The notes under the pieces were generated by a model that did not search any database, was not told the DNA's origin, and saw only the letters and a list, made by a program, of their open reading frames with translations. Shown here one piece after another: positions 1 to 64,000 of a stretch of DNA of 64,000 bases. Location of the stretch: contig NZ_KE383968.1 in NCBI RefSeq assembly GCF_000423005.1, positions 329,482 to 393,481 on the forward strand. The letters run 5' to 3'. The DNA comes from Gelidibacter mesophilus DSM 14095 (GTDB lineage Bacteria > Bacteroidota > Bacteroidia > Flavobacteriales > Flavobacteriaceae). Position numbers and translations under genes: made by a program. Numbering within the stretch: position 1 is the first letter of the stretch; every line of letters begins with the position of its first letter.

Positions 1-639
1 TATTCGGGCCTGTTCATTAGTTATCTTAAATCGGTAGGCTTATGGAATGAGGATGAGAAAATTTATACGCTTGGGCAACCAAGTCGTATTCTATCGGTTA
101 AAGATGTCCAAACATCCGTCATTCAAGAGCGCTTCATATCTGTGGCCAAAGAAAGCCATGATTTACGTATTGTAACCAATGCTGGGTATTTGTGGGACAC
201 AGAACAAGAAGCCGCCATTGAAAAAGGAAATTTAGTGCACCTGATCATGTCGAAAATTGAAACTGCCAAGGATATCGATTATGTTTTTGAAGAGCTTGAA
301 AACAAAGGGAACCTCAATGCTCAACAAAGCTTGGAACTCAAACCCATGATTGGACAGATAGTCAATCATGAGCAGTTAAAAAAATTTTTCAGATCTGAAC
401 TTTCTGTTTATAACGAAAGAGACATCTTAGCTGCTGGAGGTCTGATTTCTAGACCAGATCGGATTGTGGTAAATGATAAGTTAGAAGCCGTTATTATAGA
501 TTATAAAACAGGTGCAGAACGTCCTGCACATCAAAATCAGATTAAGGAATATCAAATTATTCTTGAAGAGATGGGCTTTAAGGTGATAAAAAAAATACTT
601 ATCTACATAAATGAGGACATTCAGATAAAAGAATTTTAA
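1..639 (+). CDS. AddA/RecB-like helicase-nuclease, C-terminal part (partial)
   Basis: The reading frame is open from the first base, so this is the 3' end (212 codons) of a longer gene cut by the window edge. The visible part is a RecB-type PD-(D/E)XK nuclease domain: a GNLVH stretch about 30 residues after the internal Met at 142, then PDRIVV and, some 20 residues on, the catalytic IIDYKTG. In AddAB/RecBCD-type complexes such a domain ends the UvrD-like helicase subunit that resects double-strand breaks. An AddB-like partner lies 2.8 kb downstream (3408-6167), which supports AddA. The helicase motifs are outside the window, so the helicase part is inferred. Confidence 0.8.
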   Translation, partial: YSGLFISYLKSVGLWNEDEKIYTLGQPSRILSVKDVQTSVIQERFISVAKESHDLRIVTNAGYLWDTEQEAAIEKGNLVHLIMSKIETAKDIDYVFEELENKGNLNAQQSLELKPMIGQIVNHEQLKKFFRSELSVYNERDILAAGGLISRPDRIVVNDKLEAVIIDYKTGAERPAHQNQIKEYQIILEEMGFKVIKKILIYINEDIQIKEF

Positions 640-644
640 CTTTG
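637..644 (+). promoter_or_regulatory. Bacteroidota -7 box for kbl
   Basis: TAACTTTG matches TANNTTTG exactly and overlaps the stop codon of the preceding gene. Transcription would start near 650, which fits the ATG at 663 much better than the in-frame TTG at 657. No clear -33 TTTG is seen. Confidence 0.5.
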
Positions 645-662
645 TAAAAAACCATATTGATT

Positions 663-1856
663 ATGTACGGCAAAATACAACAACACTTACAAAAAGAACT
701 CGAAGACATTAAAGAAGCAGGTCTTTATAAAGAGGAGCGCATTATCACTTCACCTCAGGGTGCAGAAATAACCCTGAGCACGGGAGAAACTGTTCTGAAT
801 TTTTGTGCCAATAACTATTTAGGTCTTTCTTCTCATCCTGAAGTGGTGCAGGCTGCTAAAGACGCATTGGACAGCCATGGTTTTGGCATGTCTTCAGTGC
901 GTTTTATTTGTGGCACTCAAGACATCCACAAAACATTAGAACAAAAAATTGCAGAATTCTACGGCACAGAAGATACTATACTCTATGCAGCAGCCTTTGA
1001 TGCTAACGGTGGGGTATTTGAGCCTTTACTGGATGCTGATGATGCCATTATATCAGATTCCTTAAACCACGCTTCCATTATTGATGGCGTTCGTTTATGC
1101 AAGGCTGCCCGTTATCGCTATCAAAACAGCGACATGGAAGATCTTGAGAACCAACTTATTGCAGCAAATGAGAACGGCGCCCGATTTAAGATTATTGTAA
1201 CCGACGGGGTCTTTTCAATGGATGGCTTGGTAGCGCCCTTAGATAAAATTTGTGATTTGGCAGATAAATATGATGCCATGGTGATGATAGACGAATGTCA
1301 CGCTACTGGTTTTATTGGCGAAACAGGTCGTGGTACCCTAGAAGAAAAGGGTGTTATGGACCGCATAGATATTATTACTGGTACACTTGGGAAAGCTATG
1401 GGCGGCGCCATGGGCGGCTATACCACCGGAAAAAAGGAAATCATTCAAATGCTTCGTCAACGTTCAAGACCTTACTTGTTTTCTAATTCGCTCGCTCCTG
1501 CATTGGTTGGTGCCTCTATTAAAGTCTTTGAAATGCTTTCCAATGACACTACCTTAAGAGATAAGTTAGAAGAAAACACCAAATATTTTAAAGAAGGCAT
1601 GCAAAATGCTGGTTTTGATATTATAAATGGTGATTCAGCTATTGTTCCTGTTATGTTATATGATGCAAAACTGTCTCAAAACATGGCAAATATGCTTCTC
1701 GAGGAAGGAATTTATGTGATTGGTTTCTTTTTTCCGGTGGTTCCTAAAGATAAAGCCAGAATTAGAGTTCAACTATCGGCTGCACATACCAAAGAGCACT
1801 TGGACAAAGCCATTGCAGCTTTCATTAAAGTTGGAAAATCATTGAATATTATTTAA
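663..1856 (+). CDS. kbl: glycine C-acetyltransferase (2-amino-3-ketobutyrate CoA ligase)
   Basis: This PLP enzyme of the alpha-oxoamine synthase family cleaves 2-amino-3-ketobutyrate with CoA to glycine and acetyl-CoA, the second step of threonine degradation through threonine dehydrogenase. It is 397 residues, the usual length. Family landmarks are [10 protein letters not shown] near residue 43, [16 protein letters not shown] near 75, the TDGVFSMDG block near 180, and GTLGKAMGG with Lys244 as the PLP Schiff-base lysine. I start it at the ATG at 663: an in-frame TTG six bases upstream is possible, but the -7 box would leave it almost no leader. No threonine dehydrogenase gene is adjacent. Confidence 0.95.
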
Positions 1857-1913
1857 AATTAGTCCAAACACTACTATTTTAAGGCAATTATCCAATATTT
1901 TTATATATTTGTC

Positions 1914-1944
1914 TTTGTTAATAAAGTATAACAACTTACTTTTG
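1914..1944 (+). promoter_or_regulatory. complete Bacteroidota promoter (-33 and -7) of the OmpA gene
   Basis: TTTG at 1914-1917 is followed by a 19-base spacer and TACTTTTG at 1937-1944, an exact TTTG-N19-TANNTTTG arrangement. The start codon is 37 bases downstream of the -7 box. It is the best-formed promoter in the window, as expected for an abundant outer-membrane protein. Confidence 0.75.
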
Positions 1945-1980
1945 TTCACAATTAACACTTAAAAATTAAATTATTAGAAT

Positions 1981-3339
1981 ATGAAAAATCTTAGCAGATT
2001 ATTTTTCGCTATGTTGCTTCTATTGAGCTTTAGCAACGCCAACGCGCAGGACGAAAACAACCCTTGGGCAATTGGGGTTGGCGTAAATGCAGTTGACTTT
2101 TACCCAACGGGTGAAGACGGACAAGGTACAATTTTTGATGAATATTTCAATTATTCAGATCACTACAACGTCTTGCCTTCATTATCTTCAATATCTGTTT
2201 CTAGATATTTATCAAGCGGGTTCTCGATAACCGCAGCTGGTACTATCAATGAAATCGATAAAATCGGAGACTCATCAGCTGATGATTTATCTTACTATGC
2301 TTTAGATGGTACAGTAAAATATAGCTTCGGCCCTCTAATGAACTCAAAAGTATTTGAGCCTTACCTAGGAGTAGGTGGTGGTTACACTTGGGTTGATGAT
2401 ATTGGAGCTGGAACAATAAATGGAACCCTTGGTTTCAACTTATGGTTCTCTGATAATATTGGTATGACTTTCCAATCTTCTTACAAACATGCGTTTGAAG
2501 ATTACTTAGCTACACATTTCCAACACACTGTTGGTTTAGCGCTTAAATTTGGTGGAAAAGACACTGATGGCGATGGTATTTATGACAAAGATGATGCTTG
2601 TCCAGACGTTCCTGGTTTACCAGAATTCAATGGTTGTCCAGATTCAGATGGTGACGGTATCGAAGATTCTAAAGATGATTGTCCTAACGAAGCCGGTTTA
2701 GCTGAGTTCAACGGTTGTCCTGATACTGACGGCGATGGTGTTCCAGATAATAAAGATGACTGTCCTACAGTTGCTGGTTTAAAAGCATTGAACGGTTGTC
2801 CAGATGCTGATGGTGACGGTGTTGCTGATCATTTAGATGAGTGTCCTAACGAAGCTGGTCCTGCCGCTAACAAAGGATGTCCTTGGCCAGATACTGACGG
2901 AGACGGTGTATTAGACAAAGATGATAAATGTCCTAATGAGGCTGGTACTGTTGCAAACAACGGTTGTCCTGAAATTAAGCCAACTCCTGCTGTAATGAAA
3001 ACTTTGAATGACTATGCTAGAACAATCTTGTTTGACACTGGTAAATCAAGTATCAAAGGTCAGTCTAAAGTTGTAATGGAAAATATTACTGCAATATTAA
3101 AAGAGTATCCTAAAGCGAACTTCTCAATTGATGGATATACTGATACTGTAGGTAACGAAAGATCTAACCAACTTTTATCTGAAAGAAGAGCTAATTCTGT
3201 AATGGATTACTTAGTATCAAACGGTATTGCTGCTGAAAGATTATCAGCTAGAGGATTTGGTGAAGCTAATCCAATCGACTCTAACAAAACTGCTTCTGGT
3301 AGAGCTAATAACAGACGTGTTGAAGTAGTACTTCAATAA
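1981..3339 (+). CDS. OmpA-family outer-membrane protein with thrombospondin type 3 repeats
   Basis: The protein has 452 residues. A Sec signal peptide (residues 1-22, ending NANA) leads to a predicted eight-strand beta-barrel to about 190. Then come about six calcium-binding thrombospondin type 3 repeats (DTDGDGI...DDACPDVPG type, about 193-330), each with a DxDGDG loop and a Cys. The end is an OmpA C-terminal domain ([10 protein letters not shown] near 350, [20 protein letters not shown], and a closing NRRVEVVL) that binds peptidoglycan. It should tether the outer membrane to the wall with a Ca2+-stiffened periplasmic spacer. It has its own strong promoter and a strong terminator, so it is monocistronic and probably highly expressed. 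Confidence 0.92.
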
Positions 3340-3369
3340 GATCAGTTAACAAAAATAATTAAGTACTTA

Positions 3370-3400
3370 AACGCTCCGAATATCGGAGCGTTTTTTATTT
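3370..3400 (+). terminator. rho-independent terminator of the OmpA gene
   Basis: A perfect 10-bp stem (3370-3379 with 3383-3392), loop ATA, is followed by a T-rich tail. It ends only about 8-15 bases before the start codon of the AddB-like gene at 3408. Confidence 0.9.
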
Positions 3401-3407
3401 TTATACA

Positions 3408-6167
3408 ATGAGAAGTTTTTTAAGAGAAGTTATAGAAGACATACAAAAGGAAGGCCTAAATATTTGCAAACTTACTTTTATTCTACCCAGTAAAAGAGCT
3501 GGTACATTTTTAAGAGATATACTTTCAAATACCACTAAACAAACCATCTTCGCTCCAAAAATCGTAGCGATTGAAGAGTTTGTTGAGGGCCTCTCTGATC
3601 TCAATTATGCCACAAATACTGAACTTATTTTTGAATTTTATAAAGTTTACAAAAATATCACCCCTGAACCTCAATTGGAATCATTTGATCAGTTTTCAAA
3701 ATGGGGACAACTTTTGTTACAAGATTTTAACGAAATAGACCGGTACCTGATAGATCCGGATCATATTTTTGATTATTTAAAATCAATTAAGGAAATTAAT
3801 CATTGGTCGCTGGCAGAAGAGCAAACACCTTATATTAAGAATTATTTAGCCTTCTGGAACCGAATTAAAATCTATTATAAAAGTTTTAAAGAAGAGTTAA
3901 TACTCAATAAAAGAGGGTATCAAGGATTAGTTTATCGTGAAGCAGTCAAGGAAGTCACCTCCTATATGAATTCAAATCCTGATACAAAACATATTTTTAT
4001 TGGATTCAATGCCCTAAACAATGCAGAAGAACGCATCATTCAAGAATTATTGCAACAGGGTTTAGCAGAAATCTATTGGGATATTGACCGTACCTTTCTA
4101 AATAATCCCATTCATGATGCCGGCCTATTTATAAGACAGCATATGAAGGACTGGCACTACTTCAAACAAAATAAACTTAAATGGATTGCTGAAAATTATA
4201 GTACTCAAAAGAACATTCATACAGTAGCGATTCCAAAGAACATAGGTCAAGTAAAATATATTGGAGAACTATTGGACACCTTAGCAATAGCCGATTTAAA
4301 AAAAACGGCGGTTGTTTTAGGTGATGAAACCCTTTTAATGCCGTTATTGAATTCCATTCCCAATAAAATTGAAGCCATCAATATTACCATGGGACTTCCA
4401 CTTAAATCGGTACCCCTTACCTCTTTATTTGATTTATTATTCAAGATTCAGAAAAACCATACCAATACGATTTATTACAAAGATGTCGTTTCCATTTTAT
4501 CGCATTCCTTTATACAATCTGTCATAACAGATAACAACGTTAATGTCAGCAATGAGATCATAAATTATATACAGAGCAACAATATTGTGACGCTTTCTGT
4601 AGAAAAACTGATAAGTTTGGCACCATCAAAAGAGGACTTTATTGCGTTACTATTTCAGTCTTGGCAGAATAATCCTGAGAAAGCATTTGAAAACTGTTCT
4701 CAACTCATCTTAACGCTTAAAAGACACCTCGATTCAGAGAAGTCAAAAAATCTTTTAGCATTGGAATATCTCTATAGATTTAATCAGATCTTTAATGAAC
4801 TTCAGCGCTACAACACTAAGTATAAACTCATCAACAACAGTACAACCCTCTACTCGCTTTACAAAGAGCTATTGAGTAGCGAAACTTTAGATTTTCAAGG
4901 AGAACCGCTACAGGGGCTCCAAATAATGGGCATGTTGGAATCTCGTGTTCTGGACTTCGAAACAGTCATTATATCCTCAGTTAATGAAGGGATCTTACCG
5001 GCAGGAAAAAGTACAAATTCCTTTATTCCCTTTGATGTAAAACTTGAAAATGGACTACCCACTTTTAAGGAAAAGGATGCAGTATACACCTATCATTTTT
5101 ATAGACTGCTACAACGTGCAAAAAATGTTTACATTATTTATAACACCGAGGCAGATGTCTTAAATGGTGGCGAAAAAAGCAGATTTATTACGCAACTTCA
5201 AATTGAAAATATCCATAAGATAAAACATAGTATGGTGGCTCCAAGAGTAGAAGTAGCCCAAAAACAACTTAAAGTTATTAAAAAATCAGCTGCTACTATG
5301 ACACGATTGCAGCAAATTGCCAATTCGGGATTTTCACCATCGTCATTAACCAATTATATTAGAAATCCGTTAGACTTTTACTATCAGAGCGTTTTAAAAA
5401 TTCAGAGTTTTGAAGATGTTGAGGAAACCGTTGCAGCAAATACCTTAGGAAGCGTTATACACCAAACTTTAGAAGATTTCTACACCCCATATAAAGGAAC
5501 GTCGCTGACCGAGGCTCATCTATTACAAATGAAAACCCTTATAAATCAAAGCGTTACCATTCACTTCAAATCGTTTTATAAAGAAGGTGATATGACCAAG
5601 GGTAAAAATCTGATCATTCTAGAGGTAGCAAAACGTTATGTCTCAAATTTCATTAACAAAGAGATCGAAACATTGAAAGCTGGGCATCGGATTAAAATCA
5701 TTGATCTAGAAATGGAACTCAACATTCAGCTCCATATTCCAGAATTAGATTTTCAGGTCAATTTAAGAGGCACTGTGGACAGAATTGACGAATTGGACGG
5801 CACACTTAGGATCATTGATTATAAGACGGGAAAAGTCAACCAAGGACAGGTAGAAGTTGTAGATTGGGAGGACATCACCTTAGATTATAATAAATACAGC
5901 AAAAGTTTTCAAGTTTTAGCCTACACCTATATGCTAAACGAAACAAAAAAATTCAGTCAGCCCATTGAGGCTGGAATTATTTCTTTCAAGAATCTTCAAG
6001 GCGACTACTTTTTAAAATTTGCTAAAAAACAAGCGGCAAGAAGTAGAGACAGAGATCACAGCATATCAGCAGAGACTTTGGAGGCATTTTATATGGAACT
6101 TAAAAAATTGATTTTAGAAATCTGCAATCCAGACATTGATTTTATTGAAAAAGACGTAAATCATTAA
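3408..6167 (+). CDS. AddB-like PD-(D/E)XK nuclease family protein
   Basis: This 919-residue protein is the likely partner of the AddA-like protein at the left edge; together they would unwind and degrade DNA ends in recombinational repair. The N-terminus carries the degenerate helicase-like fold of AddB proteins (LTFILPSKRAGTFL near residue 22, the position of the P-loop, here without a classical GKT). The C-terminal third is a RecB-type nuclease: LGSVIHQTLEDFY, then RGTVDRIDELDG and IIDYKTGK near residue 804 with the metal and catalytic D and K. The start matches the conserved family N-terminus although it lies just behind the OmpA terminator. The family is divergent in Bacteroidota, so the AddB role is inferred from domain and context. 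Confidence 0.82.
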   Translation: MRSFLREVIEDIQKEGLNICKLTFILPSKRAGTFLRDILSNTTKQTIFAPKIVAIEEFVEGLSDLNYATNTELIFEFYKVYKNITPEPQLESFDQFSKWGQLLLQDFNEIDRYLIDPDHIFDYLKSIKEINHWSLAEEQTPYIKNYLAFWNRIKIYYKSFKEELILNKRGYQGLVYREAVKEVTSYMNSNPDTKHIFIGFNALNNAEERIIQELLQQGLAEIYWDIDRTFLNNPIHDAGLFIRQHMKDWHYFKQNKLKWIAENYSTQKNIHTVAIPKNIGQVKYIGELLDTLAIADLKKTAVVLGDETLLMPLLNSIPNKIEAINITMGLPLKSVPLTSLFDLLFKIQKNHTNTIYYKDVVSILSHSFIQSVITDNNVNVSNEIINYIQSNNIVTLSVEKLISLAPSKEDFIALLFQSWQNNPEKAFENCSQLILTLKRHLDSEKSKNLLALEYLYRFNQIFNELQRYNTKYKLINNSTTLYSLYKELLSSETLDFQGEPLQGLQIMGMLESRVLDFETVIISSVNEGILPAGKSTNSFIPFDVKLENGLPTFKEKDAVYTYHFYRLLQRAKNVYIIYNTEADVLNGGEKSRFITQLQIENIHKIKHSMVAPRVEVAQKQLKVIKKSAATMTRLQQIANSGFSPSSLTNYIRNPLDFYYQSVLKIQSFEDVEETVAANTLGSVIHQTLEDFYTPYKGTSLTEAHLLQMKTLINQSVTIHFKSFYKEGDMTKGKNLIILEVAKRYVSNFINKEIETLKAGHRIKIIDLEMELNIQLHIPELDFQVNLRGTVDRIDELDGTLRIIDYKTGKVNQGQVEVVDWEDITLDYNKYSKSFQVLAYTYMLNETKKFSQPIEAGIISFKNLQGDYFLKFAKKQAARSRDRDHSISAETLEAFYMELKKLILEICNPDIDFIEKDVNH

Positions 6168-6206
6168 GCATTCTAAAGGAAAACAACCCGAAGAACTCAT
6201 TAAAGC

Positions 6207-6235
6207 AAAAAAGCAATGCTTTCGCATTGCTTTTT
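6207..6235 (+). terminator. bidirectional terminator between the AddB-like gene and tRNA-Ala
   Basis: The stem AAGCAATGC (6211-6219) / GCATTGC plus T-run (6224-6235) has loop TTTC and is flanked by an A-run on the left and a T-run on the right. It can therefore terminate the AddB-like gene (+) and the tRNA (-). Confidence 0.8.
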
Positions 6236-6238
6236 CTG

Positions 6239-6312
6239 TGGAGAAGATCGGGCTCGAACCGACGACCTCTTGGCTGCCAGCCAAGCGCTCTAGCCAACTG
6301 AGCTACATCCCC
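6239..6312 (-). tRNA. tRNA-Ala (anticodon GGC)
   Basis: Read on the minus strand, the 74-nt gene folds as a cloverleaf: acceptor GGGGATG/CTTCTCC with discriminator A, D-arm GCTC...GAGC, anticodon stem CTTGG/CCAAG around loop CTGGCAG (anticodon GGC), and T-arm GTCGG-TTCGAGC-CCGAT. The G3-U70 wobble that defines alanine tRNAs is present. The acceptor stem has a U6-U67 mismatch. CCA is not encoded. Confidence 0.97.
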
Positions 6313-6512
6313 AAATTAATTTCATGGCATTTCTGAACAACGGCAAACTTAAAAAATAATTTTCTTTTTAAGCGTCTTTTCTTATACTATATTTTTAAGC
6401 GAAAAATATTCCTAATCCAACCTGCTGAAACAAAAACAAAGTGATAAATAATTTGTTTCAACATAATAACTGATCCTCGCACGGAAATAAGCTCCATTTC
6501 TCATTTAAACAC

Positions 6513-6520
6513 TAAATTTG
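6513..6520 (+). promoter_or_regulatory. Bacteroidota -7 box for the GNAT gene
   Basis: TAAATTTG is an exact TANNTTTG match 17 bases upstream of the start codon at 6538. No clear -33 element is seen. Confidence 0.45.
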
Positions 6521-6537
6521 CCCAAAAAGGATTATTA

Positions 6538-7038
6538 ATGATTCGAAAAGCAACATCTTCAGATATTCAGTCCATTTTATCATTGACTAAAGCCTGTGCC
6601 AGGTCTATGATAAGCAATGGCATTTACCAATGGAATGAACATTACCCTAACGCAACAGCCTTTGAAAAAGATATTGATAGAGATGAATTATATGTACTAA
6701 CCAATGAAAACACCATCGTTGGCACCATTGTCATTTCTACCTTTATGGATGACGAGTACCTCCCTATAAAATGGCTGACTCCAAATGATAAAAATCTTTA
6801 CATCCACCGTTTGGCAGTACATCCTGACTACCAAGGTCTAGGTTACGCACAAAAGATGATGGATTTTGCAGAAGATTATGGAAAGACCAATGGCTATGAC
6901 TCCATAAGATTGGACACCTTCTCAAAAAATGAAAGAAACCAGAAATTTTATGAAGTACGCGGTTATAAACGTTTAGGGTCTATTTATTTCTCTAAACAAA
7001 GTGAACATCCATTTTATTGTTTTGAACTGCTTCTATAA
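6538..7038 (+). CDS. GNAT family N-acetyltransferase
   Basis: This is a 166-residue single-domain GNAT protein. The acetyl-CoA-binding motif A region reads LYIHRLAVHPDYQGLGYAQKMM (about residues 96-117), with the Q/R-x-x-G-x-G/A pyrophosphate loop as QGLGYA. An earlier beta-strand carries NTIVGTIVIS, and the end (NQKFYEVRGYKRLG) matches the usual motif B. It transfers an acetyl group from acetyl-CoA to an amine, but the substrate cannot be told from sequence. It is a single gene with its own -7 box, and its neighbours give no functional hint. Confidence 0.85.
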   Translation: MIRKATSSDIQSILSLTKACARSMISNGIYQWNEHYPNATAFEKDIDRDELYVLTNENTIVGTIVISTFMDDEYLPIKWLTPNDKNLYIHRLAVHPDYQGLGYAQKMMDFAEDYGKTNGYDSIRLDTFSKNERNQKFYEVRGYKRLGSIYFSKQSEHPFYCFELLL

Positions 7039-7115
7039 GATTTTCAATGATGGTGGTAAGACTCCATTTTATCGTAAAATTAAGACACGTCTTTTTTCAA
7101 ATTGAACAAAACAAG

Positions 7116-7123
7116 TAACTTTG
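7116..7123 (+). promoter_or_regulatory. Bacteroidota -7 box for the 32-aa membrane protein
   Basis: TAACTTTG is an exact TANNTTTG match 25 bases upstream of the ATG at 7149. A T-rich run at 7092-7097 sits about where the -33 element would be. Confidence 0.45.
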
Positions 7124-7148
7124 ACAACAATTATTCTAATATAGAATT

Positions 7149-7247
7149 ATGGAAATCCTCGAATTTTTAAGCGGCAACGGCCTTTTTTTAGTTTTGGCCA
7201 TAGTATTGGTCGTCATTTATATCTACAACCGAAGAAAAAACAAGTAG
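7149..7247 (+). CDS. small single-pass membrane protein (32 aa)
   Basis: A short reading frame begins MEILEFLSGNGLFLVLAIV and continues as a hydrophobic helix that ends in a basic tail rich in Arg and Lys (NRRKNK). This gives one membrane-spanning segment of about 19 residues with a short N-terminal amphipathic part, probably N-out/C-in by the positive-inside rule. An exact -7 box lies 25 bases upstream, and the stop codon falls one base before the convergent oxygenase gene ends, so the frame fills its gap precisely. I do not recognise a family and assign no function. Confidence 0.5.
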   Translation: MEILEFLSGNGLFLVLAIVLVVIYIYNRRKNK

Positions 7248-7248
7248 C

Positions 7249-7890
7249 TTATCGGGTTTTAAGCCAACCTGTAATGCTCAATCGTTGAGTATGGACAGGC
7301 TTAACTTCATGCTCAAGAATCTGGCTTTCGAAAATCACCACTCGACCGGGAAAGGGATAGATCACTTTTTCCACTTCCCTGCCATTGTCATCTAAATATA
7401 GCACCAATTCACCACCATTTTCTGGTAACCAACCGTCTTCATTCAAATAAATAACAAAAGACAATTTACGGCGGTCATCATTCTGAAAAGTGTCTAAATG
7501 TCGTTTATAGTAAGTCGCTTTTGGATATAACGCGTAGTGAAACTCTTTGTGAAGAATGCCTAAGAAGCAAGTTCTATTGAGATAGGACACTAAATTATTG
7601 ATTTTCTCAAAAAACATGCTTTCTGCAGCATTGGCAGTCGATTCGTCAATCCATAAAATAACATCGCCTCTAATTGATTTTACGATGATTTCATTTATTC
7701 TATTCCCAATTGCAGCTTTCTTAAAAGCATCTTCTTCATGTTTTTCAATTAAAGATTGCCTTAAGATCTGGACCTCATGTGGCGAAAAAAAATCTTCAAC
7801 AATAGCGTATTTTTGAACCAAGATATTCTCAATAATGCGCTCGTAGATAGGATCTTCAACAAAAGCGAGGTCTTCAAAAATTGGATTCAT
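7249..7890 (-). CDS. 2-oxoglutarate/Fe(II)-dependent dioxygenase (prolyl 4-hydroxylase-like)
   Basis: This 213-residue protein has a complete 2OG-Fe(II) facial triad: HLD at residues 131-133 (His131, Asp133) and distal His194 in ILEHEV, with Arg203 (QRLSITGW) placed to bind the 2-oxoglutarate carboxylate. FVIYLNEDGWLPENGGELVLY between them is the typical jelly-roll core of the P4H/EGL-9 superfamily. It should hydroxylate a protein or small molecule using O2 and 2-oxoglutarate, giving succinate and CO2. Bacterial homologues include ribosomal-protein and EF-Tu hydroxylases, but the target here is unknown. It is divergent from queD and convergent with the 32-residue membrane protein. Confidence 0.88.
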   Translation of the reverse strand: MNPIFEDLAFVEDPIYERIIENILVQKYAIVEDFFSPHEVQILRQSLIEKHEEDAFKKAAIGNRINEIIVKSIRGDVILWIDESTANAAESMFFEKINNLVSYLNRTCFLGILHKEFHYALYPKATYYKRHLDTFQNDDRRKLSFVIYLNEDGWLPENGGELVLYLDDNGREVEKVIYPFPGRVVIFESQILEHEVKPVHTQRLSITGWLKTR

Positions 7891-7943
7891 TAAAAGGAGG
7901 AATTATAAGATTGGATTCAAATAAATTATGACCATTTATCGGT

Positions 7944-7951
7944 CAAATGTA
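7944..7951 (-). promoter_or_regulatory. Bacteroidota -7 box for the 2OG oxygenase gene
   Basis: On the minus strand this reads TACATTTG, an exact TANNTTTG match, 54 bases from the start codon at 7890. It is back to back with the queD -7 box. Confidence 0.45.
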
Positions 7952-7982
7952 ATCTAAAAACAGATTCCTTTTACAAATTGAA

Positions 7983-7990
7983 TATCTTTG
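7983..7990 (+). promoter_or_regulatory. Bacteroidota -7 box for queD
   Basis: TATCTTTG is an exact TANNTTTG match 17 bases before the queD ATG at 8008. Confidence 0.45.
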
Positions 7991-8007
7991 TAACAAATTG
8001 ATGCTAT

Positions 8008-8457
8008 ATGAGCAAAATTCGAATTACAAAACAATTTTCGTTTGAAACTGGACACGCCTTATATGGATATGATGGCAAGTGCAAAAATGTGCACGGACAC
8101 AGCTATAAGTTATCGGTCACGGTTATTGGTACACCAATAAACGATACTTCAAACGTAAAGTACGGGATGGTTATCGATTTTTCAGATTTGAAAACTATCG
8201 TCAAACGTGAAATCGTTGACGTTTTTGATCATGTTACCGTATTCAATAAAAATACACCACACGTTGAATTAGCAAAAGAGCTAAAAAATAGGGGCCACAA
8301 TGTGCTTTTAGTCAACTATCAACCTACCAGTGAAATGATGGTAATCGATTTTGCTGAAAAAATAAATCACTATTTACCAGACAACATTCAACTTCATTCT
8401 TTAAAACTTCAGGAAACTGACACAAGTTTTGCAGAATGGTATGCGAGTGATAATTAG
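8008..8457 (+). CDS. queD: 6-carboxytetrahydropterin synthase (QueD/PTPS family)
   Basis: QueD converts 7,8-dihydroneopterin triphosphate to 6-carboxy-5,6,7,8-tetrahydropterin, the second step of queuosine and 7-deazaguanine synthesis. The 149-residue protein has the family's zinc ligands His16 (FETGHAL), His29 and His31 (NVHGH), and Cys25 as the probable catalytic cysteine in KCKNVHGH. FDHVTVFN near residue 73 supplies the next active-site stretch and LKLQETDTSFAEW near the end binds the pterin with its Glu. No other que genes are adjacent. An animal-type PTPS activity cannot be fully excluded from sequence, but QueD is the normal bacterial role. Confidence 0.88.
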   Translation: MSKIRITKQFSFETGHALYGYDGKCKNVHGHSYKLSVTVIGTPINDTSNVKYGMVIDFSDLKTIVKREIVDVFDHVTVFNKNTPHVELAKELKNRGHNVLLVNYQPTSEMMVIDFAEKINHYLPDNIQLHSLKLQETDTSFAEWYASDN

Positions 8458-8602
8458 AGGGTAGTCTTCAGTCGACAGTCCGCTTTGGGTAACGACGCGA
8501 GCTTTGCTCTTCTTAATATTTTTTTTCGATTTTAGAAAAAAAATTTTTAGTAGATAGATCTCAAAGAGGTCTGTTTTTAAATCAAGAGATTCCGACTTTA
8601 GT

Positions 8603-8629
8603 GTCTGCCGACAGGCAGGAGCAGGAATT
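8603..8629. repeat. dispersed GC-rich repeat, copy 1
   Basis: This 27-base element is GC-rich in an AT-rich spacer and contains the small inverted repeat CTGCC-GACA-GGCAG (8605-8618). A clearly related 28-base copy lies at 28409-28436. The two share GTCTG-CGAC at one end and GCAGGAATT at the other. Confidence 0.6.
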
Positions 8630-8643
8630 TAAATAGTCTTTTA

Positions 8644-9402
8644 ATGAATATTCCCATAGGAAAAAAAATATATTTCGCTTCTGATAATCATTTGGGAGCG
8701 CCTACAAAAGAAACATCTTATCCAAGAGAAAAGAAGTTTGTAGCTTGGTTAGATGAGATCAAAGAAGATGCTGCTGCCATCTTTTTATTGGGTGATCTAT
8801 TTGATTTTTGGTTTGAATATAAAACCGTAGTCCCAAAAGGATTTACCAGAACTTTAGGCAAGTTGGCTGAAATTAGCGATTCGGGCATTCCAATCTACTA
8901 TTTTGTGGGCAATCATGATTTGTGGATGGACGGCTATTTTGAGGAAGAGTTGAATATAGAAGTCTTTCATAAACCTAAAGAATTCGTCTTCAACGGTAAG
9001 ATCTTTTTTATTGGGCATGGTGACGGTTTAGGTCCATATGATAAAGGCTATAAACGGATGAAGAAGGTGTTTACCAATCCATTTTTTAAATGGTGTTTTA
9101 GATGGCTGCATCCTGATCTAGGCGTAAAAATTGCGCAACATCTTTCTGTGAAAAATAAGTTGATATCAGGTGATGACGATGCCAAATTTTTAGGTGAGGA
9201 CAAAGAATGGCTGGTACAGTATTCCAAACGAAAATTAGAAGACAAACATCGTGACTATTTTGTGTTTGGACACCGACATTTACCTATGGAAATTAAGTTG
9301 AATGGCAGCGCATCATATATCAATTTAGGTGATTGGATTAATTTTTATACCTACGGTGTTTTTGACGGTGAAAACTTAAGGTTGAAAATCTACCAAGAAT
9401 AG
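8644..9402 (+). CDS. lpxH: UDP-2,3-diacylglucosamine diphosphatase (LpxH-like)
   Basis: This calcineurin-like metallophosphatase hydrolyses UDP-2,3-diacylglucosamine to lipid X and UMP in lipid A synthesis. Its 252 residues carry the full set of metal motifs in order: DNH (residues 14-16), GDLFDFW (50-56), GNHD (89-92), GHGDG and FGHRHLP. The WF at the GDLFDFWFEY motif is typical of LpxH and its Bacteroidota relatives. An alternative would be a general UDP-diacylglucosamine pyrophosphatase paralogue, since Flavobacteria often carry more than one copy. It is preceded by a repeat-containing spacer and I see no exact -7 box. Confidence 0.82.
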   Translation: MNIPIGKKIYFASDNHLGAPTKETSYPREKKFVAWLDEIKEDAAAIFLLGDLFDFWFEYKTVVPKGFTRTLGKLAEISDSGIPIYYFVGNHDLWMDGYFEEELNIEVFHKPKEFVFNGKIFFIGHGDGLGPYDKGYKRMKKVFTNPFFKWCFRWLHPDLGVKIAQHLSVKNKLISGDDDAKFLGEDKEWLVQYSKRKLEDKHRDYFVFGHRHLPMEIKLNGSASYINLGDWINFYTYGVFDGENLRLKIYQE

Positions 9403-9503
9403 TTTATTGACTCAGTTAAAAATTACCAGGTCGGTTTAAAATAAGAAACTAAAACCTCTGGTTTTCATCGCTTATAATCCGCTGAAAAATTCATACGTTT
9501 ATA

Positions 9504-10784
9504 TCAATGCACTTTTTCATGCTCCTCCAAATCCTTTCGTAAATCCAACTTTCTAAACGACGGTGACACTATACCTGTAGTTATCACAGTAATCAAAGTC
9601 ATTGTACCCCCAAAAACAACCGCTGTTACGGTGCCCATAAGCTTTGCGGTCAATCCACTCTCAAAAGCGCCAAGTTCATTGGAAGAACCAACAAACATAG
9701 AATTTACTGAAGCCACACGTCCTCGCATATGATCTGGAGTTTTCAATTGTAAAATAGTCTGACGGATCACCATAGAAACGCCATCTGTGACTCCGCTAAA
9801 GAATAGGGCTAACACTGACACCCAAAAGATAGAAGAAAGTCCAAAAACGATAATGCAGACCCCAAAACCAAATATAGCCATCAATAGTTTCATCCCTGCA
9901 TTTTTACTGATTGGGATATATGCGGTTATCAACACGGTTAAAAAAGCACCAACTGCAGGTGCCGCACGTAAAACACCAAAACCTTCTGATCCCACTTTTA
10001 AAATATCTTGGGCAAAAATGGGTAACAGAGCAACTGCACCACCAAAAAGCACAGCCACCATGTCTAAGGTCAAAGCACCCAATACAGCCTTCGTTTTAAA
10101 CACGAATTGGATGCCTTCTTTAAGACTTTCCATAATTGGTTCGCCAATCTTAGGATTTAAAATTGGCTTTTTAGGAATTCGGAGCAAGTTTATTAATGCC
10201 ATGACTGCAAATGCCAAAATCAAGCACATTGACCAGTGTACGCCAATCCAACTGATGCTAAATCCCGCCAATGCTGGACCAAGAACCGATGCCACTTGCC
10301 AAGTAGAACTGCTCCAGGTAGCTGCGTTTGGATAGAGTTTTTTAGGAACAATTAAGGCAATCAATGAAAATACCGTGGGCCCGATAAATGCTCTGACCAA
10401 TCCCCCACAGAACACCAGGAAATAAATACTATACAGAATTTGGTTTGTAGACCAATCACTCACAATTTTTGGCCAAGTCAATAAAAACAATCCAAAACTT
10501 ATGGCTGAAAATCCCAAAATACACTTGATAAGAAGACTTCTTTTTTCTTTTTGATCAACAATATGTCCGGCAAAAAGAGCAATTCCAACGGCAGGTATAA
10601 TTTCCATCAGACCAATTAACCCAAGGGACCATGGATCTTTAGTTATGGAGTACACTTCCCATTCAATGATAATAAATTGCATGGACCACGCAAAAACTAA
10701 GGCGAAACGTACCAATAAAAAAATATTGAATTCCTTAATACGAAGTGCGGCGTAGGGATCTTTTTTAACTGGTTTATATTCCAT
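9504..10784 (-). CDS. MFS transporter (MFS_3/EntS-like)
   Basis: This is a 426-residue inner-membrane protein with about 12 hydrophobic segments. The loop between TM2 and TM3 reads GHIVDQKEKRSLL, the MFS motif A equivalent (G-x-x-x-D-x-x-x-R/K). A second, DGVSMVIRQTILQLKTPDHMRGRVASV near residue 330, is characteristic of the MFS_3 branch that includes enterobactin and multidrug exporters. It is therefore likely a proton-driven exporter of a small molecule, but the substrate cannot be inferred. It is a monocistronic gene with an exact -7 box upstream. Confidence 0.87.
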   Translation of the reverse strand: MEYKPVKKDPYAALRIKEFNIFLLVRFALVFAWSMQFIIIEWEVYSITKDPWSLGLIGLMEIIPAVGIALFAGHIVDQKEKRSLLIKCILGFSAISFGLFLLTWPKIVSDWSTNQILYSIYFLVFCGGLVRAFIGPTVFSLIALIVPKKLYPNAATWSSSTWQVASVLGPALAGFSISWIGVHWSMCLILAFAVMALINLLRIPKKPILNPKIGEPIMESLKEGIQFVFKTKAVLGALTLDMVAVLFGGAVALLPIFAQDILKVGSEGFGVLRAAPAVGAFLTVLITAYIPISKNAGMKLLMAIFGFGVCIIVFGLSSIFWVSVLALFFSGVTDGVSMVIRQTILQLKTPDHMRGRVASVNSMFVGSSNELGAFESGLTAKLMGTVTAVVFGGTMTLITVITTGIVSPSFRKLDLRKDLEEHEKVH

Positions 10785-10845
10785 AAATAGCGGACCTTTC
10801 TAAGTCTACGGATTTTAAATCCCGAAAGATGATTAAAATTTAATG

Positions 10846-10853
10846 CAAATGTA
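10846..10853 (-). promoter_or_regulatory. Bacteroidota -7 box for the MFS gene
   Basis: On the minus strand this reads TACATTTG, an exact TANNTTTG match 62 bases upstream of the start codon at 10784. Confidence 0.4.
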
Positions 10854-10930
10854 AACTAAGAACAGTTCTTATGATACTTTTTTGTTGAATTCTGGAAAAG
10901 TGGGGTTTGCAATTATAAATCTTCGAAATC

Positions 10931-10983
10931 AGACCTACACGATTTTTCTCCTTCGGCGCACAGGTGAAAACCTTGCAGGTCTA
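10931..10983. repeat. AGACCTG dispersed inverted repeat, copy 1
   Basis: AGACCTACA at the left and CTTGCAGGTCT at the right form an imperfect inverted repeat in the spacer downstream of recJ. It is related to copies at 12744, 25167, 34216, 35716 and 36923. Confidence 0.5.
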
Positions 10984-11004
10984 ACGAAAGGTGTTTCTTA
11001 CTCC

Positions 11005-12696
11005 TTAGGCTTTAATATCCCTTAATTTCAACTGTAAACTTACATTGCCCTCCCAATGGTTCTCATCAATAGAGTATACCGCTTTAAATGGTTTTTTATT
11101 CGTGATTAATTCACACTTATCTCCCAGATTGAAACCAATCCCCACCATTTGAGCTGAAGATCCTTGTTTAGCTGTAATTCTTAAATGTTTATCATCAGCA
11201 CCCACACATTTTCCATAACCTGTATCCTGTAGGTTTTCAGTCATAAAGACAGGCGCCATATTGCCAGGCCCAAAAGGAGCGAATTGTTTGAGTATGCGAT
11301 AAAATTTAGGTGTGATATCTTTAAAATCAATTTGGGTATCGACTCTAATTTCTGGCGTCAATAAACTTCTATCAATCGTTTTTGAAACCTCATCTTCAAA
11401 GGCTTGCTTGAAAACTTCGTAATTTTCTTCTTTAAGCGTCAATCCTGCCGCATATTTATGTCCGCCAAATTGTTCAATATGCGCGCTGCAAGCTTCTAAG
11501 GCATTGTACACATCAAACCCAGCAACTGAACGCGCCGATGCTGCCAGTCGATCTCCACTTTTAGTAAATACCAACGTGGGTCTGTAATAAGTTTCAATCA
11601 ATCGCGATGCCACAATACCAATAACTCCTTTATGCCACGAGTCGTGATAAACTACAGAAGTAATGCGCTCTTGTTCCTTAAATTCTTCAATTTGAAGCAA
11701 AGCTTCTTGAGTAATTCGCTGATCAGCTTCTTTTCTATCCGTATTAAATTGCTCTATTTCTAGAGCAAACCTCTCTGCAAGCAGGGCATTATCTTCTGTC
11801 AATAAGCGTACAGCGTGATTGCCATGTTTCATACGCCCAGCAGCGTTAATACGTGGCGCAACTATAAAAACCACATCGGTTATAGTTAATTCTGTCTTTT
11901 TTGTTTGATCGATAATTGCTTTAATCCCTGCCCTTGGATTCCTATTTATCACTTGTAAACCAAAGTAGGCCAAGGTTCTATTTTCACCTGTAATTGGAAC
12001 AATATCAGCACCAATAGCAGTGGCTACCAAGTCGAGATATTCCGTCAAATCTTCAATAGATTTGCCATCTCTGGATGCTAGCGCTTGCACCAGCTTAAAC
12101 CCGACCGCACAGCCACATAATTCGTCATAAGGATACATACAATCCTCACGTTTTGGATCTAAAACGGCCACGGCATCTGGAAGTTCTAAACCGGGTCTAT
12201 GATGGTCGCAAATTATAAAATCAATATTTTTTTCATTGGCGTAGGCCACCTTATCAATGGCCTTTATACCGCAATCAAGCGCAATGATCAATGAAATATC
12301 ATTATCATGGGCAAAATCGATACCTTTAAAGGACACACCATAACCTTCGTCATACCGGTCAGGAATATAGGTAGCAACTGCTTCCGTACGCGTTCTTAGA
12401 TAAGACGCCATGAGTGCTACGGATGTTGTGCCATCCACATCATAATCTCCAAAAACCAGGATGTTTTCACCTTTAGCAAAAGCTCTTTCAAGGCGTGCTA
12501 CAGCCCTATCCATATCCTTCATTAAAAAAGGATCATGTAAATCTCCTAGTTGTGGTCTAAAAAACTGTTTCGCTTCTTCGTAGGTCTCAATCCCACGTTG
12601 AAGCAACAAAGATGCAATAGAGCCTTCGACCTGAAGGGCTTCAGATAACTGCTTTATTTTAGAAAGCTCTGGTTTTGGTTTTAAAGTCCAGCGCAT
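11005..12696 (-). CDS. recJ: single-stranded-DNA-specific exonuclease RecJ
   Basis: RecJ degrades single-stranded DNA 5' to 3' in RecF-pathway recombination, mismatch repair and base-excision repair. The protein has 563 residues from the second of two tandem ATGs. The DHH phosphoesterase motifs are FGDYDVDGTTS (DYDVD near 85-89), ALDCGI, CDHH near 165-167, and the DHHA1 motif GGHKYAAGLTL near residue 414. The C-terminal OB-like part closes with NVSLQLKLRDIK. The length is typical. The Flavobacteria in which I remember recJ also start at MRWTLKPKP, so I chose that ATG. Confidence 0.95.
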   Translation of the reverse strand: MRWTLKPKPELSKIKQLSEALQVEGSIASLLLQRGIETYEEAKQFFRPQLGDLHDPFLMKDMDRAVARLERAFAKGENILVFGDYDVDGTTSVALMASYLRTRTEAVATYIPDRYDEGYGVSFKGIDFAHDNDISLIIALDCGIKAIDKVAYANEKNIDFIICDHHRPGLELPDAVAVLDPKREDCMYPYDELCGCAVGFKLVQALASRDGKSIEDLTEYLDLVATAIGADIVPITGENRTLAYFGLQVINRNPRAGIKAIIDQTKKTELTITDVVFIVAPRINAAGRMKHGNHAVRLLTEDNALLAERFALEIEQFNTDRKEADQRITQEALLQIEEFKEQERITSVVYHDSWHKGVIGIVASRLIETYYRPTLVFTKSGDRLAASARSVAGFDVYNALEACSAHIEQFGGHKYAAGLTLKEENYEVFKQAFEDEVSKTIDRSLLTPEIRVDTQIDFKDITPKFYRILKQFAPFGPGNMAPVFMTENLQDTGYGKCVGADDKHLRITAKQGSSAQMVGIGFNLGDKCELITNKKPFKAVYSIDENHWEGNVSLQLKLRDIKA

Positions 12697-12743
12697 CATA
12701 AAGTTTCGGATTTTATAGGTTTATGGTGATAGTTGTTCTCATA

Positions 12744-12769
12744 CTTGACAGGTTTCAAAAATCTGTCAG
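12744..12769. repeat. AGACCTG-family dispersed inverted repeat, copy 2
   Basis: TTGACAGGTTT and AAATCTGTCAG form a hairpin in the 77-base spacer between recJ and the OsmC gene. It resembles the other copies of this family. Confidence 0.45.
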
Positions 12770-12783
12770 CTGTTGGTACACAA

Positions 12784-13206
12784 TTATTTATTGTGATAAT
12801 GGATGGAGGTATTCACTGTTGCAAATTTTCTGAACATTTCCATGACGCCACAATATTTTTCTATGGATAAATCGACCGCTTTTTTAATTTTAGCTTCGTT
12901 TAAGTTTTCGCCATAAAAATGATATTCAACAGAAACGGTATGGTAATATTTTGGATGTTCATCTGTCAATTGGCCATAAGTATCCATTCTAAAATCAGAA
13001 ATAGGAACTTTCATCTTATCCAATACAGAAACCACATCCAATCCTGAACACCCTGCAAGTGCAGCAAGCATCATCGCTTTTGGTCGAAATCCTGAATTAT
13101 GGCCCCCGTGCTCTTCGGAAGTATCCATAAGTAAGGTTCTTCCGCTCGGATTATCTGATTCAAATTGCGAGTTGCCTTTCCAATGTGTAATGACTTTATT
13201 TTCCAT
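12784..13206 (-). CDS. OsmC family protein
   Basis: This 140-residue OsmC/Ohr-fold protein keeps the two redox cysteines of the family: Cys53 (AALAGCSGLD) and Cys119 (IEKYCGVMEMF). Members act as thiol-dependent peroxidases for organic hydroperoxides, and the N-terminal beta-sheet (HWKGNSQFESDNPSG) is typical of the YhfA-like subgroup rather than Ohr. It has its own -7 box. The substrate and the reductant are unknown. Confidence 0.88.
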   Translation of the reverse strand: MENKVITHWKGNSQFESDNPSGRTLLMDTSEEHGGHNSGFRPKAMMLAALAGCSGLDVVSVLDKMKVPISDFRMDTYGQLTDEHPKYYHTVSVEYHFYGENLNEAKIKKAVDLSIEKYCGVMEMFRKFATVNTSIHYHNK

Positions 13207-13251
13207 TTTATTTAATTTTTAAATTATAAGTGCACTTAATTTACGTCAATT

Positions 13252-13259
13252 CAAAAATA
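13252..13259 (-). promoter_or_regulatory. Bacteroidota -7 box for the OsmC gene
   Basis: On the minus strand this reads TATTTTTG, an exact TANNTTTG match 46 bases from the start codon at 13206. Confidence 0.4.
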
Positions 13260-13298
13260 CCATTTAATATCAAGACTGTGAACTTAGGAGAAGGCAAT

Positions 13299-13397
13299 AT
13301 GCCTAGTGCAAAACAGAAAACATTGGATCCAACAAAGTTGATTACTCAGTCAGTTAAAAAGATATTTGGTTACCGTGCTATAAACGTTAAACAATAA
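13299..13397 (+). CDS. possible 32-aa basic peptide or gene remnant
   Basis: The frame starts MPSAKQKTLDPTKL and ends with a basic IFGYRAINVKQ. AGGAG lies 8 bases before the ATG, unusual in this phylum. The same frame is open upstream without a start back to about 13230, so it may be the tail of a decayed gene rather than a functional peptide. I recognise no family. Confidence 0.25.
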   Translation: MPSAKQKTLDPTKLITQSVKKIFGYRAINVKQ

Positions 13398-13460
13398 TCT
13401 AAAGTCCAATGAAACAATCCTATGAAATTTACCTAGCGTTAGAAAAGAAACAGCATCTAA

Positions 13461-13490
13461 AATGCCCAAAGTCCTGAGTCTTTGGGCATT
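13461..13490 (-). terminator. terminator downstream of aspA
   Basis: A perfect 11-bp inverted repeat, AATGCCCAAAG / CTTTGGGCATT, has an 8-base loop and lies 31 bases past the aspA stop. The T-tract on the minus strand is short (ATTTTAG). Confidence 0.65.
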
Positions 13491-13521
13491 ATTCTCTATT
13501 TTATCGATATTTTATTTATAA

Positions 13522-14940
13522 CTATTTCCGAGCCAATGCCGTATATTCCGGGTGCATTAAATTTACTGGACTCAATATGCGATCCAATTCTTGCTCAGAA
13601 AGCAATTCCTTTTCAAGCACAAGTTCGCGAATGGTTTTTCCTGTTGCGATGGCTTCCTTCCCCAGTAAGTCTCCCATATGATGTCCTAAATAAGGACTCA
13701 AAAACGTAATAAGCCCTACCGAATTGTAAACCATTTCTCTGGTGCGCCCATTATTTGCCGTAATTCCTGAGATGCACTTTTCAGAAAGAGTGACCAATGC
13801 GTTGGATAGCAATTCTATTGATTCAAAGATACATTGTGCAATGACTGGTTCCATAACGTTTAGTTGTAATTGACCCGCTTCAGACGCAAATGATATGGTG
13901 ACATCATTACCAATCACTTTAAAGCACACTTGGTTAACAACTTCTGGAATCACCGGATTGACCTTTGCTGGCATAATCGAAGATCCGGCCTGCATTTCTG
14001 GGAGATTAATTTCATTAAAACCACATCGCGGTCCGGAGGACAATAACCTTAAGTCGTTACAAATTTTAGAAAGCTTGACAGCTGTTCTTTTCAGTGCTCC
14101 CGAAATCATGACATAATCACCACAATCAGAAGTCGCTTCAATTAGGTCTTCAGCTTCGACAAAACGAGCTTTGGTAAATTTTTGTAAATACCCGATAGAC
14201 AGCTCTGTAAAACCATTTGGAGCATTCACGCGTGTACCAATGGCTGTTCCTCCCAAATTCACTGGCAGAACCAAATCTCTGCACATTTTCAGAATTTTAG
14301 TTTCTTCCTTCATATTTGTGGACCAAGCTGAAAATTCATCTCCCAAAGACATAGGCACAGCATCTTGAAGCTGTGTTCTTCCCATTTTTAGTACTTTCTT
14401 GAACTCTGCGCCTTTAATATCCAATTGGGTCGTAAGTACATTGATTTTTTCCATCAAATGGTTCATATAATAGTATATGGCAACCCTAAAACCTGTTGGG
14501 TAGGCATCATTTGTAGATTGCGATCTGTTGACATCGTCATTGGGATTCAAAATGTCGTAACTCCCCTTTTGATGGCCATTCATTACGAGCGCCACGTTAG
14601 CAATGACTTCATTGGCGTTCATATTGACGGAAGTTCCCGCTCCTCCTTGAAATACATCAGAGGGAAAGTATTTTAAGTATTTATCCAAGTTGTTCAAAAT
14701 CTCATCACAAGCATTGATAATCATATCCGCCTTATGCGCTGCCACCGTACCAATCTCCTTGTTTGCACAGGCACAAGCCTTTTTGGTAATAATGAGACCC
14801 TTTATAAATATAGGATAATCCTGTATCGTGGAATTTGAAATCTTAAAATTATTGATAGCACGTTGGGTGTGAATTCCGTAATAAACCTCTTTGTTGATTT
14901 CTAATTCTCCCAAGAGATCTTCTTCTGTTCTGGTTTGCAT
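13522..14940 (-). CDS. aspA: aspartate ammonia-lyase
   Basis: Aspartase interconverts L-aspartate with fumarate and ammonia. The 472-residue protein belongs to the aspartase/fumarase superfamily: the signature [11 protein letters not shown] near residues 316-326 is the flexible catalytic loop with the nucleophilic serine. Earlier blocks [26 protein letters not shown] and [10 protein letters not shown] match the family. The first residues [15 protein letters not shown] are aspartase-like rather than fumarase-like, and the length agrees with E. coli AspA (478). The gene stands alone with a terminator on its 3' side; I find no exact -7 box upstream. Confidence 0.94.
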
Positions 14941-15824
14941 AATCGCGATCTGTTTTAATTTTTGATACTCATTTCGTTTTTAGATGACGAAAAACTATAA
15001 TTTAGTAATTATCAATTATTAGGATATTAAATTTGCGAGACATAATTGATTTTTAATGCGTTACAACATCTATTATTCACTTTGAGGAACTATGAAAAAT
15101 CAAACAAAAACGGTAAAACTATCGAATAAATTTTAATTTTTGGTAATCCTTTTAAATAGGAATTGAATTGATCGACACTATTATTCATTTCTAAATTTCT
15201 TCCTACTTTTTTTGTCGTTTTGACTTTTCTTTTGGACAAAAAAGACTAAATCTGAAAGTTTAATAGGGTTAACTTTCTCCATTTATGTCAACGGTATAAA
15301 ATTACTGATTTATGAGAAAATTAATTTGTCTTGTCACTAAATAATTAGTGAATTTCTGGTGGTCTCAAAATTTTGAGAACCTGAGCAATTCTTAAACAAA
15401 CTATTCTTTTTGCGCAAAGGTGTGTTGGTTCATTCAAAAGGTAGTTCACCCATTCCTCATTTTTATGGACGTGTTAAGCCTATAGCTTCTTGACACAAAA
15501 CCAGTTAACTATGAAAAATCTATCCATCCCTTTCTTTTCTTCTTCCTTTTTTGCTTTTTGTTTCGCTTGATTTTGCACAATTAAGGACGATATCAGGAAT
15601 CTTAAATCTGATACGAATCGCTTATTTCATAAAATGCATCGGTAAAGCCCAAGCACGGGATGTGTATTTATTCTCCGGTGGTAAAGATTAAACCAAGATT
15701 TCAGGAAAGGATCCTGTAATTGGAAATTAGGATTTTTATTGATTTAGTTTGATGACCTCACCGGTTCCGTTTTGAAGCTTCAAAGCTGGAAGGTGGATTT
15801 TATTGAATACCAGTTACGATCCTA
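14941..15824. other. 884-base gene-poor region
   Basis: No credible gene is visible on either strand. There are only scraps: a 14-codon frame at 15092 and, at 15511, a 19-codon frame starting MKNLSIPFFSS that looks like a decapitated signal peptide. A stretch near 15210-15250 (TTTTTTTGTCGTTTTGACTT) resembles low-complexity remnant sequence common between flavobacterial genes. The most likely reading is a decayed locus; the aspA promoter must lie at its left end. Confidence 0.5.
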
Positions 15825-16400
15825 TTATGGCGTCAAGATAGTTGTTATGGATTTTTGCAACTCCGGCACAATCTCTGCTTCAAACCAAGGATTCCGCGTC
15901 AACCAAAACCGATTACGAGGGGATGGATGTGGTAATGGAAAGTAATTTGGCAAATAATCTTGGTAATTGGCAACGGTTTCCGTCAAGGTTTTCATAGCCT
16001 CTTTCTTCAAATAGTATTTTTGAGCATACTTACCTATTAAAATCACCAATTCAACATTTGGCATAAACTCCATAAGTGGGTCGTGCCATTGTGGTGCGCA
16101 TTCTGGACGTGGAGGTAAATCGCCACCTTTACCTCTCCCAGGATAACAAAATCCCATGGGGACTATGGCAAAGTTCTTTTGGTCGTAAAACTCTTCATCC
16201 GTCACACCCATCCATTTTCGTAATTGTTTGCCACTGGCATCATTCCAAGGGATGCCAGAGGCGTGCACTTTCGTTCCTGGTGCTTGTCCGATGATCACGA
16301 TTTTCGATCTTTGGTGTGCAGTAACTACCGGTCTAGGTCCGAGAGGTAAATGCGCTTTACAGAGACTGCAGTTTCTTATCTGATGAAGTAAATCTCGCAT
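15825..16400 (-). CDS. uracil-DNA glycosylase family protein
   Basis: This 191-residue protein has the UDG-superfamily fold. Motif A reads IGQAPGTKVHASGIPWNDASG (near 37-57), where family 4/5 enzymes have GEAPGxxE, and motif B reads HPSPRN (158-163), with the DNA-minor-groove loop. The four-cysteine iron-sulfur pattern of family 4 is not complete; I see Cys11 and Cys14 only near the N-terminus. It may excise uracil or another lesion. Motif A lacks the usual acidic residue after APG, so activity is not assured. It starts 10 bases after the stop of the flavoprotein gene upstream and is probably co-transcribed with it. Confidence 0.78.
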   Translation of the reverse strand: MRDLLHQIRNCSLCKAHLPLGPRPVVTAHQRSKIVIIGQAPGTKVHASGIPWNDASGKQLRKWMGVTDEEFYDQKNFAIVPMGFCYPGRGKGGDLPPRPECAPQWHDPLMEFMPNVELVILIGKYAQKYYLKKEAMKTLTETVANYQDYLPNYFPLPHPSPRNRFWLTRNPWFEAEIVPELQKSITTILTP

Positions 16401-16410
16401 TACAATATTA

Positions 16411-17784
16411 TCACTTTTCTTTATTCTCCATCATCTTCTTAAAATCCATACTAAAAGAAGGGTAGGTCAATACCATACGCTTAAATTCCTTAACGGTCAT
16501 TTTATTATAAATGGCTGCTGCAAATACATTAATACTTTCGTTGGCTTCTGGACTCAAAATGTGGGCGCCCACAATTTCATCCGTGCGTTCGTTGACTAGG
16601 ATGGTATATGCATAGGTGTCTTCATTCTCCTTTTTGGCATTATACCAATTGCTGCAATCGCCTTGATAGACTTTCACATTCTTATAACGGGCTTTTGCAT
16701 CTTCTAGACCATAACCCACTGATGATAAGTTTGGGCTGGTAAATACGGTTGATGGTATACAGGGCACATCCAGAGTCTTTGATTTTTCTTTCACGACATT
16801 ATTCCCCGCAATATAACCTTGGAGGCCGGAAAGCGGTGTCAGCGAGGGCGATTTATTAGAAACATCGCCACAGGCGTATACTTTTGGGTGCGATATGCTT
16901 TGTAAATGGTCATTAACCACAATGCCATCCTTATCCGCCTCTATTCCCGCTTTGTCGAGTTCTAAGGCGTCAATTGCTGGAACTCTTCCCGCGGCATTGA
17001 TAACTTTTCTAGATTTGTGGGTGATGGATTTACCATCATATGTATAAGAGACCTTAAGATTTTTTTTCAACTTCTGAACTCCAGTGACATCGGCATTAAA
17101 AACAAATTTAACGCCCAAACTTTCCAATTTCACGATTAATTTTCTCACCAAATAGTCATCGAATTTAGCAAGAGATGTATCATCTCTTTCTAAAATAGTG
17201 ACTTTACACCCTAAGGTTGCGAGCATGCAGGCAAATTCCATGGCGATATAACCAGATCCGATAAAGGTGATGGACTTCGGTATTTTCTTAAAATTCAGAA
17301 TATCCTCACTTACTTTCAAAAATTCCTTGCCTTCAATAGCGAGTTCCCTTAGGATATTTCCAGTCGCAATAATGAAATGATCTGCAGAAACCACCTTCCC
17401 TTCCACCTCGACCTCCTTCTTACTAATGAATTTAGGAGATTGGTGGTACATAGAAATACCTAAATCCTTTAATTTTTCTTCTGTATTTGGCGGAATTGGA
17501 TCTGAAAACGATCGTTTAAATTTTTGAACTTTCCTCCAATTCAGTTTTGGTAGTTTTGTAACACCATGCTCTTTCAAGTTTTTACTTTGATAGACCAATT
17601 TTGAGAACTGAAGTAATATCCTTTTGGAATCGCAACCTCTATTAGCGCAAGTACCCCCAAACTCTCGATTATCAGCAATAGCGACGCTTAAGTTGTGTTC
17701 CCTACAAATTTCTGCAGCGCTCTGTCCTGCTATCCCACTTCCAATGACGAAAACGTCATAATGTTTGTTTTTAGTCTTTTTCAT
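16411..17784 (-). CDS. glutathione-reductase-like FAD/NAD(P) disulfide oxidoreductase, atypical C-terminus
   Basis: This 457-residue class I flavoprotein disulfide reductase has the FAD-binding motif GSGIAGQSAAE (residues 15-25), the redox-active disulfide GGTCANRGC (Cys46, Cys51), the NAD(P)-binding GSGYIAMEFA near 175 and the FAD motif YACGDV near 305. The dimerisation domain should end in the catalytic HPT..E motif; here the equivalent stretch reads LTYPSFSMDF, with Tyr441 where the His is expected and no matching Glu. The redox disulfide is intact but the acid-base dyad is gone, so glutathione, dihydrolipoamide or mercury are poor substrate guesses. It is probably co-transcribed with the downstream UDG-family gene. 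Confidence 0.85.
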   Translation of the reverse strand: MKKTKNKHYDVFVIGSGIAGQSAAEICREHNLSVAIADNREFGGTCANRGCDSKRILLQFSKLVYQSKNLKEHGVTKLPKLNWRKVQKFKRSFSDPIPPNTEEKLKDLGISMYHQSPKFISKKEVEVEGKVVSADHFIIATGNILRELAIEGKEFLKVSEDILNFKKIPKSITFIGSGYIAMEFACMLATLGCKVTILERDDTSLAKFDDYLVRKLIVKLESLGVKFVFNADVTGVQKLKKNLKVSYTYDGKSITHKSRKVINAAGRVPAIDALELDKAGIEADKDGIVVNDHLQSISHPKVYACGDVSNKSPSLTPLSGLQGYIAGNNVVKEKSKTLDVPCIPSTVFTSPNLSSVGYGLEDAKARYKNVKVYQGDCSNWYNAKKENEDTYAYTILVNERTDEIVGAHILSPEANESINVFAAAIYNKMTVKEFKRMVLTYPSFSMDFKKMMENKEK

Positions 17785-17984
17785 ATTGAGGATTAAGATA
17801 CCGAATCTTCCAACAAATAATGTTATGAAAAATCTAAAGTTTAGAAATTAACCCAAGAACGTCAAAAAACGGACATAAGCCGGCTGCACTGTTAGAACGA
17901 AGAATAAAGACGTCAATGCGAGATAATAGAGGGGTTATCAATTAAGATCCACCTTTTCAGTTGTCGTCCAATAAATTTAAAAAA

Positions 17985-18662
17985 TTATTCCTTTGGCTTT
18001 CCACCAACTACGATTACAATTTCACCTTTCGGAGGTTTGGCAGTATAATGCTCCAAAACTTCTTTTGCAGTTCCTCTGATGGTCTCTTCATAAAGCTTGC
18101 TCAATTCCCTGGACACGGAGACGGGTCGATCTTCACCAAAATATTCGCAAAAGTGCGTTAAAGTTTTTATGAGTTTATGGGGACTTTCATAAAAAATGAT
18201 AGTTCGAGTTTCTTCGGCCAAAATCAGCAATCGGGTTTGCCTTCCTTTTTTAACGGGCAAAAACCCTTCAAACACAAACTTATCATTGGGCAGTCCACTA
18301 TTGACCAAAGCAGGAACGAAAGCAGTGGCACCCGGCAAACAATCTACTTCAATATGATGCTCAATACAGGCACGCGCCAATAAAAATCCGGGATCGGAAA
18401 TTGCAGGCGTTCCGGCATCACTAATTAAAGCAACAGTAATGCCTGATTTAATTTTTTGAACCAAATGCTCCACCGTTTTATGCTCATTGTGCATATGGTG
18501 GGATTGGGAAGGCGTAGCAATCTCAAAATGTTTAAGGAGTTTTCCGGAAGTACGCGTGTCTTCGGCCAAAATCAAGTCTACTTCCTTTAGAACTTCAACA
18601 GCTCTAAAGGTCATATCCTTAAGATTTCCAATGGGTGTGGGTACGATGAATAATTTGCTCAT
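17985..18662 (-). CDS. rsmI: 16S rRNA 2'-O-ribose C1402 methyltransferase
   Basis: RsmI methylates the 2'-OH of C1402 in the ribosomal P site using SAM. The 225-residue protein shows the tetrapyrrole-methylase-like fold of the family: FIVPTPIGNLKDMTFRAV at the start, AEDTRTSGKLLKHF, and ISDAGTPAISDPGFLLARAC (near 82-101), all diagnostic for RsmI. The C-terminus is shorter than in E. coli (286 residues), as in other Bacteroidota. Its start lies 3 bases from the stop of the upstream hypothetical gene, so the two share a transcript. Confidence 0.94.
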   Translation of the reverse strand: MSKLFIVPTPIGNLKDMTFRAVEVLKEVDLILAEDTRTSGKLLKHFEIATPSQSHHMHNEHKTVEHLVQKIKSGITVALISDAGTPAISDPGFLLARACIEHHIEVDCLPGATAFVPALVNSGLPNDKFVFEGFLPVKKGRQTRLLILAEETRTIIFYESPHKLIKTLTHFCEYFGEDRPVSVSRELSKLYEETIRGTAKEVLEHYTAKPPKGEIVIVVGGKPKE

Positions 18663-18665
18663 TAA

Positions 18666-19403
18666 CTAATTGAACTTGCCTTCGATAATGACCATGAAAC
18701 GCTCTTCAATATCTTCTTTTCCCTGCCAACTGTTATAATCTGGTTTGACAATATTTTGAATTAAATTTTTGGCTTCGTCATAAGAACTCGAAGTATTGAT
18801 TTGAGAAAGAACACGTTCATAATCCTCACGTTGACCGTCAAAGAGATGTTTTATAAAAGCAATTTTATCGTTCAGACCAATATTTAAGCCATGCTTAAGT
18901 TTGTCATTTAATGATTTTTTTAACTGATCTTTAGAATTGAAAGCAGGAACTGGATCAAAAACCGGCATGTTTTTAAAACCTTCGGTCAAGTCATCAAGAT
19001 CTTGCTGTTTCGAGTCAATTTTTGGAAGATCTTGCTCAAAAAAAGCATCCACTTCATGAGTTTCATGGGGCATTTGCGCCACAAGATCTTTAATTTTCTC
19101 CATCACGGGCTCCATAATGCCATCATCTTCTATTTCATCAAGATTGACATAAACTTTATCTCCCCGTTCAATATTATCACTTATTTTGTTGTTAAAAGCC
19201 ACATCCAACATATCAAAAAACGAAGAATCAACGCCAATAGTAGGTAAGCCTTGTTCTAAATTTTCATTGGCAAATTTCAAAACACTTAATTTTTCATATA
19301 GAAGACCTGTTTCACGATGTAGTTCTGTAACATTCTCTTTCCCCTTCAATTTTAGTATGCGATGTGCGATACTCATTAATTCAGACTCCAACTTCTTCTT
19401 CAT
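18666..19403 (-). CDS. conserved Bacteroidota-type hypothetical protein
   Basis: A 245-residue soluble, acidic protein with no signal peptide or membrane segment. I start it at the ATG at 19403 (MKKKLESELMS); the longer frame uses only TTG. Residues 1-60 look helical and coiled-coil-like. The last 70 residues (NDKIAFIKHLFDGQREDYERVLSQ and the closing ERFMVIIEGKF) resemble a C-terminal helical module I remember from several uncharacterised Bacteroidota proteins. It sits directly upstream of rsmI, with a divergent tdk on the other side. I assign no function. Confidence 0.75.
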   Translation of the reverse strand: MKKKLESELMSIAHRILKLKGKENVTELHRETGLLYEKLSVLKFANENLEQGLPTIGVDSSFFDMLDVAFNNKISDNIERGDKVYVNLDEIEDDGIMEPVMEKIKDLVAQMPHETHEVDAFFEQDLPKIDSKQQDLDDLTEGFKNMPVFDPVPAFNSKDQLKKSLNDKLKHGLNIGLNDKIAFIKHLFDGQREDYERVLSQINTSSSYDEAKNLIQNIVKPDYNSWQGKEDIEERFMVIIEGKFN

Positions 19404-19506
19404 AACTTTTAACTTTAAATCCAATTTATGCTTATGATTTTTAATAAATTTACGCCACCTATAAATAAAACGAAGGTAGGCTTTGTTTTAGTGTTAAAAT
19501 TACGAA

Positions 19507-20154
19507 ATGTTTCTTGAAAATACAGTAAATCCTAAAGAACAATTTGGGTGGATTGAGGTTATTTGTGGCTCTATGTTTTCTGGTAAGACTGAAGAATTGA
19601 TCAGACGTCTTAAGCGTGCGCAATTTGCAAAACAGAAAGTGGAAATCTTCAAACCGAACGTTGATGTGCGCTACGACGAGGATTTGGTGGTATCTCACGA
19701 TTCAAATCAAATTCGTTCTACACCGGTGCCTGCGGCCGCCAATATTCCTATTTTAGCAGACGGATGTGATGTGGTTGGTATTGATGAAGCACAGTTTTTT
19801 GATGACGAAATCATTCGTGTTTGCAATGATTTGGCTAACAAAGGCGTGAGGGTAATTGTAGCTGGATTAGACATGGACTTTAAAGGCAATCCTTTTGGAC
19901 CTATGCCCCATTTAATGGCCACTGCCGAGTATGTAACCAAAGTACATGCTATTTGTACACGCACTGGTAATTTAGCCCAGTTTAGTTACAGAAAAGCCCA
20001 TAGCGATGCCTTAGTTCTTTTAGGTCAAGTTGATGAATATGAACCTTTAAGCCGTGGTGCATTTTACAAGGCCATGTTAAAGGACAAAGTAAGAGACATA
20101 AAAGTAATCGACCCTCAGGAACTCACCGAAAAACCCAATATCCCCAATGCCTAA
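19507..20154 (+). CDS. tdk: thymidine kinase
   Basis: Tdk phosphorylates thymidine to dTMP in the salvage pathway. The 215-residue type II enzyme has the P-loop GSMFSGKTEE (21-30), the catalytic DEAQFF motif with Glu94, the lasso region with the KVHAICTRTG motif near 158, and GLDMDFKGNPFG. Two of the four zinc cysteines usual in the family appear altered, since the KVHAICTRTGNLAQFSYR stretch has one Cys where CxxC is common. The gene overlaps alr by 8 bases, so the pair forms an operon. Confidence 0.94.
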   Translation: MFLENTVNPKEQFGWIEVICGSMFSGKTEELIRRLKRAQFAKQKVEIFKPNVDVRYDEDLVVSHDSNQIRSTPVPAAANIPILADGCDVVGIDEAQFFDDEIIRVCNDLANKGVRVIVAGLDMDFKGNPFGPMPHLMATAEYVTKVHAICTRTGNLAQFSYRKAHSDALVLLGQVDEYEPLSRGAFYKAMLKDKVRDIKVIDPQELTEKPNIPNA

Positions 20155-21253
20155 AGCGCAAGAAACCGTACTCGAAATTGATCTGTCTTCTCTAAAACAC
20201 AATTTTGAATATCTTAAATCCAAACTGCAAAAGAACACAAAATTCTTAGCCGTGGTCAAAGCATTTGCCTACGGTAATGATGCTGACGAAATTGCTATTT
20301 ATCTGCAAAATCTAGAGGTCGACTATTTTGCCGTGGCCTACACGAGTGAAGGTGTTGCTTTAAGAAATGCTGGAATTACCAAACCTATTTTGGTCTTGCA
20401 CCCTTTGCCTGCAGGCTTTGATTCCATCATTGAACGATGCCTGGAGCCAAGTCTTTACAATGATAAAGTCTTAAATGAATTTCTGGAGATTGCCGCTGCA
20501 AAAAAACAAAAAAACTATCCAATCCATCTAAAATTCAATACTGGACTGAATAGATTGGGATTTTCAGAAATTGATATTGAATCTATCTATAAAAGACTAG
20601 ATGCCTCAAAAGCTATTAAGGTCAACTCTATTTTTTCGCATTTGGCCGCAAGTGAAGATTTAAAAGAAAAGGAATTTACCCAATATCAAATTCGTTCCTT
20701 TAAAAATATTTCAGAAAAATTTAAAACAGTCTTTGGTTACCAACCCATGCTCCATTTGTCTAATACTTCCGGAATTTTAAACTATCCAGAGGCTCATTTG
20801 GACATGGTACGCAGTGGTATAGGTTTATATGGTTTTGGGAATTCTGACCAGGAAAATAAAAACTTCAGACCTATTGCCGCCCTTAAATCGGTAATTTCAC
20901 AAATCCACCACATTGAGAAAGGTGAAACTGTGGGTTATAATCGTGCCTATAAAAGCGTTGGGTTCATGAAAACTGCCACTATTCCCATTGGTCATGCCGA
21001 TGGAATAGGGCGCCAATACGGTAAAGAAAAAGGATTTGTAGTTATCAATGGACATAAAGCCCATATTATTGGTAATGTTTGCATGGATATGATTATGGTC
21101 AATATTACGGATATTGAATGTGAAGAAGGGGATGAAGTGATAATATTTGACGCCGCACATACCGCAGAAAATTTAGCTAGTGCTGCCAGCACCATTTCAT
21201 ACGAATTGATTACGGCCATTTCACAGCGTGTCAAACGAATAATAAAAAAATAA
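20147..21253 (+). CDS. alr: alanine racemase
   Basis: Alr supplies D-alanine for peptidoglycan. The 368-residue fold type III PLP enzyme has the PLP lysine Lys38 in VVKAFAYGND (most relatives have VVKANAYGHG, so Asn to Phe and His to Asn are mild changes) and the second catalytic base Tyr264 in GYNRAYKS. MVRSGIGLYG and VCMDMIMVNIT are further family landmarks. Translation is probably coupled to tdk through the 8-base overlap. Confidence 0.93.
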   Translation: MPKAQETVLEIDLSSLKHNFEYLKSKLQKNTKFLAVVKAFAYGNDADEIAIYLQNLEVDYFAVAYTSEGVALRNAGITKPILVLHPLPAGFDSIIERCLEPSLYNDKVLNEFLEIAAAKKQKNYPIHLKFNTGLNRLGFSEIDIESIYKRLDASKAIKVNSIFSHLAASEDLKEKEFTQYQIRSFKNISEKFKTVFGYQPMLHLSNTSGILNYPEAHLDMVRSGIGLYGFGNSDQENKNFRPIAALKSVISQIHHIEKGETVGYNRAYKSVGFMKTATIPIGHADGIGRQYGKEKGFVVINGHKAHIIGNVCMDMIMVNITDIECEEGDEVIIFDAAHTAENLASAASTISYELITAISQRVKRIIKK

Positions 21254-21326
21254 ATGCCTGGCAGAAATTTAACAGTTGTATATTTTTCTTACTTTCGTAA
21301 CATAAAACTAACTTAATTCAAAAATT

Positions 21327-21737
21327 ATGTGGAAAGAATTTAAAGATTTCATCATGACGGGCAACGTCATCGATTTGGCCGTTGCGGTATTACTTGCTGG
21401 AGCAGTTGGCTTGGTAGTTAATGGATTTGTAAGTGATATTATGATGCCGATAGTAGGATATTTTACTGGAGGCGTAGATTTTACAGACATGTTTTATGCC
21501 TTAGACGGAAAAGTTTATGAGTCGTTGGCAGTTGCAACAGAAGCTGGTGCCGCAGTAATTGCATATGGTAAATGGATCAACTCCATCATTAATTTAATTA
21601 TTGTTGGTTTTGTCTTATTCATGATCGTTAAAGCTTACGCAAGAGTAAGAGCTAAGAAAGTGGAAGCACCAGCACCACCTCCTGGACCAACTGAAATTGA
21701 TTTATTGAAAGAAATCAGAGACGCATTGAAAAAATAA
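21327..21737 (+). CDS. mscL: large-conductance mechanosensitive channel
   Basis: MscL opens under membrane tension to release solutes during hypo-osmotic shock. The 136-residue protein has the N-terminal amphipathic helix and pore-lining TM1 (WKEFKDFIMTGNVIDLAVAVLLAGAV), a periplasmic loop, TM2 (near residues 82-105, NSIINLIIVGFVLFMIVKA) and a charged C-terminal helix after an unusual proline-rich linker (APAPPPGPTE). It forms a homopentamer in the inner membrane. It has its own terminator. Confidence 0.94.
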   Translation: MWKEFKDFIMTGNVIDLAVAVLLAGAVGLVVNGFVSDIMMPIVGYFTGGVDFTDMFYALDGKVYESLAVATEAGAAVIAYGKWINSIINLIIVGFVLFMIVKAYARVRAKKVEAPAPPPGPTEIDLLKEIRDALKK

Positions 21738-21763
21738 TCACGCTACACCCATATTCTAACTTA

Positions 21764-21797
21764 AACCCGATTCCTAAAAAGAATCGGGTTATTTTTT
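21764..21797 (+). terminator. terminator of mscL
   Basis: A perfect 10-bp stem, AACCCGATTC / GAATCGGGTT, has a 7-base A-rich loop and is followed by ATTTTTTAT. Confidence 0.9.
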
Positions 21798-21859
21798 ATA
21801 AGATGTTCTTTATATACATTTAATTATTAGTTACTTTAGCGACTTAAATTTTTTAAATT

Positions 21860-22849
21860 ATGAAAGTAGCTGTTGTAGGTGCCACTGGAATGGTAGGCGA
21901 AGTAATGTTAAAAGTCCTTGAAGAACGTAATTTTCCTTTCACGGAGTTATTGCTTGTTGCCTCAGAAAGATCTGTAGGCAAGGAAATTACCTTTAAAAAT
22001 AAAACATATAAAGTTATAGGATTGGCAGATGCAGTTTCAAAGAAGCCAGATGTCGCTTTCTTTTCCGCTGGTGGAGAAACCTCTCTAGAATGGGCTCCAA
22101 AATTTGCGGAAGCCGGCACTACCGTAATTGACAATTCTTCTGCTTGGAGAATGGATGCTTCAAAAAAATTGATAGTTCCAGAAATTAATGCAGATCAGCT
22201 TACAAAAGAAGATAAAATCATAGCCAATCCAAACTGTTCAACCACGCAATTGGTGATGGTCTTGGCCCCTCTTCATAAGAAATATAACATTAAACGTATT
22301 GTTGTTTCTACATACCAATCCATTACAGGAACGGGCTTAAAAGCGGTAAAACAATTAGAAAATGAATTGGCCGGTGTGCAAGGCGAAATGGCCTATCCCT
22401 ATCCAATTCATAAAAATGCCATTCCACATTGTGATGTGTTTGAAGAAAATGGTTATACCAAAGAAGAAATGAAATTGGTTAGGGAAACCCAAAAGATTCT
22501 AGATGATCGTTCTATTGCAGTGACTGCAACAGCGGTAAGAATTCCAACAGAAGGTGGCCATAGCGAAGCCGTAAATGTGGAATTTGAAAAAGATTTTGAT
22601 ATCACCGAAGTACGTCAATTATTAAGCAAAACTTCTGGTGTCGTGGTTCAGGATAATACCGATGTCAACACCTATCCCATGCCAATTTATGCCAATGGAA
22701 AAGACGATGTTTTTGTGGGACGCATCAGACGTGATGCTTCTCAGCCCAACTCTTTAAACTTGTGGATTGTTAGTGACAACTTAAGAAAAGGTGCCGCAAC
22801 AAATACAATTCAAATTGCCGAGTATTTAATTGACAAAAATTTACTTTAA
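21860..22849 (+). CDS. asd: aspartate-semialdehyde dehydrogenase
   Basis: Asd reduces aspartyl phosphate to aspartate semialdehyde with NADPH, the branch point to lysine/diaminopimelate, threonine and methionine. The 329-residue protein shows the nucleotide-binding GATGMVGEVM at the N-terminus, the catalytic Cys126 in NPNCSTTQ and the conserved histidine region TEGGHSEAVNVEF near residue 232. A near-match -7 box (TACTTTAG, 21832) sits 20 bases before the start. The gene is flanked by terminators, so it is a single-gene unit. Confidence 0.95.
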   Translation: MKVAVVGATGMVGEVMLKVLEERNFPFTELLLVASERSVGKEITFKNKTYKVIGLADAVSKKPDVAFFSAGGETSLEWAPKFAEAGTTVIDNSSAWRMDASKKLIVPEINADQLTKEDKIIANPNCSTTQLVMVLAPLHKKYNIKRIVVSTYQSITGTGLKAVKQLENELAGVQGEMAYPYPIHKNAIPHCDVFEENGYTKEEMKLVRETQKILDDRSIAVTATAVRIPTEGGHSEAVNVEFEKDFDITEVRQLLSKTSGVVVQDNTDVNTYPMPIYANGKDDVFVGRIRRDASQPNSLNLWIVSDNLRKGAATNTIQIAEYLIDKNLL

Positions 22850-22910
22850 AAAGATGATTCATTGAAAACAGAAATGTTTATCAAGAATTACAATTCTTAA
22901 CAAAATATTA

Positions 22911-22948
22911 AAAAGGCTTCTACATCTATTTGTAGGGGCTTTTTTGTC
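22911..22948 (+). terminator. terminator of asd
   Basis: AAAAGGCTTCTACA pairs with TGTAGGGGCTTTTT as a 14-bp stem (three G-U wobbles) with a 6-base loop, ending in a T-run. The -7 box of the next gene begins at its edge. Confidence 0.8.
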
Positions 22949-22956
22949 TATTTTTG
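22949..22956 (+). promoter_or_regulatory. Bacteroidota -7 box for the prolyl oligopeptidase gene
   Basis: TATTTTTG is an exact TANNTTTG match with TTTG at 22929-22932, 16 bases upstream, just under the normal 17-23 spacing. It starts right after the asd terminator's T-run. Confidence 0.5.
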
Positions 22957-22985
22957 GAACACAACACTTAAAACGTTAACATCTT

Positions 22986-25145
22986 ATGAGAAATTTAGCG
23001 CTTGCAATGGTTCTTCTTGCTACAATAACTGCCTGCAAAAATGAAAACGAACTTAAAAAATCCAATTACATAGCTGTGACCTATCCTGAAACAAAAACGG
23101 TAGATACCGTTGATACCTATTTTGGAGAACAAGTAAAAGATCCTTACCGCTGGTTGGAAGATGACCGTAGCAAAGAAACCGGCGCATGGGTTAAAGCCCA
23201 AAATGAAGTTACAAAGGGTTATTTAGAGCAGATCCCTTACCGCCAAGAACTCAAAGAACGATTGGAAGAAATCTGGAACTACGAGAAAATAGGGGCTCCT
23301 TTCGTTGAAGGTGACTATACCTACTATTATAAAAACGATGGCTTGCAGAATCAGTCCGTTATTTATAGAAAGAAAACTGGCGAAGACAAAGAAGAGGTCT
23401 TTTTAGATCCAAATACCTTCAGTAAAGATGGGACCGTTTCTTTGGGTGGCCTTAATTTTTCCAAAAATGGAAAACTTGCTGCTTATGCTATTTCTGAAGG
23501 CGGAAGTGATTGGCGCAAAGTTATCATCATGGATACTGAAGGTAAAGAACAAATTGAAGACACGATTGTGGATGTCAAATTCAGCGGTATTTCATGGAAA
23601 AACAATGATGGTTTTTATTATTCAAGCTATGACAAACCTAAAGGAAGTGAGCTCTCAGCCAAGACGGATCAACATAAATTGTTTTATCATAAACTAGGAA
23701 CTTCACAAAAACAAGACCAACTAATCTATGGCGGCACAGCAGAACAAAAACATCGCTACGTTAGTGGTGGTGTTACGGAAGATGGCAATTATTTATTTAT
23801 CTATCCAAGAAGTTCAACTTCAGGAACCAAATTATTAATGCAGGACTTGTCGAAACCAAATAGCAAAATGATTAGCATTTTAGACAATTCTGATACAGAT
23901 ACTAGAGTTATTGAAAACGTTGGAAGCACACTTTATTTAATTACCAATAAAAATGCACCCAATCAAAAAGTTGTCACTGTTGACGCATCAAATCCGCGTC
24001 CGGAAAACTGGAAAGATTTTATTCCTGAAACGGAGAATGTATTAAGTGCCTCAACAAGCAGCGGATATATATTTGCCAGTTATATGGTAGATGCGGTCTC
24101 CAAAGTAAAACAGTACGATTATGACGGAAAATTGGTAAGAGAGATCGAACTCCCGGGCGTAGGAAGTGCTGGTGGTTTTGGAGGTAAAAAAGATGATGAG
24201 ACGGTTTATTATGCCTTCTCCAACTACATCACGCCAAGTACTATTTACGAGCTAAATCCAAAAGATGGTGTTTCTAAAGTTTATAAAAAACCAGCAATTA
24301 AATTCAATGCAGATGATTTTGAAAGCAAACAGGTCTTTTACAATTCAAAAGATGGAACAAAAGTACCAATGATTATTTCCTATAAAAAAGGTATAGAACT
24401 CAACGGTAAAAACCCAACCATCTTATATAGCTACGGCGGATTTAATATTTCTATGACGCCATCTTTCAGCATTGCAAACGCAGTCTGGATGGAGCAAGGC
24501 GGTGTTTATGCCGTTCCTAATATCCGAGGTGGTGGAGAATATGGTAAAAAATGGCATGATGCGGGTACTAAAATGGAAAAGCAAAATGTTTTTGATGATT
24601 TTATCGCTGCCGCAGAATACTTGATTGCTAATAACTATACCTCATCAGATTATTTAGCCATTAGAGGTGGATCAAACGGCGGACTTTTAGTTGGAGCGAC
24701 CATGACCCAACGTCCTGATCTAGTAAAAGTAGCAATTCCTGCCGTTGGTGTTTTAGATATGTTACGTTATCATACATTTACCTCAGGAGCTGGTTGGGCT
24801 TATGATTATGGAACCTCTGAGGACAGTAAAGAAATGTTCGATTATCTTAAAGGCTACTCGCCTATTCATAATGTAAAAGAGGGTGTAGAATATCCTGCAA
24901 CGATGATCACCACTGGAGATCATGATGACCGAGTGGTACCTGCACACAGTTTTAAATTTGCCGCAGAATTACAAAGTAAACAAACAGGAAACAATCCTGT
25001 TTTGATAAGAATTGAAACCGATGCTGGCCACGGTGCAGGAACTCCTGTTAGCAAAACCATTGAGCAGTACGCGGATATTTTCGGATTTACGCTTTACAAT
25101 ATGGGCTATAAGGTGCTTCCAAACACAACCAAGGTAAAAGGATAA
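22986..25145 (+). CDS. prolyl oligopeptidase (S9A) lipoprotein
   Basis: This is a serine peptidase that cleaves proline-containing oligopeptides on the carboxyl side of Pro. The 719-residue protein starts with a lipoprotein signal (lipobox TITAC, Cys at about 17), so it is probably membrane-anchored in the periplasm. A seven-bladed propeller occupies about 90-450. The alpha/beta hydrolase domain carries Ser563 in RGGSNGGLL, the acidic GDHDDRVVP at about 644-652, and His682 in DAGHGAG, a complete triad. [10 protein letters not shown] and [10 protein letters not shown] are typical S9A landmarks. It has its own promoter. Confidence 0.94.
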
Positions 25146-25166
25146 ATTTTAATTTCACAAGACTTC

Positions 25167-25201
25167 AGACCTGTCAAGTTTTTTTGAAATTTGGCAGGTC
25201 T
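25167..25201 (+). repeat. AGACCTG-family inverted repeat, copy 3 (possible terminator)
   Basis: AGACCTGTCAA (25167-25177) pairs with TTGGCAGGTCT (25191-25201) over 11 bp with one G-U pair and a 13-base T/A loop. It lies 22 bases past the peptidase stop, so it may double as its terminator. Confidence 0.65.
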
Positions 25202-25215
25202 TATTATATGTAAAC

Positions 25216-26145
25216 ATGCTTAAAGTAAACAACATTATCTTTAGTTACGACAAAGAAGACGTCGGACCCCCCGTACTCAATGGTATTGACTTTACCGTAG
25301 AACCAGGCGAACATATTTCAGTTATAGGCGAAAGTGGGTCAGGGAAATCCACACTTTTGAAATTGATTTATGGCGAATTTGATTTGACGGAAGGTGAGAT
25401 TTTTTGGAAAGACACTGAAATTTTAGGTCCTAAATATAATCTTGTGGTGGGCTATGAGTTCATGAAATATGTTGCCCAAGAATTTGATTTGATGCCCTAT
25501 ATCACTGTGGAAGAAAATATTGGTAAACATCTATCCAATTTCTTTCCGGAGGAAAAAAAAGAGCGTGTCCAAGAACTTTTAGAGGTTGTAGAATTACAAG
25601 ATTTTGCAAAAACTAAAGTAAAAACCTTAAGTGGCGGTCAAAAGCAGCGTGTGGCATTGGCAAGAGCCTTGGCAAAACAACCAGAAATCATCTTGTTGGA
25701 CGAACCCTTCAGCCATATTGATAATTTTCAAAAACAGTCCTTGAGAAGAAGTGTTTTTAACTATCTAAAATATAAAAATATTGCCTGTATTGTGGCCACT
25801 CATGACCGTGAAGATGTGTTGGGGCATGCCGATAAAATGATAGTTCTGCACGATACAAGAATCATAGCTAACAAATCGCCTCAAGAACTTTATAAAAATC
25901 CTGAAATGCCTTTAACTGCATCATTTTTTGGAGAATTTAATCTTATCAATGATGAAATAATCTATGCACATCAACTTCAAATTGTTGAAGAATCAGATTT
26001 GAAAGTAGCAGTGCACCACAATTACTTTAAAGGCCACTATTATTTAATTGAAGGACATACCGAGGATGACATTATTTTTTTCGAAAATCAAACAGCCTTA
26101 CAAAAAAACTCAAAGGTCTATCTTAAAATCCTCATTCTGCAATAG
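25216..26145 (+). CDS. ABC transporter ATP-binding protein
   Basis: This 309-residue ABC ATPase has Walker A GESGSGKST (near 37), the signature LSGGQKQRVALARAL (near 138), Walker B IILLDEPFSH and the H-loop ATHDRED (near 194). The N-terminal nucleotide-binding domain is followed by about 90 residues with short beta-strands, resembling the regulatory tail of sugar/iron-type ATPases (UgpC/FbpC/PotA class). No permease or binding protein is adjacent, so the partner and substrate are unknown. The last 14 bases overlap the end of the convergent phosphopantetheinyl transferase gene. Confidence 0.88.
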   Translation: MLKVNNIIFSYDKEDVGPPVLNGIDFTVEPGEHISVIGESGSGKSTLLKLIYGEFDLTEGEIFWKDTEILGPKYNLVVGYEFMKYVAQEFDLMPYITVEENIGKHLSNFFPEEKKERVQELLEVVELQDFAKTKVKTLSGGQKQRVALARALAKQPEIILLDEPFSHIDNFQKQSLRRSVFNYLKYKNIACIVATHDREDVLGHADKMIVLHDTRIIANKSPQELYKNPEMPLTASFFGEFNLINDEIIYAHQLQIVEESDLKVAVHHNYFKGHYYLIEGHTEDDIIFFENQTALQKNSKVYLKILILQ

Positions 26146-26704
26146 CCAAGGCTCCAAAACAACCGTGATGAGATAAGGACAACTGCGCTTCTTGTAAATT
26201 TCCGTTAACATAAAATTGCGGTACTCCCATGTCATTTTTAATGACCTCAATAGTATCTGGAGAGAGGTTCTTCAACTCAGCATAGGATTTAGCAGCACAC
26301 TGGTAACTTTGTGTATTCTGAACTTTATAATCTGTATTTATAAATTGAAATACCTTAGACATCCATTCAGGCTTAATGTAAGCCGTAGTTTGGATAAAAT
26401 TTCGATGCGTTTGGGTTACTGTAGGTATCGATTTATTTTGAAAGATAACCTGGCCTTTATCTGAATGTGTGCTAAAACATTTAAAATCTTTCGGATTGAA
26501 ATGGGGAACTCTATTGCCCCTAGCAATAATTTTATAGGCACTTTCCTTCATGCTCCATAAATGCCATATATTATGGAATCGAGATCCATTTGACAGAATA
26601 AACTCCTGTTCTTCTTCAGAAAAAAGCTTATCCAAAAACCGCTGTTCCTGCCATCGGGAATTTTGATTTGCAAAAATTAGATCGACAATATCGTTACCAA
26701 TCAT
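26132..26704 (-). CDS. 4'-phosphopantetheinyl transferase (AcpS-like)
   Basis: This 190-residue protein transfers the phosphopantetheine arm from CoA to a serine of an ACP. The N-terminal motif IGNDIVDL carries the Mg-binding Asp5, and WSMKESAYKI near residue 50 is the conserved (W/F)xxKES(A/F)xK block. The length, longer than the approximately 120-residue AcpS, fits lineage variants found next to secondary-metabolite ACPs. I start it at the ATG at 26704, whose A is the last base of the ACP stop codon (TGATG); the longer frame uses only a TTG. It most likely activates the adjacent ACP. Confidence 0.87.
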   Translation of the reverse strand: MIGNDIVDLIFANQNSRWQEQRFLDKLFSEEEQEFILSNGSRFHNIWHLWSMKESAYKIIARGNRVPHFNPKDFKCFSTHSDKGQVIFQNKSIPTVTQTHRNFIQTTAYIKPEWMSKVFQFINTDYKVQNTQSYQCAAKSYAELKNLSPDTIEVIKNDMGVPQFYVNGNLQEAQLSLSHHGCFGALAIAE

Positions 26705-26955
26705 CAAGCGCTTATTTTAGAGCTCACAATGTCCATGGCTGCTTTTACCGAAAGCATGCGCTCCATTTCATCATTTTCTATTCGAATATCAAATTCGTCT
26801 TCCACATCCAATATCACATCCACCAAATTGGCCGAATTGATCTTTAAATCGCCCACAAATGTAGTATGCTCAGAGAGATTATTAAACGCTTCCTCATCTT
26901 GGATGTAGGGTTTAACGATGGATTTTAACTTGGTAATTAATTCTTCTTTTTTCAT
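26704..26955 (-). CDS. acyl carrier protein of the type III PKS cluster
   Basis: This 83-residue ACP has four predicted helices. The phosphopantetheine attachment site is Ser41 in LKINSANLVDVI, with Asn where the common DSL motif has Asp. The following VEDEFDIRIENDEMERM is the acidic helix II/III recognised by partner enzymes. It is followed, with a 1-base overlap, by a phosphopantetheinyl transferase, and lies 48 bases downstream of the ketosynthase. It carries intermediates of the dedicated acyl assembly line and may hand the finished chain to the type III PKS; the last step is inference. Confidence 0.9.
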   Translation of the reverse strand: MKKEELITKLKSIVKPYIQDEEAFNNLSEHTTFVGDLKINSANLVDVILDVEDEFDIRIENDEMERMLSVKAAMDIVSSKISA

Positions 26956-27003
26956 GTAGGCTTATGTTATCGAATTCCATTAGAACAGAGTGTGCGCAGG
27001 AAA

Positions 27004-28272
27004 TCAATTATACTTCTTAAAGATAATACATGCGTTCACATCACCAAAGCCAAAACTTGCCTTTGCCGCAATTGTTATCTCTTTTTTAATCATTTGTTTT
27101 GGAATTTTCTCATCTGAAATCAACTCCAAAATTCCTGGATGCACATCTTCGCAATTGAGGTTTGGAAACACAAATTGATCTTTCAACTGTAAAACCGTGG
27201 CCACACTTTCGATACTTCCAGCAGCAGCCAAACAATGGCCTACCATCGATTTCAACGAATTAATATAGGGGAAATCAGAACCTCTTCGATCCAACGCCTG
27301 TACCCAATTTTCAATTTCGAGACTGTCTTTTGAAGTGGCCGTTAAATGACCATTGATAGTGTCGATGGCATTGGCATTAATTCCAGAATTTTTAAGTGCT
27401 TCCAAAATGCAACGTTGCACTGCTTCAGGGTTGGGCGCCGTTAAAGTGCCACCATTTCGTTGTCCGCCAGAATTGATATGACCGCCCAAAACCTCCGCAT
27501 AAATTGTTGCACCACGCTCTAAGGCAGATTCCAGAGATTCCAAAACCAATGCTCCTGCACCACTGCCAGGCACAAATCCACTGGCACTTGTGCTCATGGG
27601 CCGCGATCCTTCTTCCGGTGCATCGTTATGTTTGTAAGTCATCACGCGCATCGCATCAAAACCTCCCCAAATATAGGCACCATCATCACTGCAACTGCCA
27701 ACTAACATGCGTTTAGCCTGTCCGCGTTTTATACGTTCATAGCCCATTAATAGCGCTTCCGTTCCGGTGGTACACGCCGATGAATTAGTCGTCACTTGAT
27801 TTCCCAAGCCCAAAATACCACCAAGATAGGCGCTGATGCCACTGGCCATAGTTTGCAGCACCACGGTACTTCCCAAACGTTTGACCTCGCCAGCATCCAA
27901 TTTATAAATGGCCTCTCTAAACTTTTCAACACCTGAAGTTCCCGTTCCGAAAACACACCCACTATCATAATCAAGCGTACTTTCTGGGTTAATGTCAAAA
28001 CCGGCATCCTTCCAAGCATCCATTCCTGCCATACATCCATATAAGATGCCCGAACTATTAAATCCTCGGAGTTGTAATGGCGTTAAATACTCTAGCTTTT
28101 TTTCTTCTGAAACCTGAGGAATACCTCCAATGCAACAGGAAAAATTCGCATCTTCTAAATTTTGGTGAAATGTAATTCCAGAGACACCTGATTTGATAGC
28201 GTTTGTAAATGCCCCAAGTCCAACTCCATTTGGTGCAACAACACCCATTCCCGTAATAACAACTCTATTCAT
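27004..28272 (-). CDS. beta-ketoacyl-ACP synthase (FabF-like), cluster-specific
   Basis: This 422-residue KAS II-type condensing enzyme has an intact Cys-His-His triad: Cys167 in NSSACTTG, His in NGHLTATSKDS near residue 309, and His in MVGHCLAAAG near 345. It extends ACP-bound chains with malonyl-ACP. In typical FabF the second motif is AHGTST; NGHLTATS is a variant found in cluster-associated synthases. Its place between the dehydratase and ACP genes says it serves the pathway-specific acyl chain rather than primary metabolism. Confidence 0.91.
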   Translation of the reverse strand: MNRVVITGMGVVAPNGVGLGAFTNAIKSGVSGITFHQNLEDANFSCCIGGIPQVSEEKKLEYLTPLQLRGFNSSGILYGCMAGMDAWKDAGFDINPESTLDYDSGCVFGTGTSGVEKFREAIYKLDAGEVKRLGSTVVLQTMASGISAYLGGILGLGNQVTTNSSACTTGTEALLMGYERIKRGQAKRMLVGSCSDDGAYIWGGFDAMRVMTYKHNDAPEEGSRPMSTSASGFVPGSGAGALVLESLESALERGATIYAEVLGGHINSGGQRNGGTLTAPNPEAVQRCILEALKNSGINANAIDTINGHLTATSKDSLEIENWVQALDRRGSDFPYINSLKSMVGHCLAAAGSIESVATVLQLKDQFVFPNLNCEDVHPGILELISDEKIPKQMIKKEITIAAKASFGFGDVNACIIFKKYN

Positions 28273-28387
28273 GTTTACTTCCCACGAAAGTGGGAATCTT
28301 ATTAAAAGTTATAATATTATTTTCTTAAAGATATGATTGAATTTTAAAATCTTGTTCTATTAAACTCCTAGATTAACTCCGTTGAAC

Positions 28388-28867
28388 CTAAAGGTTTCCT
28401 GCTTTCCTGTCTGTCGACGACGCAGGCGCAGGAATTCTTAGCATGCCCGAAATCACCCCTCTGCACACCAATTCATTCTTCTCATTAAACATCTTTAACT
28501 TGCATTTTAATTTATTAAACCGGAACACTTCTTTTTCCGAAACCACCCTTACTTTTTCTCTTGGGAAAACCGGCAAGAAGAAATCAACTTGACTTGAGGT
28601 CATTGCTATTTGAGGTTGTAAAATTTCAGAAATTTCATCTTTCATCAGATATATTCCTAAGCAAACCACCCCTATCTGCGCCATACATTCCGTTAAAATT
28701 ACGCCTGGTGTTACGGGATGATCTTTAAAATGACCTTTATAAAAATATTCGGTTTCTTTAAAGGTATAATTTCCGGTAATGCCTTCTTCGGAAATGACAG
28801 TCAAGTCCTCTACAAAAAGGAAGGGTTTTTCGTAAGGCAATAAGGCTAAAATGTTTTTTGAGGTCAT
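28388..28867 (-). CDS. FabZ-like 3-hydroxyacyl-ACP dehydratase with repeat-derived tail
   Basis: This 159-residue hotdog-fold protein carries the FabZ active site: His46 in YKGHFKDHPVTPGV and Glu60 in VILTECMAQIG. It dehydrates 3-hydroxyacyl-ACP to trans-2-enoyl-ACP. The conserved part ends at GVISGMLR. The final 17 residues (RIPAPASSTDRKAGNL) and the stop codon lie in a dispersed repeat whose other copy is intergenic at 8603-8629, so the native C-terminus seems to have been replaced. Confidence 0.88.
   Translation of the reverse strand: MTSKNILALLPYEKPFLFVEDLTVISEEGITGNYTFKETEYFYKGHFKDHPVTPGVILTECMAQIGVVCLGIYLMKDEISEILQPQIAMTSSQVDFFLPVFPREKVRVVSEKEVFRFNKLKCKLKMFNEKNELVCRGVISGMLRIPAPASSTDRKAGNL
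28409..28436. repeat. dispersed GC-rich repeat, copy 2 (inside a coding region)
   Basis: This 28-base element aligns with 8603-8629 with few changes. It lies in the 3' end of the FabZ-like gene and encodes residues near IPAPASSTD. Confidence 0.6.
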
Positions 28868-28889
28868 CTGTTGCTTTTCAATACTTTTA

Positions 28890-30125
28890 TTAATTTCTTT
28901 TTCCCCACATTTCTGTCGGCCAGTCCAAACCTACTTTTTGAGGAGTATCATCTACAAGAATCAGATTCTCCGCGTCAAATTTAAGTTTAAGGCTCTCTTG
29001 GCCTCTGTACATAATAACCACATTAGCGTGCTCGTTGAAAATTGCAGCATCGATATTGCCTGTACTCCAATTAAAGGGCCATTCCGAAACTAAATCAGTG
29101 ATTTTTTTAGGACCTTCAGCACTTTGCATCTTGTTCCTTTTAAATGGTATTCTGACATATTGGTCTCCTTTAAAAAAATAAACATGCTTTGTTTTGGGAT
29201 TAAAAAAAGCAGCATCCAGATGTCCTTGTCTCCAATAATCTGACAGATTCGAAAATAAGTTATTCAACGATTTAGGATAACCGTTTTCAATTGTAGACGA
29301 ACCTGGTTGTAACGCTATAAATTGTTGGTCTTTAAATAGATAAATTAAATTTTCAAAGGTATTAAAATAGGAAGCATCTATATTTGACTTCCAGATTTCG
29401 GGTAAGTCACTGAGCTCTTCTGATATTGTTGAATAAGCAGTAGTGGAATCCTTGGTTTTAGCCATGATATCTCTAAGGAAAAGGCTTTGAAGGTTTTGAT
29501 CTTGCTTTTTACCCGAGGTTTCCATAGTGTAGGCAGCGTCAACCTTTGGCCAAAGCACAGATTTACAATAATTAGAATTATTTATACAGTTTTCATAAAT
29601 GGCACCGTAATCCGTTTTATTATCCGGTTTGGGAATAATACTGCCCTCTATCACATATTTTGAATTGACAAGATCTTTATCGCTAAAACACCCTGAAACG
29701 GACATAGCATGCCAATGACTGGAAACTACAAAAAGATAATCGCCCTCATTAATTAGTTTATTTCCATCTGAATGTCTTAAATCGCGACTATAACAATAAT
29801 TCTGAGCTGTACTTTTAGATTTTTCTTCTTTATAAATTATGTTTTCAGGAACTCCCTTTTCAATCAACACATCAGCCATTATAGTAGCTTCACAAATGCT
29901 GGAGCTATGTGCGCCACAACCGCCAGATACAATAATATAATCAACGTCTTTTTTTGAAGTGAATAGATTAAATCCAACTTCAGCACGTGCTACGGAAGTT
30001 TCTAAGTTTCCAGAGCCAAGGATGAGTAGTATCGTTTTTGAAGTATTGGTTTCATTAGTTTGACAAAATCCTGATGAGGAAAATAGAATAATTAGAATCC
30101 ATGTTTTATAAGTTATAAATCTCAT
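28890..30125 (-). CDS. DUF218 (YdcF/ElyC/SanA-like) protein fused to hemopexin-like repeats
   Basis: The protein has 411 residues. A Sec signal peptide (residues 1-21, ending SGFC-Q) is followed by a DUF218 domain, about 33-180: LILGSGNLETSVARAEVG, YIIVSGGCGAHS, EKSKSTAQNYCYSRDL and VVSSHWHAMSV. The rest holds at least three hemopexin-type blades: IDASYFNTFENLIYLFKDQQ near 251, LDAAFFNPKTKHVYFFKGDQ near 303 and IDAAIFNEHANVVIMYRGQ near 360. DUF218 proteins affect envelope or cell-wall processes; hemopexin blades bind proteins or ligands. The fusion is unusual and its secreted location makes it an odd member of a biosynthetic operon. Role unknown. Confidence 0.8.
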   Translation of the reverse strand: MRFITYKTWILIILFSSSGFCQTNETNTSKTILLILGSGNLETSVARAEVGFNLFTSKKDVDYIIVSGGCGAHSSSICEATIMADVLIEKGVPENIIYKEEKSKSTAQNYCYSRDLRHSDGNKLINEGDYLFVVSSHWHAMSVSGCFSDKDLVNSKYVIEGSIIPKPDNKTDYGAIYENCINNSNYCKSVLWPKVDAAYTMETSGKKQDQNLQSLFLRDIMAKTKDSTTAYSTISEELSDLPEIWKSNIDASYFNTFENLIYLFKDQQFIALQPGSSTIENGYPKSLNNLFSNLSDYWRQGHLDAAFFNPKTKHVYFFKGDQYVRIPFKRNKMQSAEGPKKITDLVSEWPFNWSTGNIDAAIFNEHANVVIMYRGQESLKLKFDAENLILVDDTPQKVGLDWPTEMWGKRN

Positions 30126-30167
30126 TGCTTCAAGGTATTGTAAATTTTAATCAGCAGGCTTAAGATA

Positions 30168-30965
30168 TCATGATACATGTTCTCCGCCATCCACAGGAAT
30201 CACACATCCATTGATCCAGCTTGCTTCATCCTTACTCAACAGATAAACGACGTTGGCCACATCTTCGGGAACAGTCAATCTTTTAAAAGGATTTCTTTTT
30301 AAAGTATGCTCCTTCAGTTCCTCGCTACCCGGAATCATCCGTAAAGAGGCCGTATCCGTTACACCAGCTTGAATGCAGTTGGCACGGATGCCGAAAGGTG
30401 CATATTCCAAGGCGATATTGCGGGTTATGGCTTCTAAAGTAACTTTTGCAGCCGAAACTGCTGCATAGTTTTTCCAAGCTTTGGTATTGCCTTCGCTTGT
30501 AAAACTAATGATGCGTGCATCTTCAGCAAATAATTTTGCCTCAAAAACCGCTTGGGTCCAATCGTATAAACTGATGGCCATGGCGTTGATGGTCAGATTA
30601 AAATCATCTGTATTCAAAGTAGGCTGATCCTCTGAAAACATGGGTTTTAGATTGCCTTTGGCAACACTGTGCACCAAGGTGCGAATACTCCCATTTTCTC
30701 CTAAATGGGTTTTTAATTCAGCAAGCATCTCGTTTCGTTTCTCCACTTTAAAAGCATCGGCATTAAAACCAACAAATTGAACACCTGAATCACGGATGTT
30801 GTCAAATTCGGCTTCAATAATGTCCTTATGAGTTCTTGGGTTACGGTGTATAATACAAATATTCATACCATGTTCTGCCAACTTTTTTGCTGTTGCCAGA
30901 CCCAATCCGCTGGAGCCTCCTAAAATGAGTGCCCAATAATTTTTATCTTGAAATTCCTTTTTCAT
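30168..30965 (-). CDS. SDR-family enoyl-ACP reductase-like/ketoreductase-like oxidoreductase
   Basis: This 265-residue SDR has the cofactor loop LGGSSGLGLATA at the N-terminus and the active site NYAAVSAAKVTLEAI with Tyr-x6-Lys, the spacing used by FabI enoyl reductases rather than the usual Tyr-x3-Lys. A VHSVAKGN motif replaces the canonical NNAG. In the cluster it would reduce enoyl- or ketoacyl-ACP. Both alternatives stay open, but FabI-type spacing favours the enoyl reductase. I start it at the ATG at 30965 (MKKEFQDKN); an in-frame ATG four codons upstream is possible. Confidence 0.82.
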   Translation of the reverse strand: MKKEFQDKNYWALILGGSSGLGLATAKKLAEHGMNICIIHRNPRTHKDIIEAEFDNIRDSGVQFVGFNADAFKVEKRNEMLAELKTHLGENGSIRTLVHSVAKGNLKPMFSEDQPTLNTDDFNLTINAMAISLYDWTQAVFEAKLFAEDARIISFTSEGNTKAWKNYAAVSAAKVTLEAITRNIALEYAPFGIRANCIQAGVTDTASLRMIPGSEELKEHTLKRNPFKRLTVPEDVANVVYLLSKDEASWINGCVIPVDGGEHVS

Positions 30966-30998
30966 AATATGTCCCATGAAAGTGGGATTCTCTTTTAA

Positions 30999-32051
30999 CT
31001 ACCATTTTAATAAAATTCGTTGTGCCGAAAATCCAGGTCCAAAACTTAACATCAATCCAACATCGCCCTTAGGTAGCTTTTGATCCATAAAGCGCTCCAA
31101 CACATAAAGCACCGTTGCACTGCTCATGTTGCCATACAATTTAAGAACTTCTTTGGTATCATCAATGTTTTTTCCAAGAGAACCGAACAGCTCTTCAACG
31201 GTTTGCACAATTTTTTTACCGCCAGGATGAAAAATAAGATGATCAACATCAGCAATGGCCATTTGGTTACGTTCTAAGAAAGGATGAACAATTTGCGGAA
31301 AATGAGTGGAAATAGTTTCTGGAACGGTTTTGTCCAAAATCATCTGTAATCCTGTATTGACCAAATTAAAACCCATCATTTGCTCAGCATCATAAAAATG
31401 ATACATGGCTTCGTCCACAATTTCCGGACCTTCTTCATCTTCATAAGAAGACAGAATTACACTAGCCGCTCCATCACCAAAAATGGCCGCACTTACAATA
31501 TTGGCCATGGAATAATCGTCGAGCTGAAACGTCGCCGTAGGAGATTCTACCGCAATAACCGCAGCGCGTTTATTGGGATTTGCCTTTAAAAAATTCTTGG
31601 CATAAATAATTCCCGAAACACCTGCCGCACAGCCCATTTCAGTAACTGGCAAACGCACAATATCTTGGCGCATTTTTAATCGGTTGATCAAATAAGCATC
31701 TAATGAAGGAATCATAATTCCGGTACAACTCACTGTAATGATATAATCGATATCCGTAGGTTGAAGTTTTGCTTTTTCGAGGGATTTCAATACTGCCTGC
31801 TCTCCTAATTTGATGACTTCTCTAGAGTAGATAGCATTTTTTTCTTCAAAGGACGTATTCAAAAAGACTTCTTCAGCATCCATAATGGAATAACGCCTAT
31901 CAACCCCAGCATTTTCAAATAACTTGATAACTTTTCTCTGAAAGCGATCGTCATGCCCCAACAACCAAACCTTTAGATAAGGAATGATATCTTTGGTTTC
32001 CCTAGTGTATTTAGGTAATTGCTTGGCAACTGCGGTTATTTTTACTTTCAT
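30999..32051 (-). CDS. type III polyketide synthase
   Basis: This 350-residue thiolase-fold homodimer of the chalcone/stilbene synthase family has an intact Cys-His-Asn triad: Cys141 in EMGCAAGV, His275 in IFHPGGKKI and Asn308 in YGNMSSATV. VSCTGIMIPSLDAYLINRL (near 108-126) is the family signature. These enzymes load an acyl starter from CoA or ACP, add malonyl-CoA units and cyclise to resorcinols, pyrones or related rings. The adjacent ACP/KS/DH set suggests a dedicated long-chain or unsaturated starter. The methyltransferase and flavoprotein genes are on its upstream side. Confidence 0.93.
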   Translation of the reverse strand: MKVKITAVAKQLPKYTRETKDIIPYLKVWLLGHDDRFQRKVIKLFENAGVDRRYSIMDAEEVFLNTSFEEKNAIYSREVIKLGEQAVLKSLEKAKLQPTDIDYIITVSCTGIMIPSLDAYLINRLKMRQDIVRLPVTEMGCAAGVSGIIYAKNFLKANPNKRAAVIAVESPTATFQLDDYSMANIVSAAIFGDGAASVILSSYEDEEGPEIVDEAMYHFYDAEQMMGFNLVNTGLQMILDKTVPETISTHFPQIVHPFLERNQMAIADVDHLIFHPGGKKIVQTVEELFGSLGKNIDDTKEVLKLYGNMSSATVLYVLERFMDQKLPKGDVGLMLSFGPGFSAQRILLKW

Positions 32052-32202
32052 CTTTGTGATACAATTTTTTAATGGAGTCTGATGACGCTGATTATTTATG
32101 ACTTAATTTTTTTGACACGGATTACTCCATTCTTATGATGATTTGGCACTGATTTCAAAATAGCATATCTTAAAGATTTTTCAAATCCCAAATACCTCAT
32201 CC

Positions 32203-32916
32203 CTAATCTTTCGCAAGAATCCACTGATAACGAAATGCCCATTTCCATTTAAGTATAAAATTGCTATTCAGTTGTTTTGATAAATTGACCAGTTCATTTC
32301 GCTTAAATCCTCTCAACACTGACGTTAATCCATCCGCAATGATCATATTATTTTTTATTGGAACTGTGATCAATTTGAACAAATAATAGGCCAACCAATG
32401 TCTGTGCAAATCATTGATCACAATGCCAATCTTTGCATTTTTCAACAGGTATGTCAATAATTCCAATAATAGCGCTTCCTTAAAATGATGAAGAAACAAA
32501 GTGGTAATAACGATATCATAATGAATGGCCTTGAATTCATCAGAAAACACATTTAGATGCCTATATTCAATATTATCGTAATCTTTTGACAATTGAGCGG
32601 CATAATCTGTCGCATTTTTATTGGCATCGATCCCAATCAACTTAAACCTATACCCCTCCTTTTTGCCGAACTTTGAAATGGTCCTTAAAATATCACCACC
32701 ACCACAACCCAGATCAATGATGGTAATAGGTTGTGATTTAGAGTGGTTTTTCAATAATAATTGAAGTCCGTTGAGTGTCACCAAATTTCCTCCAAGCAAC
32801 TTATTAATGATCGCCAACTTATCCAAGGTATCATGAAGTACGGCGCCCTCAATGGAAAAATCATCCATGATTTCTTCTGCTTCCGTTCTATATGTTGTAT
32901 TCACGAAAAAGCTCAT
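32203..32916 (-). CDS. class I SAM-dependent methyltransferase
   Basis: This 237-residue protein has SAM motif I TIIDLGCGGGDIL near residue 66, motif II LIGIDANKNATDYA and the later DIVITTLFLHHF block, as in the UbiE/UbiG-type branch. It probably C- or O-methylates the ring made by the type III PKS. It overlaps the upstream flavoprotein gene by 4 bases (ATGA), so the two are translationally coupled. Confidence 0.85.
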   Translation of the reverse strand: MSFFVNTTYRTEAEEIMDDFSIEGAVLHDTLDKLAIINKLLGGNLVTLNGLQLLLKNHSKSQPITIIDLGCGGGDILRTISKFGKKEGYRFKLIGIDANKNATDYAAQLSKDYDNIEYRHLNVFSDEFKAIHYDIVITTLFLHHFKEALLLELLTYLLKNAKIGIVINDLHRHWLAYYLFKLITVPIKNNMIIADGLTSVLRGFKRNELVNLSKQLNSNFILKWKWAFRYQWILAKD

Positions 32917-34052
32917 TTTATAATTATTGGCTTTCCATGGGTCATCTTGATAATTTGAGGCACTAAAGATGGCATTGTTTTGAGCGCAACCAGTGATAAA
33001 TTGGCCAAGATTGTGTTATCGAATAAATTGGCCACAACATGCCCAACTTTCAAGCGGTTTCTGAAAGTCTGATTCCAGGTCGTTTCATAGGATTTCTCTA
33101 ACATATCCCGCGATCCAATCTTTTCTTGGACAAAATCAACAACACGCTCTGACGCTATTTGAGCGCTTCTAATGGCCATGCTCATGCCGTTTCCACAAAG
33201 TGGATGAATCATTCCAGCGGCATCACCACACATCATGATATGCTCTTGGACCGGTTGTTTTTGCTCAAACGAAATTTGACTAATCGTTAATGGCGCTTCA
33301 AAAACAGGCACGGAGTTTTCAAAAATAGATTTCAGATACCTGTTTTTGAAAAGAACTTTCCGTTGGAATTCATCAATATCCTTATATTTTTTGAATGCTT
33401 CAAAATCAGTAATATAACAGAGATTAATGCTCTCATCTTCTACTTTAGATACTCCACAATAGCCTCCCTCAAAATTGTGCAACGCCACCAAATCTTCCGG
33501 AAAATCACCTTTAACGTGCGTTTTTACTGCAAGATAAGGCGATTTGTTCTTAATGAAATTTCGGTTCAATTTCACATCCAAGTGCGTTCTTTTACCATAG
33601 GCACCAATAACAATTTTTGAAACAAAATGACCGTTTGCCTTCGTTTCAACTTTAAAATCATCTTTTAGAAATTGCACTTCAATCACCGTATCCTGTACAG
33701 GCAATGCGCCATTTTCAATGGCTTTATTATAGAGGGCCTGATCCAAAGTGTAACGGCTAATACCAAAACCGCCTAAGGGCAAATGGGCTGTAATCAGTTT
33801 ATTATTAGTGGTTGAAATATCTAATCTTTTGATTTTTTTAGCACCCATTGCAAACACATCAATATCCAAGAATTTTAAGTATGGCAGGACCTCATTACTA
33901 ATATATTCGCCACACACTTTATGTCGAGGATAGGAATTCTTCTCGATAAGCAGTACTTTAAGGTCATGCTTTCGAAGATGGATTGCAGCGGACAAACCGG
34001 CCAATCCTCCTCCAATTATAATGACATCATAATACGATTCTGATAGTTCCAC
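32913..34052 (-). CDS. FAD-dependent oxidoreductase, geranylgeranyl-reductase-like
   Basis: This 379-residue flavoprotein of the GGR/PHBH superfamily has the FAD-binding GGGLAGLSAA (14-23), the family motif PRHKVCGEYISNEV (42-55) with Cys47, and the second FAD motif MCGDAAGMIHPLCGNGMSMA near residue 270. GGR proteins reduce isolated or polyene double bonds; the related hydroxylases oxidise aromatic rings. Here it could reduce or oxidise the polyketide. The start codon is GTG at 34052; no in-frame ATG is better. It is the first gene of the cluster. Confidence 0.84.
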   Translation of the reverse strand: MELSESYYDVIIIGGGLAGLSAAIHLRKHDLKVLLIEKNSYPRHKVCGEYISNEVLPYLKFLDIDVFAMGAKKIKRLDISTTNNKLITAHLPLGGFGISRYTLDQALYNKAIENGALPVQDTVIEVQFLKDDFKVETKANGHFVSKIVIGAYGKRTHLDVKLNRNFIKNKSPYLAVKTHVKGDFPEDLVALHNFEGGYCGVSKVEDESINLCYITDFEAFKKYKDIDEFQRKVLFKNRYLKSIFENSVPVFEAPLTISQISFEQKQPVQEHIMMCGDAAGMIHPLCGNGMSMAIRSAQIASERVVDFVQEKIGSRDMLEKSYETTWNQTFRNRLKVGHVVANLFDNTILANLSLVALKTMPSLVPQIIKMTHGKPIIIK

Positions 34053-34215
34053 AAATAGTTTGCAATTAATTTTATTAAAGATACAGCCTCCATAACAATT
34101 TAAGGGCTCTTTTTTGCATAAATTATAAACTCGTTTACTTCAAATTAGAATGCAGTTTCAATCTGAAAACTGCTATTTCCAATCTGAAGTCTTAGAAGAA
34201 AAAAGTCAATGTATC

Positions 34216-34236
34216 AAACCTTGCCAGGGTTTAAAA
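34216..34236. repeat. AGACCTG-family dispersed repeat, partial copy 4
   Basis: AAACCTTGCCAGGGTTTAAA resembles the family's core palindrome. It is in the 256-base divergent spacer before rtcB. Confidence 0.4.
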
Positions 34237-34305
34237 TAATTGTATTTTAATCAGATTAAAGAAGATTTAAAATGGTCAATTAGAAGTTGGACATAATAAA
34301 AATAG

Positions 34306-35700
<1,395 letters not shown>

Positions 35701-35715
35701 CCTGTAATGGTGTGT

Positions 35716-35736
35716 AGACCTCACAGGTTTTAAAAT
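35716..35736. repeat. AGACCTG-family dispersed repeat, copy 5
   Basis: AGACCTCACAGGTTTTAAAA is the family core, in the 60-base convergent spacer downstream of rtcB. Confidence 0.5.
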
Positions 35737-35760
35737 CCAGTGATATTTTTACAGTTTAGT

Positions 35761-36222
35761 CTATTCGACAATTTCAATTATAAATTGATGGCCCCTAAAA
35801 TCAATTTTATCGCCAACCTTCTTTCCCATCAACAATAAGCCAATGGGTGTATTTGGAGAAATGGCAAAGAACGATTGGTCGTTAACCCTCAATTGCCCTG
35901 CACTGATAGCCATAAAATAATTAGCATTTGAGGTAAAGATGAGACTTCCCAAACCTATCGTTTCAGAAAATTTTGTCACATCAATCTTGGATAAGGCCGC
36001 ATTCAATTTTTCAACCTCTGCTAACTGATGCCCCGCCTTTTCGCGTTCCAGTTGCAACATTGCCCTGCCGGTTTCGTGTTTATCGCCCGCACTACTTTTG
36101 GTTTCAGAGGTTAGGGACTCCTGAATTTCTTCAATCTGATTTTGAATTTTTAAATAACGATTCTCAACAAAAATGACACATTTTGCGTAGAGTTGCAGCT
36201 TCAGTTGGGGATCACTTTTCAT
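35761..36222 (-). CDS. GreA/GreB-like domain protein
   Basis: This 153-residue protein starts with a charged helical stretch (about 5-85), consistent with the GreA coiled coil, followed by the small GreA C-terminal domain (ISPNTPIGLLLMGKKVGDKIDF). Gre factors insert the coiled coil in the RNA polymerase secondary channel. The acidic tip residues of true GreA are not evident. I start it at the ATG at 36222, which overlaps the end of mtgA by 11 bases. Databases sometimes label this family 3-oxoacyl-ACP synthase, which the sequence does not support. Confidence 0.75.
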   Translation of the reverse strand: MKSDPQLKLQLYAKCVIFVENRYLKIQNQIEEIQESLTSETKSSAGDKHETGRAMLQLEREKAGHQLAEVEKLNAALSKIDVTKFSETIGLGSLIFTSNANYFMAISAGQLRVNDQSFFAISPNTPIGLLLMGKKVGDKIDFRGHQFIIEIVE

Positions 36223-36907
36223 CTTTGGTATCATAATTTAAAGCACCGTGGAAACTCATTTGTTTCATGATCCATAATTTGCGGCTGGCAATATAATTGG
36301 TTGGTGGATTGGCGCGATATTTTAAAGGTCTAGGCAAGATTGCTGCAATAGCTGCAGCTTCACTTTTGCTCAGTTTTGAAGCAGACTTCTTAAACCAATA
36401 TTGAGAAGCCGCTTCTGCCCCATAAATACCGTTCCCCATTTCAATACTGTTCAAATAGACTTCCATAATACGCTCCTTGGACCAAATTAATTCAATCCAA
36501 AATGTAACATAGGTTTCCATTCCTTTTCTGATCCAACTGCGCTGTGGCCATAAGAATACATTTTTAGCCGTTTGCTGACTGATAGTGCTCGCGCCTCTTA
36601 CTTTTTTACCTTTTTGATTGTTGTCATACGCTTTTTCAATAGCTTTCATATCAAAACCGCTGTGCTTCAAAAAGTTCTGATCTTCACTACAAATTACAGC
36701 CAACTGCAAATTCTTCGAAATCTCCTCTATCGTCACCCAATCATGTTTCCAAACAGTTTCTTTATTAGCCTCCTTTTGCTCAAAATAGCGAATGACCATT
36801 AAGGGTGTCGCTGGAACAGGTACCCACTTATATATAACGATGGCAATAATAGGTATGGCCAAAAACCATAAGAAAAGTTTAAAAATAAATTTAAAGAGTT
36901 TTATCAT
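36212..36907 (-). CDS. mtgA: monofunctional peptidoglycan transglycosylase (GT51)
   Basis: This glycosyltransferase family 51 enzyme polymerises lipid II into glycan strands. It is a 231-residue protein with one N-terminal membrane anchor (FKFIFKLFLWFLAIPIIAIV) and the GT51 motifs EDQNFLKHSGFD (with the catalytic Glu), RGASTISQQTAKN, RKGMETYVTFWIE and EVYLNSIEMGNGIYGAEAAS. There is no transpeptidase domain, so it is monofunctional. It is co-transcribed with the GreA-like gene, which overlaps it. Confidence 0.93.
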   Translation of the reverse strand: MIKLFKFIFKLFLWFLAIPIIAIVIYKWVPVPATPLMVIRYFEQKEANKETVWKHDWVTIEEISKNLQLAVICSEDQNFLKHSGFDMKAIEKAYDNNQKGKKVRGASTISQQTAKNVFLWPQRSWIRKGMETYVTFWIELIWSKERIMEVYLNSIEMGNGIYGAEAASQYWFKKSASKLSKSEAAAIAAILPRPLKYRANPPTNYIASRKLWIMKQMSFHGALNYDTKDEK

Positions 36908-36922
36908 ATATTTAAAAGTTTA

Positions 36923-36946
36923 ACCTACAAGGTTTTAAAACCCTGA
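36923..36946. repeat. AGACCTG-family dispersed repeat, copy 6
   Basis: ACCTACAAGGTTTTAAAACC is the family core, in the spacer between mtgA and the DAO oxidoreductase. Confidence 0.5.
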
Positions 36947-36986
36947 CGACAACAATAAATTTTGAAATTCATTCCAATTCAAAATT

Positions 36987-38102
36987 TTAATCCACTAAAT
37001 CTGCTAATTCCCTGCCCACGTTACTTCCTATGGCAATGCCCATGCCTCCTAATCTAACAGCGCAAAACACTTTTGAACTGAGCTGTTTTACAATTGGTTT
37101 TTTGGTATTTCCCACACCCATGATACCGCTCCACCTTTGGTCGATTTCAAAAGTGGTTGCGGGTAAAATAGTTGTTTTTAAGAGTGCTTCCAATTTATTT
37201 TGAATGATTTCCGTCTGGCCCATTTCAGCAGTTTCTTCCGTTTTAAAATCCAAATTACGTCCACCACCCAATAATATTCGGGAGTCAATATTACGAAAAT
37301 AATAGTACCCTTTATCGAGATGGAACGTTCCTCTTATAGAAAGGTTTTTAATGGGTTTTGTAATTAACACTTGTGCCCTAGCGGGCTTAACTTCAATTGC
37401 TAATAGATTAGAAGCAAATCCATTTGTACAAATTAACATTCGATTCGTTTTAAAATCAAACAAATTCGTTTTGACATGAACATGATCATTCAATTCTTCA
37501 AAATTTTCTACTGAAATCGAATTAAGGATTAAAACCCCTTTGCTCTGAACTAAATGAGTTAGCGAGCGCATCATTCTGCCGGTATCAATCTGGCCCTCGA
37601 GAGATGTAAAACTAAGTTGTTCTTGAATATTTTCAAAGTTAAAAAGGTTGTCTTTGACTTCAAATACATCCTTCTTAAAATGAGGTTTTAGTATTGCATT
37701 GACATAAGCCATTTGCGACATGCAATTGTGAAAACCTTCAGGATTCTCCTGATCAAATAACTCATAGCCGCCATGCTGTTGATATGAAATGGCCTTATCT
37801 GATAAGGTCTGTCTTAAAAGGGACAATCCTTTCCGACGTTTCTCAATGAGTTCAATAACCTCGTTCTCTGAATGTGTTTTTAGATCGTCCAAAATTTCAC
37901 TTAAGCTTCCAAAACAAGCGAAGCCCGCATTTTTAGTGCTCGCGCCTTGAGGCAAAACTCCTCTTTCCAAAATTAGAATGTTGGCTTTGGGAAAACGCGC
38001 TTTCAATCCTAATGCGCAATTAAGTCCTACAATACCACTTCCAACAACTGTAAAGTCGATATTTGACACATAACTTTTTATTTCCCAATACGATAGGTTC
38101 AT
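36987..38102 (-). CDS. DAO-type FAD-dependent oxidoreductase
   Basis: This 371-residue protein of the D-amino-acid oxidase/glycine oxidase superfamily has FAD-binding GSGIVGLNCALGL (20-32) and the KNAGFACFGS pattern near 57, with the C-terminal WSGIMGVGN and VCAVRLGGMGIAIGS blocks. These enzymes oxidise secondary or primary amines to imines, releasing H2O2 or passing electrons to quinones. The substrate is unknown and no neighbour suggests one. Confidence 0.82.
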   Translation of the reverse strand: MNLSYWEIKSYVSNIDFTVVGSGIVGLNCALGLKARFPKANILILERGVLPQGASTKNAGFACFGSLSEILDDLKTHSENEVIELIEKRRKGLSLLRQTLSDKAISYQQHGGYELFDQENPEGFHNCMSQMAYVNAILKPHFKKDVFEVKDNLFNFENIQEQLSFTSLEGQIDTGRMMRSLTHLVQSKGVLILNSISVENFEELNDHVHVKTNLFDFKTNRMLICTNGFASNLLAIEVKPARAQVLITKPIKNLSIRGTFHLDKGYYYFRNIDSRILLGGGRNLDFKTEETAEMGQTEIIQNKLEALLKTTILPATTFEIDQRWSGIMGVGNTKKPIVKQLSSKVFCAVRLGGMGIAIGSNVGRELADLVD

Positions 38103-38301
38103 TGTATGTAGTTTTAGCTGATGGATTACTCCGCTTTTCCTAAATAGGATTGACCGCTTTTGAATTGGATAAAACTAAGGAAAAATAACAACCATTATAT
38201 ATACTATTTGTCACTATTGACATATTCTTTCGTGTCTCTTATCCTCAGAAATAATAAGCAAAAAATAAGATGTTAAAGAAATGAAAGGACTAATTCTTAT
38301 C

Positions 38302-38335
38302 AAAAAAAAACTCCAAAATTGCTTTTGGAGTTTTT
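38302..38335 (-). terminator. terminator of the fabH-accB-accC unit
   Basis: On the minus strand a CTCCAAAA stem with a 4-base loop is followed by nine Ts, just past the accC stop. Confidence 0.85.
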
Positions 38336-38339
38336 AAAT

Positions 38340-39692
38340 TTATTCTTCAATCGGTGCTTCCATTTTAAAGCTTTCCATAAACTTGGTGGTGTAATTGCCC
38401 GCCAAATAATCTGGATGGTCCATAAGTTGTCTATGGAAAGGAATAGTTGTTTTTATACCTTCAATCACAAATTCATCCAAAGCACGTTTCATCTTATTGA
38501 TGGCCTCTTCCCGCGTTTGTGCAGTGGTAATCAACTTTGCAATCATGGAATCGTAGTTAGGAACAATTGTATATCCTGAGTAAACATGCGTATCCAAACG
38601 TACACCATGGCCTCCAGGCGCATGAAGTGTTGTGATTTTACCCGGTGAAGGCCTAAAATCATTATATGGATCTTCAGCATTGATACGGCATTCAATAGAA
38701 TGTAATTTTGGTGTATAATTTTTACCAGAGATCGGCACACCTGCGGCTACAAGAATTTGTTCCCTGATCAAATCAAAATCAATGACCTGTTCTGTAATAG
38801 GGTGTTCTACTTGAATACGCGTGTTCATTTCCATGAAATAGAAATTGCGATGCTTATCTACTAAAAACTCAATGGTTCCAGCACCTTCATATTTAATGAA
38901 TTCTGCAGCTTTCACTGAAGCCAGACCCATTTTATCACGAAGTTCGTCCGTCATGAATGGCGAAGGCGTTTCTTCCGTCAATTTTTGGTGACGTCGCTGG
39001 ATGGAGCAATCACGCTCTGAAAGATGACACGCTTTTCCCGTTGAATCGCCTACAATTTGTATTTCAATATGACGCGGCTCCTCAATGAGTTTCTCTAGAT
39101 ACATTGAATCATTTCCAAAGGATGCTTTAGCCTCCTGACGTGCAGAATCCCATGCATCTCTAAGTTTTTCTTTTTTCCATACGGCACGCATTCCTTTTCC
39201 GCCACCACCGGCTGTAGCTTTCAACATAACAGGAAAGCCCATTTCATTAGCTAAGATTTCGGCTTGTTCGAAAGATTCCAGAATACCATCACTCCCGGGA
39301 ACACAAGGAACTCCCGCTTTTTTCATGGTTGCTTTAGCCGAGGCTTTATCTCCCATTCTTTCAATCATGTCTGGAGAAGCACCAATAAATTTTATATTGT
39401 GCTCTTCACAAATTTTTGAAAATTTTGCGTTTTCTGACAAGAAACCATATCCTGGATGAATGGCATCAGCATTGGTAATTTCAGCAGCAGAGATAATATT
39501 TGACATCTTCAGATAAGACTCACTACTGGCTGGTGGTCCTATACAAACCGCTTCGTCCGCAAATTTGACATGCAGACTTTCAGCATCAACAGTTGAATAA
39601 ACCGCAACCGTCTTTATGCCCATTTCCTTACAGGTTCTGATAACACGCAGTGCTATTTCACCTCTATTGGCTATTAATATTTTTTTAAACAT
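38340..39692 (-). CDS. accC: biotin carboxylase subunit of acetyl-CoA carboxylase
   Basis: AccC carboxylates the biotin on AccB with bicarbonate and ATP, the first half of malonyl-CoA formation. The 450-residue protein has the N-terminal [16 protein letters not shown], the ATP-grasp glycine loop [10 protein letters not shown] near 165, the [14 protein letters not shown] block near 290 and the C-terminal FRPSPGKIT. It follows accB with an 86-base repeat-bearing spacer and closes a fabH-accB-accC unit that ends in a terminator. Confidence 0.96.
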
Positions 39693-39778
39693 AACATTTC
39701 AAATTAAAAATTTCAAATTCCAAGTACCAAATTCCAGGTCGTGGATTTTGGGATTTGTTTATTGGAATTTTCAATTGG
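39693..39778. repeat. dispersed AATTCCAA-type repeat between accB and accC
   Basis: The whole 86-base spacer is made of short repeats of the type TTCAAATTCCAAG / CCAAATTCCAGG / GGGATTTG / TTGGAATTT, with palindromic halves that can fold together. It looks like the AATTCC-rich repeats common in flavobacterial spacers. Confidence 0.45.
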
Positions 39779-40261
39779 TTATGATGGATCTACTAAAAAC
39801 AAAGGTTGATCATATTCAACAGGAGACGAATCATCAACTAAAATTTTAACGATTTTTCCCGAAACTTCAGATTCAATTTCATTGAATAATTTCATGGCCT
39901 CAATGACACATAAAACGTCTCCTTCACTTATCGTTTTACCTACTTCAACAAACATAGGTTTGTCTGGTGATGGTTTACGATAGAAAGTTCCGATAATTGG
40001 CGATTTTATGGTAATGAATTTTGAATTTTCATCAGCGATAGGTGCCGTAACTGTTGGCATTTGGCCTACTGGCTGAGGAGCTTGTGGTTGAGCAACAGGC
40101 GCTGGACCCATTGGTATTTGTTGCACATAGGTTGTGGATTCTCCTTTATCATCACCGCCAGTTTTAATGGTGATCTTGATATCATCCATCTCCAATTTAA
40201 CCTCACTTGCGCCAGATTTAGCAACAAACTTGATTAAGTTTTGAATTTCTTTTATATCCAT
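39779..40261 (-). CDS. accB: biotin carboxyl carrier protein of acetyl-CoA carboxylase
   Basis: The 160-residue BCCP has an N-terminal helical part, a Pro/Ala/Gln-rich linker (near 52-76) and the C-terminal biotinyl domain with the biotin attachment site Lys124 in VIEAMKLFNE. It shuttles carboxybiotin between AccC and the carboxyltransferase. Co-transcribed with fabH and accC. Confidence 0.95.
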   Translation of the reverse strand: MDIKEIQNLIKFVAKSGASEVKLEMDDIKITIKTGGDDKGESTTYVQQIPMGPAPVAQPQAPQPVGQMPTVTAPIADENSKFITIKSPIIGTFYRKPSPDKPMFVEVGKTISEGDVLCVIEAMKLFNEIESEVSGKIVKILVDDSSPVEYDQPLFLVDPS

Positions 40262-40299
40262 AATAGTCAGAATTTTAAATATTTAAAAGTTTAGTTAGT

Positions 40300-41295
40300 T
40301 TATGAATTATACGCCCATGTAAGGTACACTGACCCCCAGGTAAAGCCTCCTCCAAAAGCAACAAATATCAATTTGTCACCCTTTTTTAGCTGCTTTTCAT
40401 AATCAAACAGAAGTAATGGCAACGTGGCAGATGTAGTATTTCCATATTTATGGATGTTGGTCATTACCTTAGTTTCATCAATTTCTATTCTACTTGCAGT
40501 GGCATCAATAATACGTTTATTGGCTTGATGAGCAACCAACCACGAAATATCATCTTTAACAAGATTATTTTTTAAGAGAATTTTTTCGGTAACATCAGCC
40601 ATATTAAAAACTGCGTTTTTAAAAACCATTTTACCTTCTTGAAAAATATAATGTTTTCCTTCAGCAACCGCTTCTGGCGTTGAAGGGTAGGAAGATCCAC
40701 CATAAGTGGCTTGTAAGAATTCTCTCCCGCTCCCGTCACTTTTTAAAATTTCGTCCTGAAGTCCATAGCCTTTTAAATTTGGCTCAAATAATGCCGCACC
40801 TGCGCCATCTCCAAAAATTATGCAGGTAGCTCTATCCTTATAATTGATCATTGACGAGTTTTTGTCAGCACCAATCAGAAGTACTTTTTTATATTTTCCG
40901 GATTCAATATATCGCGCAGCCACTGACATGCCATACAAGAAACTAGAACATGCAGCTTCCAAATCAAATGAAAATGCATTTATAGCCCCTATTTCTGTAG
41001 CTGTATAAGCGGCCGTAGCAGCGGCTTTCATATCTGGTGTTGCCGTGGCGACAATGACCAAGTCTATTTCCTTAGGATCCAATCCTTTCTTTTCAATAAG
41101 ATCTTCGGCGGCTTTGATGGCTAAATAAGAAGTGCCTTTACCATCTTCTTTGAGAATTCTTCTTTCTTTTATTCCTGTTCTGGAGGTTATCCATTCATCA
41201 TTCGTATCGACCAAAGTTTCCAAAATTTGGTTTGTCAATACATATTCAGGCACATATCCACCTATGGCAGTAATTGCAGCAGTGATTTTACTCAT
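40300..41295 (-). CDS. fabH: 3-oxoacyl-ACP synthase III
   Basis: FabH condenses acetyl-CoA with malonyl-ACP to start fatty-acid synthesis. The 331-residue protein has the Cys-His-Asn triad: Cys116 in EAACSSFL, His in AHQANKRII near 256 and Asn in KYGNTTSATLP near 286. GGFTWGSVYLTW near the C-terminus is the FabH signature. As first gene of fabH-accB-accC it belongs to primary metabolism, unlike the two cluster-specific ketosynthase sets of the window. Confidence 0.94.
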   Translation of the reverse strand: MSKITAAITAIGGYVPEYVLTNQILETLVDTNDEWITSRTGIKERRILKEDGKGTSYLAIKAAEDLIEKKGLDPKEIDLVIVATATPDMKAAATAAYTATEIGAINAFSFDLEAACSSFLYGMSVAARYIESGKYKKVLLIGADKNSSMINYKDRATCIIFGDGAGAALFEPNLKGYGLQDEILKSDGSGREFLQATYGGSSYPSTPEAVAEGKHYIFQEGKMVFKNAVFNMADVTEKILLKNNLVKDDISWLVAHQANKRIIDATASRIEIDETKVMTNIHKYGNTTSATLPLLLFDYEKQLKKGDKLIFVAFGGGFTWGSVYLTWAYNS

Positions 41296-41426
41296 TTTAT
41301 TATATTAGAATGACCTGAAATTTGACCTAGAAATAGGCTAAAGCAGCAAATTGTTATAGAATTTACTGAATTTTACTCAGATATGATGCAAATTAGGTTG
41401 TTTTTCAGACTTTCAAAAATTAAACA

Positions 41427-41454
41427 CAAAAAAACGCTCAAGATTGAGCGTTTT
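41427..41454 (-). terminator. terminator of the rpmF unit
   Basis: The 10-bp stem AAAACGCTCA / TGAGCGTTTT has a 4-base loop. On the minus strand it ends in seven Ts, 21 bases past the rpmF stop. Confidence 0.9.
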
Positions 41455-41474
41455 ATTATATGCATGCATAGTAA

Positions 41475-41678
41475 TTATGCTAAATTTTCCTCTTTCTCAG
41501 AATTGTCGATAAGCACTTGACCTCTGTAATAAAGTTTTCCTTCATGCCAGTGAGCTCTGTGGAATAAGTGTGCTTCTCCTGTAGTTGGACACGTTGCAAT
41601 TGTTGGAACAACCGCTTTGTAATGTGTTCTTCTTTTATCTCTTCTAGTTCTAGAAATTTTTCTTTTAGGATGTGCCAT
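41475..41678 (-). CDS. rpmF: 50S ribosomal protein L32
   Basis: A 67-residue ribosomal protein, [19 protein letters not shown] at the start, strongly basic, with the usual L32 pattern through [24 protein letters not shown]. Only one of the four zinc-type cysteines of some L32 proteins is seen (C at 30). It lies 9 bases after the DUF177 gene, the standard rpmF partner. Confidence 0.95.
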
Positions 41679-41687
41679 TTTATATTG

Positions 41688-42227
41688 TTATTTATCCGTT
41701 AATAGTTTTTTTAATGTATTCCAACGAGGGTCAATATCCTCTGATTGTTCCTTATCGTCTAAACCCTTTGGGCTTAATTCTTCTAATTTTTTAAGTATGT
41801 CAGACTGCAACGTCCCATCTTCTATTCCAGGATGGATTCTTTTTATAGGCATAGACAAAATAATCAATTCATAGATATACTGTGCCACATTAAGCTCATA
41901 CTCACCATGAGGCAACACTAAAATCTCCTCATTTTCATCGTTATATTCATCTCCAAATTTGACTACCAAATTAAAATCACCTTCAATCTTTTGATCATAA
42001 GGCTCATTGGAGGTGTCACAATTGACATTTGCAATGCCTGCTATTTTAAAATGCAATTCTAAAAGTGTCGACTTTTTTTCAAAAAGCAAATCTACTTCTA
42101 CATTTACATCATTAAAATCATCATACTCAAAATATCCAAAGAACTTTTTATCAATTTGATAATCAAAATGGTGCTTTCCTAATTTTAAACCTACAAATTG
42201 TATGTTATACTCTTTTAAGGGCTTCAT
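41688..42227 (-). CDS. DUF177 (YceD) family protein
   Basis: A 179-residue protein upstream of rpmF, the standard position for DUF177/YceD, whose members are linked to 23S rRNA processing or accumulation. The N-terminus MKPLKEYNIQFVGLKLG fits the family. I prefer the ATG at 42227 to that at 42239: a -7 box at 42250-42257 would start transcription around 42243, leaving only 4 bases before the earlier ATG. Family motifs include LHFKIAGIANVNCDTS and LPHGEYELNVAQYIYELI. Confidence 0.88.
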   Translation of the reverse strand: MKPLKEYNIQFVGLKLGKHHFDYQIDKKFFGYFEYDDFNDVNVEVDLLFEKKSTLLELHFKIAGIANVNCDTSNEPYDQKIEGDFNLVVKFGDEYNDENEEILVLPHGEYELNVAQYIYELIILSMPIKRIHPGIEDGTLQSDILKKLEELSPKGLDDKEQSEDIDPRWNTLKKLLTDK

Positions 42228-42249
42228 GATCACATTCATTTTGAGGGCG

Positions 42250-42257
42250 CAAATATA
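42250..42257 (-). promoter_or_regulatory. Bacteroidota -7 box for the DUF177-rpmF unit
   Basis: On the minus strand this reads TATATTTG, an exact TANNTTTG match in the spacer after pdxA. It implies a start near 42243 and selects the ATG at 42227. Confidence 0.5.
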
Positions 42258-42300
42258 GAAAATATTTTTGTATTAGACAGAAGCTATTAACAAAAAATGT

Positions 42301-43347
42301 TTATATCTTTCTTGGCGCCCTTTTTAAAGGATTTTTCGAGAGCTTTTTATATTCTTTTCTATTCTTAAAAACTTGAATGGCAGTAAAGACAGCTGTTTTA
42401 AATGAGGTTTCATCCGCTGTTCCTTTTCCTGCAATTTCAAACGCAGTGCCGTGATCTGGAGACGTTCTTACTTTACTGAGACCAGCAGTATAATTGACGC
42501 CTTCACCAAAGGTGATTGTTTTAAAAGGGATGAGCCCTTGATCATGATAGGAAGCAATAATCGCATCAAAATTGAGATAGTTTTTAGAACCAAAGAAACT
42601 ATCAGCAGAATAGGGACCATATACCAACTTACCTTTTTCTCTAATTTTTTGAAGTGTTGGTTTTAAAATTTTCTCATCGTCGTCTCCAATTACCCCATTA
42701 TCTCCCGCATGAGGGTTAATTCCTAAAACAGCAACTTTTGGTTTATTAACCCGAAAATCTTTTACTAAGGAGTCATAAACAGCCTGTACCTTTTCTTCTA
42801 CAAGCTTTACTGTAATTTGTTGAGCAACATCCTTAACAGGCACATGATCCGTCAAGAGTCCCACTTTAAGATTATCAGTTACCATAAACATAAGACTGTT
42901 ACCACCAAGTTCCTTAGCTAAATAATTGGTGTGTCCCGGAAATTTGAAATTTTCTGATTGGATGGTTAACTTATTAATTGGGGCAGTCACCAACACATCA
43001 ATAGCATCAACTTTCAAAGCTTCTGTTGCACTTGCCAAAGATTTTAGTGCGTACTCGCCAGCTTTCAAATCTTCTTGACCAAAGGCAATCTCAATATTTT
43101 CTTTCCAGACGTTCAAAACGTTTACTTTACCTTCAATAACCTGATTTAAGTCATTAATCCCATGAAAATTTATACCACTTTCAAAGTGTTTCTTAAAGAA
43201 AGACATGGTTTTTATCGAAGCAAAGATGATAGGGGTACAAAACTCGAGCATTCTAGAATCCTCAAATGTTTTTAAAATGATTTCTGAACCAATGCCGTTT
43301 AAATCACCCACAGAAATCCCCACTCTAATTTGTTCGTCTTTTTTCAT
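42301..43347 (-). CDS. pdxA: 4-hydroxythreonine-4-phosphate dehydrogenase
   Basis: PdxA oxidises 4-phosphohydroxy-L-threonine in pyridoxal phosphate synthesis. The 348-residue protein has the family start GISVGDLNGIGSEIILKTF, the substrate-binding KFPGHTNYLAKEL near 150, NPHAGDNGVIGDDD near 209 and YHDQGLIPFKTITFGEGVNYTAGL near 263 with metal-binding His residues. It is divergent from ribE and upstream of DUF177-rpmF. Confidence 0.95.
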   Translation of the reverse strand: MKKDEQIRVGISVGDLNGIGSEIILKTFEDSRMLEFCTPIIFASIKTMSFFKKHFESGINFHGINDLNQVIEGKVNVLNVWKENIEIAFGQEDLKAGEYALKSLASATEALKVDAIDVLVTAPINKLTIQSENFKFPGHTNYLAKELGGNSLMFMVTDNLKVGLLTDHVPVKDVAQQITVKLVEEKVQAVYDSLVKDFRVNKPKVAVLGINPHAGDNGVIGDDDEKILKPTLQKIREKGKLVYGPYSADSFFGSKNYLNFDAIIASYHDQGLIPFKTITFGEGVNYTAGLSKVRTSPDHGTAFEIAGKGTADETSFKTAVFTAIQVFKNRKEYKKLSKNPLKRAPRKI

Positions 43348-43434
43348 CCTTATATTGAATTATTCATGATCCTGGCATTTTAATGAGATTCTTTTCTAAT
43401 TAAGAGTATCTCTAAAAAATCTTCATTAAAGTCT

Positions 43435-43442
43435 TATCTTTG
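43435..43442 (+). promoter_or_regulatory. Bacteroidota -7 box for ribE
   Basis: TATCTTTG is an exact TANNTTTG match. Transcription would start near 43448, which rules out the in-frame TTG at 43440 and supports the ATG at 43485. Confidence 0.55.
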
Positions 43443-43484
43443 TTGACCAATACACCATGCAAATTTAACCAATTATTCGACAAT

Positions 43485-44081
43485 ATGTTTACTGGAATCA
43501 TTGAAGATTTAGGAGTTGTTACAAATTTGGAACAAGACCATGATAATCTTCACATCACAATTAAAAGCACTATTTCTTCTGAATTAAAAGTTGACCAAAG
43601 TGTTTCCCACAACGGCGTGTGCTTAACGGTCACTTCTTTAAACGAGGATTTCTATGAGGTTACCGCTATCAGGGAAACCCTAAATAAAACCAATCTAGGA
43701 AAATTAAATATTAATGACAAAGTTAACCTGGAACGTGCCATGAAGCTTGGTGAACGACTGGATGGGCATATCGTACAAGGTCATGTAGATCAAACAGCAG
43801 TTTGTAAAAGCATTGAACAGCAAAACGGAAGTTGGCTATTCACTTTTGAATATGATCCTTCATTAAATAATATAACCATTGAAAAAGGATCAATTACCGT
43901 CAATGGGGTAAGCTTAACAGTGGTGAATAGCAAGAAAAATAAATTTAGCGTTGCAATAATCCCATATACTTACGAGCACACTACTTTTAAACTGTTAAAA
44001 GAAAACAGTATGGTAAATTTAGAATTTGATGTTTTAGGAAAATATATTAAAAGACTCTATGAACTTCAAACATCCAGTTAG
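43485..44081 (+). CDS. ribE: riboflavin synthase alpha subunit
   Basis: The enzyme dismutates two molecules of 6,7-dimethyl-8-ribityllumazine to riboflavin. The 198-residue protein starts MFTGIIEDLG, the invariant N-terminus, and has the two lumazine-binding halves typical of the family: HNGVCLTVTS with its following NLERAMKLGERLDGHIVQGHVD, and the second copy GVSLTVVNSKKNKF. The longer frame to 43440 uses TTG and lies upstream of the promoter. The end overlaps a convergent small gene by 4 bases. Confidence 0.95.
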   Translation: MFTGIIEDLGVVTNLEQDHDNLHITIKSTISSELKVDQSVSHNGVCLTVTSLNEDFYEVTAIRETLNKTNLGKLNINDKVNLERAMKLGERLDGHIVQGHVDQTAVCKSIEQQNGSWLFTFEYDPSLNNITIEKGSITVNGVSLTVVNSKKNKFSVAIIPYTYEHTTFKLLKENSMVNLEFDVLGKYIKRLYELQTSS

Positions 44082-44302
44082 GTGAGTTTTCTAGGGTGCT
44101 TTAAAATTCTGTAAATTCCATAAATAACTCCGATAACACATAAAATAAGCAATCCTTCATCAATGGGCGCACCCGGAGGACCAGGACCTCCTCCGGGAAT
44201 CGGAGGACCTTCACCACCCCCAACTGCACTTTGAGCAGTGGCTGCAATACTTATTAATATAAGTACTAGTGAGGATAGAATCTTCTTGTTTTGTCCAATC
44301 AT
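44078..44302 (-). CDS. small PID-CTERM exported protein (74 aa)
   Basis: A 74-residue protein. An N-terminal signal-like helix (near 9-23, ending TAQ) leads to a Gly/Pro-rich middle (GGGEGPPIPGGGPGPPG) and then APIDEGLLILCVIGVIYGIYRILKH, a Pro-Ile-Asp motif followed by a hydrophobic helix and a basic tail. This is the Flavobacteria PID-CTERM type sorting signal, expected to be processed by an exosortase-like enzyme. Function unknown. I start it at the ATG at 44302; the longer frame uses TTG. It is convergent with ribE. Confidence 0.72.
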   Translation of the reverse strand: MIGQNKKILSSLVLILISIAATAQSAVGGGEGPPIPGGGPGPPGAPIDEGLLILCVIGVIYGIYRILKHPRKLT

Positions 44303-44634
44303 TATGACGTAAATGTATAAAAAAAAGTGAATTAACAAATTAAAAAAACGATAAAAACATCCGCAAAGTGCGTATTTTATCGATGAAATACATGATTTTT
44401 AATTTAATTTGCTTTAAATCACAATGTCAAATATATGTATTTTTTGAATATCTATTAAAATACTGCTATTTTTTGTTTGAAAATAGTCACATTTAATAAC
44501 GCAAACAATTCTTAGATAGCATTTTAGTTGGAATGCAGGAAATAAACGATAAAAGTAATAAAATACAATTTACATAAGTCCAACCTTACCTTCTTCTCCA
44601 AATTTACATCAAAACAACTATCAGGACTAAGATC
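44303..44634. other. 332-base spacer with a possible hairpin
   Basis: This lies between the PID-CTERM gene start and the flavoprotein stop. It holds a hairpin: CGATAAAA (44349-44356) pairs with TTTTATCG (44375-44382), with an inner CGCA/TGCG. No gene is seen. It could be the leader or promoter region of the PID-CTERM gene. Confidence 0.4.
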
Positions 44635-45879
44635 TTATTTGGATGTTCGTCTTTCTAAATGGATAACATTTGCAACCGTTTTGATTAATCTATTGTGATT
44701 TTTCACAAACGGATTGGTTTCATCCCAAACATAGCCTGCCAAAACCGCACAAATCTGTCTTTTAATCTCTGGGTTATTGGCACCATCAAAAAAGATGGTC
44801 TGTAAGTTTCCGGTGTACCATTCCTTAACATAGGATGCGAAAACCGCAACGCCCTTTTTCATGTATGCTGCATATTCCTTTTCCCAATCAACAGCGTCAT
44901 TCTTCAATTCCCTAGTGATCAATTTCGCAGCTTTTAATCCCGATTCTGTTGCAAAAGTAACTCCTGACGAAAAAACAGGATCCAAAAATTCTGCACTGTT
45001 TCCGGTTAACGCATAGCCTTTTCCATAAAGTTGGGTGACTGATTTTGAGTAATTCTGTATAACTTTAGGTTCAAATAAGAAATCAACATTTTTAAATCGC
45101 TCATAATAATAGGATGATTGCTTTATCATCTCTGACAACCGTTCGCTTGGCGTTCCGTCAAAACTGTTAATATATTCAGTCTTACCCACAAATCCAATGC
45201 TTGTATTGCCATTGCTAAAAGGAATAACCCAAAACCAGGTATCAGCATCCAACACATCAAAAGTTATAAAAGTACCTTCCATTCCTTCTGGACGATCCAT
45301 TTCCTTGACATGGCTAAAAATGGACGAATGCTCCGGAATTGTAGAAGGTTTATCAAGATTTAACAGTCTTGGTAAAACCCGTCCATATCCACTGGAGTCT
45401 ATAATAAATTTTGCATGTATCTTGAATGATTCGTCATTTTCAGTTCTTATTGTAGTCTGAGACGAACCATCGTTGTTGAAATCCACAGAAACAACCTCCT
45501 GCCTAAAAGTAATGTCAACGCCCTGTTTTTTTAATTCTTCTGTAAGTGCATAATCAAAATCCGCTCTTGGAGCCTGCCAAGTCCAATCGTAGCCATCAGT
45601 GTATTTTTCAGCAAAATCAAATTCACAAATCGTGTCGCCCTTTATAAATCGTGCTCCACTTTTTATTTCGAAGTTTTGAGCAATCAAACAGTCCAATAGG
45701 CCTACCTCTTCAAAGTGGTCCATACATCGTGGCAAAAGACTCTCACCAATCACAAATCGGGGAAATACACTCTTTTCAACCACTTTAACATGCACATCAT
45801 GCTTGTGTAAATATGCTGCGGCAACACAACCGGAAGGCCCGGCCCCGATAATCAAAACATCAACCTCAACATCCTTCAT
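44635..45879 (-). CDS. FAD-dependent monooxygenase/halogenase-like flavoprotein of the flexirubin cluster
   Basis: This 414-residue flavoprotein has FAD-binding GAGPSGCVAAAYL (12-24), the GESLLPRC motif (45-52) common to GGR/halogenase families, and DADTWFWVIP (211-220), a WxWxIP pattern (Trp215, Trp217) that is diagnostic in flavin-dependent halogenases but shared with some relatives. FLDPVFSSGV near 305 completes the family. Flexirubins may be hydroxylated or chlorinated, so either reaction is plausible; sequence does not settle it. It is transcribed away from the TAL gene, with overlapping -7 boxes. Confidence 0.82.
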   Translation of the reverse strand: MKDVEVDVLIIGAGPSGCVAAAYLHKHDVHVKVVEKSVFPRFVIGESLLPRCMDHFEEVGLLDCLIAQNFEIKSGARFIKGDTICEFDFAEKYTDGYDWTWQAPRADFDYALTEELKKQGVDITFRQEVVSVDFNNDGSSQTTIRTENDESFKIHAKFIIDSSGYGRVLPRLLNLDKPSTIPEHSSIFSHVKEMDRPEGMEGTFITFDVLDADTWFWVIPFSNGNTSIGFVGKTEYINSFDGTPSERLSEMIKQSSYYYERFKNVDFLFEPKVIQNYSKSVTQLYGKGYALTGNSAEFLDPVFSSGVTFATESGLKAAKLITRELKNDAVDWEKEYAAYMKKGVAVFASYVKEWYTGNLQTIFFDGANNPEIKRQICAVLAGYVWDETNPFVKNHNRLIKTVANVIHLERRTSK

Positions 45880-45910
45880 AATGCAAATGGAATTAAACGA
45901 TTTATTATTT

Positions 45911-45918
45911 TACATTTG
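45911..45918 (+). promoter_or_regulatory. Bacteroidota -7 box for the TAL gene
   Basis: TACATTTG is an exact TANNTTTG match with a long leader of about 64 bases to the ATG at 45988. It is 5 bases from the opposing box. Confidence 0.45.
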
Positions 45919-45923
45919 TAGCA

Positions 45924-45931
45924 CAAAAATA
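45924..45931 (-). promoter_or_regulatory. Bacteroidota -7 box for the flavoprotein gene
   Basis: On the minus strand this reads TATTTTTG, an exact TANNTTTG match 45 bases from the start codon at 45879. Confidence 0.45.
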
Positions 45932-45987
45932 ACCACTTTTACTTCTGGTTATTAAACTATTTAAAAAACATTGTGAACCCACTCTAA

Positions 45988-47514
45988 ATGTTAGAACTTA
46001 ATGGAACTTTAGGAATTGACGATTTTCAACAAATTTTATTTGAAAATAAAAAGATTCAGATCAACAAAAATGTTATTGAAACAGTCAATAAAAGCTTCAC
46101 GTTTTTAAAGACATTTTCAGAAAACAAGATTATTTATGGTGTCAATACGGGTTTTGGTCCAATGGCGCAGTATAAAATTGAAGATTCTGAGCGCAAAAAG
46201 CTTCAATATAACCTCATAAGAAGCCATGCTTCAGGGACTGGAAATCCCATTCCGCCTTTATATGTTAAAGCTGCCATGTTAGCGCGACTCAACACACTCT
46301 CTTTGGGAAATTCGGGAGTTCACAAATCAGTAATTGAATTGCTGATACAATTGATCAATAAAGATATTACACCCGTTATTTATGAGCATGGAGGCGTTGG
46401 TGCCAGCGGCGATTTGGTGCAATTGGCACATTTGGCTTTGGTGATGATTGGTGAAGGTGAAGTGATTTATAAAGGCAAAAAGCAACCAACTGAAGACGTT
46501 TTTAAAGAAGCAAAATTACAACCCATCGCCATAGAATTGCGAGAAGGCATAGCACTCATGAACGGCACTTCAGTGATGACAGGTGTTGGTATCGTCAACA
46601 CTATTTACACGCGAAAACTTTTGAATTGGATGATTCTAGCTTCTTCAGCCATTAATGAAATTGTAAAAGCCTATGATGACCATTTATCTCTTGAATTGAA
46701 CCAATCCAAAAAACATAAAGGTCAGCGGGAGATTGCCAAACGGATGCGCGACCATTTAAAAGATAGCTCCTTGATTAAAAAAAGGGAACACCATTTATAT
46801 AATGAAGTCAAAAACGTAGCTGTTTTTGAGGATAAGGTACAGGAATATTACTCCTTGCGTTGTGTCCCACAAATTTTAGGACCTGTTATGGATACTCTAG
46901 ATGCGGTTGAAACCATCTTGATTGAGGAAGTCAATTCTGCAAACGACAATCCTATTGTTGATGTCAAAAATAAGAATGTTTATCACGGCGGTAATTTTCA
47001 TGGCGATTATGTGTCTTTGGAAATGGATAAATTAAAATTGGTAGTAACCAAAACTTCAATGCTGGCTGAACGCCAATTAAACTATTTGCTGAACCCAAAT
47101 CTTAATAACATTTTGCCACCATTTGTGAATCTTGGAAAACTTGGCTTAAATTTCGGAATGCAAGGTGTGCAATTTACAGCCACCTCAACAACGGCAGAAA
47201 ATCAGATGTTGTCCAATCCAATGTATGTTCACAGCATTCCAAATAACAATGACAATCAAGACATTGTAAGCATGGGAACAAACGCCGCACTGATTACCAA
47301 AAAAGTGATTGAAAATGCTTATGAAGTATTGGCGATTGAATTAATTACCATCGTTCAAGCCATTGAATATTTGGATGTAAAGGATAAAGTTTCTTCCAAA
47401 ACAAATAAAATGTTTGACGATGTCCGCGCCATTGTTCCAAAGTTTACGGAGGATGTGATAATGTATCCGTATGTGAATGCGGTCAAGGATTTTTTAATAA
47501 ATGAAGCAAACTAA
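45988..47514 (+). CDS. tyrosine ammonia-lyase (aromatic amino acid lyase)
   Basis: The enzyme deaminates L-tyrosine to 4-coumarate, the starter unit of flexirubin-type aryl polyenes. It is 508 residues with the MIO-forming Ala139-Ser140-Gly141 in GGVGASGDLVQLAHLAL, catalytic Tyr50 in IIYGVNTGFG, the NGTSVMTG stretch and the NPMYVHSIPNNNDNQD block near 411. The substrate-selectivity segment reads NLIRSHASGTG, with His80 as in the F. johnsoniae tyrosine ammonia-lyase that I recall closely; histidine lyases differ there. It starts the pigment operon with its own promoter. Confidence 0.92.
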   Translation: MLELNGTLGIDDFQQILFENKKIQINKNVIETVNKSFTFLKTFSENKIIYGVNTGFGPMAQYKIEDSERKKLQYNLIRSHASGTGNPIPPLYVKAAMLARLNTLSLGNSGVHKSVIELLIQLINKDITPVIYEHGGVGASGDLVQLAHLALVMIGEGEVIYKGKKQPTEDVFKEAKLQPIAIELREGIALMNGTSVMTGVGIVNTIYTRKLLNWMILASSAINEIVKAYDDHLSLELNQSKKHKGQREIAKRMRDHLKDSSLIKKREHHLYNEVKNVAVFEDKVQEYYSLRCVPQILGPVMDTLDAVETILIEEVNSANDNPIVDVKNKNVYHGGNFHGDYVSLEMDKLKLVVTKTSMLAERQLNYLLNPNLNNILPPFVNLGKLGLNFGMQGVQFTATSTTAENQMLSNPMYVHSIPNNNDNQDIVSMGTNAALITKKVIENAYEVLAIELITIVQAIEYLDVKDKVSSKTNKMFDDVRAIVPKFTEDVIMYPYVNAVKDFLINEAN

Positions 47515-47524
47515 ATAGTGCCAC

Positions 47525-47570
47525 CGATTTCATAGATGAATACAGAATAAATCTGCGAGATTTGCGGGAG
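47525..47570. repeat. dispersed TCTGCGAG-type repeat in the cluster, copy 1
   Basis: CACCGATTTCATAGATGAAT and AAATCTGCGAGATTTGCGGG form a GATT-rich repeat like those found in Flavobacteria spacers, between the TAL and FabG genes. A relative is at 56903. Confidence 0.4.
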
Positions 47571-47615
47571 AAAAAACTAATCCTCAACATATCTGCAGGA
47601 ATTAAACAACAATGA

Positions 47616-48356
47616 ATGTCCAAACAACAAAAATTCGCACTAATTACCGGAGGTTCTCGAGGCATCGGGAAGGCCATCTGTGTCCAACTCGCCAAAGATT
47701 TAGACTATCAAATTCTTATCAATTATAATTCTAATAACGACGCTGCCCTTCAAACTCTAAAAGAGGTTGAAGCCGCAGGAGGCTCTGGTCAGATCATTCA
47801 ATTTGATGTGTCCAATTATGAAAATGTTCAAAAAGCATTAAACTCTTGGCATGAGCAGCAGTCTGATGCAATTATTGAAGTATTGGTCAACAATGCAGGT
47901 ATTACCAAAGACGGCCTTTTTATGTGGATGAAATCTCAAGAATGGAACGACGTTATCAACACCAGCCTCAATGGATTCTTCAACGTTACCAATCATCTCA
48001 TAGAAAAAATGCTATTGAACCGTTATGGTCGCATTATAAATATGGTTTCCATTTCAGGACTTAAAGGCGTTGCAGGACAGACCAATTATTCAGCAGCCAA
48101 AGGTGCGGTTATTGCTGCCACAAAATCATTGGCTCAAGAAGTTGCTAAACGCAATGTCACTGTAAATGCAGTAGCTCCTGGTTTTATCAAAACTGATATG
48201 ACAGAGGGTTTAGATGAAGCTAGCCTTAAAAAAATGATTCCTGCCAACAGGTTTGGCAACCCCGAAGAAGTGGCTAATTTGGTGTCTTTTTTAGCATCAA
48301 AAAAAGCCGCTTACATTACTGGTGAAGTAATAGCCATTACAGGCGGTGTACACTAA
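47616..48356 (+). CDS. 3-oxoacyl-ACP reductase (FabG-like SDR)
   Basis: This 246-residue classical SDR has the NADPH loop TGGSRGIGKAI near 11-21, NNAGITKDGLF near 90, Ser in NMVSISG and the catalytic Tyr/Lys in NYSAAKGAV near 153-161. C-terminal YITGEVIAITGG is the FabG signature. It reduces the 3-keto group in each polyene extension cycle. It is downstream of TAL, with a repeat-bearing 101-base spacer. Confidence 0.92.
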   Translation: MSKQQKFALITGGSRGIGKAICVQLAKDLDYQILINYNSNNDAALQTLKEVEAAGGSGQIIQFDVSNYENVQKALNSWHEQQSDAIIEVLVNNAGITKDGLFMWMKSQEWNDVINTSLNGFFNVTNHLIEKMLLNRYGRIINMVSISGLKGVAGQTNYSAAKGAVIAATKSLAQEVAKRNVTVNAVAPGFIKTDMTEGLDEASLKKMIPANRFGNPEEVANLVSFLASKKAAYITGEVIAITGGVH

Positions 48357-48390
48357 TTATTTCAAGTAGTTTAGAACCAAAAAATTCTCG

Positions 48391-48398
48391 TAAATTTG
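48391..48398 (+). promoter_or_regulatory. internal Bacteroidota -7 box in the flexirubin cluster
   Basis: TAAATTTG is an exact TANNTTTG match 48 bases before the acyltransferase ATG at 48447, with TTTA at 48370-48373 in the -33 region. It suggests the operon can start here too. Confidence 0.45.
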
Positions 48399-48446
48399 TG
48401 TGCTGATCGTATGCTCAATTCAAAAACTTAAAACTTTACAATTATA

Positions 48447-49319
48447 ATGGCAGAATGGGATGGAAAATCGAGAGGTACGGTTCTCGGTTTTAAGGTCTTT
48501 GTGTTCTTTATAAAGAACTTTGGAATTACTGCGGCATATGCTTTGATGCACCTCCCTGTACCTTATTTCTGTTTGTTTTCAGGAAAAAACGTGAAAGGTC
48601 TGCGCTTCTATTTCAGAAAAAGATTGGGCTATTCGCGTTTCAAAACCATGGTCAGCATCTATAAAACCTACTATACCTTTGGACAGACTTTAGTAGATAA
48701 AATTGCCATCTCTTCCGGTTTAAGAAAGGATTACACTTATGAATTTACGGGCGAAGTTAAAATTGCAGAAGTGCTCGAAATGAATAAAGGTGGCATTCTT
48801 ATCAGTGCGCACATAGGTAATTTTGAACTGGCGCAATATTTTTTTAATGAACGACTGGCAAAGGATTCTATCAGCATTGTCATTACAGATCAGGACCATG
48901 AGGATATCAAGAATTACTTAGGACAATACGTTAAAAAAGAAACGCACTTTATTGTGGTCAAGGATGATCTGTCCCATATTTTTGAAATCAATGCCGCATT
49001 GGCCAACAATAGAATTATTTGCATAGCTGGAGACCGTTATATGGATAATACAAAATGCCTGGAGGAGACACTTTTGGGCAAAAAGGCAAAATTTCCCTTA
49101 GGTCCGTTTTACTTGGCGAACCGCTTAAATGTTCCTGTCTTATTTGTTTATGTAATGCGCGAACCTAAACGCCATTACCACTTGTATGCCCAATGGATTG
49201 ATTATAAACAAGGAGATATGAATGATCTCTTAAAAAAATACACCGAAAGCGTAGCCCAAATGGTCAAAAAATATCCGTTGCAGTGGTTCAATTTTTATAA
49301 TTTTTGGGATGATAAATAA
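48447..49319 (+). CDS. LpxL/HtrB-type acyltransferase of the flexirubin cluster
   Basis: This 290-residue inner-membrane acyltransferase has the HX4E catalytic motif SAHIGNFELA with His122 and Glu127, and the second conserved block RIICIAGDRYM near 194. Family members acylate lipid A; copies inside aryl-polyene clusters are thought to transfer the polyene acyl group to a glycerolipid or dialkylresorcinol acceptor. The stop overlaps the next start (TAATG). Confidence 0.87.
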   Translation: MAEWDGKSRGTVLGFKVFVFFIKNFGITAAYALMHLPVPYFCLFSGKNVKGLRFYFRKRLGYSRFKTMVSIYKTYYTFGQTLVDKIAISSGLRKDYTYEFTGEVKIAEVLEMNKGGILISAHIGNFELAQYFFNERLAKDSISIVITDQDHEDIKNYLGQYVKKETHFIVVKDDLSHIFEINAALANNRIICIAGDRYMDNTKCLEETLLGKKAKFPLGPFYLANRLNVPVLFVYVMREPKRHYHLYAQWIDYKQGDMNDLLKKYTESVAQMVKKYPLQWFNFYNFWDDK

Positions 49320-49762
49320 TGAAAAATTTTGAAATTCCTATTACCGACCTTGCAACTATCAAAAAGTTGTTACCACATCGCGAACCCATGATTATGGTTG
49401 ATGCATTGTTGAAATACACGAATGGTGAAGCCACCGTTGGGTTGACTATCTTAAAAGATAATCTTTTTGTTACGAAGGCTGAGTTTTCAGAAACAGGATT
49501 GATTGAACACATGGCACAGGCCGCAGCACTATACATCGGATTTAAAAATCACGACCAAAACCAGGCTGCCAAAGAAGGATTTATTGCATCCATCAAGAAG
49601 CTGCACATTCAAAGACTGCCGAAAGTAGGCGAAGTTTTAAAAACTGAAGTGACTATAATTCATGAAATAATGCATATGTCAACCGTAAAACTTTCTATCT
49701 TTATAAATGACGTTGAAATTGCCACTGCAGAAATGAATACCGTCCTCAAAGCCGACTCATGA
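49319..49762 (+). CDS. ApeP-like 3-hydroxyacyl-ACP dehydratase
   Basis: This 147-residue hotdog-fold protein starts PITDLATIKKLLPHREPMIMVD, the FabZ/ApeP entry, and has the helix with Glu63 in GLIEHMAQAAALYIG. The His-Phe-Pro segment of FabZ is replaced by KDNLFVTKAEFSETG, as in ApeP-type dehydratases of aryl-polyene clusters. It dehydrates the 3-hydroxyacyl chain in each cycle. Overlaps the acyltransferase by one base and the thioesterase by four. Confidence 0.85.
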   Translation: MKNFEIPITDLATIKKLLPHREPMIMVDALLKYTNGEATVGLTILKDNLFVTKAEFSETGLIEHMAQAAALYIGFKNHDQNQAAKEGFIASIKKLHIQRLPKVGEVLKTEVTIIHEIMHMSTVKLSIFINDVEIATAEMNTVLKADS

Positions 49763-50205
49763 AAAAACAAAATCAAGAAGCTTCCCAATTACAATTCACA
49801 CATCAAATCCGAGTGCGATTTAATGAGGTCGATTCCTTAAATATTGTATGGCACGGCAATTATCTTAAATATTTTGAAGATGGACGCGAAGCTTTCGGTA
49901 GGGAATTTGGCCTAACTTACCTTGATGCCAAAAACCATGGTTTTGCTACGCCTATCGTAAAATCTTCTTTAGAACACCAGCTGCCATTACGATATGGTGA
50001 CGTGGCCACTATTGAAACCACGTATCTCACTACGAGAGCTGCAAAGCTGATGTTTGGATATTGCATTAAAAATGAACAAGGCCAAACAGTTTGTACCGGC
50101 GAAACCACTCAAGTTTTTACGAATTTTGAGACCAATACCATGGCATTGAATCTACCTGATTTTTTTAGAATTTGGAAACATAAACACGGGTTACTACATG
50201 ACTAA
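49759..50205 (+). CDS. 4HBT-type acyl-CoA/acyl-ACP thioesterase
   Basis: This 148-residue hotdog thioesterase has the motif VRFNEVDSLNIVWHGNYLKY with the catalytic Asp25 and FEDGREAFGREF next to it. It cleaves thioesters of the growing or finished acyl chain. It overlaps both neighbours by 4 and 8 bases, so it is tightly coupled to the polyene operon. Confidence 0.86.
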   Translation: MKKQNQEASQLQFTHQIRVRFNEVDSLNIVWHGNYLKYFEDGREAFGREFGLTYLDAKNHGFATPIVKSSLEHQLPLRYGDVATIETTYLTTRAAKLMFGYCIKNEQGQTVCTGETTQVFTNFETNTMALNLPDFFRIWKHKHGLLHD

Positions 50206-51343
50206 ATGTTATTTGTCATATCATAATATCACCTCTTCATTGGGTTTTGATTCGAACATCGTTTTCGAACATCTTAAAAACCAAAAAAGTGCAATTCAAC
50301 TTGTGGAAGATGCCACCCGCTTTTACAAATCGTTTCACGGCGCTGTAATTCCAACCCAAACGTTAAGCGCTGCATTTCAATCCATAAACGCACAGTCAGA
50401 ATACACCCGACTTGAAGAAATGTTAATCCTGTCGCTTTCAAAAACGATAAAAGCGTCAGCAATTGAATTTAATGGCCGGGTCGGACTCATCATTTCTACT
50501 ACCAAAGGGAACATCGATGTTTTGAACGGACAAAATTACTTTCCAAAAGAACGTGCCTATTTAAGCCAATTAGGATATATTCTGAAAGATTATTTCGGTT
50601 TTAAAAATGAAGCCATTATCATTTCCAACGCTTGTGTTTCTGGTGTTCTGGCGGTAACGATTGCCAAACGCTATCTCCAAGAAGATGTTTACGATCATGT
50701 ATTTGTAGTTGCGGGAGATTTGGTGTCTGATTTTGTGGTGTCGGGATTCAATTCTTTTCAAGCCATGAGCAACGTTCCTTGCAGGCCCTACGATAAAAAT
50801 CGGACTGGCATTAATTTGGGCGAGGTGGCGGCTAGTGTTTTGGTCACTTCAGACAAAGCAAAACTTTCCGAAGACGCCGTTGAACTGTTAGGTGAAGGAA
50901 GCTGCAATGATGCCAACCATATTTCTGGCCCATCACGCACTGGTGAAGGACTTTACCGAAGCATCACGTCGGCATTAAAAGAAGCAAATCTTAAACCAAA
51001 TGACATCGATTATCTTTCAGCACACGGAACAGCGACCCTGTTCAATGACGAAATGGAAGCCATCGCTTTTAATAGAATAGGATTGAGCAAGACGCCCCTA
51101 AATAGTTTGAAAGGTTATTTTGGCCATACTTTAGGCGCCTCAGGATTACTGGAAACTATTATTGGAATGCAATCGCTATATCAGAACACCTTGATTGCTT
51201 CCGCAGGATTTGAAGCTTTGGGCGTTTCAAAACCGCTCAATATTATCACAAAAACAACCGTAAAAGAAGTACAAACCTTTTTAAAAACTGCTTCTGGATT
51301 TGGGGGTTGCAATACCGCAGTCCTTTTCAGAAAAGTATCCTAA
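50198..51343 (+). CDS. beta-ketoacyl synthase of the flexirubin cluster (complete triad)
   Basis: This 381-residue ketosynthase has the complete Cys-His-His triad: Cys146 in SNACVSGV, His in SAHGTATLF near 270 and His in YFGHTLGAS near 306. It fits the ApeO-like group of aryl-polyene synthases: SNACVSG rather than TACASG. It probably pairs with another ketosynthase or chain-length factor of the cluster. The 8-base overlap with the thioesterase couples their translation. Confidence 0.89.
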   Translation: MTKCYLSYHNITSSLGFDSNIVFEHLKNQKSAIQLVEDATRFYKSFHGAVIPTQTLSAAFQSINAQSEYTRLEEMLILSLSKTIKASAIEFNGRVGLIISTTKGNIDVLNGQNYFPKERAYLSQLGYILKDYFGFKNEAIIISNACVSGVLAVTIAKRYLQEDVYDHVFVVAGDLVSDFVVSGFNSFQAMSNVPCRPYDKNRTGINLGEVAASVLVTSDKAKLSEDAVELLGEGSCNDANHISGPSRTGEGLYRSITSALKEANLKPNDIDYLSAHGTATLFNDEMEAIAFNRIGLSKTPLNSLKGYFGHTLGASGLLETIIGMQSLYQNTLIASAGFEALGVSKPLNIITKTTVKEVQTFLKTASGFGGCNTAVLFRKVS

Positions 51344-51350
51344 ACAACGA

Positions 51351-52412
51351 ATGACAAAAAAAACAATCAGAGCCGCAGACGCCTTATTGGAAGCCCAAAA
51401 AATAGCTTTCGCACCTTTTATCTTTCAATCATCAGTCACCTTAAAAAAACTTAGGGTTTTTGACCTAATTTTTGAAAGTCGCGACCAAGGCGGCATTACT
51501 ATTAGTGATATTTCTGAAAAACTAGGCATCAGTCGCTACGGTCTTGGCGTTCTTTTAGAGTTTTCTGAAAGTGCCGATATTGTCACTAAATCTGAAAATG
51601 GCGCCTACGAACTCACAAAAATCGGCTATTTCCTAAATTATAACAAGACCGTTAACGTCAATCTCAACTTTACGCATGACGTGTGCTACAAAGGTTTGTT
51701 TCATCTCGATGAAGCTATTGCAACAGGAAAACCTTCAGGATTAAAGGAGTTAGGTCAATGGGATACCATTTATGAAGGCCTGTCGCAACTCACCCCAAAG
51801 GAGCAACAATCGTGGTTTGAATTTGATCATTATTATTCCGATGGAGTTTTTGAAGAAGCTTTAAAACGCGTTTTTAAAAATCAGCCAAAACTATTATTTG
51901 ATATTGGTGGCAATACGGGGAAATTCGCCTTACAATGTTTTAATTATGACGAAAATATCCAAGTAAAAATCATCGATTTACTTGGGCAATTAAATAAAGC
52001 TCTAAAAAATATAGGAGACGCTGGATTTGAAGAGCGCGTTAGCGGACAAGAAATAAATTGGTTAAAACCCAATCCTAAAATTCCAGCAGGCGCCGACGTG
52101 ATTTGGATGAGTCAGTTTTTGGACTGTTTTTCAGAAGATGAAATCCTTAAAATTCTCTCTACTTGTGTCGCTTCGATGAATGCTCAAACGGAATTGATCA
52201 TCATTGAAACCTTCACAGACCGACAGGAATATCCTATGTCAAAATTCATTTTGGAAGCTACCTCACTATATTTTACTGTAATGGCCAACGGCAACAGCAA
52301 AATGTATCCTTCCACGGTATTTAAAGATTTAATTATAGAAGCCGGATTAATTATTAGCGAAGATTTGAAACTTGGAGAATATCACACCATGCTTGTCTGC
52401 AAGAAAAAATAA
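51351..52412 (+). CDS. SAM-dependent O-methyltransferase (winged-helix N-terminus)
   Basis: This 353-residue protein has an N-terminal winged-helix dimerisation domain (KLRVFDLIF, ISDISEKLGISRYGLGVLL) and a Rossmann methyltransferase domain with DIGGNTGKFALQ near 187. Later WMSQFLDCFSEDE and MLVCKK are typical of plant-type O-methyltransferases. Flexirubins are often methylated on the aryl ring or hydroxyl, so it may do that. I start it at the ATG at 51351, 7 bases after the ketosynthase stop; the upstream frame would overlap that gene. Confidence 0.85.
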   Translation: MTKKTIRAADALLEAQKIAFAPFIFQSSVTLKKLRVFDLIFESRDQGGITISDISEKLGISRYGLGVLLEFSESADIVTKSENGAYELTKIGYFLNYNKTVNVNLNFTHDVCYKGLFHLDEAIATGKPSGLKELGQWDTIYEGLSQLTPKEQQSWFEFDHYYSDGVFEEALKRVFKNQPKLLFDIGGNTGKFALQCFNYDENIQVKIIDLLGQLNKALKNIGDAGFEERVSGQEINWLKPNPKIPAGADVIWMSQFLDCFSEDEILKILSTCVASMNAQTELIIIETFTDRQEYPMSKFILEATSLYFTVMANGNSKMYPSTVFKDLIIEAGLIISEDLKLGEYHTMLVCKKK

Positions 52413-52418
52413 GCCGCT

Positions 52419-53036
52419 TTGGATGAAACCTTTCACATATCGTCCTATTGTCACATTAAAAGTAGTAGTATCCTGCTTGACGGGACAGTATTGTTTTCAA
52501 GTTCCATTCAAGAGTTTTCTCCCTTTATGAAAAGTGCCGTACAGCATTTAGAGACGAAATATCCCAAGTTTTACAAAATGGACAATTTAAGTAAATTGGC
52601 ATTTTTAGCTGCTGATATCTTGTTAAAACAGAACAAACTGACTTCCGATAAAGCGCAAAATATCGCCATCATTTTATCAAACAAATCGTCCAGTCTTGAC
52701 ACCGACAGAAAACACCAAGCTTCATTTAGCGATCTTAATAACTTTTTTCCGAGTCCATCGGTATTTGTCTATACCTTACCCAATATCTGCATGGGTGAAA
52801 TAAGCATCAAACATCAACTGCATACTGAAAATTGTTTTTTTATCTTTGACCACTTTAATGCCGATCATTTGTGGCTGAATGCCCAAAGTCTTTTGAAGCG
52901 AAAAAAAGCTGAAAAAGTCTTATGCGGTTGGGTCGATTTTGATGATAAAGATTACGAAGCTTTCTTATATTTGGTAGAAGAAAATGGTATTATTGCACAT
53001 ACCCCTAACAACATAAAGAGATTATATACAACATGA
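52419..53036 (+). CDS. degenerate ketosynthase-fold protein (PF13723-like)
   Basis: This 205-residue protein has the pattern FPSPSVFVYTLPNICMGEISIKHQL near 110-134, typical of the beta-ketoacyl synthase-like N-terminal domain (PF13723) found next to aryl-polyene genes. It lacks the Cys and both His of an active ketosynthase. The start codon is a TTG at 52419; no in-frame ATG fits. It overlaps the ACP by 4 bases. A structural or chain-length role in the ketosynthase complex is an inference. Confidence 0.72.
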   Translation: MDETFHISSYCHIKSSSILLDGTVLFSSSIQEFSPFMKSAVQHLETKYPKFYKMDNLSKLAFLAADILLKQNKLTSDKAQNIAIILSNKSSSLDTDRKHQASFSDLNNFFPSPSVFVYTLPNICMGEISIKHQLHTENCFFIFDHFNADHLWLNAQSLLKRKKAEKVLCGWVDFDDKDYEAFLYLVEENGIIAHTPNNIKRLYTT

Positions 53037-53290
53037 CTGAATTACGACAAGAATTAAAGGAAAAAATCATTGAGCAACTGAATTTAGAAGAATTTGCCGT
53101 TGCGGATATTGACGATGATGATGCACTTTTTGGTGATGGATTAGGTTTGGATTCCATTGATGCTTTAGAACTTATTGTTATGTTGGATAAGGATTACGGC
53201 ATCCAATTGACCGATCCTAAGGAAGGAAAAGAGATTTTTAAATCTATTGCTGTTTTGGCCAACTATATTACGGCCAACCGAACAAAATAA
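53033..53290 (+). CDS. acyl carrier protein of the flexirubin cluster
   Basis: This 85-residue ACP has the phosphopantetheine site Ser41 in GLGLDSIDALEL, with acidic helices on both sides. It carries the polyene chain during aryl-polyene assembly. It overlaps the degenerate ketosynthase gene by 4 bases and precedes a ketosynthase by 9. Confidence 0.9.
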   Translation: MTELRQELKEKIIEQLNLEEFAVADIDDDDALFGDGLGLDSIDALELIVMLDKDYGIQLTDPKEGKEIFKSIAVLANYITANRTK

Positions 53291-53299
53291 CACCAAAAT

Positions 53300-54490
53300 A
53301 TGGGCGTTGCTATTACCGGAATGGGTATTATTTCTGCAATTGGACATTCCGTTGAAGAAAACAAGACGTCTTTAATGGCCTCAGAAAGCGGTATTGGTCC
53401 ACTAAGGCATATTCAAACCAAGAATTCAAAGCATATAAAGGTTGGTGAAATTTCACTTTCCAATACCCAATTGTCCAAACAGTTGCAGCTATCAGAAGAT
53501 CATAGTTTTACCCGAACGGGTTTATTGGGACTTTTTGCTGCCAAAGCAGCGCTTCAAAATGCGAATATCATTACTAATGCAGACCACAAAACAGGTTTCA
53601 TAACCGCCACTACGGTGGGCGGCATGGATATGACGGAACTCTTTTTAAAGCAGTTTGCCACGGATGTTGACGCTCAAAAATATATACAAAGCCACCACGC
53701 CGGTGATGCCACCCAAAAAATTGCCGATGCCCTCGACATCACAGAATTTGTCACTACTATCAGCACCGCATGTTCTTCTGCGGCCAATGCCATCATGCTC
53801 GGTGCACGAATGATCAAAGCAGGGAAATTGGACCGTGTTATTGTTGGCGGTTCAGATCCTCTTTCAAAATTTACCATTAACGGATTTAAAACCTTGATGA
53901 TTCAATCAGACGAACCTTGCGCCCCTTTTGATGCCCATCGTAAAGGTTTGAATTTAGGAGAAGCCGCAGCCTATCTGGTCCTGGAATCTGATGAAATCGT
54001 TCAAAAAGAAAATAAAAACGTATTAGCTTATCTTTCTGGATATGGCAATGCCAATGATGCCTTTCATCAAACGGCATCTTCTGAAAATGGTGAAGGAGCA
54101 TTTTTAGCCATGCAAAAGGCCTTGAAAATGGCTGGATTGAATCCCAATCAAATCGATTATGTCAACGCTCACGGCACCGCAACACCTAACAATGATCTTT
54201 CTGAAAGTGTCGCCATCCAACGCATTTTTGGAAAAAACAATCCTGATTTCAGTTCTACCAAAGCTTTTACAGGACATACCTTGGCAGCAGCAGGCGTCGT
54301 GGAAGCTGTGTTTTCAATAATTTCTCTTCAAGAACAGACGGTATTTCCCAACCTTAATTTTAAATCCGCAATACCAGAAACCGGATTAATACCTGTAACT
54401 TCAGTGGTCAAAAAAGAGTTATCCCATGTGTTATCCAATTCCTTCGGATTTGGCGGCAACTGTTCTACACTTATTTTCTCAAAGGCATGA
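53300..54490 (+). CDS. beta-ketoacyl synthase of the flexirubin cluster (FabF-like)
   Basis: This 396-residue KAS II-type ketosynthase has Cys158 in STACSSAAN, His in NAHGTATPN near 292 and His in TGHTLAAAG near 326, a complete triad. The C-terminus NSFGFGGNCSTLIF is the usual family end. It probably performs the main elongations of the polyene chain. It overlaps the CLF-like gene by 4 bases, forming a KS-CLF pair. Confidence 0.91.
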   Translation: MGVAITGMGIISAIGHSVEENKTSLMASESGIGPLRHIQTKNSKHIKVGEISLSNTQLSKQLQLSEDHSFTRTGLLGLFAAKAALQNANIITNADHKTGFITATTVGGMDMTELFLKQFATDVDAQKYIQSHHAGDATQKIADALDITEFVTTISTACSSAANAIMLGARMIKAGKLDRVIVGGSDPLSKFTINGFKTLMIQSDEPCAPFDAHRKGLNLGEAAAYLVLESDEIVQKENKNVLAYLSGYGNANDAFHQTASSENGEGAFLAMQKALKMAGLNPNQIDYVNAHGTATPNNDLSESVAIQRIFGKNNPDFSSTKAFTGHTLAAAGVVEAVFSIISLQEQTVFPNLNFKSAIPETGLIPVTSVVKKELSHVLSNSFGFGGNCSTLIFSKA

Positions 54491-55506
54491 AAAAAGTTTA
54501 TATCCATAGCGCAGTAACCATATCGGCTCAAAACACCTTTGAAAACAGCGAATTTCTGAATGAAATTAAAGCCATACCCTTAAAAATCGCTCCGGCACAC
54601 TACCCTAATTATAGAGATTACATTGCTCCTGCAGCTTCAAGACGAATGGCTGCCGGTGTAAAAATGGGTGTTACCGCGGCAACTAAAGCTCTCGAAAAAG
54701 CGAATTTAAAACATCCTGATGCCATTATCATTGGAACAGGCATGGGCTGTATTGAGGATACTGAAAAGTTTTTAAATAGTATTATCGCCAACGATGAAGC
54801 CTTTTTAACTCCAACCGCATTTATTCAATCTACCCATAATACAGTGGGAGCACAAATAGCTTTGGGACTCAAATGTAAAGCCTATAATAATACATTTGTT
54901 CATGCGGCATTATCTTTTGAATCGGCACTTATGGACGCCCAATTACTCATACAACAAGAGGAAGCCCATCATATTTTAGTTGGCGGTGTTGACGAATTGG
55001 GCAAGGAAATCATCAATTATATCCAATTATTGGAAGACGCTAAGTACAAAGGCATCCAAGTGCCTTTTGGAGAAGGTGCCTCCTTTTTTGTAGCATCTTC
55101 AGACACCGAAGAAAACGCTGTTGAATTAGTAGATATGGATGTTTGTAGTACCGCTTGTCAAGAAACAATCCAAAATAAATTAAAGTCTTTTCTGATAAAA
55201 AACAAGATAGAACATGCGGATATTGATGCTTTAGTGCTGGGCAGAAATGGGGATGCTTTTGATGTTTACTATGATAGCGTTACTAGTCTGTTTAAAAATG
55301 CGACTAAATTACACTATAAACATTTAAGTGGCGAATTCTACACCGCCTCACCATTTGGAATGTGGGTCGCATTTGAGATTTTAAAGCGTCAGGAAATCCC
55401 AGAGGCTCTTATTTATGATGGTAAGACAAAAGCTGAGATTCATACCATCCTGCTTTACAATCAGTTCAAGGGTCGTGATCACAGTTTTATACTTTTGAAA
55501 CGATGA
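54487..55506 (+). CDS. chain-length-factor-like ketosynthase homologue
   Basis: This 339-residue thiolase-fold protein is paired with the preceding ketosynthase. The active-site positions are lost: Cys is absent in YNNTFVHAALSFES near 136-149, HGT is replaced by LGRNGDAFD, and the final His stretch reads YKHLSGEFYTASPFG. Aryl-polyene clusters use such an inactive partner (ApeC type) to set chain length. It is the KS-CLF arrangement of type II PKS. Confidence 0.82.
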   Translation: MKKVYIHSAVTISAQNTFENSEFLNEIKAIPLKIAPAHYPNYRDYIAPAASRRMAAGVKMGVTAATKALEKANLKHPDAIIIGTGMGCIEDTEKFLNSIIANDEAFLTPTAFIQSTHNTVGAQIALGLKCKAYNNTFVHAALSFESALMDAQLLIQQEEAHHILVGGVDELGKEIINYIQLLEDAKYKGIQVPFGEGASFFVASSDTEENAVELVDMDVCSTACQETIQNKLKSFLIKNKIEHADIDALVLGRNGDAFDVYYDSVTSLFKNATKLHYKHLSGEFYTASPFGMWVAFEILKRQEIPEALIYDGKTKAEIHTILLYNQFKGRDHSFILLKR

Positions 55507-56270
55507 GAAATCTTCAAATCACAAGTATCGCAACGCTCTTCATGTTTCTATTTTTAGTGCTGTGCGATACTTTTAACGGAATTGCCTTATGGTGGTATGT
55601 TCTTCTGATTAGTATTTGGCTTTTGGTGATGGCCATGGGCTCTTTTCATATGCGCTGGAACTTTTATCTGAAAGCTTTCACCTCTAAAAAAAATCAAACC
55701 ACAAAGCAAATCGCTCTAACCTTTGATGACGGTCCAAACCCTAATTTCACACTAAAGGTTTTGGATCTTCTTAACCAATATAACGCCAAAGCTACTTTTT
55801 TTTGTATTGGTGTCAACGTTGAGACTTATCCAGAAATTTTCAAAAGCATTATAGACAATGGTCATGACATTGGTAACCATTCATTTTCTCATGATGCGAT
55901 GATCGCCTTTAATTCCACTGAGACCTGGCTGAATGAGATCAAACAAGCCGAAAATAGCATTCTAAGAATTGGTGGTAAAAAAACCAACCTGTTCAGACCG
56001 CCATTTGGAGTGACCACGCCAAAACTGGCAAGAGCCCTTAAAGTAACTGAACACAAAGTGATTGGCTGGAATATCCGATCTTATGACACGGTTACCAAAA
56101 GCCCAGAACGCATCATCAAGCGAATTACAAAACAGATAAAACCAGGAGCCATTCTACTGTTGCATGACAAACAACCCAATGTTTTGCCGGTTTTGGAACA
56201 TTTATTGCGAGTCCTTCAAAAATGGGATTATCAAACCGTTACTATAAATGAACTTCTCAATGAAAAATAA
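55503..56270 (+). CDS. polysaccharide deacetylase family protein (NodB domain)
   Basis: This 255-residue protein has two N-terminal membrane helices (near 10-24 and 30-46) and a NodB homology domain: LTFDDGPNP with Asp75 and Asp76, HDIGNHSFSH with His126 and His130 as metal ligands, FRPPFG near 160 and LLLHD near 221. It removes acetyl or other N-acyl groups from a glycan or lipid substrate. Its place in the flexirubin operon suggests a substrate linked to the pigment lipid, but this is speculative. Confidence 0.84.
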   Translation: MRNLQITSIATLFMFLFLVLCDTFNGIALWWYVLLISIWLLVMAMGSFHMRWNFYLKAFTSKKNQTTKQIALTFDDGPNPNFTLKVLDLLNQYNAKATFFCIGVNVETYPEIFKSIIDNGHDIGNHSFSHDAMIAFNSTETWLNEIKQAENSILRIGGKKTNLFRPPFGVTTPKLARALKVTEHKVIGWNIRSYDTVTKSPERIIKRITKQIKPGAILLLHDKQPNVLPVLEHLLRVLQKWDYQTVTINELLNEK

Positions 56271-56898
56271 GAATTATTTCCTTTTTTTGGCGTTTGCTTT
56301 TATGATTGTTTTCAGTGGAATTTCCCAAAGCAAATTATCAGCAGAAGAAGAAATGACATTCAAAGCCAAAGTCCAAAAAACAGCAGAAAACACCCAATCC
56401 ATTATCAGCGATTTTACGCAGACCAAACATTTAAGTGTTTTGGATCATAACATTTCTTCCGAAGGAAAGCTGGTGTTTAAAGCACCAAATCTGGTCAAGT
56501 GGATGTATCTCAAGCCTTATAAAAATAGTGCTATTTTTAAGGATGATCAACTTTTGGTGACCAATGAGGGCAAAAAGGATAAAATTGATTTGAGCTCTAA
56601 TAAATTATTCAGAAGTCTAAACTCTCTAATTGTAAACAGTATTAAAGGGGATATGTTTGACGCCTCGCAATTTGAGTTGGCCTATTTTAAATATGATGAT
56701 GCCTATTTGGTTAAATTTGTTCCGAAAGACAAACGGATGCAAAAATTCATCGCAGCCTTTGAATTAAAATTTTCCAATCCATCAGCGGAAGTAGAAGAAG
56801 TAAGACTGATAGAACCTAACGATGATTATACATTGATTACGTTCAGTAATCGGAAGGTAAATACAAGGGTTGCCGAAAGCGATTTTGATAACAAATAA
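56260..56898 (+). CDS. LolA-like outer-membrane lipoprotein carrier
   Basis: This 212-residue periplasmic protein has a signal peptide (from MKNKNYFLFLAFAFMI to about 22) and the LolA-type curved beta-barrel: ISDFTQTKHL near 48, GKLVFKAPNLVKWMY and the later LITFSNRKVN. It could ferry the polyene lipid or its acceptor through the periplasm. I start it at the ATG at 56260 inside the deacetylase end; the ATG at 56248 is also possible. Confidence 0.82.
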   Translation: MKNKNYFLFLAFAFMIVFSGISQSKLSAEEEMTFKAKVQKTAENTQSIISDFTQTKHLSVLDHNISSEGKLVFKAPNLVKWMYLKPYKNSAIFKDDQLLVTNEGKKDKIDLSSNKLFRSLNSLIVNSIKGDMFDASQFELAYFKYDDAYLVKFVPKDKRMQKFIAAFELKFSNPSAEVEEVRLIEPNDDYTLITFSNRKVNTRVAESDFDNK

Positions 56899-56902
56899 AT
56901 AC

Positions 56903-56985
56903 TCGCAAAGTATACTAAGACACAGACGAAATTAACGCTTCAAAAACTCTGGGCCTCTGCGAGAGAAAAATTAGTGCGAGAACAC
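56903..56985. repeat. dispersed TCTGCGAG-type repeat in the cluster, copy 2
   Basis: CTCGCAAAGTATACTAAG and CTCTGCGAGAGAAAAATTAG in the 101-base spacer resemble the Flavobacteria repeat with GCAAAG and TCTGCGAGA parts. The relative at 47525 shares TCTGCGAG. Confidence 0.4.
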
Positions 56986-56999
56986 CTGAAAAAACAAGT

Positions 57000-57371
57000 A
57001 TGTTAATAAAAAACTTCTACAAAGTCCTATCCTCTAAATCGCTCGACGGAAGTACATTTGAAACAACCATCGCCATTCAAAAAGAACATCCCATCTTTGA
57101 TGGCCATTTCCCTAGTTTTCCAATAACTCCAGGCGTTGCAATGCTTCAAATAATAAAAGAACTCACAGAAACACAGTGTGACCAATCCCTATTTTTAGAA
57201 TCGGCGTCCAATGTCAAGTTTATAGCTTTGGTCAACCCCAAGGAGAATACCCGCTTAAAATTCCATATCTCTTTTCAGGAAGACCAACAACATATCAAGA
57301 TAAAAAATACCACTTCTTTTAAAGACGGAACACCAGTATTGAAATGTAATGTTACCTTTGTCAAACCTTAA
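57000..57371 (+). CDS. FabZ-like dehydratase of the flexirubin cluster
   Basis: This 123-residue hotdog protein has the FabZ-type motif HPIFDGHFPSFPITPGVAMLQ with catalytic His36. An acidic partner is less clear in LQIIKELTE. It is a second dehydratase or isomerase of the cluster (ApeI-like). It lies upstream of the glycosyltransferase by 16 bases. Confidence 0.8.
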   Translation: MLIKNFYKVLSSKSLDGSTFETTIAIQKEHPIFDGHFPSFPITPGVAMLQIIKELTETQCDQSLFLESASNVKFIALVNPKENTRLKFHISFQEDQQHIKIKNTTSFKDGTPVLKCNVTFVKP

Positions 57372-57387
57372 CACTGGTCTGAAATTG

Positions 57388-58587
57388 ATGGCGCTCCCTG
57401 AAATAACATCCAAACTACTAGCTTTTCGCTGTTGTGTGGTCTTGCCAACATACAACAACGAGAAAACATTAAGACGCGTTCTTGATGGTGTTTTGGAATT
57501 TACACAGGACGTCATTCTCGTCAATGACGGTTCGTCGGATGACACGTTGCGAATCCTAAAGAGTTATCCACAGATCATTCAACTTCATCAAATTAAAAAC
57601 ACAGGAAAAGGTCATGCTCTAAAAATTGGATTTAAACATGCGGTCAGTTTAGGGTTTGATTACGCCATAACTTTAGATACTGATGGCCAGCATTTTCCAT
57701 CAGATATTCCAAACTTTATTGAAGCGCTTGATGCTTCAGAAGATAAGAAGATCCTAATTATTGGTGATCGTAATATGAATACTGCGGATGTTTTGGCACG
57801 AAGCGCCAAAGGCAATCGGGTATCTACTTTTTGGATGAAAGCCGCTACCGGATTGAAGTTGCAGGATTCACAGTCCGGATTTCGCTTATATCCCATCAAG
57901 GACATGGACGGGATTAAATTTATGGAGGCCACTAAAAAGTTTGAATTTGAAATTGAGGCCATTGTAAAATCCTATTGGGCAGGCATTGCTATTGTTCATG
58001 TGCCCATTGAAGTATTATATGATATGAAAGAGCGGGTGTCGCACTTCCGCCCATTTATGGATATTGCAAGAATGGTGGTGCTTTACACTTGGTTCCTGAT
58101 TTTGAGACTTTTTTACATAGGTCCCCGAAATTTTTATCGAAAATTAAAAAAAAAAGGCCTTAAACGATTCTTCCTTGAGGATTTTCTAAGAAATCAGGAT
58201 TCTCCAAAAAAGAAAGCACTTTCTATTGCATTAGGTGTCTTTTTAGGCTTGTCGCCACTTTGGGGGTTTCATACCGTGATTGTCATTTTCTTGGCCATTT
58301 TACTAAGGCTCAATAAGCTCATTGCCTTCGCCTTCTCCAATATTAGTTTCCCTCCATTTATTCCATTTGTACTGTTACTAAGCTTGGAAACGGGGAATTG
58401 GGTGTTGGGTATTGAATCTCACTATACGCTACAGGGCATTAAAGAGAATTTTGATTTAATGCGGCATCTAGAGGCTTATTTGGTAGGAAGCTTGGTGCTT
58501 TCCACCAGTTCGGCCTTACTTTTTGGCCTCTTAGGCTATGTGTTTTTTTCGATAATTGATAGAAAAAAAGTGTTAATTCATGGCTGA
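57388..58587 (+). CDS. glycosyltransferase family 2 fused to DUF2062
   Basis: This 399-residue protein has a GT-A domain of GT2 (VVLPTYNNEKTLRRV, ILVNDGSSDDT, TLDTDGQH with the DxD-type metal site; the dolichyl-phosphate sugar synthase-like group) to about 230. A C-terminal DUF2062 region follows with several hydrophobic helices (FLGLSPLWGFHTVIVIFLAIL, FSNISFPPFIPF). I start it at the ATG at 57388, since the longer frame would overlap the previous gene. In the cluster it may glycosylate the pigment lipid. The 8-base overlap with the transporter gene is notable. Confidence 0.85.
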   Translation: MALPEITSKLLAFRCCVVLPTYNNEKTLRRVLDGVLEFTQDVILVNDGSSDDTLRILKSYPQIIQLHQIKNTGKGHALKIGFKHAVSLGFDYAITLDTDGQHFPSDIPNFIEALDASEDKKILIIGDRNMNTADVLARSAKGNRVSTFWMKAATGLKLQDSQSGFRLYPIKDMDGIKFMEATKKFEFEIEAIVKSYWAGIAIVHVPIEVLYDMKERVSHFRPFMDIARMVVLYTWFLILRLFYIGPRNFYRKLKKKGLKRFFLEDFLRNQDSPKKKALSIALGVFLGLSPLWGFHTVIVIFLAILLRLNKLIAFAFSNISFPPFIPFVLLLSLETGNWVLGIESHYTLQGIKENFDLMRHLEAYLVGSLVLSTSSALLFGLLGYVFFSIIDRKKVLIHG

Positions 58588-60997
58588 TTTTTTCTATACT
58601 CTTTATAAACTCATTCAAAGTGTAAAGCTGGTCTTTGCCGTTGTATTGGGGATTATTTTCGGCGCGCTTATCTGGATAGCCTCGACGATTAAATTTGACG
58701 AGGATATTTCAAAATTGATCCCTACAAATTCCGAAAACGAGCAGCTGCAAAAGGTTCTGAAGACTACCCAATTTGCAGACAAAATTATTGTTACTTTTGA
58801 AAAGGACATCAATGGATCAACCGAGGATTTAATAAATTATGCCACACAATTTTTAGATTCACTCACTGAACATTCTGGCGAATATGTCAAAAATATCCAA
58901 GGTAAAATTGCGGAGGAATCTATTTTTGAAACCTTAGATTTTGTCTATACCAACGCTCCACTCTTTTTAAAAACATCCGATTACCTTAATATTTCAAACA
59001 AGTTGCCTCCTGACTCCATTGCCAAGATCACAGAAAGCAACTATAAAACCTTGATCTCACCATCTGGAATCGTAGCCAAAAAAACCATTGTCAAAGATCC
59101 ATTGGGAATTTCTTTAATGGCCATAAAGCATCTCCAAAAACTAGGAATTTCTGATGATTTCACACTCAAAGACGGCTTTTTGGTCAGCAAGGACGAACAC
59201 GATTTATTATTATTTATCACTCCTCACTACCCAAGTAATAATACTTCGCAAAACGGAATTTTTTCTAAGCAGCTCTATCAACTCCAAGAGCAATTAGACA
59301 TAATCTACAGCGGCAAAATTAAAAGCTCCTATTTTGGCGGAACGCTCATTGCCGTAGCCAACGCCCAACAAATCAAAAAAGACATTCTGGTCACGGTCAC
59401 TATTGCCATGATTTTACTTATGACTGTTTTTATAGTTTTCTATAAAAAATTGACCATCCCTATTATTTTGTTCGTTCCCACAGTTTTTGGCGGTCTGTTG
59501 GCCATTTCAGTGTTATCGATAGTTCGGACTGAAATCTCCGCAATTTCCTTAGGAATTGGAGCAGTACTTCTTGGCGTAACCTTAGATTATTCGCTACATA
59601 TATTGACCCATATTCGGAACAATGAAACCTTGGAGGAACTTTTTAAGAGTGTTTCAAAACCTATTTTAATGAGCAGTTTAACCACGGCGTTGGCATTTTT
59701 ATGTTTATTGTTTGTTGATTCTCCAGCACTCCAGGATTTAGGTGTTTTTGCCGCAATTAGTGTGATTGGAGCCGCAGTATTTGCGCTAATCTTCATTCCA
59801 CAAGTATATAAGGGAAGTTCCACAAAAACTTCAAAACCATCATTGTTTGATCGTTTAGCATCTTATGGATTCCATAAAAACAAAATTCTTATTGGAGGTG
59901 TTGCTGCCCTTCTTATTTTAAGTGGTTTCACCTATCATCGCGTGCTATTCAACAAAGACATCTCAAACCTTAACTATCAACCACAACATCTAAAATCTGC
60001 GGAGACAAGATTGGATAAATTGATCAACATTTCCTCAAAATCATTATATGTAATTGCTTTTGGAGAGCATGAACAAGAAGTTTTGGAAACGAATGATGCT
60101 ATTTTCGAGACCCTCCAAAATTTGGAAAATGACCAGAGCATTTTGAGCTATAACTCCGTTGGCGCTTTGGTCTCTTCAAATAAAAAACAACAAGAAAATA
60201 TTCAGCGTTGGAATCACTTTTGGACTTCAGATACTAAAGCGCAAACAGAGTCGAATTTGATTTCTAACGGCATTAAATTTGGATTTAAGCCACATACCTT
60301 TCAGGAGTTTTACAACCTTTTAGAACATGACTTTCAACCCATAAGCATTAAAGATTATAAAAAGATAAATGTCATTCCCATTGATGATTTTATTTCCAAA
60401 GATGACAATTTCTTGACGATTTCTTCAGTGGTCCATGTTGACGACTCTAAGATTCAAAAAGTAAAAAATGCCTTTAACAATTCAAAAAATGCTGTGGTTA
60501 TTGACCGTCAAGCTATCAATGAGAGCTTTTTGGGACATTTGAAAAATGACTTCAACAATCTTCTCATGTATTGTTTTATCGCTATACTGTTACTATTGTT
60601 CCTATTCTACAGAAATATAAGATTAACTTTAGTTACGGTCATTCCAATCCTCATCACTTGGTTCATCACCATCGGGATTATGGGCGTCTTTCGATTAGAA
60701 TTCAACATCTTCAATATTATTATTTCTACGTTTATTTTTGGTTTGGGTGTAGATTATAGTATTTTCATGACCAATGGAATGCAATCGGGTTCCTCATCAA
60801 TGGCAACACATAAAACGTCTATTATTTTGTCCGTTTTAACGACAATTTTAGGAGTTGGCGTTTTGATTTTCGCAAAACATCCCGCCCTGCATTCCTTGGC
60901 AACCATCTCGATAATTGGAATTCTTGCGGCGATGTTTATTTCGTTTGTAGTACAACCGCTATTGTATCATTTGTTAATTTCGAGAAAACATCTTTGA
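58580..60997 (+). CDS. MMPL/RND-family transporter
   Basis: This is an 805-residue inner-membrane transporter with one N-terminal helix and two repeats of five to six helices (about 260-400 and 670-800). Extracytoplasmic loops sit between helix 1 and 2 of each half. Motifs such as GVTLDYSLHILTH near 333 and GLGVDYSIFM near 722 are the conserved Asp-bearing helices of RND exporters. MMPL proteins export lipids; aryl-polyene clusters typically carry one to move the pigment to the outer membrane. Confidence 0.9.
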   Translation: MADFFYTLYKLIQSVKLVFAVVLGIIFGALIWIASTIKFDEDISKLIPTNSENEQLQKVLKTTQFADKIIVTFEKDINGSTEDLINYATQFLDSLTEHSGEYVKNIQGKIAEESIFETLDFVYTNAPLFLKTSDYLNISNKLPPDSIAKITESNYKTLISPSGIVAKKTIVKDPLGISLMAIKHLQKLGISDDFTLKDGFLVSKDEHDLLLFITPHYPSNNTSQNGIFSKQLYQLQEQLDIIYSGKIKSSYFGGTLIAVANAQQIKKDILVTVTIAMILLMTVFIVFYKKLTIPIILFVPTVFGGLLAISVLSIVRTEISAISLGIGAVLLGVTLDYSLHILTHIRNNETLEELFKSVSKPILMSSLTTALAFLCLLFVDSPALQDLGVFAAISVIGAAVFALIFIPQVYKGSSTKTSKPSLFDRLASYGFHKNKILIGGVAALLILSGFTYHRVLFNKDISNLNYQPQHLKSAETRLDKLINISSKSLYVIAFGEHEQEVLETNDAIFETLQNLENDQSILSYNSVGALVSSNKKQQENIQRWNHFWTSDTKAQTESNLISNGIKFGFKPHTFQEFYNLLEHDFQPISIKDYKKINVIPIDDFISKDDNFLTISSVVHVDDSKIQKVKNAFNNSKNAVVIDRQAINESFLGHLKNDFNNLLMYCFIAILLLLFLFYRNIRLTLVTVIPILITWFITIGIMGVFRLEFNIFNIIISTFIFGLGVDYSIFMTNGMQSGSSSMATHKTSIILSVLTTILGVGVLIFAKHPALHSLATISIIGILAAMFISFVVQPLLYHLLISRKHL

Positions 60998-61079
60998 AAA
61001 TCAGTGTCATCTACAAGAGAATTTAAGCAGAGATAATCATAAAACTTTAAGTAATTTGTAACCCCCAAAAGGGCTTCAT

Positions 61080-61964
61080 ATGGGAACAATCAAAACATCA
61101 CCAATAACCAGAGTAAAATCCATCAGAAAGGAAGATTTTATCGAAAATTACTTTAAACCACAAAAACCGGTTTTAATAGAGGAGCTCTCTAAAGATTGGC
61201 CTGCTCATAAGAAATGGAATTTGGAATATATCCAAAGTTTGGCTGGAGATCAAATTGTGCCTTTATACAATAATGAACCCACCAAAGGCCGTCAAAACTC
61301 TGTAGTGCCAGCAAAAAAAATGAAGCTGTACGATTATATTGAAATCCTGAAAACGCAGCCTACTGATTTGCGTATGTTTTTCTATAACGTGCTTCAAAAA
61401 ATGCCACAATTACTTAACGATTTCACCTATCCTGATATTGGGTTACACTTTTTTAAGAAATTACCGGTCATGTTCTTTGGTGGCAAAGGCTCTAAAGTTC
61501 TGGCCCATTACGATATGGACCTGGCAGATCTGGTGCATTTTCATTTTCATGGACATAAGCAGGTGACGCTTTTTGCACCAGAACAGGCTAAGCATCTCTA
61601 TAAAGTTCCTTTTACTGTCCATAATCTTGAAACAATAGATATGGATAACCCAGATTTTGAAACCTATCCCGCATTACAACTGGCGGAAGGTATTTCAGTT
61701 GAAATGAAACACGGCGACGCTTTATATATGCCTAGTGGCTATTGGCATTATATCACTTATTTGGATGGCGGATTCTCGATAACTTTACGCGCCTTTCCAA
61801 GAAAAGTGGGACGTTTGGCAAAATTATTTTCAAACATTGTTTTTATGCGGACGTTTGAAAATTTAATGCGTCGCACCATGGGCCAAGGTTGGGTGGATTA
61901 TAAAGAAAGCAAGATGGTAAATTGGATGAACAAAAATTACAGAAAAATGCATCGTGATGCATAA
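61080..61964 (+). CDS. JmjC-like cupin protein (probable Fe(II)/2OG oxygenase)
   Basis: This 294-residue cupin-8/JmjC-fold protein has HYDMD with His143 and Asp145, a VHFHFHGHKQVTLFAP stretch, and the distal His223 in PSGYWHYI, so the Fe(II) triad looks complete. KPVLIEELSKDWPA near 30 is the usual entry. It may hydroxylate a protein or small molecule. It is coupled by an 8-base overlap with the C45 hydrolase. Confidence 0.82.
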   Translation: MGTIKTSPITRVKSIRKEDFIENYFKPQKPVLIEELSKDWPAHKKWNLEYIQSLAGDQIVPLYNNEPTKGRQNSVVPAKKMKLYDYIEILKTQPTDLRMFFYNVLQKMPQLLNDFTYPDIGLHFFKKLPVMFFGGKGSKVLAHYDMDLADLVHFHFHGHKQVTLFAPEQAKHLYKVPFTVHNLETIDMDNPDFETYPALQLAEGISVEMKHGDALYMPSGYWHYITYLDGGFSITLRAFPRKVGRLAKLFSNIVFMRTFENLMRRTMGQGWVDYKESKMVNWMNKNYRKMHRDA

Positions 61965-63636
61965 AACGCGTCATTTCAGTAATTTTCTTTTTTGCGCCCT
62001 ATTTGCGTTGTCATTGGCATCTTGTGGAATTAAAAAATCATTAACACATCTTCCTGATGTCAGTTTTTATAATGGTAATATTCCCGAGCGCCTCAAAATC
62101 AACGATTCCACTTTTTCAGTAGGGCATAACTTTCTGACCAAAAACAAACAAGGACTTTGGGAGCTTTTTGTGGAAGGTGATCCATTAGAACGCGGACTCA
62201 TTTCAGGACGCTTAACAGAAGAGCTGATCTATAAACAAGAAGCTGTTTTTTTAAATAAAGTCAAGAATTTAGTCCCTTCTGAAGGTCAGCAAAAATTCTT
62301 AAGGAAATTTCTTTCTTGGTATAACCGTAAAATGTATGTCTATGTGCCAGAGGAATTTCAATCTGAGCTTTACGGAATTTCACGTTATATGTCTGATGAC
62401 TATGATGCCCTCGCAACCCCTTATTTAAGAGCACTATATCTTCACGGCGCCCATGATATTGCACACGCCCTGAAAGATTTGGCCCTTGTAGGCTGCACTT
62501 CTTTTGCCGCTTGGGGCGAAAAGACTGAAGATGGCCAATTGCTCATTGGTAGAAACTTCGATTTTTATGCGGGCGACGATTTTGCCGAAGATAAAGTGGT
62601 CTCCTTCATCAATCCTGATGAAGGCTATAAGTACATGTCCATTTCTTGGAGCGGATTTATAGGTGTCGTTTCGGGGATGAATGAGAAAGGTTTGACCGTT
62701 ACGATAAACGCTGGGAAATCTAAAACACCTTGGATTGCAAAGACACCAATCTCAATTGTTACTCGTGAAATTTTGCAATATGCTTCTAATATTGAAGAAG
62801 CGGTTGCAATAGCCAAAAAACGTGAAGTTTTTGTGTCAGAAGCCATCATGGTAGGAAGTGCCAAAGACGATAAGGCGGTGCTCATTGAAGTGTCACCAAA
62901 GAATTTTGGCGTTTACGAAGTAGAAAATTATGAGGAGTTGATATGTTCCAACCATTTCCAAAGTGAAGCTTACAAAAGAGACCGCCGTAACAATAAAACC
63001 ATTGAAAACAGCCATTCACAATATCGGTATGACCGGATGTTACAGTTGCTTTCTGAAAATGATAAACTGAATCCCGAAAAAGCGGTGTCCGTGTTGAGAA
63101 ATATGGACGGCCTAAATGATAAAGCAATTGGGTATGGTAATGAAAAGGCCTTAAATCAACTTTTAGCACACCACGGCATAGTTTTTAAACCTAAAGAATT
63201 AAAAGTTTGGGTATCCTCAAACCCGTATCAATTAGGCGAATTTGTGGCTTATGATTTGAATACCGTGTTCAACGATAGAAGTGAGACTTCTCCAACGGTG
63301 AGTGTATCAAATCAGGAATTGAACATTTCAGAAGATCCATTTTTAAATACGCAAGCCTATAAAAATTACGAGGCCTATCGGATTTTAGAAGCCAAAGTAG
63401 AGCAGGCTATTGATCATAAAGAAAAACTTGACGACAGCACCCTTCAAAAATTGTCAGATTTAAATCCGAAGTATTGGAAAGCCTATTATCTTGCAGGATT
63501 ATATTATTATAATCACAAAGACTATAATCAGGCGTTTCAAAACTTCGAAAAAACAACTCATAACGACATAGCCACGCGCACAGAAGCAGAAATAGTGACC
63601 AAATACCTTAAAAAATCCAAAAGAAAATCAAGATGA
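61957..63636 (+). CDS. C45-family Ntn-hydrolase lipoprotein (acyltransferase-like)
   Basis: This 559-residue protein has a lipoprotein signal (SLASC, Cys23) and an acyl-CoA:6-APA acyltransferase-like domain. The N-terminal nucleophile after self-cleavage would be Cys180 in LVGCTSFAAWG, followed by GRNFDFYAGDD and MSISWSGFIGVVSGMNEKGL. The C-terminal part contains a TPR-like tail (AYYLAGLYYYNHKDYNQAFQNFEK). It probably forms or cleaves an amide or ester bond in the periplasm. The ATG at 61957 is preferred to the GTG at 61954. Confidence 0.82.
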   Translation: MHKTRHFSNFLFCALFALSLASCGIKKSLTHLPDVSFYNGNIPERLKINDSTFSVGHNFLTKNKQGLWELFVEGDPLERGLISGRLTEELIYKQEAVFLNKVKNLVPSEGQQKFLRKFLSWYNRKMYVYVPEEFQSELYGISRYMSDDYDALATPYLRALYLHGAHDIAHALKDLALVGCTSFAAWGEKTEDGQLLIGRNFDFYAGDDFAEDKVVSFINPDEGYKYMSISWSGFIGVVSGMNEKGLTVTINAGKSKTPWIAKTPISIVTREILQYASNIEEAVAIAKKREVFVSEAIMVGSAKDDKAVLIEVSPKNFGVYEVENYEELICSNHFQSEAYKRDRRNNKTIENSHSQYRYDRMLQLLSENDKLNPEKAVSVLRNMDGLNDKAIGYGNEKALNQLLAHHGIVFKPKELKVWVSSNPYQLGEFVAYDLNTVFNDRSETSPTVSVSNQELNISEDPFLNTQAYKNYEAYRILEAKVEQAIDHKEKLDDSTLQKLSDLNPKYWKAYYLAGLYYYNHKDYNQAFQNFEKTTHNDIATRTEAEIVTKYLKKSKRKSR

Positions 63637-64000
63637 TTCCTGAAATAGAAACAAAATCGGCAATAGAAATAAAAATATTCCAGGAAGCAAAACTCAAAAT
63701 TGCCTTGGAATATCTATCCGAAAATTCTCCTTTCTATAAGCGGCAATTTGAGAACTACGCAATTGCGCTATCTGACATTCAGACGCTTGAAGATCTGTCA
63801 AAAATTCCGGTGACCACAAAAGATGATATTCAACAATTTAACGACAATTTTATTTGTGTTCCAAAATCAAAAATCATTGATTATGTGACGACTTCCGGCA
63901 CTTTGGGAGATCCGGTCACTTTCGCATTAACTGATCCTGATCTGGAACGTTTAGCATATAATGAAGCCATTTCTTTCGCTTGTGCGGGCGTTTCTTCTGA
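63633..64000 (+). CDS. phenylacetate-CoA ligase-like AMP-forming enzyme (partial)
   Basis: The first 122 residues of a longer gene cut by the window edge. The N-terminus matches the phenylacetate-CoA ligase/PaaK-like family (SPFYKRQFENY, PVTTKDDIQQF), with the start of the AMP-binding P-loop in TTSGTLGDPVTF. It would activate a carboxylic acid, plausibly the coumarate starter, as CoA or ACP thioester. It overlaps the C45 gene by 4 bases (ATGA). Confidence 0.8.
   Translation, partial: MIPEIETKSAIEIKIFQEAKLKIALEYLSENSPFYKRQFENYAIALSDIQTLEDLSKIPVTTKDDIQQFNDNFICVPKSKIIDYVTTSGTLGDPVTFALTDPDLERLAYNEAISFACAGVSS

Follow-up and report, generated by a model that had tools for sequence, protein, structure and literature searches.

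Type III polyketide synthases (PKSs) fed by a starter bound to an acyl carrier protein (ACP) are precedented, in ArsB/C and in CylI, and are not new in themselves. In Azotobacter, the fatty acid synthase ArsA is reported to provide an ACP-bound starter for the type III PKSs ArsB and ArsC (PMC6274091). CylI, of cylindrocyclophane biosynthesis, has been reported to accept ACP-bound chains and to form an alkylresorcinol from a carrier-bound chain (PMC8086630). In that system, the chain is loaded on the free-standing ACP CylB and extended by the type I PKSs CylD and CylH, not by a discrete ketosynthase (KS) and dehydratase (DH). In other systems, triads of a type III PKS, a methyltransferase and an oxidoreductase have been tied to alkylresorcinols (PMC10896814) and, for the actinobacterial PkqABC, to polyketide quinones (PMC9927152).

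We compared these systems with a locus of the marine bacterium Gelidibacter mesophilus DSM 14095 (Flavobacteriaceae), contained in a window of 64,000 nucleotides (the whole stretch of DNA that was analysed). The locus resembles the Azotobacter vinelandii ars operon in its dedicated fatty acid synthesis genes for a type III PKS, the hand-over being putative here. The ars fatty acid synthase is of type I, whereas the locus encodes separate type II-like KS, DH, enoyl reductase (ER) and ACP proteins together with a phosphopantetheinyl transferase (PPTase), and it adds a flavoprotein and a methyltransferase. These additions recall HidABC (hierridins), the planctomycete operons and PkqABC, in which a methyltransferase and an oxidoreductase likewise accompany a type III PKS, the oxidoreductases being likened by type; unlike the locus, these triads come with no mention of fatty acid synthase-like genes in the available text of the sources. 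The KS-DH-ACP logic is shared with the flexirubin and aryl polyene clusters of Bacteroidota, although these clusters employ DarA/DarB or type II KS pairs instead of a type III PKS, their hallmark being a KS with a chain-length-factor partner and a dedicated ketoreductase.

Positions 26132-34052 hold nine open reading frames, all on the minus strand, and Pfam and NCBIfam matches bear out the contiguous one-strand cluster of the original prediction. The operon begins with a GGR-superfamily FAD protein (32913..34052, GTG start), which matches Pfam FAD families above the cut-off; its best NCBIfam model is TIGR02032 (4.8e-35, under the curated cut-off), with UbiH/QhpG-like matches as well, and we propose that it is a ring hydroxylase or oxidoreductase. 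A structure prediction of this protein from the single sequence reached a pLDDT of 32 and was left unused. A class I SAM methyltransferase follows (32203..32916; Methyltransf_25 and other Pfam matches), overlapping the GGR gene by 4 bp, then the type III PKS (30999..32051; Chal_sti_synt_N/C), the sole PF00195 match above the cut-off in the Gelidibacter genome. The short-chain dehydrogenase/reductase (SDR; 30168..30977, adh_short_C2) has FabL as its best NCBIfam model (4.6e-45, under the curated cut-off) and 3oic as its best PDB match. Further along lie a FabZ-like hot-dog DH (28388..28867; PF07977, a FabA-like match, with FabZ models under the cut-off), a FabF-like KS (27004..28272; PF00109/PF02801, FabF model under the cut-off) and the ACP (26704..26955), which has no Pfam match at the curated cut-offs and matches NF009104 at 6e-11, again under the cut-off. 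The last gene encodes the PPTase (26132..26704; PF01648 (ACPS), 1.2e-13), and the genome has four PF01648 matches with this one included; the ATG at 26704, 1 bp inside the ACP end, is a better start than the TTG at 26707. Pfam matches above the curated cut-offs were obtained for the PPTase, KS, DH, SDR, PKS, methyltransferase and FAD protein. Since each NCBIfam match (ACP, FabF, FabZ, FabL and GG-reductase models) falls under its own cut-off, the ACP, KS, DH, SDR and GGR proteins are best regarded as relatives, not certified members, of these families. A search for copies of a repeat in the DH tail returned the repeat itself only.

The catalytic residues were followed in alignments of the window with all loci whose match spans at least 75% of the gene. 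Those named beforehand were located exactly and proved invariant: C141, H275 and N308 of the PKS in 81/81 aligned rows, C167 of the KS (with H309, K341 and H346) in 75/75 and S41 of the ACP, within a conserved NSAN motif, in 74/74. H46 and E60 of the DH are kept in 77/77 rows, Y171 and K178 of the SDR in 70/70, five motif positions of the PPTase in 74/74 and three positions of the methyltransferase DLGCGGGD motif in 80/80. The PKS has the CHS fold, the Cys-His-Asn triad and a GFGPG-like loop of type III PKSs, and iterative condensation of malonyl-CoA is its putative function; of three CoA-contact positions, two are basic in 81/81 rows, the third being Asn, Gly or Ser. A Tyr-X6-Lys motif is the mark of enoyl-ACP reductase SDRs (FabI/FabL). 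The SDR carries it as Y171-X6-K178, and on the strength of this motif and of FabL as the best match we rejected a ketoreductase; the enzyme had been called FabI-like, but its kinship is closer to FabL.

Conserved synteny, proposed at the outset as a check, was found: the order of eight genes is whole in 60/80 related loci, 11 more lack the SDR only, and median gaps between neighbours range from -4 to 31 bp; where the SDR is missing, PKS and DH are separated by a median of 87 bp. Because this order recurs in dozens of loci, the gene set is more than a chance neighbourhood. The KS is strictly linked to the PKS. Among 299 Flavobacteriaceae genomes, which are related to one another, 103 have this PKS and 101 this KS, all of the latter inside the 103; the KS was not found without the PKS, and it lies within 5 kb of the PKS in 97 of the 101. 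In a set of 59 genomes, PKS and KS occur in the same 15, and the next-best KS among the matches listed is at most 36% identical to that of the cluster. In three genomes a break separates SDR from DH, and each time both halves of the operon, GGR-MT-PKS-SDR and DH-KS-ACP, are kept: in Subsaximicrobium wynnwilliamsii, in genome G602 (PKS and KS about 355 kb apart on one contig) and in genome G562 (halves on two contigs, away from the contig ends). One metagenome-assembled genome (L071) retains GGR, methyltransferase, PKS and SDR, whereas no such KS was found in the genome (best KS 33%), and in locus L059 ACP and PPTase are absent beside the KS. As in ACP-fed type III PKS systems, the carrier-protein-dependent enzymes are thus genetically tied to the PKS, a linkage that is no proof of substrate hand-over.

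In other Bacteroidota, we found PKS-methyltransferase-flavoprotein triads with no KS, ACP or DH match in the stretch around each locus. The comparison covered 39 loci of the phylum, hand-picked from 190 matching genomes; the GGR and methyltransferase trees omit 13 of them (L157, L160, L162, L166, L171, L173 and L175-L181), which had no usable GGR or methyltransferase match. With its type III PKS in one operon with a methyltransferase and a flavin oxidoreductase, the cluster has the gene content of a triad. In nine triads (L150-L156, L158 and L161) the GGR protein is 37-46% and the methyltransferase 32-46% identical to those of the cluster, but the PKS just 28-33%, across a split supported at 100/98 that separates the cluster PKS from all 21 rows labelled triad-type. 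The cluster PKS falls instead on the side of PKS11 and CylI; its structural model is closest to CylI and PKS11, CylI being the best match and the nearest solved structure (26-27% identity). That side also holds Bacteroidota PKSs, three of which were seen to adjoin ICMT-type methyltransferases. The tailoring genes and the PKS differ in history, and the module-bearing clusters do not form a single clade in the methyltransferase tree. Since the tailoring enzymes are common to triads and the PKS is of another subfamily, it would seem that the cluster acquired a different PKS when it gained a supply module.

The supply line had been described as complete, and here the prediction went too far: genes for a ketoreductase, a malonyl transferase and a KASIII are all missing from the operon gene set, for which reason it must borrow from primary metabolism. 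The ER (SDR) is kept in 74/88 rows and absent from 14. A genome-wide search in 10 of the ER-less genomes found it in none (10/10) and in both controls (2/2), so that mere relocation was rejected for those tested. A quick tree, from which L144 was omitted as an apparent duplicate of L062 with a contig of equal length, needs 7 changes in ER presence, and starred branches make 6 of these unavoidable. As for the cluster's own ACP-activating enzyme, a PPTase with an intact motif does lie in the operon, yet two of the 8 wider loci (L145, L149) gave no PPTase match, nor did any of 5 others with an ACP (L204, L206, L207, L208 and L210); with seven such loci, the pathway does not require a PPTase of its own. 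Both the ER and the PPTase are optional parts, and the core of our reading rests on KS, DH and ACP.

Taken together, we consider it probable that the operon comprises two units, one building an ACP-bound chain with discrete enzymes and the other closing a ring on it by the PKS, with hydroxylation and methylation then producing a lipid of the resorcinol, hydroquinone or quinone type. In the first unit, DH-KS-ACP with PPTase and ER where present, the PPTase would arm the ACP and the KS would extend a chain primed probably by a primary acyl-ACP; housekeeping FabG would reduce, the DH dehydrate and the ER saturate, FabG and FabD being assumed to come from primary metabolism. In the second, PKS-methyltransferase-flavoprotein, the acyl group may move straight from the ACP to Cys141 of the PKS, which would add malonyl-CoA units and close an aromatic ring (or a pyrone), after which the FAD protein would hydroxylate the ring and methylation would follow. 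In Azotobacter, resorcinol-type cyclisation is associated with Trp281 of ArsB, the corresponding residue of ArsC being Gly284. We would expect a methoxylated lipid of the alkyl- or alkenyl-resorcinol, hydroquinone or quinone class; the transfer from ACP to PKS, the length of the chain, the kind of ring and the sequence of the tailoring steps are inferred.

The loss of the ER bears on another reading, in which the chain would be unsaturated or a polyene, like those of aryl polyenes and flexirubins, and would be made by KS, DH and ACP together with a ketoreductase from elsewhere, an optional ER trimming or saturating part of it, for an aromatic-headed pigment or antioxidant. The constancy of KS-DH-ACP, the repeated changes in ER presence and its genome-wide absence in the ER-less strains tested favour this, but a housekeeping enoyl reductase could stand in for the lost enzyme, and most rows keep the ER. 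The eight-gene set also lacks both a chain-length factor (or any second KS) and a dedicated ketoreductase, and its KS is just 30% identical to another KS of the same genome, which we take to be flexirubin/aryl-polyene-like. We regard a polyene chain as unlikely.

As in other triads, the PKS might also start from ordinary fatty acyl-CoA or from an acyl-ACP of primary metabolism, with KS-ACP-DH making a second chain or an unrelated lipid and being merely co-transcribed. Triads without an adjoining module, the two basic CoA-contact positions and the KS-less L071 are consistent with this, which is nevertheless quite unlikely given that the operon has no acyltransferase for a second chain, that the KS was not found without the PKS in the 299 genomes and that it is kept alongside the PKS after the splits. 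That the PKS sits with PKS11 and with the neighbours of ICMT-type methyltransferases would suit lactonisation, as by PKS11 and BpsA-like enzymes, with the methyltransferase forming a pyrone methyl ether. However, the cluster methyltransferase is not of the ICMT type, the conserved flavoprotein fits an aromatic ring, and CylI, on the same side of the tree, is reported to make a resorcinol; an alkylpyrone is very improbable.

Returning to the two-unit reading, a possible though doubtful history is that, in an ancestor of part of the Flavobacteriaceae, a CylI/PKS11-like enzyme took the place of the triad PKS and the carrier-bound unit was gained, repeated ER loss then switching the side chain between saturated and unsaturated. 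About one third of the family (103/299 genomes) would then make a lipid of the quinone type, which might serve as an additional redox or membrane lipid. Type III PKS clusters make up 10.74% (PMC10734526) or 9% (PMC7440613) of the biosynthetic clusters in Flavobacteriaceae. The gene set is widely shared yet chemically uncharacterised: in agreement with what was first noted, the open-licence literature yielded no characterised product for this cluster, nor one for Flavobacteriaceae type III PKS clusters. If the two-unit reading is true, one conserved pathway would account for many of them, type II-like feeding of type III PKSs would join the known type I routes, and clusters with the ER, without it and with a split operon would form a natural series for how the starter sets the product.

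The cluster was initially counted as nine genes. Eight hold their order among relatives; the ninth, encoding a DUF218 and hemopexin protein (28890..30125; PF02698, PF00045) with a signal-peptide-like N-terminus, stands between SDR and DH here and in just 2 of the 80 other loci, both of Gelidibacter salicanalis (L034, L036), which identifies it as a local insertion and not a pathway member. Genes on the flanks that were labelled by eye as ABC ATPase, peptidase and RtcB-like were likewise rejected as members, their adjacency not being constant. The inserted gene has the lowest GC3 of the nine (27.9%).

The operon consists of nine genes, all on the minus strand (26132-34052), transcribed in the order GGR-superfamily flavoprotein (GGR), methyltransferase (MT), type III polyketide synthase (PKS), short-chain dehydrogenase (SDR, a FabL-like putative enoyl reductase), DUF218-hemopexin protein, FabZ-like dehydratase (DH), FabF-like ketosynthase (KS), acyl carrier protein (ACP) and phosphopantetheinyl transferase (PPTase), with intergenic gaps of -4, 151, 21, 42, 22, 115, 48 and -1 bp. 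The catalytic residues named in the original prediction (PKS Cys141-His275-Asn308, KS Cys167 and ACP Ser41) proved exact and are invariant across the aligned relatives. Every NCBIfam match naming an operon protein fell under its curated cut-off, and labels such as "FabF-like" and "FabL-like" therefore express kinship only. In its own genome, one type III PKS N-domain match lies over the cut-off, together with nine KS-domain and four PPTase matches. A KS-type gene group at 50270-55000 (genome C2:379751-384480) resembles, by look, a flexirubin/aryl polyene cluster.

A scan of genome contigs confirmed at least 516 relatives of the PKS, the best 80 of which, nearly all from Flavobacteriaceae (the MAGs L049, L052 and L081 are titled as other groups), were taken for comparison. 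The prediction had called for conserved synteny, and cluster-built HMMs indeed recovered all eight genes other than the DUF218-hemopexin gene, in a constant order, in 60 of these best 80 loci, with SDR the sole missing gene in 11 more. Elsewhere among the best 80, contig ends interrupt the operon in five (L051, L069, L085, L094 and L106), KS is broken in L048, ACP and PPTase are missing from L059, and the locus is reduced to GGR-MT-PKS-SDR in L047 and L071. In L047 (Subsaximicrobium wynnwilliamsii), DH-KS-ACP-PPTase lies about 78 kb off; the contigs are equally long, and both parts were taken as one record.

The KS follows the PKS across genomes. Among 59 genomes (own included), 15 carry the PKS, and exactly these 15 also have a KS with 60% identity or more; the next-best KS among the matches listed has 36% identity. 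Across 299 Flavobacteriaceae genomes (own included), 103 carry the PKS and 101 the KS, every KS genome being among the PKS genomes; in the two PKS-bearing genomes G556 and G703 (the latter 76% complete) the KS was not found. The two genes are at most 5 kb apart in 97 of the 101 (median gap 1,280 bases), lie on different contigs in G488, G686 and G562, and are separated by about 355 kb on a single contig in G602. In G602 and G562 the split halves are GGR-MT-PKS-SDR and DH-KS-ACP, with the break as in the loci L047 and L202. That the halves are kept after separation argues for a working link, with the caveat that split events are few and the genomes related.

Not all parts of the operon are equally constant. 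The SDR, whose closest solved structure is FabL (3oic) and whose Tyr-X6-Lys motif is conserved in 70/70 sequences, is absent from 14 of 88 rows, corresponding to seven changes on a quick tree, six of them forced by starred branches. Whole-genome searches of ten SDR-less genomes recovered no SDR (0/10; both controls positive, 2/2). The PPTase gave no match in two of the eight wider module-bearing loci and in any of five further ACP-holding loci. SDR and PPTase are thus optional parts, and the core of the supply module is KS, DH and ACP.

The pathway most likely proceeds from chain building on the ACP to ring formation by the PKS and tailoring by flavoprotein and MT. The ACP would be armed by the PPTase in the window's operon, and an acyl chain would be built by KS and DH with help from a housekeeping ketoreductase, and from the enoyl reductase in operons that have one; the PKS would then take over the chain and form a ring, to be finished by the flavoprotein and MT. 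The predicted PKS model (pLDDT 78.6) has CylI as its best structural match (E 1.5e-31, TM 0.85), followed by PKS11. CylI is reported to accept CoA- and ACP-bound substrates (PMC8086630), and Azotobacter ArsB/C to receive chains from the ACP of ArsA (PMC6274091). PKS-MT-oxidoreductase triads have been linked with alkylresorcinols in the case of planctomycetes (PMC10896814) and with polyketide quinones in that of actinobacteria (PMC9927152).

Searching 395 Bacteroidota genomes for the type III PKS C-domain gave matches in 190, and we examined 39 loci: 7 from the family, 13 from elsewhere in the class and 19 from the wider phylum. The KS-ACP-DH module adjoins the PKS in 7/7, 1/13 (L159) and 0/19, respectively. 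PKS, MT and GGR occur together as a triad in nine class loci; ten wider phylum loci matched both tailoring genes, with weak GGR scores (25-32 bits) in six. A 163-169 aa protein adjoins the PKS in L160, L162, L177 and L178, and in the three checked (L162, L177 and L178) it is an ICMT-type methyltransferase. Compared with the nine class triads, the window's proteins are 37-46% (GGR), 32-46% (MT) and 28-33% (PKS) identical; against the eight module-bearing loci the ranking is inverted, with 64-88% for PKS, 46-64% for GGR and 33-62% for MT. In a tree of 46 PKSs, rooted by midpoint and with several long reference branches, the nine module-linked PKSs form one group (support 100/100) and fall with PKS11, CylI, THNS and six PKSs including the ICMT-linked ones, split (100/98) from all 21 rows labelled triad-type. 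The GGR and MT trees each unite module clusters with the nine triads of Bacteroidia and with four wider rows (100/100), and module-bearing rows are not a single clade in the MT tree. The simplest account of these sequence relationships is that an older tailoring operon may have had its PKS exchanged and gained the supply module.

Type III PKS clusters make up 10.74% of Flavobacteriaceae biosynthetic clusters in a survey of 2,680 genomes (PMC10734526) and 9% in another (PMC7440613), and Kordia antarctica has one (PMC7477175); no description of the module or its product was found in the open-licence literature, including the accessible text of these three papers. The flexirubin (PMC9606717) and koreenceine (PMC6498172) systems and the M. 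marinum type III PKSs accompanied by type I PKS genes (PMC5916927) differ from the operon. The pathway is real, widespread and of a known kind, its supply module is distinctive and its origin mosaic, and the open-licence literature gave no product.

Several smaller features were observed within the operon. The DUF218 (ElyC/YdcF-like)-hemopexin gene (28890-30125, minus strand), inserted between SDR and DH, occurs in the window and, among the best 80 of at least 516 PKS relatives, only in two G. salicanalis loci (L034 and L036); its product has, by eye, a signal-peptide-like N-terminus, and its GC3 of 27.9% is the minimum among the nine genes. The hairpin TCCCACTTTCRTGGGA, REP-like by look, has near-identical copies at 28279-28296 and 30971-30988, immediately 5' of the start codons of KS and SDR, and exact copies number five in the genome, two within the operon. 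The C-terminal ~15 residues of DH (28388-28432) lie outside the matches to relatives and resemble translated palindromic repeat DNA; a search across its own genome found no second copy. Small ORFs, which we take to resemble GIY-YIG proteins or REP-associated transposases, occupy operon gaps in two groups of relatives (L039, L044, L047, L048, L063, L065, L073 and L095; L080, L092, L098 and L109). In two further loci, a second MT gene, 35% identical to the window's MT, lies between ACP and PPTase (L058:13852-14547 and L060:13924-14619).
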